Virus record (IMG/VR): IMGVR_UViG_3300032246_000826 | Coordinates: 1-38,141 of that record | Reading direction: 5' to 3' (one strand) | DNA length: 38,141 nt | From: a virus | Shown: positions 1 through 38,141 of the stretch, in pieces | How the letters are laid out: each line of letters opens with the position of its first letter | Numbering within the stretch: the stretch's first letter is position 1 | Program-made: the position numbers and the translations under genes | Notes under the pieces: generated by a model | Database searches by the model: none | What the model saw: only the letters and a program-made list of their open reading frames with translations | Told to the model about the DNA's origin: nothing

Positions 1-442
1 ATACAGAACCACTAATAGTTCCAGGAACACTTGCTGATGTAAATATACCTGTATTAGCTGCTATACTTGCACTTAAACTTGTAACTGATTGTGCTACTGA
101 ACCCGAAAATGTTCCAATATTACCCGTCAAATCAATTGCTTCGTTTCTATCAGAACCTAATAAATATAATGTTTGACTACCACTTGCATAGTAAGGAACA
201 CCATCTACCATTCCGTTATATACAGAACCACTAAACACATTTGGTGCGTTAGTGCCTCTTAAAACTCTATTTACCGCTCTTACCGAACCGCTTTCTACTA
301 CTGCGAATAGGATTGATGAACCATTGGTTGTTGTAAGATTCGATGAGCCAGATGCTATTACAATTTCACCTTTTTGAAATGATGATGTAACAGCGGATAA
401 TCTTTCTAAACTACCACGTCTGTGTTTAATTATTTGTGCCAT
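1..442 (-). CDS. Tail fibre-like protein, 3' end cut by window edge
   Basis: Partial gene: ATG at 442-440, open for 147 codons to the window edge with no stop. The N-terminus (AQIIKHRRGSLERLS) resembles the short N-terminal segment of phage receptor-binding and fibre proteins with an I-x-x-RRG pattern. It then becomes rich in Ser, Gly and Thr, with recurring SGS, SAS and SVS steps like those of the neighbouring protein at 542-1288. The likely role is a structural tail or fibre component, but no catalytic motif is visible and the C-terminus is missing. The leader (443-541) carries an ATATTTATA element about 40 bases upstream and a weak GGAG about 20 bases upstream. The reading frame is secure; the function rests on composition and position. 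Confidence 0.7.
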   Translation of the reverse strand, partial: MAQIIKHRRGSLERLSAVTSSFQKGEIVIASGSSNLTTTNGSSILFAVVESGSVRAVNRVLRGTNAPNVFSGSVYNGMVDGVPYYASGSQTLYLLGSDRNEAIDLTGNIGTFSGSVAQSVTSLSASIAANTGIFTSASVPGTISGSV

Positions 443-481
443 ATTTTAATTTAGTTATCTCCGTTGATAAGTGTTTTCAAT

Positions 482-491
482 CTATAAATAT
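482..491 (-). promoter_or_regulatory. Recurrent ATATTTATA leader element (copy 1)
   Basis: On the minus strand this reads ATATTTATAG, in the 99-base gap before the fibre gene that starts at 442. The same core occurs in four other intergenic leaders (4891-4900, 12071-12080, 15010-15018, 21891-21900). Candidate -10-type late promoter; no transcription start is known. Confidence 0.35.
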
Positions 492-541
492 GAAATTTAC
501 ATATAAAAAATCAATTACTTAATATATTTTATTTCATAATA

Positions 542-1288
542 TTACCATTCCCCCTGGTCAATAATATCTGCTTGTGTATTTCCAACATTATCATATGGTT
601 CGGATGGTGGATTTCCTGCAGAACCTGTTTGTCCATTTACCCAAATTTGGCCACCTACATTGTATTGAGAACCACTTATTGTGATATCTGCATCTACAAC
701 TGCCAATGCTCCACTTACTATTAATGAATATGCATCACCCGTTGTACCCAATGTTAAGTTATTAATAATACTTCCATCTAATTGATGAGATGATGTAATT
801 ACATTTTCCGTATTTAATTTATTTTTAATAGTCAAACCAATTGAAGATGTAAATGCACTTAATGATGAACTTACTGATGTCAAATTTAAACTTTGTGTTG
901 CAAATGTTCTAGCTACCGAAGAACTAAAATCTCCAGTCACACTTGCAATTGAAGAACTTATTAAACTTAAACTTGTACTTACCGATGAACTTAAATTATA
1001 GTTTGACGAACTTATTGAAGAACTTATTGTTAAATTAGTTGCTGCAATGGATGCACTTACTGCTAAAACTTCTACATCCGTTGCAATTATGGATAAAGCA
1101 CCACTTAAAGATGCACTTACGATATCAGTTATAGATGATGATAGTGATGTTTGTATAGATGCAGATACAGCCGTACTTATTGCCTGTTGAAAGCTACCAC
1201 CCGATGCACTAATAGCATTACCGGCACTTACTGCAGCTTCTAATTGTGTACTACCTTCTATTTGTTTTAATCTTATTAAATTTGCCAT
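542..1288 (-). CDS. Ser/Ala-rich fibre-like structural protein
   Basis: 248 residues. The central part (about residues 20-155) is a low-complexity run of Ser, Ala, Ile, Leu and Thr with repeated SAS, SSSI and SSSV steps at roughly 7- to 11-residue spacing. This looks like a repetitive trimeric shaft, as in phage fibres and whiskers. The C-terminus changes character (GSQYNVGGQIWVNGQTG) and ends in an acidic tail. It starts one base after the stop of the upstream gene, with an A-rich leader and no Shine-Dalgarno sequence. It lies between the neck genes and another fibre-like gene, which supports a tail role. I do not recognise a named family. A phase-variable surface protein is less likely in this context. 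Confidence 0.65.
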   Translation of the reverse strand: MANLIRLKQIEGSTQLEAAVSAGNAISASGGSFQQAISTAVSASIQTSLSSSITDIVSASLSGALSIIATDVEVLAVSASIAATNLTISSSISSSNYNLSSSVSTSLSLISSSIASVTGDFSSSVARTFATQSLNLTSVSSSLSAFTSSIGLTIKNKLNTENVITSSHQLDGSIINNLTLGTTGDAYSLIVSGALAVVDADITISGSQYNVGGQIWVNGQTGSAGNPPSEPYDNVGNTQADIIDQGEW

Positions 1289-1771
1289 TTATTTAAATTT
1301 ACCTATAACATAAATATCATTAACAGTTACATTATCAAAATCAATATATTTATCGTTTAATTTTATTACTACATCATTTCCTACTTCTTTAATTGTAAAA
1401 TTTCCTGGAATATGTAAACCAAATACTAATATTTCAAAATTACTTGAAGTAGCTCCTTCAGTTCCATAATCTAATACAACATTATTAATAGTTAATGTAT
1501 TTGCTATATTATCAAATCCATCCACATATCGTTCATTTTTTCTAGCACTATAATTTAATAATTCTGAATGAAAATTATCAATCTTAGATTTATTATTTAC
1601 TAATTTTATTGGGTTTGGATTTGAACGAGTATGTGATTCAAATTTAGTATTTGTTGGAATTTCAATATTTGCTAAACTTCCAGTCAAATCCGTAGACACC
1701 AAATTATTAGGATTTATTTTTGGTATAATCCTATTTAGTTTTCTGGCATTTGAATTAAATTGTTTAAGCAT
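1289..1771 (-). CDS. Small tail-region protein with shared C-terminal beta domain
   Basis: 160 residues of unknown function. The N-terminal half is polar and Asn/Lys-rich with no motif I can name. The C-terminal part (about residues 90-160) is beta-rich and follows a pattern also seen at the C-termini of the next two upstream genes: a hydrophobic strand, GxxIPxxF, a Gly-Asn turn, alternating hydrophobic residues, then DxIxxxG and a Lys/Phe end (here NDIYVIGKFK). Its start overlaps the end of the 1764-2093 gene by eight bases, so the two are probably translationally coupled. A virion role is inferred from the neck/tail context. Confidence 0.6.
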   Translation of the reverse strand: MLKQFNSNARKLNRIIPKINPNNLVSTDLTGSLANIEIPTNTKFESHTRSNPNPIKLVNNKSKIDNFHSELLNYSARKNERYVDGFDNIANTLTINNVVLDYGTEGATSSNFEILVFGLHIPGNFTIKEVGNDVVIKLNDKYIDFDNVTVNDIYVIGKFK

Positions 1772-2093
1772 ATTTTTCTATATCTCCATGTATTTCAATA
1801 TAATCATCATCATCTAATGTGTATTCAAAATGTGATTTTATAAATTTAATTAATAACCCATTTCCACCTTCCTCAACTATATAATCTCTTGGAGTTATTC
1901 CTTGTGTATTTACCATAACCAATAATCTATCTTGCGAATCTCTTAATTCAATTTCACGTAATATATTTACCAATCTATAATTTGGAGCTTCGTAAATCCA
2001 ATAATCGGAATGATTTAAATCTTTTGGAATTAAAACTGCCATTATTGGTTTTCTAAATAATTTTTGTGTAATATCTGTTAAAGTTCTTTTCAT
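1764..2093 (-). CDS. Small tail-region protein, shared beta domain
   Basis: 109 residues. Almost the whole protein is one copy of the beta-rich module found at the C-terminus of both neighbours. It includes a GGNGLLIKF strand followed by an acidic DDDDYIEIHG turn, equivalent to NDIYVIG and TDEIIITG next door. It begins in a one-base overlap with the stop of the 2093-3211 gene, so coupled translation is likely. No catalytic residues are evident. A small tail, baseplate or attachment protein is plausible from position; I do not recognise a named family. Confidence 0.6.
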   Translation of the reverse strand: MKRTLTDITQKLFRKPIMAVLIPKDLNHSDYWIYEAPNYRLVNILREIELRDSQDRLLVMVNTQGITPRDYIVEEGGNGLLIKFIKSHFEYTLDDDDYIEIHGDIEKYA

Positions 2094-3211
2094 TATACAT
2101 CTAAGAATTTACCAGTTATAATAATTTCATCAGTCGATACTACATTATATCCTAAATTAGCAGAAATAAAATTAATTGTTAAACTATTTGCAGTGCCTGT
2201 ACAAGTAAAATGTGTAGTTTGATAATATCTTACGCCATTTATATAAATTTTAGCATCATATGTTGTACCATTTACTAATAATCCAGCTGATATTACTGAT
2301 TGTAATTGAGTAGGGGCTTCTATTAATTTAATACCTGTAAAAGTTATAGTATTATTTGTGCTAGGATTTCCTACTTTACTATTATTTATTGAAAGAAAAT
2401 CAATTAAATCTTTATTATCATAATATGGAGATGGAGTTGTAAGTAAACCTTCTAATCTGCCATTTGCAGTCACATCTGTTTCCGTTGCAACAACTATTTT
2501 ACTACTATTAAATGATTTTTTAGTTGTAGCTTCTCCATCAAATTTTTCTGGAAGTAAATATGCTTTAACATTTAAAGTAAATTCAACTCTATTAATTCTT
2601 TCAGTTCCTTCCCCTACTTCATTTATTACATTATAATCTGCAATTGTTGTATTGAATTTAAATTTTTGTTTATCACCCCAATATTCATCGGATGAGTAAG
2701 TTAAAGATTCAATTACTGAATTAAGATGTTCTGTATAATTAGTCCAACCCATACATTCGTAGTTTATTTCTACATAATCTGGCATTGTTATATTATGAAT
2801 TTCGTATTTTGGTGCGGTTGCTTTTCCCAAAAGAGTAAATCTACTATATCGATTATCTTTTGAATATTTTGTAACTGCTTGATATGAAACGTGTCTATTT
2901 AACATAGGCATAGTTTCATTTTTAGCCACCGATGTTCTTTTAATCATTATTAGTGGTAATTGGATTTTGCCGTGTAAATCTCTATATATACCCTGTCTAC
3001 GAGCACCATTCCATCTTTCGGAGTTACCATATATAACGGGAATCTTTAGTGCCTTACCATTATCATCCAATGTGGGCAATACCACATTTTCTAAATAAGT
3101 CATTATAGCATAATCTACATCAAAGAGAGATACACTTTGCTTTATATCGGTTTTTGAAGATTTAATTTGATTTGCTCTATTTAAATCTTTTCTTAATGGA
3201 TTAGTTGCCAT
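2093..3211 (-). CDS. Tail completion / sheath stabiliser-like protein (gp15-like, tentative)
   Basis: 372 residues. The N-terminal two thirds include DVDYAIMTYLENVVLPTL, then KIPVIYGNSERW and a segment ending QLPLIMIKRTSV. This layout (a small domain, a VP-x-YG-x-xERW strand, then a basic 'LP' strand) is what I associate with T4-like gp15 tail-terminator proteins. T4 gp15 is shorter, about 270 residues. The extra C-terminus, from about residue 300, is the beta module shared with the next two genes (ends STDEIIITGKF). It follows gp13 and gp14 as gp15 does in T4-like neck clusters, which supports the call. The similarity is weak, so it could be another connector or tail-completion protein. Confidence 0.45.
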   Translation of the reverse strand: MATNPLRKDLNRANQIKSSKTDIKQSVSLFDVDYAIMTYLENVVLPTLDDNGKALKIPVIYGNSERWNGARRQGIYRDLHGKIQLPLIMIKRTSVAKNETMPMLNRHVSYQAVTKYSKDNRYSRFTLLGKATAPKYEIHNITMPDYVEINYECMGWTNYTEHLNSVIESLTYSSDEYWGDKQKFKFNTTIADYNVINEVGEGTERINRVEFTLNVKAYLLPEKFDGEATTKKSFNSSKIVVATETDVTANGRLEGLLTTPSPYYDNKDLIDFLSINNSKVGNPSTNNTITFTGIKLIEAPTQLQSVISAGLLVNGTTYDAKIYINGVRYYQTTHFTCTGTANSLTINFISANLGYNVVSTDEIIITGKFLDV

Positions 3212-3213
3212 AA

Positions 3214-3669
3214 TTATTTAATTCTTTCTTCTATGTTAAGATTAGATTTAGATATCATAAATGCCGTTATAACAATACTGAAACTATTATAAGGTTGTCC
3301 ACCTGCGAATTGAATTTCAGTTGTATTATCAATTTCAAAATAAGCCTCATTGAAAAATATAATATCACCTATTTCAGGATATACATTAATTTCTTCACAT
3401 TTGAATCTATCAACTTTAAATGTAATATTTTGGTCGGTATCCGCACCAAATCCTTCATATCTAGCCGATTCAGCTGATTTTTCAATTAGAGCATATAGAT
3501 TTACACCAGGTAACCAAGTTTTATTCATAGCCTCTCCATATATGTTTACTTTTGTTTCGTTTAAATTAACCTTAAACAAAGTAATTATATTTTGAACTAC
3601 ATCATCAACTAATTCTCTAGCTATTGATTTAAAAAAATCTACATCTCTTGCTAATATAAATTTTGGCAT
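3214..3669 (-). CDS. gp14: Neck protein gp14-like
   Basis: 151 residues, shorter than T4 gp14 (about 256). The sequence has the gp14-like order: an N-terminal helical part, the strand VNIYGEAMNKTWLPGV, then YEGFGAD, and YPEIGDIIFFNEAYFEIDN with an aromatic-acidic strand, ending in an SFSIVITAF strand. In T4-like phages gp13 and gp14 form the neck that closes the filled head and receives the tail. The start is two bases downstream of the gp13 stop, with AGGA (part of the stop context) five bases before the ATG. Placement directly after gp13 strengthens the call. Truncation relative to T4 may reflect loss of a peripheral domain. Confidence 0.7.
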   Translation of the reverse strand: MPKFILARDVDFFKSIARELVDDVVQNIITLFKVNLNETKVNIYGEAMNKTWLPGVNLYALIEKSAESARYEGFGADTDQNITFKVDRFKCEEINVYPEIGDIIFFNEAYFEIDNTTEIQFAGGQPYNSFSIVITAFMISKSNLNIEERIK

Positions 3670-3670
3670 A

Positions 3671-4867
3671 TTATCCTACATATATTTTTAAAGGAACTTT
3701 TCTTAACATTTCTTGGTGATGGTTGGCTTCATCGTTTTTATTTGTCATCACATTTTTTCTACTCATCTCTTCCAAATTCTCTCTTAATTGAGTCATTAAC
3801 ATATCTTTTTCCACCTGTGCTTCTGCTCTTAATGCTGCTCCATCTAAATTAACCTCTCCATCTGGAATTGGAACTGAACTATATTTTTCTCTAATTGCTC
3901 CTAATAATTCTTTTGAAAGTGCCAATGTATATTTTCTAATCCATTGCTTACCAACATCATTTATATTTGAATATTGAATAAAATTATATGGGATATCAGA
4001 ATAATCAGAAAGTGAATTTGGTTGAACTGTAATGGAATCTTGTTCAAATTCATCTCTACTCATATACTCAAAATATATTTTTGATAATGTATTTACTGTT
4101 GGTATTGGAAATATTTCTAATTTATTATCTACTATATTAAAACTATGAGCTGATTTACGAATTATATCATTAAATTCAATTGCTTGCATTCTTAATACAT
4201 CTTCATATAGAGGCATCATTAAAAATTGTGCAGCAGGTGAGAAATTACCAAATCCTAATTCACTCATTAAATTCAATGTACCCTGTGCTCCAACTGAATA
4301 TGGGTCGAAGAAACGTGCAATTGCCGGAGTTGCTTCATGAAATACTCTCGTTACATCGATGGTAGAACTACCCGTAAATAATGTTGTAAAAGATGCAGAA
4401 GTTTCTACATCTATTGATGCACTCATTATATTATAAACTTGTTGCCCCGGAACTAAATTTATGTAAGCTTTTTTAATTGCTGTTGACCCACCTACACCCG
4501 CTTGAGTCCCATATTGTTGGGACATACGAATTGCAGTTGGTAAATATGAACCATCTACAAGTGTTTGTGAGTAATTTGTACTTTTACTTTTAGGTTTTCC
4601 TCTAAGAATATCTAAGTTATTTCTAAGATTAAATTGATTTACTTGCGCAGAATATTCTGATGTTGATTCCTCAAAACATGCAAATATTTGTTCGTTATCT
4701 AATTCAACATTAATAATTGGATATCCTAATCGTTTTGCTACCCATGTAGCGGTCTTAGGTGCATCGTTTCTGAAATCAGTATCAGCATCATATAATCCAA
4801 AGGGAGTTGATGAGCCGGATATGAATGAACCTGATGCTGCGCCTGACCAATATGTGTTTACAGACAT
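3671..4867 (-). CDS. gp13: Neck protein gp13-like
   Basis: 398 residues (T4 gp13 is about 309). The C-terminal half carries the characteristic stretch WIRKYTLALSKELLGAIREK, followed by VPIPDGEVNLDGAALRAEA and a helical tail. These are the best-conserved features of T4-like gp13. The N-terminal Ser/Gly-rich part (SGAASGSFISGSS) and a Thr/Ser-rich insertion (about residues 150-170) account for the greater length. The protein should join the portal vertex to the tail with gp14. It is the first gene after the terminator that follows the capsid gene, and a candidate promoter element lies 24-33 bases upstream, so it likely starts its own transcript. Confidence 0.8.
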   Translation of the reverse strand: MSVNTYWSGAASGSFISGSSTPFGLYDADTDFRNDAPKTATWVAKRLGYPIINVELDNEQIFACFEESTSEYSAQVNQFNLRNNLDILRGKPKSKSTNYSQTLVDGSYLPTAIRMSQQYGTQAGVGGSTAIKKAYINLVPGQQVYNIMSASIDVETSASFTTLFTGSSTIDVTRVFHEATPAIARFFDPYSVGAQGTLNLMSELGFGNFSPAAQFLMMPLYEDVLRMQAIEFNDIIRKSAHSFNIVDNKLEIFPIPTVNTLSKIYFEYMSRDEFEQDSITVQPNSLSDYSDIPYNFIQYSNINDVGKQWIRKYTLALSKELLGAIREKYSSVPIPDGEVNLDGAALRAEAQVEKDMLMTQLRENLEEMSRKNVMTNKNDEANHHQEMLRKVPLKIYVG

Positions 4868-4890
4868 AATTCTTAATTATAGTTTTACTA

Positions 4891-4900
4891 CTATAAATAT
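4891..4900 (-). promoter_or_regulatory. Recurrent ATATTTATA leader element (copy 2)
   Basis: Minus-strand ATATTTATAG lies between the strong terminator at 4936-4967 and the gp13 start at 4867. Transcription stopped at the terminator must restart within about 70 bases for gp13 to be made efficiently, and this AT element is the clearest promoter-like feature there. This is the best placed of the five copies. Confidence 0.45.
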
Positions 4901-4935
4901 AAGAATAAAAAAAGAAGTGAGATTAGTATGCACAT

Positions 4936-4967
4936 AAAAAAAGAGGAGATATTTCTATCCCCTCTTT
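4936..4967 (-). terminator. Rho-independent terminator after the major capsid gene
   Basis: On the minus strand AAAGAGGGGATA pairs with TATCTCCTCTTT to give a 12-bp stem with one G-U pair. It is closed by a GAAA (GNRA) tetraloop and followed by a run of seven T. It starts 24 bases past the gp23 stop. This is the strongest intrinsic terminator in the window. Confidence 0.9.
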
Positions 4968-4990
4968 CCGATTATCCTAATCCGTTAAGA

Positions 4991-6607
4991 TTAAAGAGTT
5001 TCTAAACCGTCAATTACTACTTTACCGTAGAATTCTGGTCTTACTAATTTCTTAGCGTAACGAGTCATAACTCCTCTTCTTGGAGTGAAGTTAGTTGGGT
5101 CGTACACTAATGGAGTCATAATCAATGGTACATAAGGTGCGTAAACTGCTCCGGTTTCGAAGAAGTTAGAACCTTTGAAGCCCATTAATAATACGTTCTC
5201 AGTCATATAAGGGTTTTTGTAAACATCGTATCTATTAGAGATTTGTCCGATATTTGTTACACCTGCTGCAAAAGTCAATGCATCTTTTCCTGGGTTAGCA
5301 GAGAAACCATTCATTGATTCTAAGATAGTTGCAACGTTAGGAGAAACTACTACGAAGTTTGCACCACCTCTCATTGTTAATTGGTGAATTTTATTAGATA
5401 CCTTTTGTAATTTGATACCTAAAGTCTGGAACCAAGTGCTCTTTTGGTATGCACTTGCTGCAGCTGCGTTAGCGTCGATAGAGAATCCGTTTCCGTTCCA
5501 ATCGTATCCAACTTTTGCTGACCAGTATTCAGTTGTGAAAGCGTTTTGTTGTAACATTTCTAAGATTTCTAAATCGATTTCTAAAGAGATGTACTCACTT
5601 AACATTTGAGTCAATTCAGCTTCTGCATCTACAGAGTGATATGCGTTCAAATCTTGTGCCAATTCAGGAGTCCAAATTGCTTTTAACTTACGAGTCTTAG
5701 CAACGATTGGTTCTGATTTCAATTCTAATTCGATTTCTGGAATAGCCAAATCACGACCTCTATCTTCAAAATCACCTCTTAATGCAGCTGTTGGCTGAGT
5801 ATGGTAATATAAAGTTGAGAAGTTAGAACCTGCAGAACCTGTACCAGTTACAGTTGAAACGAATTCAACATTGTTACCATTCTTAGTAGTGTACTGAGGA
5901 AACATTGTATAAGCAGAAGTTGAAGAAGACAATGCTAATTCAAATGCTCTAATACCAGCGAAATCAGCATCACCAGGTAATGCAATAGTTACTTTTTTCA
6001 AAGTGTTAGCTGCAAATGAAGCAGAAACAGTAGAGTTAGATAAATCCCAATCAAAATCAGCTAAAGATGCTGATGCAACAGTTGCATTAGAAGCTGAAGT
6101 AGCGTTGTTGATTGTGTATCCAAAACGTCCTGCACCATACAAGCCACCTGCTGTATCTTGTGTAGAACCTAATTTGTTACCTGATGGAGATAAAGAATCT
6201 TTACCAAAAGTTCCACCATTACCGAACAAAGAAGAACCTGTAAAATCAGGATTACCCGCTGGGTTTGAACCATATTTAAAGTCCATGTAGAAAATAAGAC
6301 CTGAAGGTAAGTTCATTGGTTGAACCGAAACGAATTCTTTCGCTGCAATAGAACCGAAGATACGTCTTACCAATGGTAATGCTACACCTGCCCACTCTTC
6401 AGAACCTGCTGAAGTACCAGTACGAGTTGCCTCATCTAATAATTGTTTTGCTTGGTTTTCTAACATTACTGCCATACCATGCTTAGTTGTTTCAGAACCT
6501 GCGTTCTCTAACAAACCTGTTTTTTCCCACTTAGCTTTCAAACCTCTTGTTTGCTCTAACATAAGAGTCTGAGGATTTGCGCCAGTCATTAATTTTTTTA
6601 AGTCCAT
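4991..6607 (-). CDS. gp23: Major capsid protein (T4 gp23 family)
   Basis: 538 residues, close to T4 gp23 (521). Diagnostic segments are LPLVRRIFGSIAAKEFVSVQ followed by PMNLPSGLIFYMDFKYG (about residues 75-112), and the later helical stretch TPELAQDLNAYHSVDAEAEL with LSEYISLEIDLEIL. A Ser/Ala/Thr-rich region (about residues 150-260) replaces the T4 insertion region and may form a surface domain. An LLE sequence at residues 32-34 fits the (L/I)xE prohead-protease signature, so the mature protein may lack the first 34 residues. The gene follows the gp22 scaffold and precedes a strong terminator. The leader is A-rich without a Shine-Dalgarno sequence. Confidence 0.95.
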   Translation of the reverse strand: MDLKKLMTGANPQTLMLEQTRGLKAKWEKTGLLENAGSETTKHGMAVMLENQAKQLLDEATRTGTSAGSEEWAGVALPLVRRIFGSIAAKEFVSVQPMNLPSGLIFYMDFKYGSNPAGNPDFTGSSLFGNGGTFGKDSLSPSGNKLGSTQDTAGGLYGAGRFGYTINNATSASNATVASASLADFDWDLSNSTVSASFAANTLKKVTIALPGDADFAGIRAFELALSSSTSAYTMFPQYTTKNGNNVEFVSTVTGTGSAGSNFSTLYYHTQPTAALRGDFEDRGRDLAIPEIELELKSEPIVAKTRKLKAIWTPELAQDLNAYHSVDAEAELTQMLSEYISLEIDLEILEMLQQNAFTTEYWSAKVGYDWNGNGFSIDANAAAASAYQKSTWFQTLGIKLQKVSNKIHQLTMRGGANFVVVSPNVATILESMNGFSANPGKDALTFAAGVTNIGQISNRYDVYKNPYMTENVLLMGFKGSNFFETGAVYAPYVPLIMTPLVYDPTNFTPRRGVMTRYAKKLVRPEFYGKVVIDGLETL

Positions 6608-6640
6608 TTTGAATGAATTTATTTGTTTTTGTTTGATTAA

Positions 6641-7954
6641 TTATTTAATTATACCTGCTAATTTTTTAAATCTGTCAGAGAAGTTTGTAGATTCAGCAAT
6701 TACTTGCTTAGTTACAGCTGGCTTAGTAGATTTTGTTACTTTGCTAGCGATTCCTTCAGAAATAGATTTTTTAGTAGATTTGTTAGATATTGAATATTTG
6801 AAATTCTCTGCTAATGTAGAGTAAACCAATTTCACTTCTCTAACTGAATTTGTTCTATCCAAAGTTTCGATAACTTTAACTTTCTGTTCGTTAGTCATGT
6901 TATGAGCTCTGAATAATTTGTTTGCGAATAATAACTTAGCGTTTAATAAGTTTACTTCGTTGATAGTTTTTTGTAATGATTTGATAGTGTTGTAAGCTTC
7001 ATTAAGTTCTTTTTCTTTTTCTTCTTCTTCAGCTTCATCCATTTTCTCATCATCACCTTTCATATCAGCTTCCATTTCTCTTAAAATTTCTTCTAAGTCA
7101 ATTACCTTTTCACCATCCGTATCAGTACCAGCTTCGGCACCATCGGTATAGTTTTCTTTTTTTACTGATTTTTTTGCTTCATAAGTTGCTGATTTTTCTT
7201 CTTCAGAATCTTCACCTTCTAATTCAGCTAATTGTCTTTTCAATTCTGCAATTTTTTCTGCATCAGGATTTTCTTCTGGAGCTTCATCAGCTTCTTCCAT
7301 TTCATCTTCACCACCATCTAATTGAGCTTCTAACTCTCTGATGATAGCTTCCAAATCCATGTCATCTTCGTTATCTGAATCCATATCGCTTTCACCACCT
7401 GCATTGTCTGCATCCGGCTCAGCATGGTCACCACCCATTCCTGCGAAAGGGTCGTTGTTATCAGCTCCCATAGATGCATCAGGCATTGCGTTATGGTCAG
7501 ACTCTTCTGAATCTTCACCTTCCAATTCTGCCAATCTAGCTTTCAATTCTGCAATTTCTGCATCTTTGTCATCTTCCTTATCAGCAAAAGGATTTTCTTC
7601 TTCTGAAATATCTGCTACTTTTTTGTAGTCAGTTCCAGCTTGTTCTGGTTTACCACTATCCTTAGTTACACCTACTGATAAATCAGTGTCTGCATCTAAA
7701 GTTGGTTGTGCACCAGGTGTTTCAGCTGCATCAACTCCTACTTTAGAGCCAATACCATCTGAACTTAATTCCTCATCTACTTTGTCAACATCCATATCCT
7801 CTGCTTCAGCTTCTGCTCTCATCTTTTGAGATAACATAGATTGAAGTCTAGGAGTAAATGCCTCTTCAAGAGCGAGTTTTGCGTTTGCTAATGCTGTTTC
7901 CTTTACGGCTTTAGCATCGGCGATTGCTTCTTTCAATAATTTTGAATTTGCCAT
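6641..7954 (-). CDS. gp22: Prohead core scaffold protein (gp22-like)
   Basis: 437 residues, very acidic. The C-terminal part (about residues 330-385: LLNAKLLFANKLFRAHNM, then NEQKVKVIETLDRTNSV) matches the conserved end of T4-like gp22 scaffolds. The middle is an imperfect tandem duplication. Unit 1 (residues 133-225) and unit 2 (234-310) each start with an IAELK..LAELEGEDSEE block and end with a DLE-I-RE-E helix and acidic tail. Many LxE sites would allow gp21 to degrade the core during maturation. Unusually for this window the start has a TAAGGA Shine-Dalgarno sequence nine bases upstream (7964-7969), and a 195-base leader separates it from the bS21 gene. Confidence 0.85.
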   Translation of the reverse strand: MANSKLLKEAIADAKAVKETALANAKLALEEAFTPRLQSMLSQKMRAEAEAEDMDVDKVDEELSSDGIGSKVGVDAAETPGAQPTLDADTDLSVGVTKDSGKPEQAGTDYKKVADISEEENPFADKEDDKDAEIAELKARLAELEGEDSEESDHNAMPDASMGADNNDPFAGMGGDHAEPDADNAGGESDMDSDNEDDMDLEAIIRELEAQLDGGEDEMEEADEAPEENPDAEKIAELKRQLAELEGEDSEEEKSATYEAKKSVKKENYTDGAEAGTDTDGEKVIDLEEILREMEADMKGDDEKMDEAEEEEKEKELNEAYNTIKSLQKTINEVNLLNAKLLFANKLFRAHNMTNEQKVKVIETLDRTNSVREVKLVYSTLAENFKYSISNKSTKKSISEGIASKVTKSTKPAVTKQVIAESTNFSDRFKKLAGIIK

Positions 7955-7963
7955 CTTGTTTTT

Positions 7964-7969
7964 TCCTTA
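7964..7969 (-). promoter_or_regulatory. Shine-Dalgarno TAAGGA before the scaffold gene
   Basis: Minus-strand TAAGGA, nine bases before the ATG at 7954, is complementary to the conserved 3' end of 16S rRNA (TCCTTA). Nearly all other starts in the window have only A/T-rich leaders. It lies in the leader that directly follows the phage bS21 gene. Confidence 0.5.
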
Positions 7970-8078
7970 AATTTGTTTGTGAAGTTATTCTCTTGGGAAC
8001 TCCAATGTAATTATGATGATTGTTCGGTCACACCTTATAGAGAAGGGTATTCATTAATCAACTATTGTCTTAAAAGTA

Positions 8079-8096
8079 ATCCCATATGAATGGGAT
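8079..8096 (-). terminator. Hairpin, possible weak terminator after bS21
   Basis: ATCCCAT and ATGGGAT form a perfect 7-bp stem with a 4-base loop. On the minus strand it is followed by TACTTTTAAG, a broken T-run. It lies 54 bases after the bS21 stop. The stem has only three G-C pairs and the T-run is imperfect, so it may attenuate rather than stop transcription, or be a protein- or processing-related structure. Confidence 0.4.
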
Positions 8097-8149
8097 ATTT
8101 GATAATAAGTATGTAAATTTTTTAGAAAACTAAAGAAAATGTATATAAA

Positions 8150-8329
8150 TTATAAAAAATATTTATTTTTTCTTTTAGCTTCTTCCTTTTGTAACCGCTT
8201 TTTAACTGATTTTTTTATAAATTCTTTTCGTTCTCTCAGTTCTTCTACTTGCTTTAATTTTTGAATTTTGCGTTTATATTCTTTTAAAGCCGATTCTATA
8301 TTTCCGTTTTTGATATCAACTATCAACAT
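8150..8329 (-). CDS. rpsU: Ribosomal protein bS21 homologue, Bacteroidetes type (phage-encoded)
   Basis: 59 codons, ATG at 8329-8327 and TAA at 8152-8150. The start follows the upstream TAA after three bases, so coupling is likely. The protein begins MLIVDIKNGNIESALKEYKR, then has VEELRERKEFIKKSVKKRLQ, and ends KRKNKYFL. This matches the bS21 layout: an N-terminal beta strand, N-I-x-x-ALK-x-YKRK, then LRxRxxFIKxSVxKR and a basic helical tail. The MLI..IK.G.NI start and FIK-SV spacing are like Bacteroidetes bS21 rather than Escherichia coli bS21. bS21 sits beside the 3' end of 16S rRNA on the 30S platform and affects initiation. By my ungapped alignment the Tyr that shields the anti-Shine-Dalgarno in Flavobacterium bS21 (Tyr54) aligns with Arg53 here. 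Family call confident; functional consequence inferred. Confidence 0.85.
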   Translation of the reverse strand: MLIVDIKNGNIESALKEYKRKIQKLKQVEELRERKEFIKKSVKKRLQKEEAKRKNKYFL

Positions 8330-8332
8330 ATA

Positions 8333-8626
8333 TTAACCTAATGCGTTTTCTAATGCTCTTTCATATTTAGCTTCGATTCTATCTAAGAAATCTTTAGCTT
8401 TAGATAAATTATTTTGATTAGCTTTTAAATTAACTAATGCTTTTTGCCTATCTTCTTCAGTTTTTGCACCAAAATATGGTTTTGTTAAATCCTTTTGTCT
8501 ATCTGATAAAGTTTGGTATTTAGCCAATGCTTCTAAATATTCTTTAGCTATTGGATTAAATGCTTTAACTTCTCTCTGAGAAGGTCCTTCTACTTCTTGT
8601 AGTGGTATAAGATTTACTAATTTCAT
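8333..8626 (-). CDS. Small head-locus protein with MKLVNLIP start
   Basis: 97 residues, predicted helical, Lys/Ala/Glu-rich with coiled-coil character from about residue 25 to the end. The N-terminus MKLVNLIPLQEVE matches an internal segment (MKLINLIPGKDIKE) of the Cys-rich protein at 13901-14992. In both a short amphipathic stretch ends with an (L/I)xE sequence, the gp21-type cleavage signature. It may be a prohead-core or internal head protein targeted by this segment. That is inference, since T4 internal proteins also use short cleaved N-termini. It is followed three bases later by the bS21 start. Confidence 0.6.
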   Translation of the reverse strand: MKLVNLIPLQEVEGPSQREVKAFNPIAKEYLEALAKYQTLSDRQKDLTKPYFGAKTEEDRQKALVNLKANQNNLSKAKDFLDRIEAKYERALENALG

Positions 8627-8627
8627 A

Positions 8628-8999
8628 TTATTGTAAATTTACTAATTTATATTTCGTTGAATATAATAATTCGGAAATATTATCTATTTGGTTTTGAATC
8701 CAACTATCTTGTAATTTTTTGTCTTGTCTTAATTTTTCCAATGCTACACATAATTTTTCAAAATATGCAATTATGTTTTTAATATCACAATTGGTATCTA
8801 AACCATTTACAGGTTGAAATTTAATTAAACCATATTTTCCTTGATATGATTCTACTAAACCATCTATTAAACCAACAATTTCGTCATAATATGTATTTAA
8901 TGCAGAATGTGCTGCAAACGCTCCTGGGCCTTTTACTCCTAAATGAAATACATGTGCCTGTGTTCTACTATGAAAAAATAAAGATGCTAATTGTTCCAT
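8628..8999 (-). CDS. DUF5856-like helical protein of T4-like phages
   Basis: 123 residues. The N-terminal half has a helical pattern with regularly spaced His, Asp and Glu residues: AHVFHLGVKGPGAFAAHSAL, then YYDEIVGLIDGLVESYQG. This resembles a family of small conserved T4-like phage proteins (DUF5856, from memory). It also recalls the Dps/ferritin helix A-B pattern (H-x-x-x-x-KG-x-x-x-x-x-H then a D-x-x-x-x-x-D-x-x-x-E helix), although it is shorter than Dps. The function is unknown. Position between gp21 and gp22 suggests a head or late-assembly role. A ferritin-like fold is a structural guess from residue spacing only. Confidence 0.6.
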   Translation of the reverse strand: MEQLASLFFHSRTQAHVFHLGVKGPGAFAAHSALNTYYDEIVGLIDGLVESYQGKYGLIKFQPVNGLDTNCDIKNIIAYFEKLCVALEKLRQDKKLQDSWIQNQIDNISELLYSTKYKLVNLQ

Positions 9000-9009
9000 T
9001 TTATTTATT

Positions 9010-9420
9010 TTATTTTAATCCTAATCTTTGTTTCATAACATCTTCTGATAAATCTGCTATTTCAAAGTATCTTCCTAAAACATGTCCCATATCTTCATAT
9101 AGAGCTTCTAATCTTTGTTGTTGAGCTTTTGCATCCACTGCTTCCTTTTCAAAACTTGATTGTAATTTTTTTAATTCGTTCATATTACGTTTGATTGTAA
9201 CTCTATCGAACCAATCACCACCTTCTCTTAAAGTATATTCTTGTGCTGCATCTGCAATTCCACCCAATGTTTCTGCTACTTGCATAATATCAGATTTTCT
9301 ACTCATACCTTCTCTATGCTGATTATATGTTGAAATGATTTCTAAGAAATGCTTTTTCAATTCAGTTGGAAGTTGTTGAAACTCTTCAGTTTCATTTAAT
9401 AAATCTCTTAAACGTATCAT
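9010..9420 (-). CDS. Small prohead-core-like coiled protein
   Basis: 136 residues, almost wholly helical by composition, with a Lys/Glu/Gln-rich coiled segment (about residues 75-115). It starts MIRLRDLLNETEE, a short amphipathic helix ending in LNE, which fits the gp21 (L/I)xE cleavage signature and is similar in style to the starts of neighbouring small head genes. It lies four bases after the protease gene. I do not recognise a named family. An internal head or core protein comparable in role to T4 gp67/gp68 is plausible from size, charge and location. Confidence 0.55.
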   Translation of the reverse strand: MIRLRDLLNETEEFQQLPTELKKHFLEIISTYNQHREGMSRKSDIMQVAETLGGIADAAQEYTLREGGDWFDRVTIKRNMNELKKLQSSFEKEAVDAKAQQQRLEALYEDMGHVLGRYFEIADLSEDVMKQRLGLK

Positions 9421-9424
9421 ATTA

Positions 9425-10015
9425 TTAATTTAATTCAATTATAATTTCTCTCATCAAATCTTGTGAACGACACCACTTACCACATTCCTCTGCTATTTTT
9501 GCCCATTGCTTTGATTCTTGCAATGGTGCCATAAATGCTCCATGTGTTGATGGATTGGATACAAAATCCCATCCAACTAATTCAAAGTCTTCCTGAACCA
9601 TTACAGTTCCGTCTGATAGCTCTTTTACTGAACCTAACCCTCTTGATGAAATTCCTAAACGAATATTATTTTTTAATAATTCTTTTAAAATATTTCCAGA
9701 TGGAGTTGAAAGTATTTCTACTACGCCACATACATCATCCCCTTCCCAATAAATTTCTCTAATATTATGAGAAACATTCTTTAGGTTGATAACGGGAGAA
9801 TCTGGATGGTCTAATTCACCTAATGCTCTTCTTTCTTTAATAAGTTGTTCGTATTTTTTACACTCTCTTTCTAATATTCCTTTAGGATATCTTCTATGAT
9901 TTTGATTTGGAGCACCTGCTCTTTGTAGGATTCCCTTAACTAAATAAGTTCCATTTTCTTCTTGCTGGAGTTTTGCTTCAAACAAATGCGTTTCTATCAA
10001 TAATCCTTTATTCAT
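9425..10015 (-). CDS. gp21: Prohead maturation protease (T4 gp21 family)
   Basis: 196 residues, about the size of T4 gp21 (212). It has the family order: NHRRYPKGILERE near residue 39, GELDHPDSPVINLKNVSH with candidate catalytic His70, GISSRGLGS with Ser123/124, and WDFVSNPSTHGAF with Asp150. These fit the serine-type assemblin-like fold of phage prohead proteases. It should cleave scaffold, capsid and internal proteins after (L/I)xE once the prohead is built. It overlaps the upstream gene by one base. Sites matching its specificity appear in gp23 (LLE34) and in the 1293-residue protein. Confidence 0.93.
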   Translation of the reverse strand: MNKGLLIETHLFEAKLQQEENGTYLVKGILQRAGAPNQNHRRYPKGILERECKKYEQLIKERRALGELDHPDSPVINLKNVSHNIREIYWEGDDVCGVVEILSTPSGNILKELLKNNIRLGISSRGLGSVKELSDGTVMVQEDFELVGWDFVSNPSTHGAFMAPLQESKQWAKIAEECGKWCRSQDLMREIIIELN

Positions 10016-10305
10016 TATTTTTTATTTCTTAATGCTGCTAAATCTGAACCTTCAATTTCACCATCACCATCGGTATCTATTTTCTTTTGGCCGGCAGTTA
10101 AATCTTCGTTATATCCCTGTAATCTACCTTCGTTTTTAGCTTTATATGCTTTATCTACTGCATTGAAGAATTTACTTTTTTCCATACTGGACATATCATT
10201 CAATCCTTTATGGGTTCTTTTAAGCATGTGAGCAAATAATTTATTATATTCACTTTCTTCTTTTATAACTTGCTTAATAAGTTCTTTTAATTCTGAGCTC
10301 TTCAT
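10015..10305 (-). CDS. Small head-locus protein with EF-hand/dockerin-like calcium loop
   Basis: 96 residues. The N-terminus (MKSSELKELIKQVIKEE) is an amphipathic helix. The C-terminus carries DTDGDGEIEGSDLAAL (about residues 77-92), a 12-residue calcium-binding loop with Asp at positions 1, 3, 5 and 12, of the dockerin/EF-hand type. The middle is basic and helical. It overlaps both neighbours by one base, so it is coupled in the portal-to-protease cassette. A calcium-stabilised prohead-core or head protein is a reasonable inference; the binding loop itself is directly visible. Confidence 0.65.
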   Translation of the reverse strand: MKSSELKELIKQVIKEESEYNKLFAHMLKRTHKGLNDMSSMEKSKFFNAVDKAYKAKNEGRLQGYNEDLTAGQKKIDTDGDGEIEGSDLAALRNKK

Positions 10306-10889
10306 TATTCTGATATTTTACGGATTTGTTGTTCTAATTTAATAAGACGTTCCTTTATCTTATAAATATTACTATTTGTTCTTTTCCAAAAATGTTCGTT
10401 TGTTACCCCATTTTCATTCTTCAATCTACCATACCAACCTAAGAATTTTTCAATTTCTGCAAGCTGTTTATTAACATTGGATATACCTCTATTTACTTTT
10501 GCAATTGGAGTTGAATCTTCTTTTTTTAAATCTACCCAACGATTTTCTTGTACTACACTATATCCTGTAAGGTCAGCTTGTTTTTTAGCTTTAGCTTTTT
10601 CACCACCTTTTGGAGTGAATGCAAATGGAGTTCCGTATCCTTCTGCACTATCCGTACCATTCATTTCTCTAACGATTCCTCTAATTCTTTCTTTTAGTTT
10701 TTGAATAAGTGCTTCTTTAACGTGGTCTGGTAAACCTTTATGTTTGGTTGATGCAAAATCTTTAGCATCTTTATCACTCATCGAATCTGCTGCTTTAGAA
10801 ACTTCTGGAGATGGATTTTCCATATCGCCCTTTTGAGCGGCATGAACCATTCCCATAAATCTTTGTTGTGCTTTAGATACTGCTGGCAT
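10305..10889 (-). CDS. DUF3008-like head-locus protein
   Basis: 194 residues. The N-terminal 60 residues (MPAVSKAQQRFMGMVHAAQK, then EVSKAADSMSDKDAKDFAST followed by KHKGLP) match the pattern I associate with DUF3008, a small family common in T4-like phages and prophages. The remainder has a short basic helix (KLKERIRGIVREMN), a polar linker, and a helical C-terminus from about residue 130 with coiled-coil character. The function is unknown. The C-terminal part may be a fused core-protein-like module. It is coupled to the next gene by a one-base overlap. Confidence 0.65.
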   Translation of the reverse strand: MPAVSKAQQRFMGMVHAAQKGDMENPSPEVSKAADSMSDKDAKDFASTKHKGLPDHVKEALIQKLKERIRGIVREMNGTDSAEGYGTPFAFTPKGGEKAKAKKQADLTGYSVVQENRWVDLKKEDSTPIAKVNRGISNVNKQLAEIEKFLGWYGRLKNENGVTNEHFWKRTNSNIYKIKERLIKLEQQIRKISE

Positions 10890-10903
10890 TGTTAATTTGT
10901 TTA

Positions 10904-11173
10904 TTATGCTAATAAATATGCTGAACCTGCTGTTACTACAATACTTCTAACATAACAAGGAACTGGCTCCCCTACTGCTAAGTGTTCTAATTTTAAAGTA
11001 GAGTGATTGCTTGTTTGTGCAATTGTACCACTTAGGTTATTATCAACAACACCTTCCAATGTTATTGAACCTGAACAAATTGCCGAACCTCTCATTACTC
11101 CCCATGCTCTTTCTAAAGAACCGGATTGTCCTGTGGTATATTCTTTTGCGTTGAAAATTCTATAATTTACCAT
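10904..11173 (-). CDS. Small beta-rich structural protein
   Basis: 89 residues, beta-rich, with several Gly/Ser turns (TTGQSGSLERAWGVMRGSA, then ICSGSITLEG) and a hydrophobic C-terminus (SIVVTAGSAYLLA). No catalytic motif is visible. It sits between the helical 291-residue protein and the DUF3008-like gene in the head cassette. A head decoration or small virion protein is plausible from size and composition, but I do not recognise a family. The A-rich leader has no Shine-Dalgarno sequence. Confidence 0.6.
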   Translation of the reverse strand: MVNYRIFNAKEYTTGQSGSLERAWGVMRGSAICSGSITLEGVVDNNLSGTIAQTSNHSTLKLEHLAVGEPVPCYVRSIVVTAGSAYLLA

Positions 11174-11176
11174 TTT

Positions 11177-12052
11177 TTATTTTTTTATCGATTGTTTTAA
11201 TTCACTTAATAACTCATAAGTCATCATTAATGCTGATAAGTGTTGTTCTTTTATTTTTTTTACTGATTTAACTTTTCGTACATTAGAGATAGTTTCTGCT
11301 AATTTAATTTGAGTTACTTTATCAGTTATTTTAGAACCTACTTCTTTTAATCCATTGATTAATTTAGTAATTTCATTTGAAACGTATTCATTTAACTTAC
11401 CAGTATTATTAATATTATTTATATACTCTCTTAATAATCCTTTTTGGTCATTAGTAAGATTTTTATATTTGTTATTAAATGATTCAACTAATAATTTATA
11501 AGAAACTGCTCTTAAATCTTCATCTTGTTTCTTATATTCTTCCATTACCAAATCCTTCAGTTTTACATCTTTATTTTGAATAGAAGAATTTATAATGCTT
11601 TCGGTTATTGTAAAACGAGAACTTACAATATCAGTTGGGTCGTATTGTTCATTTGTACTAGCTACTTCAAATACTTTGTAAATAGATGCCAATGTTTTAT
11701 AATTAGAAATTGGAGATTTAATAAATTCTTCCAAATTGTAAGTATCTTTGATTTCTTTTATAAGATTATATTTTTCTCTTGTAAGCTTAGTTTCATCTAA
11801 TCTTTTACGAGCTTCTAATATAGTATCTATAAATTTTTCAGCTTTTGATTCTGAATTATATTTTTCGTTAATTAAATACTGATATAATTTTAATTCTTTT
11901 GAAAGTTCTTTTTTAGAATTAAAATGTTCTTTTAAAATTCGCTCGGCTACTGATTTATTTGCAGACATGATTTCTGATGTAATCTGTCTTACTAATAATT
12001 CAAATATAAACCCAGTGTTTTTAAATTTCGAATGTTTTATTTTTTTCATCAA
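11177..12052 (-). CDS. Helical prohead-region protein of unknown function
   Basis: 291 residues, basic and almost entirely helical, Lys/Glu/Asn/Ile-rich. It begins MMKKIKHSKFKNTGFIFELL and ends in a Lys-rich coil (VRKVKSVKKIKEQ, then a hydrophobic helix). No enzyme motif is visible. It follows the portal gene, where T4-like phages encode core and head-assembly factors, so a scaffold or core role is likely but unproven. The 44-base gap upstream holds an ATATTTATA element (12071-12080), so expression may partly restart here. Confidence 0.6.
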   Translation of the reverse strand: MMKKIKHSKFKNTGFIFELLVRQITSEIMSANKSVAERILKEHFNSKKELSKELKLYQYLINEKYNSESKAEKFIDTILEARKRLDETKLTREKYNLIKEIKDTYNLEEFIKSPISNYKTLASIYKVFEVASTNEQYDPTDIVSSRFTITESIINSSIQNKDVKLKDLVMEEYKKQDEDLRAVSYKLLVESFNNKYKNLTNDQKGLLREYINNINNTGKLNEYVSNEITKLINGLKEVGSKITDKVTQIKLAETISNVRKVKSVKKIKEQHLSALMMTYELLSELKQSIKK

Positions 12053-12070
12053 ATTGTATGATTTATCAGA

Positions 12071-12080
12071 TATAAATATA
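12071..12080 (-). promoter_or_regulatory. Recurrent ATATTTATA leader element (copy 3)
   Basis: Minus-strand TATATTTATA ends 19 bases before the ATG at 12052. Another AT-rich motif, ATAAATA on the minus strand (about 12107-12114), overlaps the portal stop region and resembles the T4 late promoter TATAAATA. Either could serve this gene. Confidence 0.35.
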
Positions 12081-12096
12081 TTTTTCTATTGGTTTC

Positions 12097-13848
12097 CTAC
12101 TTTTTATTTATATCTTCTGTCAAAATTCTCTTTTTACCACCTTTCATATCCTTAAATATCTCTTGGTAATTTGTTCTTGGTCTGTATTTTACTGAATCTT
12201 CTTTTTGTTTAAGGGTTTTAATACCCAATGGGTCACGTCCCTGTGGATGGTCGTCTTTACCATATCTAATAGGGTCTTTAGGTCTACCAACTTTACCTTC
12301 TTCTTCTAATTCAGTTTTTAATCTATCCAATTCTTCTTCTACATTTGTAGGTTCTTCAGTTCCTGTTTCTTTAGCAGGGTCTACACCTTGTGTTTCAATT
12401 GATGTTAAACGGAATGTTTGCTTAGTATCATCTAATACTTGTAATGTCATCGTATCTTGTTCATCTTTAGCCATTTTCATTACTGCTTCGTACATCCACT
12501 CTTTTGAAAACATTTTAGTTTGTTGCATTTGTTGAATTAATGCTACTTTAGAAGTGTATAATTCAACTTGCTCTTGTTCATAGATTTTAGATGGAATAGT
12601 TAATTCTAGTGAAAAATTAGTTAATCTATCATCATCAATACCTTGTGCATATAAATGTACAATTGCAATTTTAGTTAATTCTGAAATAATTACTCTTTGA
12701 ACTCTTTCAATTGTTTTTGCAAAACGGATATCCATTGCTGCCAATGTTGCTTTACCATTGGTATCTTCTTCATATCCTAAATAAGCTTTTGGTATTTTTA
12801 AAGATGCCATCATTTTACCTTTTAAGTAATTGATATCATCAATCATATTATATTCTAAACCTTTTAGAGTATCAATTGAAGTACCATTATCATTACCACG
12901 AACTGGCATATAATAATCTTCAATAAGGTTTTGCATATTGTACTTTAAGTTATACTCACCCGTTCTTTCATCAACAAAAGGAACTTTTTTAGATGAGTTA
13001 ATAATCTTTTGCATGTAGTTATCCACTTCGTTTGGTGGAATGTTACCAACATCAACTTTAAAGATTCTCTTTTCAGGTGCTCTCATTACTCTATGGATTA
13101 ACATTGCATCTTCCATCAACATTAATTGTTTCCAAACTCTCCTTGCACCTTCTATCATTGATTTACCATATGGTAAGAAGTTTGAATCTGAATTTAAACG
13201 GAAGTGAGCCATCTCATAGTTTTCAAATTCTTTTTTTGGACTCATACCATATGCTCCTAATGGGTTTTGGTATGGTGCATAAATAAATTTAACTCGTTGA
13301 GGATTATCTATATCAAATCCTTCAACTCTACTAACTTCATATGTTGATAATGGCATTATATTTACAATACCAATACCTTCTTCTGCTGATATTTCTAATT
13401 GTAAAAAGAAATCACCATATTTAACCAAGTTTCTTGTCCAAGGCCATAAATTGAATTCTACATTAAGAATATCGTAAAATAAATTTTCTAAAATTTGTTT
13501 GATGTTATCATCTTCGTGATGGATTTTTAATACATTACCCATTTCGTTTCTTGCAGTTGCTTCATCTGCATATACATCCAATGCTGATGCTAAAATCGGG
13601 TCGGTATCCATTGAATCATAATCTCTAAACAAGTCAATTCTAACTTGCTGATATGCCATCGATGATTCTAATTGGCCTGTTCCATAATTGGTTACTTTTA
13701 ATTTCATAAAACGGTCTACTAAGTTAGTAGTCATATTTTGATACTCATCGGTATCAATGACTTTAACTCCATCTGCTGTTTTACGAACTATGGTATTTGT
13801 TGAAAATAATTTTTGTAACCTACCTAATATTGATTTATCTGCTGCCAT
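12097..13848 (-). CDS. gp20: Portal vertex protein (T4 gp20 family)
   Basis: 583 residues (T4 gp20 is 524). Recognisable gp20 features are RIDLFRDYDSMDTDPILASA followed by LDVYADEATARNE (about residues 72-104), the NLVKYGDFFLQLEI strand, a MIEGARRVWKQLMLMEDAML helix, RAPEKRIFKVDVGNIP, and the LKGLEYNMIDDINYLKGKMM and KIPKAYLGYEED stretches. The extended C-terminus (about residues 495-583) is charged and basic. It forms the dodecameric vertex through which TerL packages DNA. Order TerL, Cys-rich protein, portal, core genes, protease, scaffold, capsid is the expected T4-like arrangement. Confidence 0.95.
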   Translation of the reverse strand: MAADKSILGRLQKLFSTNTIVRKTADGVKVIDTDEYQNMTTNLVDRFMKLKVTNYGTGQLESSMAYQQVRIDLFRDYDSMDTDPILASALDVYADEATARNEMGNVLKIHHEDDNIKQILENLFYDILNVEFNLWPWTRNLVKYGDFFLQLEISAEEGIGIVNIMPLSTYEVSRVEGFDIDNPQRVKFIYAPYQNPLGAYGMSPKKEFENYEMAHFRLNSDSNFLPYGKSMIEGARRVWKQLMLMEDAMLIHRVMRAPEKRIFKVDVGNIPPNEVDNYMQKIINSSKKVPFVDERTGEYNLKYNMQNLIEDYYMPVRGNDNGTSIDTLKGLEYNMIDDINYLKGKMMASLKIPKAYLGYEEDTNGKATLAAMDIRFAKTIERVQRVIISELTKIAIVHLYAQGIDDDRLTNFSLELTIPSKIYEQEQVELYTSKVALIQQMQQTKMFSKEWMYEAVMKMAKDEQDTMTLQVLDDTKQTFRLTSIETQGVDPAKETGTEEPTNVEEELDRLKTELEEEGKVGRPKDPIRYGKDDHPQGRDPLGIKTLKQKEDSVKYRPRTNYQEIFKDMKGGKKRILTEDINKK

Positions 13849-13900
13849 TTTTGTTTTATATTTTTCTAAAGATACGGAAAATATTTGAGTTTACCAAATA

Positions 13901-14992
13901 TTACCATTTCCTACAACTCCAATAATTTGCTTTTGTTCTTGGACCTGGATTATCACAATTCATTCTTGCTCTAAATGATTTTCTAGCAGCTGGATTTGAT
14001 TTTCTAATTTTCATTCCTTTTTGACCAAAATTTACTTTAACAACATTTCCTGCTGGATTTTTAACATATACTTTGAATTTCTTAACATCACCTTGCATTG
14101 GTTTACCCAATTGAACTTCTCTACCTTGATACTCAGCTTCTCTCAAACATTGACATCCTTCATTTAGGTTTTTATCATATCCTCTCATAAAATCAATGAA
14201 ATCTGCCATATCCTCATCTTCAACATCATATTCTTCAGGTTCAACTAAACCATAGTTTACATCATCATCACTATTTATATCCTCTTTTATATCTTTACCA
14301 GGAATTAAATTTATTAGTTTCATAGTTTCATCATTTTCTTTTACAGGTACACAATTCGGCACCATTTTATCATTTTTCATTTTACCACCAACTTGCTTAT
14401 ATCCATCCCAACAATCCTCACACAATGCATTAGCTTCTCCTTCATTACAGGTTTTCCAACCACCGCCTTTACCTTTATAATTTTTTGCAGCCCAACCATT
14501 TGCGTATGCTGAAGGATATACATCAAATTTAGATTTTGCTGCTGCTTTTGATGCTGCCCATTTTCCTGCATCAGTAGGGCAATTCTTTTCTAAAAATAAA
14601 TTTAGTTTTTCTTCTATATTCATAGTTTCATTTTTTTTCTTTCCGGCGCAATGTGCTTTTTGAGAGAAACCTTTTGGATTATTACAATCTATACTATTTT
14701 TATATTTTTGACTCCATTCTTCATTTTTTGGTTTAGTAGAAACATATATAGGCGTTTTACCTTGTCCACTACTATCTTTACCACCTCTTCCTGCATCATT
14801 TTGTGCTGCTCTTTTTCTACGAGTTGCACTTTCTTTCTCCTTTTTACTCATACTAGCTGCTTTTGCTGCTGGTACACATTTTGCATAACCACTTTTACCA
14901 CCGGAAGTTCCACATGGTGGGTGTTTACCATCGACTTTTTTTCCGATGTTTACCCATTTTTCTTTAAACCATTTATTTAGGTCTTCGTTCAT
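13901..14992 (-). CDS. Cys-rich modular T4-like head protein (DUF5872-like plus further modules)
   Basis: 363 residues made of several short modules. Residues 1-90 (WFKEKWVNIGKKVDGKHPPC and a Lys/Arg-rich segment) look like DUF5872. Residues 100-116 have DCNNPKGFSQKAHC. Residues 124-215 start MNIEEKLNLFLEKNC and include KFDVYPSAYANGWAAK, GGGWKTC and two CxxC-type Cys groups. Residues 224-363 start MKLINLIPGKDIKE and end FRARMNCDNPG and YWSCRKW. All are modules I associate with small T4-like phage proteins of unknown function. Internal Met124 and Met224, each after similar NETM/DETM linkers, look like starts of formerly separate proteins. Structural zinc binding is likely from the Cys pattern. 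An ATATTTATA element lies 18 bases upstream of the start. Confidence 0.7.
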   Translation of the reverse strand: MNEDLNKWFKEKWVNIGKKVDGKHPPCGTSGGKSGYAKCVPAAKAASMSKKEKESATRRKRAAQNDAGRGGKDSSGQGKTPIYVSTKPKNEEWSQKYKNSIDCNNPKGFSQKAHCAGKKKNETMNIEEKLNLFLEKNCPTDAGKWAASKAAAKSKFDVYPSAYANGWAAKNYKGKGGGWKTCNEGEANALCEDCWDGYKQVGGKMKNDKMVPNCVPVKENDETMKLINLIPGKDIKEDINSDDDVNYGLVEPEEYDVEDEDMADFIDFMRGYDKNLNEGCQCLREAEYQGREVQLGKPMQGDVKKFKVYVKNPAGNVVKVNFGQKGMKIRKSNPAARKSFRARMNCDNPGPRTKANYWSCRKW

Positions 14993-15009
14993 TTAGACTA
15001 GTTTCAATA

Positions 15010-15018
15010 TATAAATAT
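15010..15018 (-). promoter_or_regulatory. Recurrent ATATTTATA leader element (copy 4)
   Basis: Minus-strand ATATTTATA lies in the 33-base gap between the TerL stop and the start at 14992, ending 18 bases before the ATG. Same core and similar spacing as copies 2, 3 and 5. Confidence 0.35.
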
Positions 15019-15025
15019 AAAAAAA

Positions 15026-16633
15026 TTACTTTAGCAACCAAGTTAAGTTTTCAATCTCACCTTTACCTAATTCCATTTCATATGGGTTCTTATTTAAATA
15101 GCCGGTTGATACGAATCCTTTATACTGATTTATCTGAGAAGCGTTTAACATGCTTTTAGTTAAATCAATTCCTTCTTGTCTTAAACGAAGTGCTGTATTA
15201 CGAACCCAAAGTCCAATTGCTAATGCCATTGTAAGGTCATCATTATAACCCTTCATAGCTTCAGCCCTACCACTATTCCAAATAAATGTAAATAACTCAT
15301 CTATGAGTCTTTGTGAACGAATTAAGATATCTTTATCGGTCATATATGTATCTAATGCTGATATGATAAGAGGTCGGGTTTTAGATGTTGTAGAAAATCC
15401 TGCAACCATTTGCTTTTCATCTCTATAAAATTTATTACTCATTTGTTTCTCCGTATCAATATATTTTAAATCATTACTCATATAGAATAGATTTTGATAT
15501 CCTCTATTAATAATTTGTTGAATACATGCCCAACCTACGTTTGAGTTTTCCACAACTAATAGGGCGTTATTATATTCGGTTGCCAATGAATTTAAAAAAT
15601 TTCCAAAATCTTTTGTATCAATTTTACCTCTATACTCAGCTACTTGCGATGAATCTTCGATATCAATTACTTGTGCAGTAGAATAATCGGCTCCATCTCC
15701 ACGGGCAACGTCAGCACATACCATATATTGTCTATTGTAATTTGGATGTTCCCAAACCCAAAGGTTACTATCAAATCCTCTTTTTTCGACCGGCTCCATA
15801 ACATAGGTATCTTTATACCAAGTCAATAATGCCGGGTCTATTACGGTATCACCTGAACCAATAAAGTCACAATCACATTCTTGTGCTGCTCCTTTGACTC
15901 CTAAAATACGAGTTTGTTCATCTCTCCATGCTTGATTTCTTTCAGGATGTTTTGTCCAATGTAAATTGATACAATTAAATCCATTTGCACCACTTTCACC
16001 TGCTACCCAAGTTTTATGAAAGAAATTACCCACACCATTTGGAGTAGATAATACGATTGCAGCTCCACCCGTTGATAGAGTAGATTGTGCTGATAACCAA
16101 ATTTCATCGATATCTCTAATGAATGCAGCCTCATCCACTACTAATAGGGATAGGGCTTCCGAACGTCCTGCATCGGGAGAAGATGCAATTGCTTTCACCT
16201 GTGAACCATTTTTTAATTTAAGAGAAAGTTTGTTATCTTCAACGGATGAACTCCCACCATCTCTTAACCATACTGGTAATAAATCGTGCATTACTCTTAC
16301 TTTCTCCACTAAGTTTTTTGCTACTGTTACTTTTGTTGCAATTACCAATGCGTTAAAGTCCTGATTAAATAACATTTTCCAAAGAATAAATCCCGCAGAT
16401 AAAGTCGATAAACCCAACTGACGGGATTTAAGGATAATGTTAAAACGATTATCTTTAAAGTCCGTTAAGCAATCTTCCTGGAAAGGATAAAGGTGAAAGG
16501 GTATTTTTCCTCTCACCGGATGTTGAATAACACAATACTTTTTCATAAAGTAAATGGGGTCAGCCCCACATTTACGATACTCTTCAGCTATTATTTCTTT
16601 TAAAGACTTCTTAGGTTGCCCTTGAACTGCCAT
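15026..16633 (-). CDS. terL: Terminase large subunit (T4 gp17 family)
   Basis: 535 residues. The N-terminal ATPase has KSRQLGLST at 69-77, a deviant Walker A whose Lys lies at the front and where the usual GKT Lys is Leu, as in lambda-type terminases. Walker B with catalytic Glu is LLVVDEAAF (Asp167-Glu168), and the coupling motif is LSTPNG (195-200). The C-terminal nuclease has CADVARGDGADYS (Asp308, Asp316), a VVENSNVGW strand and GYNDDLTMALAIG (Asp465-Asp466), the RNase H-fold metal ligands. It packages DNA through the portal encoded downstream. The start follows the upstream gene with a one-base overlap and an A-rich leader. Confidence 0.95.
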   Translation of the reverse strand: MAVQGQPKKSLKEIIAEEYRKCGADPIYFMKKYCVIQHPVRGKIPFHLYPFQEDCLTDFKDNRFNIILKSRQLGLSTLSAGFILWKMLFNQDFNALVIATKVTVAKNLVEKVRVMHDLLPVWLRDGGSSSVEDNKLSLKLKNGSQVKAIASSPDAGRSEALSLLVVDEAAFIRDIDEIWLSAQSTLSTGGAAIVLSTPNGVGNFFHKTWVAGESGANGFNCINLHWTKHPERNQAWRDEQTRILGVKGAAQECDCDFIGSGDTVIDPALLTWYKDTYVMEPVEKRGFDSNLWVWEHPNYNRQYMVCADVARGDGADYSTAQVIDIEDSSQVAEYRGKIDTKDFGNFLNSLATEYNNALLVVENSNVGWACIQQIINRGYQNLFYMSNDLKYIDTEKQMSNKFYRDEKQMVAGFSTTSKTRPLIISALDTYMTDKDILIRSQRLIDELFTFIWNSGRAEAMKGYNDDLTMALAIGLWVRNTALRLRQEGIDLTKSMLNASQINQYKGFVSTGYLNKNPYEMELGKGEIENLTWLLK

Positions 16634-17277
16634 TATTTTTTAGCTTTTATTTTCCAAAATACACCACCACCAATATATGGAGTCAATGTACCATTAGTAC
16701 CATTGCTTCCAAGCTTATTAGCAACTCCTATACCTATTTGAAATATTTTATCACTTTTACTTTTAATCAATAAACTAGCTCCAATATTTGAAACTACATC
16801 TTCTTTATTAAATCCACCATTAAATCCGTAGAATACTTGTGTTTTAGGTAATTCTTTTACAATTGTAGTTTCTTTAATAATTCTTTGTTTAACATTTGCA
16901 TTAAATGTTCTACCTAATAATTTATTTTGGTAAATGGTATCAATTAAAGATACGATTCCTAAACTATCTGGCAAATGTAATGTATCTTTATAAATATTTT
17001 TTACAAAATAATCATGCAATAAAGCTTGAGTATCTACAACTGCAGGGGTGGTTACTTCTTTTATTGTTTCGTGATAGATATCTTCACCTTTCTTAGTTAC
17101 TACTTTTGTTTTAACTACTTCGACTGTATCAATTTCATGTTTAATAAGTTCATATTTTTTACCATCAACTTTTACAATTTCGCCAGTTACTTTTTTATCT
17201 CCACCACATTGTTGGAAAACTACTATTGCAACTAATAATGCTATTGCAATGTTTTTTAAATTCAATAATTTTTTCAT
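16633..17277 (-). CDS. Membrane-anchored protein of unknown function (possible spanin-like)
   Basis: 214 residues. Residues 8-22 form a hydrophobic helix after a basic start (MKKLLNLKNIAIALLVAIVV), followed by FQQCGG, a weak lipobox-like Cys that would fit a relaxed Bacteroidetes lipoprotein site. The middle is Lys/Glu/Val-rich and helical. The C-terminus alternates Gly and hydrophobic residues (FYGFNGGFNKEDVVSN, then GASLLIKSKS and TPYIGGGVFWKI), as in an outer-membrane-type beta sheet. It lies just before TerL. A membrane or periplasm-spanning lysis accessory is possible, but no catalytic or Rz signature is present. The family is not recognised. Confidence 0.6.
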   Translation of the reverse strand: MKKLLNLKNIAIALLVAIVVFQQCGGDKKVTGEIVKVDGKKYELIKHEIDTVEVVKTKVVTKKGEDIYHETIKEVTTPAVVDTQALLHDYFVKNIYKDTLHLPDSLGIVSLIDTIYQNKLLGRTFNANVKQRIIKETTIVKELPKTQVFYGFNGGFNKEDVVSNIGASLLIKSKSDKIFQIGIGVANKLGSNGTNGTLTPYIGGGVFWKIKAKK

Positions 17278-17282
17278 ACTTT

Positions 17283-17951
17283 TTATTTTTTAATCAATTC
17301 TGAATGATTTAACTCAACCAATTTTTCTTCTAATAATCTTTTTCTTTCTATTAATAATTCAATTGCTTCATATGCACTATGGATATCTTTTTGTAAATCT
17401 TCTTTTACTTTTTTAATATCAATATCCCATGTCCAAGTCTGCAATGTCCCATCTTCATTTAAAAATTCAATTTGCTTTGAAACACCACCCAATGCCTCTT
17501 CATATCTATCTTTCATTTCTCTAATATAAGCTAACTTATTTCTAGTTATTTTATAATCTTCATAAAATGGATATGTACCATCATCTCTTAATTCTTGTTC
17601 AACTTTAGCCAAACAGGTTGTACACATACCAGTTTTACGAATTAGTTTTTTATCCGCATTACTATACTGAACAATTGTACAATCTTTATTAGAACAATTA
17701 CTTAATGTATTTAAGTAAGCTCTAATATCATCCATTCTGGTAACGTTGGTTTTATACCCTTCTTTTTGCTCCCACTCTTTACCTTCCTTATCAGTCCAAA
17801 TTTCACCAACTTCTCTTTTCTTTTCAGCCTCACCTTCATAACCAAATTGTGTTTGGTTATTATCCGTTCTTCCAAAAACAGTGTCTATAATGAGTTTACG
17901 AGATTTGTGCATCCCTTTTGATTTCTCATCAAAACTTTTTCTTTTTGCCAT
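17283..17951 (-). CDS. Zinc-finger/coiled-coil protein upstream of terminase
   Basis: 222 residues. A central Cys group (CSNKDC, then CTTC after about 20 residues) looks like a small zinc site. The C-terminal 90 residues are a charged helical coiled coil (about 135-215). The N-terminus is basic and polar. Its place before the membrane protein and TerL could suit a small terminase subunit or a late regulatory factor, since T4 gp16 precedes gp17, but no gp16 similarity is visible. The leader has AAAGG eight to ten bases before the ATG, a weak Shine-Dalgarno-like match. Confidence 0.6.
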   Translation of the reverse strand: MAKRKSFDEKSKGMHKSRKLIIDTVFGRTDNNQTQFGYEGEAEKKREVGEIWTDKEGKEWEQKEGYKTNVTRMDDIRAYLNTLSNCSNKDCTIVQYSNADKKLIRKTGMCTTCLAKVEQELRDDGTYPFYEDYKITRNKLAYIREMKDRYEEALGGVSKQIEFLNEDGTLQTWTWDIDIKKVKEDLQKDIHSAYEAIELLIERKRLLEEKLVELNHSELIKK

Positions 17952-17996
17952 ACTATTACCTTTTAATAACTGATTGTTTATATTATATATATCAAA

Positions 17997-20900
17997 TTAA
18001 GCGTAAAAAATACCAAGTATCTGATTAAGTGGTGCAAATGTACCTGTAAGTTTGTAGGTTTTTCCACCATAAAAGAATACTAATCCTTCACTTGCTACAA
18101 TTCTATCTACTCCGCCTAATTTATTTAATCTTGCTAATTCTGCTTTTAATTTTGCTATTTGTGTAGGATTTCCTGCTGTTCTAACTTGGTCTGCAACTGA
18201 TTTAAATTTATCTTTCATAGCTCTAATTGCTTTATCAGGATGTACAGTTAATACTGAACTAACAAAATCTAAAATATCGGCACCTACACCTAAGAATATT
18301 TCCTCAAATGGTCTGATGTTATCTTTTTGTTGTTTTGCTACATTAACTTTATCATTATTAATTGCCCAAGCTAAAATCTTTTCGTTTGTAATATTATTCT
18401 TATCTAATCTAAATGCCTTTTCACCAAATGCCCATCTTCTAACCAACGCATCTCTTGTCAATTTATCAACTTTTTCAGGTGATTTTGTATTTATAAAATT
18501 TTCCCACCATGCTTGATGATAATTGGCTACGTTATCACTATCTGCCAATCCAAATTGAGATTGTAGTTTAGATAATTTACCTAAGTATTTACCTTGCTTG
18601 CCGCTTAGGTTTTCATTCTTTGGTATTGATGTTACCGGTGGCCCTTGTATTGTATATTTAGATTGTACATCTGCATTTACTTGCTTAATCATTCCTGCTA
18701 ATTGAGATGCTGCTCCCTGATTTGCTCCAATAGCAGTTCCTTTATCATCATAACAAGTTGTATTATGAAATACTAAGATTGCTTGTCCGTAAGGAATAAC
18801 ATTAACCGATGTAGGCCATATTACTTCTAAATTCATAAAACATCTACCATCGTTAAATATTTTTTTTCTTTGAGCTTCTGATAATGAACTAATTGCTGCT
18901 GTTAAATCTCTCATTGCGAAATTATATGCATCAGTCAATGCACCTCTACCACCAAACTTAGATGCTACATCAGCTATACCCATTGCACCTGCTCCGGCAT
19001 TTTGTAAATGTGATTTGTTTCTTGCTGCAATTAATCTACCATTTTTCCAACTGATTGCCAATGCTTGTCCATCAGTTTTTTCTCTTACTACTCCCAAATC
19101 ACCATTAAGTGCTTTTGAAATAATATTTTTTAAATCACCAAAAGTTAAATCCATATCATCAAAGGGATGGCTCATATGTCCATATGCTCCGCCTTCTAAT
19201 AATAAATCTTCATTAAGAGTTTTTTTTTGTATAAACTCATGTAATCCTAATTTATCAGTATAATCCGATACATCTTTGTATCCACTATATCTTAATTCTT
19301 TTGCAACATCATTTCTAGTTGCTCGGGGGTTAGCACAAACCGCTGCTCCTATTTTCTTCCTACCGAATGAGCCTGCTTTATCCCATAATTTCATAATTGC
19401 TTTAAAATGCCAATCAGAAGCACTAACTTCATCGGTTGATTTAAAAACGTTTTGTCCCTTATCTCCCAATCTAAATGTAGTTGCTTTTTTACCATTAATC
19501 GTTGGCATTCCGTGGTCATCTTTTCCAAAATCTTTAACAACAACTTTTTTGTTCTTAAATTTTCCCATCAAAACAGTATCACCCTTATCAACATCTATAT
19601 TGATATCTTCAGTATAAATTTGTTTATTAATTCTACCATATTCTCTCATTAAGATTCCGGCTACCGCATGTGCATTATTCTCAATTGGAGAACCATCATC
19701 TCCATCGGATTCATTTCTTACTAATCCCATCTCATCTTGCTTTCTATGAACCATTTCATGTGCAATAGTTCTAAGAATATCTGCCCCCAATCTTCCTTCA
19801 ATTGCTACATATATTTCTTTAGTTTGTGGGTTATATCCACCTAATGAACTTTTTGTTTCTGCAAATTGCCCACCACCTATCAAATTTACTTTTGGTTGTT
19901 CTTGTAATTTCAAACGGCCTGTTGCCCATTCTACAAAGTGTTGAATAGATTTTTGTTTTGTTTCTGAAATATTTTCTTTTATTAAATCTTCTAAATCTTT
20001 TTTAGGTTTATTTTCATTGTATTTTCTTACAGAATCTAACATTTGCTGATTGGACATCTGATATGTAGATAATTTTTCTAAAGTTTTAGATACAACTTTA
20101 TCTACAAATTTTGCACCACTATCATCTCCCTCTCCTTCCATCAAACTGCCAATTACACCAACCGCAGCAGTTGCTCCAGCAGCGTGAGGACCGGCAAGAC
20201 CCATTGTTTCAAAGAATGAATGTTTTACTAAATCTTTACCAACGTGTGCCGCAAACCCAGTTGCTCCGTGATGTGCTAATCCTGCGACACCATGCGCTGC
20301 CCCATGCATTGCACCCTGAACTGCAGCGTGTCCAGCCATTGCTCCATGAATTGCTCCACCAATTGCAGCTGCTCCCACCATAGATACTCCTAACAATACA
20401 ACATCTTTTGCTAAATGTTTTAATGCATGTTTTTGTTTATGATGAGCTTCTTTACTATATTCGTACTTTCCTGTTTCTTCATTTTTTGCATAACCCAATT
20501 TACCGCCTGAGTTGATAAGTGATTTAACACTATCAACACTTCCGGTAACCATTTCTTTCTTTTCATGTGCCCATTCTTTTGCACCATCCCATAAACCTTC
20601 TCCTTTTTTCTTAAACCAATCACCAATATTTTTGGCTGTTGATTTTCTACTCTCAGAATTAGGGTCATTCATTTCTTTAGCTACCGCTTGGTCTTCTTTT
20701 GGTAACTTAGCAACTTCTTTATCTAATTGTTGTTTGGTTTCTTTTTCTCTCGGGTCTACCGGTGGTTTCTCAGCTGATGATTTTAGTTCAGCTCCACTTA
20801 ATTTATTTGGTGGCGGTGTATCTGCCGCAGGTGCTTTTCCACCTTTAGCTTTATCAGCTTTACCTTGTGTAGTTTGGTCTTTTTTAACAGGTTGACCTGG

Positions 20901-21878
20901 TTGAGCCGGCTTTGCAGATTGTGCCGCTGCTTTTCCAGGTTCTTCTTTTTTCTTTGGTTCGTTTGCAGGAGCATCTTCTGGTCCTGCTATTTTTGATGCT
21001 TGAATATGTGCCGGATGTTCTTTTGGTAATCTTAACGCATCTCTTGCTTTTATTTTCTTTTGTTCACCTTTACTATTTGTATAACTAATATCTACATCCA
21101 ATGCTTTATTTCCAGCTTCACCAAAATATTCAGTAACAAAATCTTTAAATATTTCTTCTGCTGCTACTCTACCTAATAATTCAGATATTGGGTCATATGG
21201 TGCTTTATTTCCGTCAAATGCTTTCTTTTCATCTTCCGGATGTTCAGTTTCATGTCTTGTAGGATGTGGTTCAGGTCTTAATTCAGATGATGGTTCTGTA
21301 TTTACTGATTCATTTAATTTACCTGTTATCATTTTGTATATATCTTTATCAAATTTTGGATATGCTTTTAAGAAAAACTTTTTTGATTTTTCTGCATTAT
21401 CACTACCCAACCCATTACGAACATCTGTTCCACTAATTGGATTTTGTTCAGCGGGTACTGGATATACATAACCAATTTCATCGTAACCATATCCCATTTT
21501 GTTGTTGTATGGTTTAAAATACTTACCATGCAATCTACTCGCATCCTTTTCACCTACTGCTGCAATATATTGAGTAGTTTTACCATCGAATTTAGAAAGT
21601 ATTTCTTTTGGAGCATATGGATTTCCAACTCTAATGATTTTAGTAGATGGGATACCAAACATTGTAGTTGCTATCTTCTTTTTCTCATTAAAATTGAAAG
21701 GAGATTTATCAGAACTTGTATCGTTTGATGTACCTATATAAACATTGTTAGCACCAAATTTTGATACTAATTTTGAATAAGTAGCATAATGTCCTTTATG
21801 GAATGGTTGGAAACGGCCGGAGTATACTACTACCAGCTTTGTTACCTTAGGCTTATCTGCTTCGTTTATTGAATTCAT
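17997..21878 (-). CDS. 1293-residue multidomain nucleotidyltransferase/HExxH protease/ligase-like protein
   Basis: Four parts are visible. Residues 1-190 are an HxGH cytidylyltransferase/NMN adenylyltransferase-like domain (SGRFQPFHKGH 20-30; ISGTDVR 148-154). About 200-480 is a Pro/Ala/Lys/Glu-rich linker. About 487-560 is a Gly/Ala/His-rich hydrophobic stretch resembling a membrane-active segment. About 640-750 has HEMVH (707-711), a zinc-protease motif. About 900-1293 is a covalent nucleotidyltransferase (RNA/DNA ligase-like, resembling DUF6267): motif I KTDG with Lys934, a downstream RLIAARNK segment, motif IV SEGLVFFY (Glu1264) and motif V YKLTG (Lys1276). LxE/IxE sequences at Glu190, Glu639 and Glu890/895 lie near domain edges. 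It lies between the glycan genes and the terminase region. Substrates are unknown; the fusion is visible in one unbroken frame. Confidence 0.85.
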   Translation of the reverse strand: MNSINEADKPKVTKLVVVYSGRFQPFHKGHYATYSKLVSKFGANNVYIGTSNDTSSDKSPFNFNEKKKIATTMFGIPSTKIIRVGNPYAPKEILSKFDGKTTQYIAAVGEKDASRLHGKYFKPYNNKMGYGYDEIGYVYPVPAEQNPISGTDVRNGLGSDNAEKSKKFFLKAYPKFDKDIYKMITGKLNESVNTEPSSELRPEPHPTRHETEHPEDEKKAFDGNKAPYDPISELLGRVAAEEIFKDFVTEYFGEAGNKALDVDISYTNSKGEQKKIKARDALRLPKEHPAHIQASKIAGPEDAPANEPKKKEEPGKAAAQSAKPAQPGQPVKKDQTTQGKADKAKGGKAPAADTPPPNKLSGAELKSSAEKPPVDPREKETKQQLDKEVAKLPKEDQAVAKEMNDPNSESRKSTAKNIGDWFKKKGEGLWDGAKEWAHEKKEMVTGSVDSVKSLINSGGKLGYAKNEETGKYEYSKEAHHKQKHALKHLAKDVVLLGVSMVGAAAIGGAIHGAMAGHAAVQGAMHGAAHGVAGLAHHGATGFAAHVGKDLVKHSFFETMGLAGPHAAGATAAVGVIGSLMEGEGDDSGAKFVDKVVSKTLEKLSTYQMSNQQMLDSVRKYNENKPKKDLEDLIKENISETKQKSIQHFVEWATGRLKLQEQPKVNLIGGGQFAETKSSLGGYNPQTKEIYVAIEGRLGADILRTIAHEMVHRKQDEMGLVRNESDGDDGSPIENNAHAVAGILMREYGRINKQIYTEDINIDVDKGDTVLMGKFKNKKVVVKDFGKDDHGMPTINGKKATTFRLGDKGQNVFKSTDEVSASDWHFKAIMKLWDKAGSFGRKKIGAAVCANPRATRNDVAKELRYSGYKDVSDYTDKLGLHEFIQKKTLNEDLLLEGGAYGHMSHPFDDMDLTFGDLKNIISKALNGDLGVVREKTDGQALAISWKNGRLIAARNKSHLQNAGAGAMGIADVASKFGGRGALTDAYNFAMRDLTAAISSLSEAQRKKIFNDGRCFMNLEVIWPTSVNVIPYGQAILVFHNTTCYDDKGTAIGANQGAASQLAGMIKQVNADVQSKYTIQGPPVTSIPKNENLSGKQGKYLGKLSKLQSQFGLADSDNVANYHQAWWENFINTKSPEKVDKLTRDALVRRWAFGEKAFRLDKNNITNEKILAWAINNDKVNVAKQQKDNIRPFEEIFLGVGADILDFVSSVLTVHPDKAIRAMKDKFKSVADQVRTAGNPTQIAKLKAELARLNKLGGVDRIVASEGLVFFYGGKTYKLTGTFAPLNQILGIFYA

Positions 21879-21890
21879 ATGTATAAATAT

Positions 21891-21900
21891 CCCAAATCTA
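21891..21900 (-). promoter_or_regulatory. Recurrent ATATTTATA leader element (copy 5)
   Basis: Minus-strand ATATTTATAC lies in the short gap before the 1293-codon gene, ending 13 bases before its ATG. If it is a -10 element the 5' leader would be very short. Confidence 0.3.
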
Positions 21901-21905
21901 TTAGT

Positions 21906-22031
21906 TTAGAAATTTTTATAAACAAATGGGTCTCTTTTTTTCAATTCTTCTAGCTTTTTTTGAATTTTTTTCTTCATTTTATAAGTTTCATACCATTTTA
22001 CAAAGAATGATATTATGGGTAATTTTTTCAT
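21906..22031 (-). CDS. Small conserved-type phage protein (41 aa)
   Basis: 41 codons starting MKKLPIISFFVKWYETYKMK and ending KRDPFVYKNF. The sequence is a short hydrophobic start followed by a basic helix. The KKLEEL-KKRDPFVYK ending is one I have seen in small T4-like marine phage proteins, which argues that it is a real gene. I chose the ATG at 22031, four bases past the stop of the E1-beta-like gene. A start at 22091 would add 20 residues but overlap that gene by 56 bases. Function unknown. Confidence 0.55.
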   Translation of the reverse strand: MKKLPIISFFVKWYETYKMKKKIQKKLEELKKRDPFVYKNF

Positions 22032-22035
22032 AATT

Positions 22036-22578
22036 TTAATTTTTATAATATAATTCAGGCCATTCAACGATAATATGAACACCGCCTTCATTATAAGCGT
22101 TAGTGTATATACTATAAATATCTTCTGAATTTTTTAATTCCCAAATTTTAGTGAATTGTAATATTGATTTAAATTCTTGCGTATAATCGTTTCTATGTTG
22201 AATACCTGGGTCTAATGGGTCTTTACTTCCCACACCAACTCTGATAATAACATTTACCTTTTTACCGGTCATATGTTCAAATTTATCAGCATGATTGATT
22301 AACTGATTTGCTGCAGACACTAAAAAATCCCATCTAGGGTAAAATGATATTACAGTTTTACCTGTAATTGCCAATCCTAAACTCATACCCATTTGTGTTT
22401 CTTCCATAACAGGAACTTCAATCATTTTTTCCTTTGGTACTTCCGTTAAGGTCGTACTCATTGGATTTCCTGCGTAAACTATTTGCTGGCCAATAAAGAT
22501 TGTATCTTCTTTTTCAGCAAGAAATGTCATTGCTTTTGTAAGTTCATCTTTATATGGTGATGTTTGTGGTACACTCAT
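22036..22578 (-). CDS. TPP-dependent E1 beta-like subunit (pyrimidine-binding domain only)
   Basis: 180 residues. It matches the N-terminal transketolase-like pyrimidine-binding domain of 2-oxoacid dehydrogenase E1 beta: EVPVMEETQMGMSLGLAITG with the TPP-activating Glu59/60, a SFYPRWDFLVSAANQLINHA stretch (family pattern DF...A.DQI.NHA), and VGSKDPLDPGIQHRND (family pattern QHSQ). The usual C-terminal domain of about 130 residues is absent. It is coupled to the preceding SDR gene by a one-base overlap. It presumably pairs with the E1-alpha-like protein (27001-27630) to make a TPP enzyme acting on a keto-sugar or 2-oxoacid donor; the reaction is inference. Confidence 0.75.
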   Translation of the reverse strand: MSVPQTSPYKDELTKAMTFLAEKEDTIFIGQQIVYAGNPMSTTLTEVPKEKMIEVPVMEETQMGMSLGLAITGKTVISFYPRWDFLVSAANQLINHADKFEHMTGKKVNVIIRVGVGSKDPLDPGIQHRNDYTQEFKSILQFTKIWELKNSEDIYSIYTNAYNEGGVHIIVEWPELYYKN

Positions 22579-23570
22579 TATGGTCTAGAATTTGGATTAT
22601 ATAAATGTTTATTTGCTTTATACCATTCAATTGTTTCTTTAAGAGCTTCTTTTAAGTTTCTCTTTGGTTTCCATCCTAAATCATTAATCTTTTTTGAAGA
22701 TAATAATCGGATAGGAATCATTGGTGCTTTATTATTTACATATTCAATTGGATTTGTATTGTTATCCAATTCTTTAATTGTTGCAAGTGTTTCATTTACT
22801 GTAAACCCTTCGCCATAACATACATTGAAAATATCGTATGTATCGTTATTTTCCGCTACAAAGATAAACCCATCTGCCATATCTTCAACATGTAATAAAT
22901 CTCTTACTTCCGTACCATCACCCCAAACTGGGATTGGATTTAAACCATCTGCTACCTTACGAATGTTTGCAGGAGTAACATGGCATTTTTCAAAATCAAA
23001 TTTATCATTAGGGCCAAATGCGTTTGAAGGTCTAACAATCAAACATTGCATTGGTTCGTGAATCTGATTAGAAAAGAAATCACATAACATTTCACCATAT
23101 CTTTTCATACCACCAACTGCTTTATAAACAGGCAACATTGGAGTAGCGTGTACGTTCATATCTTCGGTACAAAATTCAGTTCCCATATCAGGGTAAGTTG
23201 TATTAGATGATATGAATAAAAACTTTCTAACTTTGTTTTTCCAACTTTGTTCCATTAAGTTTACATTCATCTCCACATTTGGAGTAACGTGTAATAATGG
23301 GTTGAATTTGGTGTCTAATGCATTTGATGTGTTTGCTGCACAATGAAATACAACATCTACATCTTTACTGATTAGTTCACAAAACTCTGCATTTTGTAAA
23401 TCTCCTTTAATGTGTTCTACTTCCGATGTTCCTTCAAAATCGTTTCTCAAATCTCTACTGAATGATGTTGAACGAAGGTTTCTATAACCCTTTTCGTGTA
23501 ACAACCTTAATAAGTGTGAACCTATAAATCCACTTGCTCCTGTAACTAAAACCTTGTCTGTTTTTTTCAT
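22578..23570 (-). CDS. NAD-dependent epimerase/dehydratase-like (extended SDR 3)
   Basis: 330 residues, normal size for an extended SDR. The Rossmann glycine motif is TGASGFIG (10-17), the Asp of the adenine pocket is GDLQN (57), and the Ser strand is FISSNTTYPD (119-128). The usual YxxxK is altered: the Lys is at MKRYGEM (Lys156) but position 152 is Val, with Tyr only at 149. RPSNAFGPND and WGDGTEVRDLLHVEDMADGF are typical sugar-nucleotide SDR segments. Substrate is unknown, probably an NDP-hexose. Overlaps: it ends in the first base of the E1-beta-like start codon and follows the SGNH gene with a short gap. Confidence 0.8.
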   Translation of the reverse strand: MKKTDKVLVTGASGFIGSHLLRLLHEKGYRNLRSTSFSRDLRNDFEGTSEVEHIKGDLQNAEFCELISKDVDVVFHCAANTSNALDTKFNPLLHVTPNVEMNVNLMEQSWKNKVRKFLFISSNTTYPDMGTEFCTEDMNVHATPMLPVYKAVGGMKRYGEMLCDFFSNQIHEPMQCLIVRPSNAFGPNDKFDFEKCHVTPANIRKVADGLNPIPVWGDGTEVRDLLHVEDMADGFIFVAENNDTYDIFNVCYGEGFTVNETLATIKELDNNTNPIEYVNNKAPMIPIRLLSSKKINDLGWKPKRNLKEALKETIEWYKANKHLYNPNSRP

Positions 23571-23576
23571 AATAAT

Positions 23577-24614
23577 TTATTTAAATATTTCCCAATTAAG
23601 AACTACATCATTTACGAATTTTTTAGTTAATATGGCCGATGTGTGTCCATACCAACTTTTTTCTAAATATTTTTTTTGTTCATCTACATTCATAAAATTC
23701 ATTTCTCTCCATAATACGTTTGGCAATTCACCATCTATATTAGAGTCAAAATTTCTAATACTCCATTCTATAATTCCACCATACAAATGTACAAAATTTT
23801 CTTCATAAAACCAAAAGTATTTTTTAAAATCTATTTTATCTGCATATGTTTTTACATATGAATTGTTAAAATGTAAATCTTTTTGTTCCCATGTATCACA
23901 AATATCTTTATTTTCTATAATACATTCATATACTGATTTTGATTTTGGTGTATGATAAAATGGTGGCGTTTTTCCTTCTTCTAAATATTTTTTACTAAAA
24001 TTATTACTCATAGTAAAAAATTTAATATTTTCAATCCCATTCGATTTACAAAAATCTAATAACATACAAATATATTCAAACCATTCAAAATATCTTTCAT
24101 CATATGATAGAAGATTTTGATGATAATTCCAAATAAATGTATCTAAATTTATAGGATTTTCTGTCATATTATATCCACCTGTCAAATGAAAATATCCTTG
24201 TTGATATGGTGATACTTTATCTTTACCATTTATTAAATAATCAACAGTATGTGGCCAACTTTCAGTATTTTTTTGAAATCTTAAAGCTGGGTTGGCTTTT
24301 TGATATTTTTCAGGAGTTACAAAAAATGAATTTCTAGTTAAAGAAGTAAACTGTGCAATAACACTTATATCGTTTGGATTAACTCCTTCTTTTAATAAGT
24401 CTGAAATTTTATATATAATAGAACGAATTATTGTTTTATTATCATTCGTAATTGTTCCATAATTATGAAGTATATGTGTTTCCTTTAAAGATTCTTGTAG
24501 CCAATGTGCCCAAGTCCAATCTTCAATTCTATCATTTAACCAATGTTTTTCATCATATAAATTACAACGATAATTATTTGTAAAAGAACATCCCGATATT
24601 ACAACATGCTTCAT
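23577..24614 (-). CDS. SGNH/GDSL hydrolase-like protein
   Basis: 345 residues. The start HVVISGCSFTNNY has the GDSL block I form with Ser10 as candidate nucleophile. WAHWLQESL, an NYGTITNDNKTIIRS stretch (block II/III-like) and VIAQFTSLTRN follow in family order. The C-terminal SWYGHTSAI fits block V with His324, but the usual Asp three residues before the His is Trp. It resembles the truncated protein at the right edge of the window. SGNH enzymes in glycan clusters often add or remove acyl groups, so an acyl-editing role fits the neighbours. Activity is uncertain given the altered block V. Confidence 0.6.
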   Translation of the reverse strand: MKHVVISGCSFTNNYRCNLYDEKHWLNDRIEDWTWAHWLQESLKETHILHNYGTITNDNKTIIRSIIYKISDLLKEGVNPNDISVIAQFTSLTRNSFFVTPEKYQKANPALRFQKNTESWPHTVDYLINGKDKVSPYQQGYFHLTGGYNMTENPINLDTFIWNYHQNLLSYDERYFEWFEYICMLLDFCKSNGIENIKFFTMSNNFSKKYLEEGKTPPFYHTPKSKSVYECIIENKDICDTWEQKDLHFNNSYVKTYADKIDFKKYFWFYEENFVHLYGGIIEWSIRNFDSNIDGELPNVLWREMNFMNVDEQKKYLEKSWYGHTSAILTKKFVNDVVLNWEIFK

Positions 24615-25615
24615 TATAATCTGCTTTTGTATTCTAAAATAGATTTAGTCAAACCTTCTTTTAAAGTAGTTTGTGGTAAAATTCCATAATGTTTTTGTTT
24701 TTTAGAACCTAAACATCTAATAGGGTCTCCGTTTGTTTTTGTAGAATCCCAAGTTATAACTTTTGTTTTGCCTGTGATTTCTTTGTAACATTCAACAATA
24801 GTTTCAATTGTTTCTTTAATAGTTACTGCTTCTGCGCAACCAAAGTTAATAATATCTTTAACTTCTTTTTTAACTACATCCAATGAAGCTTGTGCAACAT
24901 CATCTCCAAATACAAAATCTCTTTTAGATGAACCATCTCCCCAACAAACCATTTCTTCTCCGTCTACATTAAATAATTTCCAAATATTAGAACTAATAAC
25001 AGTTGCATCTTGTGCAAAATTATCATTTGTTCCATATATGTTGGAAGGTCTAATTACAGTCCAATTATCCCAACCATACTGAACTCTTAATGAATCCAAT
25101 GTAAGTTCTCCCATTCTCTTTGTCCAACCTGGATGCCAATCTAAACGAGATGGGGTTGATGCCCAAGTTTCTTCCTGATTCCAAGTATCTTCTTCATTCA
25201 TCACATCTGCCGGCTTATAAACTCCAACCGATGAAAGATATACAAACCAATCTACTTTTGCATCAAACGATGCTTTAATCATATTTGTATTAAACATCAA
25301 CATTGGAAATAAATAATCCGCGGGATTTTGTGATGAACGAGCTGGTGAACCTTTAACACCTGCGATATGTAATACGATGTTAATATCATCCATATTAAAT
25401 AAATCTTCACAATGAGATAAATATGTCAAATCCGTTTTAACTAAAGTTAATTTATCGTGTCCATATTGTTTTTGTAAAAATTCTAAATTTTCACTAAATT
25501 TAAGGTCTACGGCATATACTTTAGCTGCGCCATCTTCTAAACATTTTCTAACTGTTGGTAAACCTACTAATCCATTAGCTCCGGTTACAATAACTTTTTT
25601 TCCTGTAAATTCCAT
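24614..25615 (-). CDS. NAD-dependent epimerase/dehydratase-like (extended SDR 2)
   Basis: 333 residues. TGANGLVG (11-18) is the Rossmann motif, YLSSVGVYKP carries the Ser, and RPSNIYGTND with WGDGSSKRDFVFGDDVA are typical of GDP-fucose-synthase/epimerase-like SDRs. The active-site YxxxK reads PGWTK (162-166), so the catalytic Tyr position is Pro while the Lys is retained. NAD(P) binding should be intact; classical oxidoreduction chemistry is doubtful unless another residue (for example His161) serves as acid/base. It is coupled by a one-base overlap with the SGNH gene. Confidence 0.78.
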   Translation of the reverse strand: MEFTGKKVIVTGANGLVGLPTVRKCLEDGAAKVYAVDLKFSENLEFLQKQYGHDKLTLVKTDLTYLSHCEDLFNMDDINIVLHIAGVKGSPARSSQNPADYLFPMLMFNTNMIKASFDAKVDWFVYLSSVGVYKPADVMNEEDTWNQEETWASTPSRLDWHPGWTKRMGELTLDSLRVQYGWDNWTVIRPSNIYGTNDNFAQDATVISSNIWKLFNVDGEEMVCWGDGSSKRDFVFGDDVAQASLDVVKKEVKDIINFGCAEAVTIKETIETIVECYKEITGKTKVITWDSTKTNGDPIRCLGSKKQKHYGILPQTTLKEGLTKSILEYKSRL

Positions 25616-25616
25616 T

Positions 25617-27029
25617 TTATATTATTTTTTTATTTTCGTAATCAAATTTTATTTGTCCAAATATTTCATCAAAACATTCATATTTTTCAAATGTATATAA
25701 ATGTTTTTTATTATATAATAAAATATCAACAATTGAGTAATACCAATTATGCATTTCTTCTATTGTCATATTTTTTAATTTAAGTAATTCTTTTTCTAAA
25801 AGTAATGTTCTTTTTTTAGGGTCTTTTTCTAAATCATAACTTTCATCTATAAATGGTTCAAATGTTTTAAATCCTAATTTTCTTAATTCGGCTAATGTTA
25901 AATAATCTCCAAATACTATAAATGGTTGTAAATTTGAAACCGGTTTAAATATCTTTTCTGAAAGAAATACATTTGGTCCAAAAAATGTTTCGGTTACTAA
26001 ATGAAAATACGAATCTGAATACCAAGTTTTTTTATTGTTTTTAGAACCAAAATTTGATTTTTGTTCAGGTAATAATATATCAGTATCTTCTTCGTATGGT
26101 AACAATGCTTCTAATTCTGATGTGTATTTATTAATATTTTCATTTGTATCAATATACACTTGCTCTATTGCACTTTTTAATCTATTTTTTGATGTTTTTT
26201 GAATGAATGTAAACATTCCTTCTTTTAACAAATCATATTTTAATGCAAAATAGCCCATAATAGCTCTTTGTGGCTTTTCCATAGTTCTATTTGGACAAAT
26301 GAATTTATTTTTTCTAATTATTGATGAATTTAAATCCTCTTCTTTAAATAATTCACACATATAACCCAAATTACCTACACACGGAAATTCTTTTATTTGG
26401 TCTACATATCCTCTAATAAATAAATGTCCATTATATATTTTTACTTTGCTAGATGGATGTTTTTCATAATATTCTACAAATTTACTTCCACCTAAAAATA
26501 TAATATTTGAACCATCTATTCCCAACTCATTTAATTGTATTTCAAATTTTCTAATATTATTTTCATCATATAATGGGTCATGTGTTATGTTGATTAATAT
26601 TTTAACTTTACCAGATTTTAAATGATTCAATATATCAATTGGAATTATATCTTTAAAATAATATTCATAGGATGTATCTCCTATTTTAAATTTATTTAAA
26701 TCATTTAAACCACTCAAAGTTGCTTTAATTTCAATTGGATAGATATAGGTAAACTCATCATCCAATATTTGATTTGATGAAATTATATTTGTTCTAAAAT
26801 TTCTACCAAAATAATTTATCAATTCCGAATGGCCAAATTTTATAACTTTTTCTTCCGCATTATTTTGTAATGCTTTAAACCAATCCATTTTTAAATTTCT
26901 CTTTATAGAATCTTGTATAAAATCACATATAGCAGGGTGTGTACCATTACCATGTGGTTTTCTTTCTCCACCTTCAATATACCAATCAGTATATATTAAT
27001 TTAAAATACAACCCATTTACCGCTTCCAT
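25617..27029 (-). CDS. GT10/exostosin-like glycosyltransferase
   Basis: 470 residues. The C-terminal third holds TETFFGPNVFLSEKIFKP (346-363), then QPFIVFG, LRKLGFKTFEPFIDESYD and a helical tail. The TE...SEK..KP arrangement is like the nucleotide-binding region of GT10 fucosyltransferases and exostosin-like enzymes. The N-terminus has YTDWYIEGGERKPHGNG and a Rossmann-like KVKILINITHDP strand. Probable role is sugar transfer to a phage or host glycan. The start overlaps the E1-alpha-like gene by 29 bases, and no downstream Met exists before residue 50, so the true start is uncertain. Confidence 0.6.
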   Translation of the reverse strand: MEAVNGLYFKLIYTDWYIEGGERKPHGNGTHPAICDFIQDSIKRNLKMDWFKALQNNAEEKVIKFGHSELINYFGRNFRTNIISSNQILDDEFTYIYPIEIKATLSGLNDLNKFKIGDTSYEYYFKDIIPIDILNHLKSGKVKILINITHDPLYDENNIRKFEIQLNELGIDGSNIIFLGGSKFVEYYEKHPSSKVKIYNGHLFIRGYVDQIKEFPCVGNLGYMCELFKEEDLNSSIIRKNKFICPNRTMEKPQRAIMGYFALKYDLLKEGMFTFIQKTSKNRLKSAIEQVYIDTNENINKYTSELEALLPYEEDTDILLPEQKSNFGSKNNKKTWYSDSYFHLVTETFFGPNVFLSEKIFKPVSNLQPFIVFGDYLTLAELRKLGFKTFEPFIDESYDLEKDPKKRTLLLEKELLKLKNMTIEEMHNWYYSIVDILLYNKKHLYTFEKYECFDEIFGQIKFDYENKKII

Positions 27030-27630
27030 AGTGAGGATATTTTGATTTATATGTATAATGTATTACGTCTGATGGTACTTCTCTTTTAGTATTCCAAGTT
27101 GCTTCAGTAGGTGTATATGTTGAAACTGCATTATCTTCTACAATAAATACAATTGGTAAATCAAAGTTTCTTGCATATTTGTGAACTTCGTAAAATATAC
27201 CACTTTCAAATGACATATCACCTACAAACACAAATACTTTTTCATCACTACCGTTTTGTTTAATTCCCATTGCTACTCCCAATGCTACCGAAAGAGTACC
27301 ACCTACAATTGCGGATGAATAAAACTTTTCATCAATATTACAAAGAGTAATTGATTTTCCTTTAAGAATTTCTTCTTCAATCCAATCAATAGGAACTTCT
27401 TTTAATAATGCGTGATAGTGAGAACGCCATGTACTAAAAACCCAATCCGAAGTTTTAATTCGTTTGAATATTTCAATTAGTTGTTCTTCATTTCCGTTTG
27501 ATAAATGAATTGGGCCTCGTATCTTTCCATCTTCCCAATGTTTTACTATTAAATTTTCAAAATCAATTAATGATTCTGCTGTGTGTTGAATATCTCTTAA
27601 TATTGGATATTGTTCTAAGTTTTGTATCAT
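27001..27630 (-). CDS. TPP-dependent E1 alpha-like subunit
   Basis: 209 residues from the ATG at 27630. That ATG overlaps the RmlC-like stop as ATGA; an upstream ATG at 27669 would lengthen it by 13 residues. It has the E1 alpha layout: IHLSNGNEEQL, VFSTWRSHYHALL, IVGGTLSVALGVAMG, and the TPP motif GDMSFESG (137-144) followed by VEDNAVST (164-171), the GD-x-...-N metal/pyrophosphate site. It is short compared with typical E1 alpha (about 330-360). With the E1-beta-like protein it should form a TPP enzyme that transfers a two-carbon or acyl unit; the sugar-pathway role is inferred from neighbours. Confidence 0.75.
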   Translation of the reverse strand: MIQNLEQYPILRDIQHTAESLIDFENLIVKHWEDGKIRGPIHLSNGNEEQLIEIFKRIKTSDWVFSTWRSHYHALLKEVPIDWIEEEILKGKSITLCNIDEKFYSSAIVGGTLSVALGVAMGIKQNGSDEKVFVFVGDMSFESGIFYEVHKYARNFDLPIVFIVEDNAVSTYTPTEATWNTKREVPSDVIHYTYKSKYPHYGSGKWVVF

Positions 27631-28172
27631 CTGTCTCTTTTTTGTAATATGGGGTTGATTGTTGGCCATTCCATTTGATATTCCGGGTCATTCCATTTAA
27701 CCACTCCTTGTTCATCCGCATCCACATAACCATCTTTATAAAATAAATTATAATGGAACATACAATCAGTTAATGCGTAATGTCCGTTTGCAAAACCCGG
27801 TGGAACTAATATTTGATTTCTATCTTTCTCAGTTATCATAAAAGATTCCCACTCTCCAAAAGTAGGACTTTCTTTTCTCATATCTAAAACAATTAGGTAA
27901 ATATCTCCAACTGCTGCTTGAACTAATTTCCAAGTCTTATTATCGTAATGTAATCCTCTTAATACACCTTTATATGATTTTGAGAATCTACCATGAATAC
28001 TAATTTCTGATTTATCATAATGGATTTGAGTCATTACAGGATGTTCCTCTGAATGAAAGGTTGTAAATATTTCACCTCTATATTCTCTATAAATTGATGG
28101 AGTATATGTTGGTACTTCATAACCGAATTTTTTTGATGGAGTAATTTGAAACTCATCCCATTTATTACTCAT
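27627..28172 (-). CDS. dTDP-4-dehydrorhamnose 3,5-epimerase-like (RmlC family)
   Basis: 181 residues, the normal RmlC size. Features in order are GRFSKSYKGVLRGLHYD (active-site His region), KLVQAAVGDIYLIVLDMR, SPTFGEWESFMI, QILVPPGFANGHYAL (cupin core) and an end of WNDPEYQMEW. It epimerises a 4-keto-6-deoxy NDP-hexose at C3/C5 in rhamnose and related pathways; the exact substrate is unknown because RmlA, RmlB and RmlD are not in the window. It is coupled at its end (ATGA) to the E1-alpha-like gene. It is followed upstream by SDR 1, a plausible partner. Confidence 0.85.
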   Translation of the reverse strand: MSNKWDEFQITPSKKFGYEVPTYTPSIYREYRGEIFTTFHSEEHPVMTQIHYDKSEISIHGRFSKSYKGVLRGLHYDNKTWKLVQAAVGDIYLIVLDMRKESPTFGEWESFMITEKDRNQILVPPGFANGHYALTDCMFHYNLFYKDGYVDADEQGVVKWNDPEYQMEWPTINPILQKRDR

Positions 28173-28173
28173 A

Positions 28174-29139
28174 TTATGTTTGATTTGCGTATCCTAAAGG
28201 AAAACCATTTCTAAATTCTGCTCCCATTTTGGGAACTATCATTTGATATCCTTGAATTAATTGTTTAATACCTTTATCCAAATCCCACTCTGGCATCCAA
28301 CCAGTCGCTTCTATTTTAGCGTTTGATACGATGTAATCTCTTTTATCAGGGTCCTCATAAAAGTCGTTGTATGATACCGCAAAATCCTTTACATGGGATT
28401 GTATCTTTTTTAACAATTCTTGCTTTGAAAGATTTGCCGAACTCAATCCTACATTAAAAACTTCACCTCTATATGTTTCATAATTTTCTAACATAAAAAG
28501 GAATGCAGATGCTACATCTTCAACATGAATAAAGTTCCTTTTAAAATTTTTCTCAAATACTACAATGTATTTATCCGTAATTGCTTTATAAACAAAATCG
28601 TTTACTAACAAATCGGTTCTCATTCTAGGTGAAACTCCAAAAACAGTTGCTAATCTAAATGTAATTGCCGATGTATTTGCTTTTAAAAAGTTTTCAGCAT
28701 CACATTTAGTTTGTCCATAAACTGAAATAGGTGTAAGTGGCGATTCTTCAGTACATTCGCTTTGCCCAACTCCAATTCCATATCCACTATTTGTATTTGG
28801 ATATAAAATCTTTTTATCTTTTGCAAATCTTACAATATTAAAGATTTGATTAAAGTTTATTTCTTTTGCTAAATTTGGGTCAGATGCGCATGCGGGAAAT
28901 CCCACAATTGCTGCTAATGGGATGATAATATCTGCTTCTTTACATAACCTTTCCAATTCGGTTACGTTACGAACATCTCCGTAAATAAATTTGAATTTTG
29001 GATTAGATGTATATTGGAGTAATGAAGTTTGATTAAATAATAATTTATCTAATACAACAACATCGTATCCAGCATTCAACATTTTACCAACAATTACAGA
29101 ACCTAAATAGCCTGCCCCTCCTGTAATAAGTACTTTCAT
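28174..29139 (-). CDS. NAD-dependent epimerase/dehydratase-like (extended SDR 1)
   Basis: 321 residues. TGGAGYLG (6-13) is the Rossmann motif and GDVRN the adenine-pocket region. SVYGQTK (139-145) carries a complete YxxxK pair (Tyr141, Lys145), unlike the two other SDRs here. FRLATVFGVSPRMR and FIHVEDVASAFLF are typical of nucleotide-sugar 4-epimerases and dehydratases. The active site looks intact, so it is likely the catalytically competent SDR of the cluster. It sits one base from the RmlC gene, suggesting consecutive steps on one NDP-sugar. Confidence 0.82.
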   Translation of the reverse strand: MKVLITGGAGYLGSVIVGKMLNAGYDVVVLDKLLFNQTSLLQYTSNPKFKFIYGDVRNVTELERLCKEADIIIPLAAIVGFPACASDPNLAKEINFNQIFNIVRFAKDKKILYPNTNSGYGIGVGQSECTEESPLTPISVYGQTKCDAENFLKANTSAITFRLATVFGVSPRMRTDLLVNDFVYKAITDKYIVVFEKNFKRNFIHVEDVASAFLFMLENYETYRGEVFNVGLSSANLSKQELLKKIQSHVKDFAVSYNDFYEDPDKRDYIVSNAKIEATGWMPEWDLDKGIKQLIQGYQMIVPKMGAEFRNGFPLGYANQT

Positions 29140-29146
29140 AACTTCT

Positions 29147-29896
29147 TTAAAAATATATATTGTGTTCTATGTAAAATTGCGGATAGTTTCCACTAAAACT
29201 TATATCCCATACTTTATATCTATTGAAATGGTCAAAATCACACATAAATGCAAAATTCTTTCGTAATGGATAATCGTAATTTAATTTTCTTAAATCATTA
29301 AATACAACATGACTATATTTGTCTTTGTAATTATCTACGATATCTTGTATATCTATTAATTGTAATTGTTTATTTAGTACAAAACATAGTTTATATTCAA
29401 AATCGCCATACCCTCTATGTTCTTCTGGTCCAATCATACTACCACACCCAAACCAATAAAAAGCTGATTCATATGATTGCCTTTCGTCATTTTCAAAATA
29501 AATTGTTCCTACTAATTTATTATTAACATAGCAATCTATTTTTCTTTCTACAAAATTATCACAAATCATATTGTATTCATTGAATTCATTTAATTCAATG
29601 TCTGCTAATCCATAAAATATTTGTTTAACCTTTTGCTCTCCATTTTCATCTTTAAACCAATATGTAAATACAACATTTACATTTCCAAAATCATCTTTAA
29701 AAGCCGAAATACCCGAATGCATTCCATTTCTAGCAAACATATATGCTTGCTTATTTTCTAATTTTTCAGGAAATAATTTTGCAGTCAAATGTACTGTAAA
29801 ATCCTCTTCCATCCATCTATCAATTCTATCCGATACTGCGTATCTACTTTCTGGTAAAATGAAAAATATATTTTCTTTACTAACTACTAAACTCAT
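29147..29896 (-). CDS. LamG/concanavalin-A-like domain protein
   Basis: 249 residues, beta-rich throughout. The strand pattern (FTVHLTAKLF, SGISAFKDDFGNVNVVFTYW, EYNMICDNFVERKIDCYVNN, KLVGTIYF, YGDFEYKLCFVLN) resembles the jelly-roll LamG domain inserted in the three GT7-like neighbours, here without an enzyme. It could be a stand-alone lectin or a carbohydrate-binding virion protein. Family assignment rests on strand pattern and context, not on one strong motif. It ends a few bases before SDR 1. Confidence 0.55.
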   Translation of the reverse strand: MSLVVSKENIFFILPESRYAVSDRIDRWMEEDFTVHLTAKLFPEKLENKQAYMFARNGMHSGISAFKDDFGNVNVVFTYWFKDENGEQKVKQIFYGLADIELNEFNEYNMICDNFVERKIDCYVNNKLVGTIYFENDERQSYESAFYWFGCGSMIGPEEHRGYGDFEYKLCFVLNKQLQLIDIQDIVDNYKDKYSHVVFNDLRKLNYDYPLRKNFAFMCDFDHFNRYKVWDISFSGNYPQFYIEHNIYF

Positions 29897-29899
29897 AAC

Positions 29900-31315
29900 T
29901 TAAACTTTTATTGTTTTACAAAAATTATAAAATTCTTCTAATTCTGGAAATGTTTTTACAAAATTAGTTCCTCTACGAATATCATGGTTAGAAAAGTATT
30001 GATAAAAACTATATCTATTTTTCATTTGTTGAGTTGCATCTTGTGGTGCATTCATCCAATCATATATTCTTTTTACTTTTTGAACTTCAACATCACTATA
30101 TCCAATATGTTCAGGACTAAATGATGGAGCTGCATAATATGTAATCAATTTAGATTGGTCTAAAATATATTTTGCAAAATCATAAGGAAGGACTTGTACA
30201 GTTTGGTGTAATGGATATCTTAAATAAGATGAATCCAAAAACACTGCTGAATTCCAATATCTATCCGTTGAAGCGTAAGTATCTTTCAATCCATATACGT
30301 TGTGGATTAGTGTTTCGTAATTAAATACACTCAATGCATTGTATGTAGACATGAACGTAATAATTACTCTCGGGCATTCCGTTAATATTTTATTTACGTG
30401 GTCCCAAAATCTATTAAATTCTAAACCAGTTCTAATATATTCAGCTTGTTCTCCCCAAGTATCTACGGATGTAAAAATTACAATTTCTTTTACTCTACCT
30501 TCATCTTCAATTTGTTTAATTTTTTCAATAAACTTTTCAACCAATGAAGTAGGCACACCTAAATTAGAATTAATTGCTAATTTTAATTCGGTATTTGGAT
30601 TTTCTTGTTCTAAGATATAATCCAATACTTTCCAAGTATCCTTTGCCATCAATGGTTCTCCACCTGTAATTCTGAATGTATGTAAATCTCTATATAAATC
30701 AGGCCACCATTTCCAAAATGCTTCTACATATGGATTATGTTCTCTGGCAGGAATTGGAAATTTATCTTCTAACTTCAACCAATCCGGTGAATTAAAATTA
30801 TCCAATGTAGGATACGCTCCATATTGTTCAATTTCTTCTACCCACTTAGAACTAAATGCCGGTCCGCAATATGAACATTTAAAGTTACAAGCATTACTGA
30901 ATGCAACTTCTACATATTTTGGATTATAATCATCTCTCCAATCGGATTCTTTAATTTCTTTTAAAAACGGATAAGACCAACTTTCTCCTGATTTAAATAT
31001 TCTATCACTAAATCTATCGGAATTATCTTCCACTCCCCAACAATAATCACACTCCGAAGGTCTACTACCTTGCAGCATTTCTTTTCTACGAAGTTTTTTA
31101 TATCTCGTATTGTGAAGTGCGGATGGGTTTCGTGCAATTTCTTGTTCTGAAATTTTATGAGTTCTGGGGTGGTGACAAGAATGATTATGGCCATTTTGTA
31201 ACTGTAATGTAACTTGAGTCCATTTAGCTGCACACATTCCTGGTCCAACTTCGTTTAATTCTTCTTTTACTCTCAAATATATCGGATTCTCCGAATAGGT
31301 TTTTTCGTCTGCCAT
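29900..31315 (-). CDS. Twitch-domain radical SAM protein
   Basis: 471 residues. The radical SAM core has CNFKCSYC (143-150) with three cluster Cys in a C-x3-C-x2-C spacing, then a partial TIM-barrel sequence with RITGGEPLMA (GGEP motif). The N-terminal region has four further Cys (28, 47, 89, 92), including ECDYCWGVED, that could bind an auxiliary cluster as in twitch/SPASM proteins. Such proteins occur in phages and bacteria next to glycan genes. Substrate is unknown: peptide or sugar modification are both possible. It follows three GT7-like genes and precedes the LamG-like gene, pointing to glycan or glycoprotein chemistry. Confidence 0.82.
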   Translation of the reverse strand: MADEKTYSENPIYLRVKEELNEVGPGMCAAKWTQVTLQLQNGHNHSCHHPRTHKISEQEIARNPSALHNTRYKKLRRKEMLQGSRPSECDYCWGVEDNSDRFSDRIFKSGESWSYPFLKEIKESDWRDDYNPKYVEVAFSNACNFKCSYCGPAFSSKWVEEIEQYGAYPTLDNFNSPDWLKLEDKFPIPAREHNPYVEAFWKWWPDLYRDLHTFRITGGEPLMAKDTWKVLDYILEQENPNTELKLAINSNLGVPTSLVEKFIEKIKQIEDEGRVKEIVIFTSVDTWGEQAEYIRTGLEFNRFWDHVNKILTECPRVIITFMSTYNALSVFNYETLIHNVYGLKDTYASTDRYWNSAVFLDSSYLRYPLHQTVQVLPYDFAKYILDQSKLITYYAAPSFSPEHIGYSDVEVQKVKRIYDWMNAPQDATQQMKNRYSFYQYFSNHDIRRGTNFVKTFPELEEFYNFCKTIKV

Positions 31316-31325
31316 ATTTTATTTA

Positions 31326-32789
31326 TTAACAATGAACATTAATCATTTTGTGTCTTTCAAATATTGTTGTTGTACTAATATATTTATAATGCATATTATT
31401 AATACCATCATTTTTATAATCAATTTTTCCCTGCTGCATTTCTAATACATATCTTCTTTCATTTCGCGCAGTTGTTTCTCCTTTAGCCCATTTTTCAACA
31501 CCACCTACATTAATCAATCCTTCGGTTTGATGTGGCAAACATAGGAATTTACCATCTCTTCTATGAGGTAAAATTACATCTGGTATTATAATTTCTCTAT
31601 CTTCAAATATAACATTATTTATAAAGCCATCATTTAATTCTGATTGGTCTATTAAATATCCATTCTCAATATCATCAAAATTGTAATGTAAAGCTAATCC
31701 ATTTGTCGAATATTGTCTATGTAATATTTCTACTTCGGCTTCGTCTAATGCTCTATTCCATAATTTAATATCAGCAATTTCGCCTTTAAAAAATGCATTT
31801 GGTTCAAAACCAGCTACCGATGGAGTGTGTCCTATATAAAATGGTTCACTACCATATCTTTTTAAATCATGTCTATATCGTATTGGTGATTGAGTACCCA
31901 TACCATTTCTAGCATTACTCTCTCTACCATTGATATACAAATACATCTTCTTTCTTTTGGAATCTACTACCATAGTAATCCAACTCCATTCATTCTCATA
32001 TCGTTTAACCCATTGATATATTGGTTCTCTATGTGAGTTCCATAACATACCAGTATAAGCTCTACTATTATTAAATGATACTCCCCAATCAAATCCAGGT
32101 TTTCTGATAATTGGATATTCTACAAATTTTCTATCAGAATCTCCTATTAACCATATTGGTGCTTTTTCAATTTGTTGGTCAGCTTTAACTAAAATTGATA
32201 TAGTATGACAAGCTCCAACTGCTAATCGTAATTTATCATCTTTTTGATTTGGAACTTTAATATATGAATTAGTACCATTAAATACTCCTACTTTTTTTGT
32301 TTTTTCGTAAGATAAATTTTGTTTATCAACCATTCCTTCTTGAATACATCTCCAAAACAAATCATCATCTTCCATTCCCCAATCCCAATAATCATTTGAG
32401 TAGCCATTGGTTGCTTGAACTTGTTCTTTTGTAAAAACAACTGCTCCACCAAAGTATTCTTGATATTTTAAATTATAATCTGATTGTGAAATTCTAACTG
32501 CTATATGTTGTGGATTTTCTTCTGGATATGAATAATCACAACTATCATCTTCAGGTACCATATCAATATCATGCCAAACAATATAATCACATCCATCTTC
32601 AAATGCGTGTTTAGCTGCAATGTTTTTCATTAAACCTCTATTAAATAATTTTTCATCGCATTGATGTGCAAGATATATTGTATGTTCAATTCCTCTATTA
32701 GTTAAAAATTCACTAATATGTGGAACAAACTTATTCATATGTTCTTCACGATTCCTATATGGTACACAAACTCCTAACTTATGAGCCAT
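31326..32789 (-). CDS. GT7 beta-1,4-galactosyltransferase-like enzyme with inserted LamG domain (copy C)
   Basis: 487 residues. The N-terminus is a GT7 fold: VPYRNREEHM (9-18), FNRGLMKNI, WHDIDMVP with DxD 74-76, YFGGAVVFTKEQVQATNGYS and WDWGMEDDDLFW (135-146), matching vertebrate beta4GalT motifs. A LamG-like domain (about 168-385, starting VGVFNGTNSYIKV) follows, then the GT7 end resumes (410-487) with RRYVLEMQQG and NDGINNMHY, equivalent to the beta4GalT DGLNS-x-x-Y motif. So the lectin domain is inserted into the transferase, not simply appended. Expected to add hexose to a glycan; acceptor unknown. It is followed at nine bases by the radical SAM gene. Confidence 0.85.
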   Translation of the reverse strand: MAHKLGVCVPYRNREEHMNKFVPHISEFLTNRGIEHTIYLAHQCDEKLFNRGLMKNIAAKHAFEDGCDYIVWHDIDMVPEDDSCDYSYPEENPQHIAVRISQSDYNLKYQEYFGGAVVFTKEQVQATNGYSNDYWDWGMEDDDLFWRCIQEGMVDKQNLSYEKTKKVGVFNGTNSYIKVPNQKDDKLRLAVGACHTISILVKADQQIEKAPIWLIGDSDRKFVEYPIIRKPGFDWGVSFNNSRAYTGMLWNSHREPIYQWVKRYENEWSWITMVVDSKRKKMYLYINGRESNARNGMGTQSPIRYRHDLKRYGSEPFYIGHTPSVAGFEPNAFFKGEIADIKLWNRALDEAEVEILHRQYSTNGLALHYNFDDIENGYLIDQSELNDGFINNVIFEDREIIIPDVILPHRRDGKFLCLPHQTEGLINVGGVEKWAKGETTARNERRYVLEMQQGKIDYKNDGINNMHYKYISTTTIFERHKMINVHC

Positions 32790-32800
32790 CCTATAACTTT

Positions 32801-34231
32801 TTATAATAATACAGACATATGATGTATGTGCCCAACACTTGCTTCACCAATTGGTTGGTATAAGCAACTATTTAACCCATCCATATTAATATCGTATAAT
32901 CCTTTTTTAATTTCGTTTAAAAATCTAAGTTGATTTATTCTTGTTTCTTTGTGAACCCAACTTGCACCATTCCAACTATTTGGCTTATGCGAAAGTAATT
33001 TAAATAAACTTTCTCGTCTATATGGTACACTCATCTCTTTACCTAATGTTTGGTTGGATTTTATAAAATGTGAATTATGAATTTCTCCATCGTTTCCATT
33101 TCCTGATAAATCTAATATTTTACCATTTTTATAAAATTTAAAATCATAATATAATTTTAAATTATTAGATGATTTGTATGCTCTAAAATTTTCTAAATAA
33201 GAATTTTCTAAAGTGTTTTCAGCCAATACTTCGATTTCTCTTTCATTTAATTGTTTATCAAAAATTGCAAATTCGGATATAATTCCAAAAAAGTAATTTT
33301 GATTTGTATCTCTTTCAGGAGAACCAACACCTAAATAGAAAAATTCTACATCAGAATAATTTTTAATACCATTTTTTATCTTAGTAGTTTCAATTAATTC
33401 ACCATCTTTGTATAAAGATATTTCTTTTGTTTTTGCACAATATGTTAAACACATTTGTGTAAAGTGATTTATTAATATTTCTGAATTAATTGAAGTACAT
33501 TTATCCGAAATATTCCAAATATCAGCTTTATATCTTCTAAATGAATTATAAGAAATACTTGTATCATATCCAGGCATTGAGAATACAGTATATTCATCAT
33601 ATTCTTTGGTTGGATTCGATACAATATCATCTGGCTTAAAACTTATTAAGATACTTAAATCTTTTTCAAAATCTAATAAATCTTTTTTTGGTATCTTAAT
33701 GTATGAATCTTTGCCATTAAATGATAATCCATACACTTTTTTAACTTCCTTTTTACCAATGATTTTAGTATCTAACAATATGTTTTTTTGGTCTATTCTA
33801 AATAATAAATCATCATCTTCAAACCCCCATCCCCAATATAGATTAGAATATCCATTTATTTTTTCAAACATAGAATTTGATAACATAGTTACGCCTCCAA
33901 AATAATCATCAAATACTAAGTTTTTAGATTTTTCATATTCTAAATCAAAGTTAGTTGCTAGATGTAGTGGTATTTCCGAATATGTATAATCTACATCAAT
34001 TGGTATCATATCTACATCGTGAAATACAACATAATCGCATCCAAGTGCTTTAGCTTTAAGATATCCAATATTTAATAACTTACCTCTATTAAAAGGTTTG
34101 TCATCGGATTGTTCTACTACAACTATTTCAAAATCTATTTTTTTAGATTTTAAATATTTAGATGTTTCATCTGTAAATTTACTTAGATGCGATTCTCTAT
34201 TTCTATATGGAACTATAACTCCTAATTTCAT
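32801..34231 (-). CDS. GT7 beta-1,4-galactosyltransferase-like enzyme with inserted LamG domain (copy B)
   Basis: 476 residues, the cleanest GT7 match. VPYRNRESHL (7-16), PFNRGKLLNIG, FHDVDMIP with DVD 72-74, YFGGVTMLSNSMFEKINGYS and YWGWGFEDDDLLFR (132-145, acidic 138-141) are all beta4GalT motifs. The LamG insertion spans about residues 165-390 (GLSFNGKDSYIKIP to LSGNGNDGEIHN). The transferase resumes at 401 (RRESLFKLL) and has DGLNSCLY (451-458). The metal site (DVD, EDDD) is complete, so activity is likely. It should transfer a sugar from an NDP donor, with the lectin part holding the acceptor. Neighbouring GT7 genes are paralogues. Confidence 0.88.
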   Translation of the reverse strand: MKLGVIVPYRNRESHLSKFTDETSKYLKSKKIDFEIVVVEQSDDKPFNRGKLLNIGYLKAKALGCDYVVFHDVDMIPIDVDYTYSEIPLHLATNFDLEYEKSKNLVFDDYFGGVTMLSNSMFEKINGYSNLYWGWGFEDDDLLFRIDQKNILLDTKIIGKKEVKKVYGLSFNGKDSYIKIPKKDLLDFEKDLSILISFKPDDIVSNPTKEYDEYTVFSMPGYDTSISYNSFRRYKADIWNISDKCTSINSEILINHFTQMCLTYCAKTKEISLYKDGELIETTKIKNGIKNYSDVEFFYLGVGSPERDTNQNYFFGIISEFAIFDKQLNEREIEVLAENTLENSYLENFRAYKSSNNLKLYYDFKFYKNGKILDLSGNGNDGEIHNSHFIKSNQTLGKEMSVPYRRESLFKLLSHKPNSWNGASWVHKETRINQLRFLNEIKKGLYDINMDGLNSCLYQPIGEASVGHIHHMSVLL

Positions 34232-34239
34232 AGTTTAAA

Positions 34240-34539
34240 TTAAACTGTTTCTATATCTTTTTTAGGTCTTACCTTTCTTGGTGGCACTGGTTGTTCTGTT
34301 TGAGTTTCAGCTGTTTCGGTTGATGAACTTGCTCCGTTTTTCAAAATATTATGAAAATCGTATAAATACCATGCAATTCTTTCACCCCATTCTTTTTTAT
34401 CAATTTCTTCAAACCATACAGTCAATGCATCTACTGAATTTGCGATTTTTTCTAATGCTTTTACTTTTCTAGTTTCAAGAACGATTGCTTCCAAATCTTG
34501 CGATGGAGTTGATGTTTCTTCTAATTTTAATTTTGCCAT
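34240..34539 (-). CDS. Small helical protein between GT7 genes
   Basis: 99 residues, Glu/Thr/Lys-rich. A central helix (LETRKVKALEKIANSVDALT) with an amphipathic pattern is followed by WFEEIDKKEWGERIAWYLYD, and the C-terminus is polar and Pro/Lys-rich. No motif is recognisable. It lies in the gap between two GT7-like genes and is separated from both by fewer than ten bases, so it is part of the same transcript. It may be an adapter, or nothing related to glycans. Confidence 0.5.
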   Translation of the reverse strand: MAKLKLEETSTPSQDLEAIVLETRKVKALEKIANSVDALTVWFEEIDKKEWGERIAWYLYDFHNILKNGASSSTETAETQTEQPVPPRKVRPKKDIETV

Positions 34540-34544
34540 TGTTG

Positions 34545-35996
34545 TTATATTTTAATTGAGTGTAAAAAAATGTTATCTTTTATTTGTTCTGTTTTATATA
34601 AATCGTAAGATAGTGTATTTAATCCAAAATTATTAGTATCTAATGTTTTATTAGCTATTTCGTAAAAAAATATAGTTTCATTTTCTACAAAATTACCATC
34701 TTTTTCATTCCAACTATAATTTTTTAATTTTTCAAATTTATTAGAATCTTCCATTACTTCAAACTTACCCAAACATTCTTCAGGCATATTAATTTCATAT
34801 GAAAGTGTTATATCTTCTGAAAATATTGGTTGATGTAATCCGGTTGATATTAATCTAGCGTGTGATTTTGATTTAGATTCATCAACATAAAAATCTCCAA
34901 ATTTTTTAGTAAATGGAATATCAATTATTGCATCAAAATTAGTGTTAATCGTATCATCGGTTTTATAACCATCTATATACAATTTTTCAATTTCAGAATC
35001 ATTTAATGGATAATCAAAACATAATAAATTTGATAATTTTCCGTTAAATGCATCTTTAAACGCCATACTACCAATCCAAACATCTTTACCTCTAAAATCT
35101 TTTAACATATTAGGTAAATTACAACTTTTAACAGGCTTTCCATCAATATATAAAGTTGCTTTGGCCTTATCCATATCAACTTTTAAAGAAAGATTTACCC
35201 ATTGATTTGTATGATTTTTATGTGGATACCATATGTTAGATAATTCATTCTCATCACTCCATAGTTGTACACATATTGCTTCATTTTTCATAACAAAGAT
35301 GCCCATATCATATCCTTGTTTACCAATAATACATCCGTCTTGTGATTGTTCATCATCTATCCAAATATTCATAGAAATAGTAAATGAATCTTCAAAAAGA
35401 TAATCCGTTTTTTTATTTGATTTTATAAATGCACAATTATCCGTATTGGATACAAATGGATAAACTGTTTTTTTACTGAATTTTGTAACCTCATCCGTAT
35501 CAATTAATCTATGGGGTTTATAAACATCTTTTGTAAAAAATCTTTTTAAAGGTAATAATTTATTTTTATTTAATCTAAAAAGTAAATCTTCCCAATGAAA
35601 AATACCTCCCCAATAATCATTGCTAAATCCATTTGCTTTAATAAAATCTTCTTTAGATATTTTAAAAGCTCCACCAATCCAATTAGCATATGGTTTTAAA
35701 TTAGTACATAAATGTACAGGATAATGTGAATAGGTATAATCGCAAATATCTTGCTTAGGTAATAAATCTATATCATGGAATACATAATAGTCGGAATTTT
35801 GAGCAGTGATATCAACTCCTATGTTACATAACTTTCCATAGTTAAAATAAACATCTGCATCTTTTTGTTCAATGAAATGGATTTGATAATCTACTTTCTC
35901 TTTTAGAAAGTACTCCATATGACCTATGAATGTGTAGAGTTGTTCCTTTCTATCCGAATACGGAACTATAATAGATAACTTTTTATTTTCTGCCAT
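34545..35996 (-). CDS. GT7-like protein with inserted LamG domain and altered acidic motif (copy A)
   Basis: 483 residues, same plan as the two following paralogues. VPYSDRKEQL (11-20), FNYGKLCNIG, FHDIDLLP (DID 75-77), a WIGGAFKISKEDFIKANGFS stretch, then WGGIFHWEDLLFR (129-141). In the paralogues this last block reads WGWGFEDDDLLFR, so the acidic EDDD motif has become HWED. The LamG region covers about 175-390 and the transferase end resumes with NNFGLNTLSYDLY (455-467). The DxD survives, but loss of the general-base acidic motif suggests changed specificity or loss of activity. The rest of the fold is maintained. Confidence 0.78.
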   Translation of the reverse strand: MAENKKLSIIVPYSDRKEQLYTFIGHMEYFLKEKVDYQIHFIEQKDADVYFNYGKLCNIGVDITAQNSDYYVFHDIDLLPKQDICDYTYSHYPVHLCTNLKPYANWIGGAFKISKEDFIKANGFSNDYWGGIFHWEDLLFRLNKNKLLPLKRFFTKDVYKPHRLIDTDEVTKFSKKTVYPFVSNTDNCAFIKSNKKTDYLFEDSFTISMNIWIDDEQSQDGCIIGKQGYDMGIFVMKNEAICVQLWSDENELSNIWYPHKNHTNQWVNLSLKVDMDKAKATLYIDGKPVKSCNLPNMLKDFRGKDVWIGSMAFKDAFNGKLSNLLCFDYPLNDSEIEKLYIDGYKTDDTINTNFDAIIDIPFTKKFGDFYVDESKSKSHARLISTGLHQPIFSEDITLSYEINMPEECLGKFEVMEDSNKFEKLKNYSWNEKDGNFVENETIFFYEIANKTLDTNNFGLNTLSYDLYKTEQIKDNIFLHSIKI

Positions 35997-36004
35997 ATAA
36001 CCTT

Positions 36005-36868
36005 TTATATAGATATTATTTTATTAAATAATTTACTCCAATTTTTATAATTTTCAAAATTAGCAGTTGGACAATATTCAAACATATATTCAACATCCTT
36101 TGTATCCAATTTAAAATCAGTACTTTTTAATGATTGATACATTTTTAAATATTCGGTAGAGTATGCATATTCTTTACGAATATCTGCTACTTTTTTTATT
36201 CTATCACCAGCCGTTTTATCCCATTTAAAATGATGAACTTGTACACTGTATTTATTAGTTGGTGCAATTTGTGGATGATTCCATCCCTGCCATCTCCAAG
36301 TTGTTTGGCCATTTATTTTTGCATAATGTTGACCGGCAGTTATTTCTATATTACCTTTCATTATACATACTTTATTTGGGCAAGCTGAACTCATTGGTGT
36401 TCTAAAAAATCCAGCCATTGGAAATTGAGAAAATATACTTTCTTTTTTAGATATTGGTTTTATTTCTGCAAAATTACCATCTGGTCCAATTCTATCTATG
36501 AATCCACCTCTAACTAAATTCCATCCATTAACTTCACAATCTTCTATTATTTCTTGCAATGGTTTTGAGTAAACGTGAAACTCATCATCATCTGAAACTA
36601 CCCACCAATCATTTGGGTGTAAACTTTTAATTTCATTGTATATAGCTGTAACTGTTTCCCAATTATATTCTTGGTCATCTTCATGCTTATATAAAAAAAC
36701 TTTATCTTTAAATTTATCAGTAATCTCTTTTACTTTATCGTGCTGTCCATTTTTAGTATCATATGCTACTACGTGGATTTCATCAACTAAATTATAATAG
36801 TGATTTAACATATATTCCAAAGTATCCACTCTGCTACCTGTTACCGTAACTAATCTTATTTTATTCAT
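36005..36868 (-). CDS. GT92/GT2-like glycosyltransferase
   Basis: 287 residues. A GT-A-type start (RLVTVTGSRVDTLEYMLNHY and VDEIHVVAYD) is followed by WWVVSDDDEFHVY with the metal-binding DDD at 93-95. FFRTPMSSACPNKVCIM and AGQHYAKINGQ, then VHHFKWD at the C-terminal side, resemble the GT92/Glyco_tranf_2_4 group that ends its catalytic core with a conserved His. Expected role is sugar transfer, with acceptor unknown. It precedes the GT7-like genes in the same transcript, with short spacing on both sides. Confidence 0.75.
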   Translation of the reverse strand: MNKIRLVTVTGSRVDTLEYMLNHYYNLVDEIHVVAYDTKNGQHDKVKEITDKFKDKVFLYKHEDDQEYNWETVTAIYNEIKSLHPNDWWVVSDDDEFHVYSKPLQEIIEDCEVNGWNLVRGGFIDRIGPDGNFAEIKPISKKESIFSQFPMAGFFRTPMSSACPNKVCIMKGNIEITAGQHYAKINGQTTWRWQGWNHPQIAPTNKYSVQVHHFKWDKTAGDRIKKVADIRKEYAYSTEYLKMYQSLKSTDFKLDTKDVEYMFEYCPTANFENYKNWSKLFNKIISI

Positions 36869-36872
36869 TATT

Positions 36873-37631
36873 TTATTTTCTTGTTAGTATTGTAAATCCG
36901 GTTGTTGATGTTATTTTGTCAAACATACGAAAATTATTTAACTTTACCAAATTCCATTCATTATTTTTTTCTAAATCTTTAATAAATTTTGCAGGCCCAT
37001 CAAACGGAACAAAATCTTTCTTAGCATTTTCGGTTACCACAAATGTATCATGATAGTTTTGGTCAGTATCATGTATTGTTATAATTCCATTTTCAGACAT
37101 TATAGTTGAATATAATTCAAAATCTTTTTTTACACCTTCATATGAATGGTCTCCATCAATATGTAAATAATCTATCTTAATATCTTGCCTTACAAAATAA
37201 TCATAGAAAGCCCTTTCAGAAGTTTCCAATATAACTTGTGGGTCAAAATGTTTTCTTAAAAAACTATTTTCTTCGGTCCAATCTGTAAATCCACCCACAC
37301 CATTCGCTGCATCTATAATCAATGTAGTCCCAATATCTCCCCACTCTGTAGAATTATTTCCTTCAAATATTTTTTGTTCCCATAAATCTTTACGAGCTTG
37401 TGTCATAAGACGTGGGATGAATCCTCCTCCTGAACCAATACATACACAGGTTTTTGCTCTATTAAATAGTATGAGAGAATATACTAATAACCCATCACCT
37501 AAGTGTAAATCGGTTGCACCATGTGTCCAACGATACTTAACTGGTTCTAATATTAGTTCACCAGTTGATTCATCGATTGTATGATTATTAGATAAGTAAT
37601 CTTTTATCAATTGTTTGTTTAGTAACTCCAT
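36873..37631 (-). CDS. Class I SAM-dependent methyltransferase (Methyltransf_24-like)
   Basis: 252 residues. Motif I is CVCIGSGGGF (62-71) in the Rossmann core, and IDYLHIDGDHSYEGVKKDFE (152-171) with IITIHDTD (183-190) is the Methyltransf_24 signature, common in sugar and peptide O-methyltransferases near glycan genes. The two Asp/His clusters probably bind a metal. It overlaps the end of the SGNH gene by 44 bases. The likely role is methylating a sugar or glycan; acceptor unknown. Confidence 0.8.
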   Translation of the reverse strand: MELLNKQLIKDYLSNNHTIDESTGELILEPVKYRWTHGATDLHLGDGLLVYSLILFNRAKTCVCIGSGGGFIPRLMTQARKDLWEQKIFEGNNSTEWGDIGTTLIIDAANGVGGFTDWTEENSFLRKHFDPQVILETSERAFYDYFVRQDIKIDYLHIDGDHSYEGVKKDFELYSTIMSENGIITIHDTDQNYHDTFVVTENAKKDFVPFDGPAKFIKDLEKNNEWNLVKLNNFRMFDKITSTTGFTILTRK

Positions 37632-38139
37632 TTATTTCATTTTTTAATTTATCCCATAAAAATTCTTCAAAAAATTGCTGATGTTGTTCAGATGATGGGT
37701 GATGATTTCCTCCTGTTAGTATTTCATTTTTATTTAAAAACCACTCAATAATACCACCACCAAATCCATGTATTGACACGTTATCTGTAAAAATAAATTT
37801 AGAAAAATCTATTTTATTTAGTAAATATTTAATATTATCAGTATCGAACCAAGAATCTTCTACTTTTTCTAGTTTGTTAAAAATATTATTTATTTTTGAA
37901 TTTGAATATTTTCCTTGCATTAAATTTGAGGCAGTTTGTAGTTCAATTAATTTAGATATACTTGCATCCATACTAAATAAATTTCCAATCGTAATCATTT
38001 TATATGGTATGTTCATAGATTTTAAATACAATTGAGTATAATGTATATTTTCTAAAGTATCAATTACTGCACCATATAATGAATAATACGTTTCATAAAA
38101 TTTATTACCATATCCAAATGTATCTGTACCATTACTCAT
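37588..38139 (-). CDS. SGNH-like protein, 5' end probably outside the window
   Basis: 183 codons from an ATG two bases from the window edge. The sequence (FYETYYSLYGAVIDTLENIH, then YLKSMNIPYKMITIGNLF) looks like the middle of an SGNH-family protein, not a start: block I with its Ser nucleophile is missing. The C-terminus has FGGGIIEWFLNK, similar to LYGGIIEWSIRN in the SGNH protein at 23577-24614, and GGNHHPSSEQHQQFFEEFL, a block V with His but Asn at the usual Asp. So this is probably the 3' part of a longer gene with an internal Met at the edge. Its stop lies inside the methyltransferase gene. Confidence 0.6.
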   Translation of the reverse strand: MSNGTDTFGYGNKFYETYYSLYGAVIDTLENIHYTQLYLKSMNIPYKMITIGNLFSMDASISKLIELQTASNLMQGKYSNSKINNIFNKLEKVEDSWFDTDNIKYLLNKIDFSKFIFTDNVSIHGFGGGIIEWFLNKNEILTGGNHHPSSEQHQQFFEEFLWDKLKNEINGVTKQTIDKRLLI

Positions 38140-38141
38140 AT

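Follow-up and report, generated by a model that had tools for sequence, protein, structure and literature searches.

Gene content of the head cassette

The window analyzed here is the whole of IMG/VR virus contig IMGVR_UViG_3300032246_000826, a stretch of 38,141 bases, and it carries a T4-like head cassette on its minus strand. The cassette comprises the terminase large subunit (15026..16633), a portal protein of the T4 gp20 type (12097..13848), a prohead serine protease S77 of the T4 gp21 type (9425..10015), two small genes encoding a DUF5856 protein related to T4-type rI.-1 (8628..8999) and an unassigned 97-aa protein directly upstream of bS21 (8333..8626), the 59-aa ribosomal protein bS21 (8150..8329, ATG start), a presumed prohead scaffold of 437 aa (6641..7954), and the gp23-type major capsid protein (4991..6607). 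Between the bS21 stop and the presumed scaffold start lies a 195-nt non-coding leader (7955..8149). The terminase, gp20 portal, S77 protease and gp23-type capsid found around bS21 bear out an earlier reading made from the sequence alone (the sequence-only reading), which had placed the gene in a head cassette.

A PHROGs search with the very acidic product of 6641..7954 returned no family match, and it is presumed to be the scaffold from its position, its composition and its similarity to the genes at the same place in Flavobacterium phage immuto and Microcystis phage Mel-JY01. The immuto protein that resembles it, immuto35A_203 (L045), is annotated as a ‘DNA polymerase phi-like protein’; its position and this similarity suggest that it is a prohead scaffold. 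Among related cassettes with enough upstream sequence, the bS21 slot was filled in 77 of 95 and empty in 18, so bS21 is dispensable in this slot; in nine long or short contigs lacking it there, none was found elsewhere in the contig sequence examined.

Identity and relatives of the bS21 gene

The sequence-only reading had proposed that the 59-codon frame encodes a bS21 of Bacteroidetes type, and both parts of that proposal held. The frame, exactly 8150..8329, gave a match to Ribosomal_S21 (PF01165) of 46.1 bits (E 4e-12, cut-off 27) over nearly the full length of the profile (positions 2-54 of 55), and a family search over the whole record recovered it again (E 3.8e-13). Its closest solved homologue was Flavobacterium johnsoniae bS21 (7jil, E 3e-9), with which it shares the fold family, the core sequence and 46% identity, and outside its own phage lineage it resembled the host proteins of Bacteroidia more closely than any other bS21. 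The first viral scan returned 22 loci at 57-92% identity, relatives proved common among viral contigs, and the core bS21 residues are kept in the window's clade; for 60 relatives of the same length the median pairwise dN/dS was ~0.14 over 1005 non-independent pairs. The 22 viral loci together with this ratio exclude a chance open reading frame, and the gene is confirmed as a true bS21 under purifying selection. The first scan of genome contigs with the window protein gave no confirmed relative.

Two records classed as viral, L024 and L048, contain a host-like rpsU with an apparent XerC-type recombinase gene after it and could derive from a host, and records of this kind can inflate bS21 counts in viral sets. 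In addition, two or three bS21 matches each were present in the cellular Bacteroidota genomes G146, G116, G226, G131, G065, G168, and G187, a hint that hosts also hold bS21 paralogues.

The presence of bS21 in this phage cassette and the idea that it replaces the host protein are already known (Chen 2022; McNutt 2023). In freshwater Bacteroidetes myophages, bS21 was described in the head cassette and expressed with late structural genes, and replacement of host bS21 was proposed and mimicry argued (Chen 2022, PMC9723584); speculation on such an exchange was also made by McNutt 2023 (PMC9976891). Like those myophages, the window carries a small basic bS21, with its nearest host relatives among Bacteroidetes, in a reverse-strand cassette with terminase, portal, protease/scaffold and capsid. 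Pelagiphage HTVC008M, which belongs with another host phylum, encodes a bS21 as well, and the HTVC008M protein was shown to enter ribosomes of E. coli (Mizuno 2019, PMC6375957).

Microcystis phage Mel-JY01 (PP395634) also holds bS21 in the same protease-scaffold/capsid slot, with a capsid and a terminase each 54% identical to those of the window, but its bS21 is divergent and its genes, unlike those of the window, carry Shine-Dalgarno (SD) sites (7 of 19, 1.1 expected), which served as the positive control for our SD test. By capsid and terminase this reported Microcystis phage (L046) is close kin of the Bacteroidota-type phages studied here; the kinship, the shared bS21 slot and the SD use imply that the phage family may span phyla.

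Residue at the Tyr54 column

Bacteroidia ribosomes keep the anti-SD hidden in a pocket, with Tyr54 of bS21 as a key contact. We aligned 306 distinct bS21s with MAFFT (166 viral and 140 from cellular Bacteroidota), alongside a smaller MAFFT alignment of 8 sequences; the F. johnsoniae query sequence matches 7jil over residues 1-52 and also has genome matches at 98% identity. Arg53 of the window fell at the Tyr54 column in both alignments, so the residue that stacks on A1534 in Bacteroidia-type shielding is Arg here, as the sequence-only reading had claimed from an ungapped comparison. All 13 representatives examined from the clade of the window have the Arg. A related protein from locus L254 reads NKAKYKNKNIL where the window reads EEAKRKNKYFL, a Tyr/Arg swap with kept flanks and no indel, which rules out an alignment artefact: no gap puts Tyr57 of the window at the shielding position, and alignment to Bacteroidetes bS21 did not restore a Tyr there. 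Compared with F. johnsoniae bS21, the window protein thus lacks Tyr54, and it also has a one-residue gap near position 10 and a shorter C-terminus.

Among the distinct viral sequences, the Tyr54 column held Arg in 83, Tyr in 80, Lys in 2 and His in 1, and among those of cellular Bacteroidota, Tyr in 119, Arg in 19 and His in 2, counts that mirror sampling and not natural frequencies. All phage bS21s of Chen 2022 were stated to carry an aromatic residue near the C-terminus, at the Tyr54 position (Tyr54 in 54 of 61, another in 7 of 61; PMC9723584), whereas the nearest aromatic in the window is Tyr57, four residues on from Arg53; the published set may itself hold Arg-type proteins with a later aromatic aligned at that column. 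What is new here, as judged from the alignments, is a large viral lineage with Arg at the Tyr54 column, set against that statement of a universal aromatic. In a weak tree of 64 columns, the phage Arg group was separate from the cellular Arg group, the cellular clade having support of 98/97.

The Tyr at 57 noted by the sequence-only reading is present in the window, but it is not kept as Tyr among Arg-type relatives, in which the residue four positions after the Arg was L in 40, K in 13, F in 13, Y in 11, R in 4 and H in 1. An aromatic residue did occur somewhere in the short tail after the Arg in 81 of the 83 distinct Arg-type viral bS21s, differing in position and kind and missing from two, and shielding may for that reason be intact. 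AlphaFold2 modeling of the protein alone (mean pLDDT 72) predicted a C-terminal helix at residues 40-58 with Arg53 and Tyr57 one turn apart; such a model shows the shared helix and cannot place the 16S tail. In seven related phages (L433, L436, L463, L467, L469, L495, and L514), the bS21 with Arg at the Tyr54 column also has a C-terminus lengthened by a long basic stretch (e.g., ...GEYNKGKKNKK).

Shine-Dalgarno use and the extended SD

The sequence-only reading went on to propose that this protein, if it replaces host bS21, could reprogram host ribosomes toward SD-bearing messages, and on this point the genomes gave it no support. A GGAG motif preceded only 1 of ~40 late genes of the window, in an upstream stretch that overlaps coding sequence, and no clear genome-wide SD signal was seen across the 1121 genes of long contigs of Arg-type phages (33 genes with SD, 26 at a control position and 16.5 in shuffles; 8 of 464 vs. 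8 when restricted to intergenic starts). Long contigs of Tyr-type phages gave 19 of 1160 genes vs. 26 at the control position. Each open reading frame was assumed to start at its first ATG, which blurs SD signals without removing them. An early excess on locus pieces (5.5% vs. 1.5% expected for Arg-type, 2.1% vs. 1.4% for Tyr-type) was rejected as a general signal because many of the hits reflected overlap with coding sequence at conserved gene ends or belonged to one gene, and because over the long contigs the excess vanished at intergenic starts. That these phages combine an Arg-type bS21 with SD-less genes speaks against translation being redirected to SD messages in general. In cellular Bacteroidota, sampled at 20 kb per genome, SD sites preceded 34 of 202 genes in 13 Arg-type genomes (11.3 expected) and 2 of 107 genes in 7 Tyr-type genomes (2.0 expected).

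A conserved SD of moderate strength was limited to the presumed scaffold gene, the neighbor of bS21, and it tracks bS21 loosely. In the window it is an SD-like AAGGA (7964..7968, minus strand) before the scaffold ATG, and many relatives have AAGGAG. Counting distinct cassettes, AAGGAG or AAGGAA preceded the scaffold gene in 67 of 86 Arg-type cassettes, 6 of 16 without bS21 and 1 of 2 Tyr-type, and the median pairing was -7.4 kcal/mol in Arg-type cassettes vs. -1.6 in those without bS21 (-5.1 in the window). We rejected the apparent link to bS21 (Fisher p 0.002), since on a quick tree of the scaffold the SD and bS21 each changed repeatedly and with no consistent association: the SD was kept after bS21 loss (e.g., L460, L486, L482) and was lost despite an Arg-type bS21 (L232/L246/L248, L255-L264, L479/L485/L506). 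This sole conserved SD thus occurs also in cassettes with no bS21 in the slot and, in L254, alongside a Tyr54-type protein, a further point against reprogramming.

The F. johnsoniae rpsU gene is autoregulated through an extended SD, for which a pairing of -13 kcal/mol is typical (McNutt 2023, PMC9976891). We found pairing between rpsU and the 16S tail at or below this value in 58 of 83 Tyr-type hosts (median -18.1 kcal/mol) and 12 of 18 Arg-type hosts, vs. 1 of 125 phage bS21 starts (0 of 71 Tyr-type and 1 of 54 Arg-type). The window gene, at about -3.1 kcal/mol, has no extended SD, a further difference from F. johnsoniae. Phage bS21 genes without strong 16S-tail pairing are not built to obey host bS21 autoregulation, and this missing element is the firmest new mechanistic clue of the present analysis.

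A structured leader RNA before the scaffold gene

Within the leader, positions 7956..8069 of the minus strand form a conserved structured RNA with three helices, P1 (8062-8056/8021-8015), P2 (8048-8043/8036-8030) and P3 (8004-7998/7986-7980). The gap between bS21 and scaffold spans 172-199 nt in relatives and holds the same RNA. In 27 diverse sequences, pairing in the three hand-drawn helices reached 98.1%, and 9 of the 20 base pairs had changed in a compensatory manner; none of 500 shuffles equaled the observed signal, sliding the partner strand destroyed it, and RNAalifold alone gave a nearly identical structure. A short hairpin upstream of this RNA (ATCCCAT/ATGGGAT, 8079..8096, minus strand), whose arms covary across relatives by eye, was left out of the covariance model.

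Four long Arg-type genomes each gave a single match to the covariance model. Weak matches lay ahead of the scaffold gene in Mel-JY01 (E 0.004) and in L273 (E 0.018), and long Tyr-type contigs yielded none that was convincing. The RNA is widespread in viral contigs, with at least 119 stretches (e.g., L293:16161-16276, L303, L311, L317, and L046:7765-7873). No Rfam family reached its gathering score, and a literature search brought up no relevant account of a leader RNA for a phage scaffold gene. A link between the RNA and bS21 was rejected because the RNA is also present in related phages without bS21; by its distribution the leader is tied to the scaffold gene and not to bS21, and control of scaffold translation would be the natural guess for its role.

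Host of the phage

The Bacteroidetes-type promoter TTTG-N17-21-TAnnTTTG occurred upstream of genes 15 times vs. ~0.5 expected in five long contigs of Arg-type phages (3, 3, 0, 1, and 8 per contig vs. ~0.1 expected each), and a search of the window itself gave none. Judged by terminase and capsid, the closest relatives in culture were Flavobacterium phage immuto and Microcystis phage Mel-JY01, and the Arg-type phage profile scored best with MLI-type Tyr54 hosts. The relatives' promoters, the SD-less starts and the kinship with immuto make a Bacteroidia host likely. A T4-type late-promoter-like motif, TATTTATA, was also strongly enriched within 120 nt upstream of genes in G003-G007 and the window (in G004, 29 vs. 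2.4 expected).

Proposed mechanism and alternative explanations

Taken as a whole, these data are best explained, in our estimation with somewhat better than even confidence, by a replacement bS21 that is free of host autoregulation and may loosen the anti-SD shield, in phages that generally leave SD messages unexploited. The protein would be expressed with the late head genes, as in the myophages of Chen 2022, and could take the place of bS21 on newly made host 30S subunits, by analogy with the pelagiphage protein in E. coli ribosomes (Mizuno 2019). With no extended SD on its gene to couple it, as rpsU is coupled, to bS21-free ribosomes, it would be made regardless of host autoregulation and could out-supply the host copy; by filling bS21-free 30S subunits it would, we infer, also deprive host rpsU of the ribosomes that translate it. 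The Y54A change alone raised translation of an SD reporter in F. johnsoniae (McNutt 2023, PMC9976891), and by that analogy the shielding should be loosened but not lost when Arg stands in for Tyr54. Such weakening is plausible, although the substitute here is Arg instead of Ala and nearly all Arg-type phage proteins keep an aromatic nearby. The loosened shield would not be generally exploited through SD messages, the phage genes starting without SD as those of Bacteroidia do.

A possible but rather doubtful alternative is that the protein is a functional mimic, in which the Arg or the downstream aromatic still holds the 16S tail and the phage gains only more supply or an evasion of host control. 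The aromatic retained in 81 of 83 sequences, the single helical turn predicted between Arg53 and Tyr57, the SD-less state of Arg-type phages, the mostly SD-less mRNAs of Chlorobia, which have no Y54 (McNutt 2023), and the mimicry argued by Chen 2022 are all consistent with it, but Tyr54 is described as uniquely conserved in Bacteroidia and its change to Ala sufficed to raise SD-reporter output (McNutt 2023), the later aromatic is not fixed in place or type and two sequences have none, and an SD excess marks the 13 Arg-type cellular genomes and not the 7 Tyr-type ones. We regard it as unlikely that the Arg is just an ordinary inherited feature, the hosts being non-Bacteroidia Bacteroidota that already have an Arg bS21: although 19 of 140 distinct cellular bS21s do carry Arg, these form their own clade apart from the phage Arg group (in a tree of 64 columns only), Arg-type hosts use SD moderately and the phages do not, the phage profile agrees best with Tyr54 hosts, and, of the cultured relatives known to infect Bacteroidota, Flavobacterium phage immuto is the nearest.

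The narrower form of the sequence-only model, in which an Arg-type bS21 frees the anti-SD and so favors the presumed scaffold message 195 nt downstream, seems improbable to us. It accords with the more frequent and stronger scaffold SD in Arg-type cassettes than in those without bS21, but the scaffold tree uncouples the two traits in both directions, L254 has the SD together with a Tyr54-type protein, and scaffold pairing (-5.1 kcal/mol in the window) is much weaker than the -13 kcal/mol of autoregulated rpsU. Slightly less probable still, and at best a long shot, is a two-part specialized ribosome built by the phage, in which a bS21 without Tyr54 would free the Bacteroidia anti-SD and the scaffold leader with its SD would be favored.

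Under the replacement reading that we prefer, the uniform lack of an extended SD suggests a simple route by which phage bS21 may escape host autoregulation. The leader RNA may prove to be a new RNA regulator of phage head assembly. Furthermore, the Arg lineage corrects the published impression that every phage copy of bS21 has the aromatic, and, with strong purifying selection on its bS21, it offers ready-made variants for testing the role of Tyr54.
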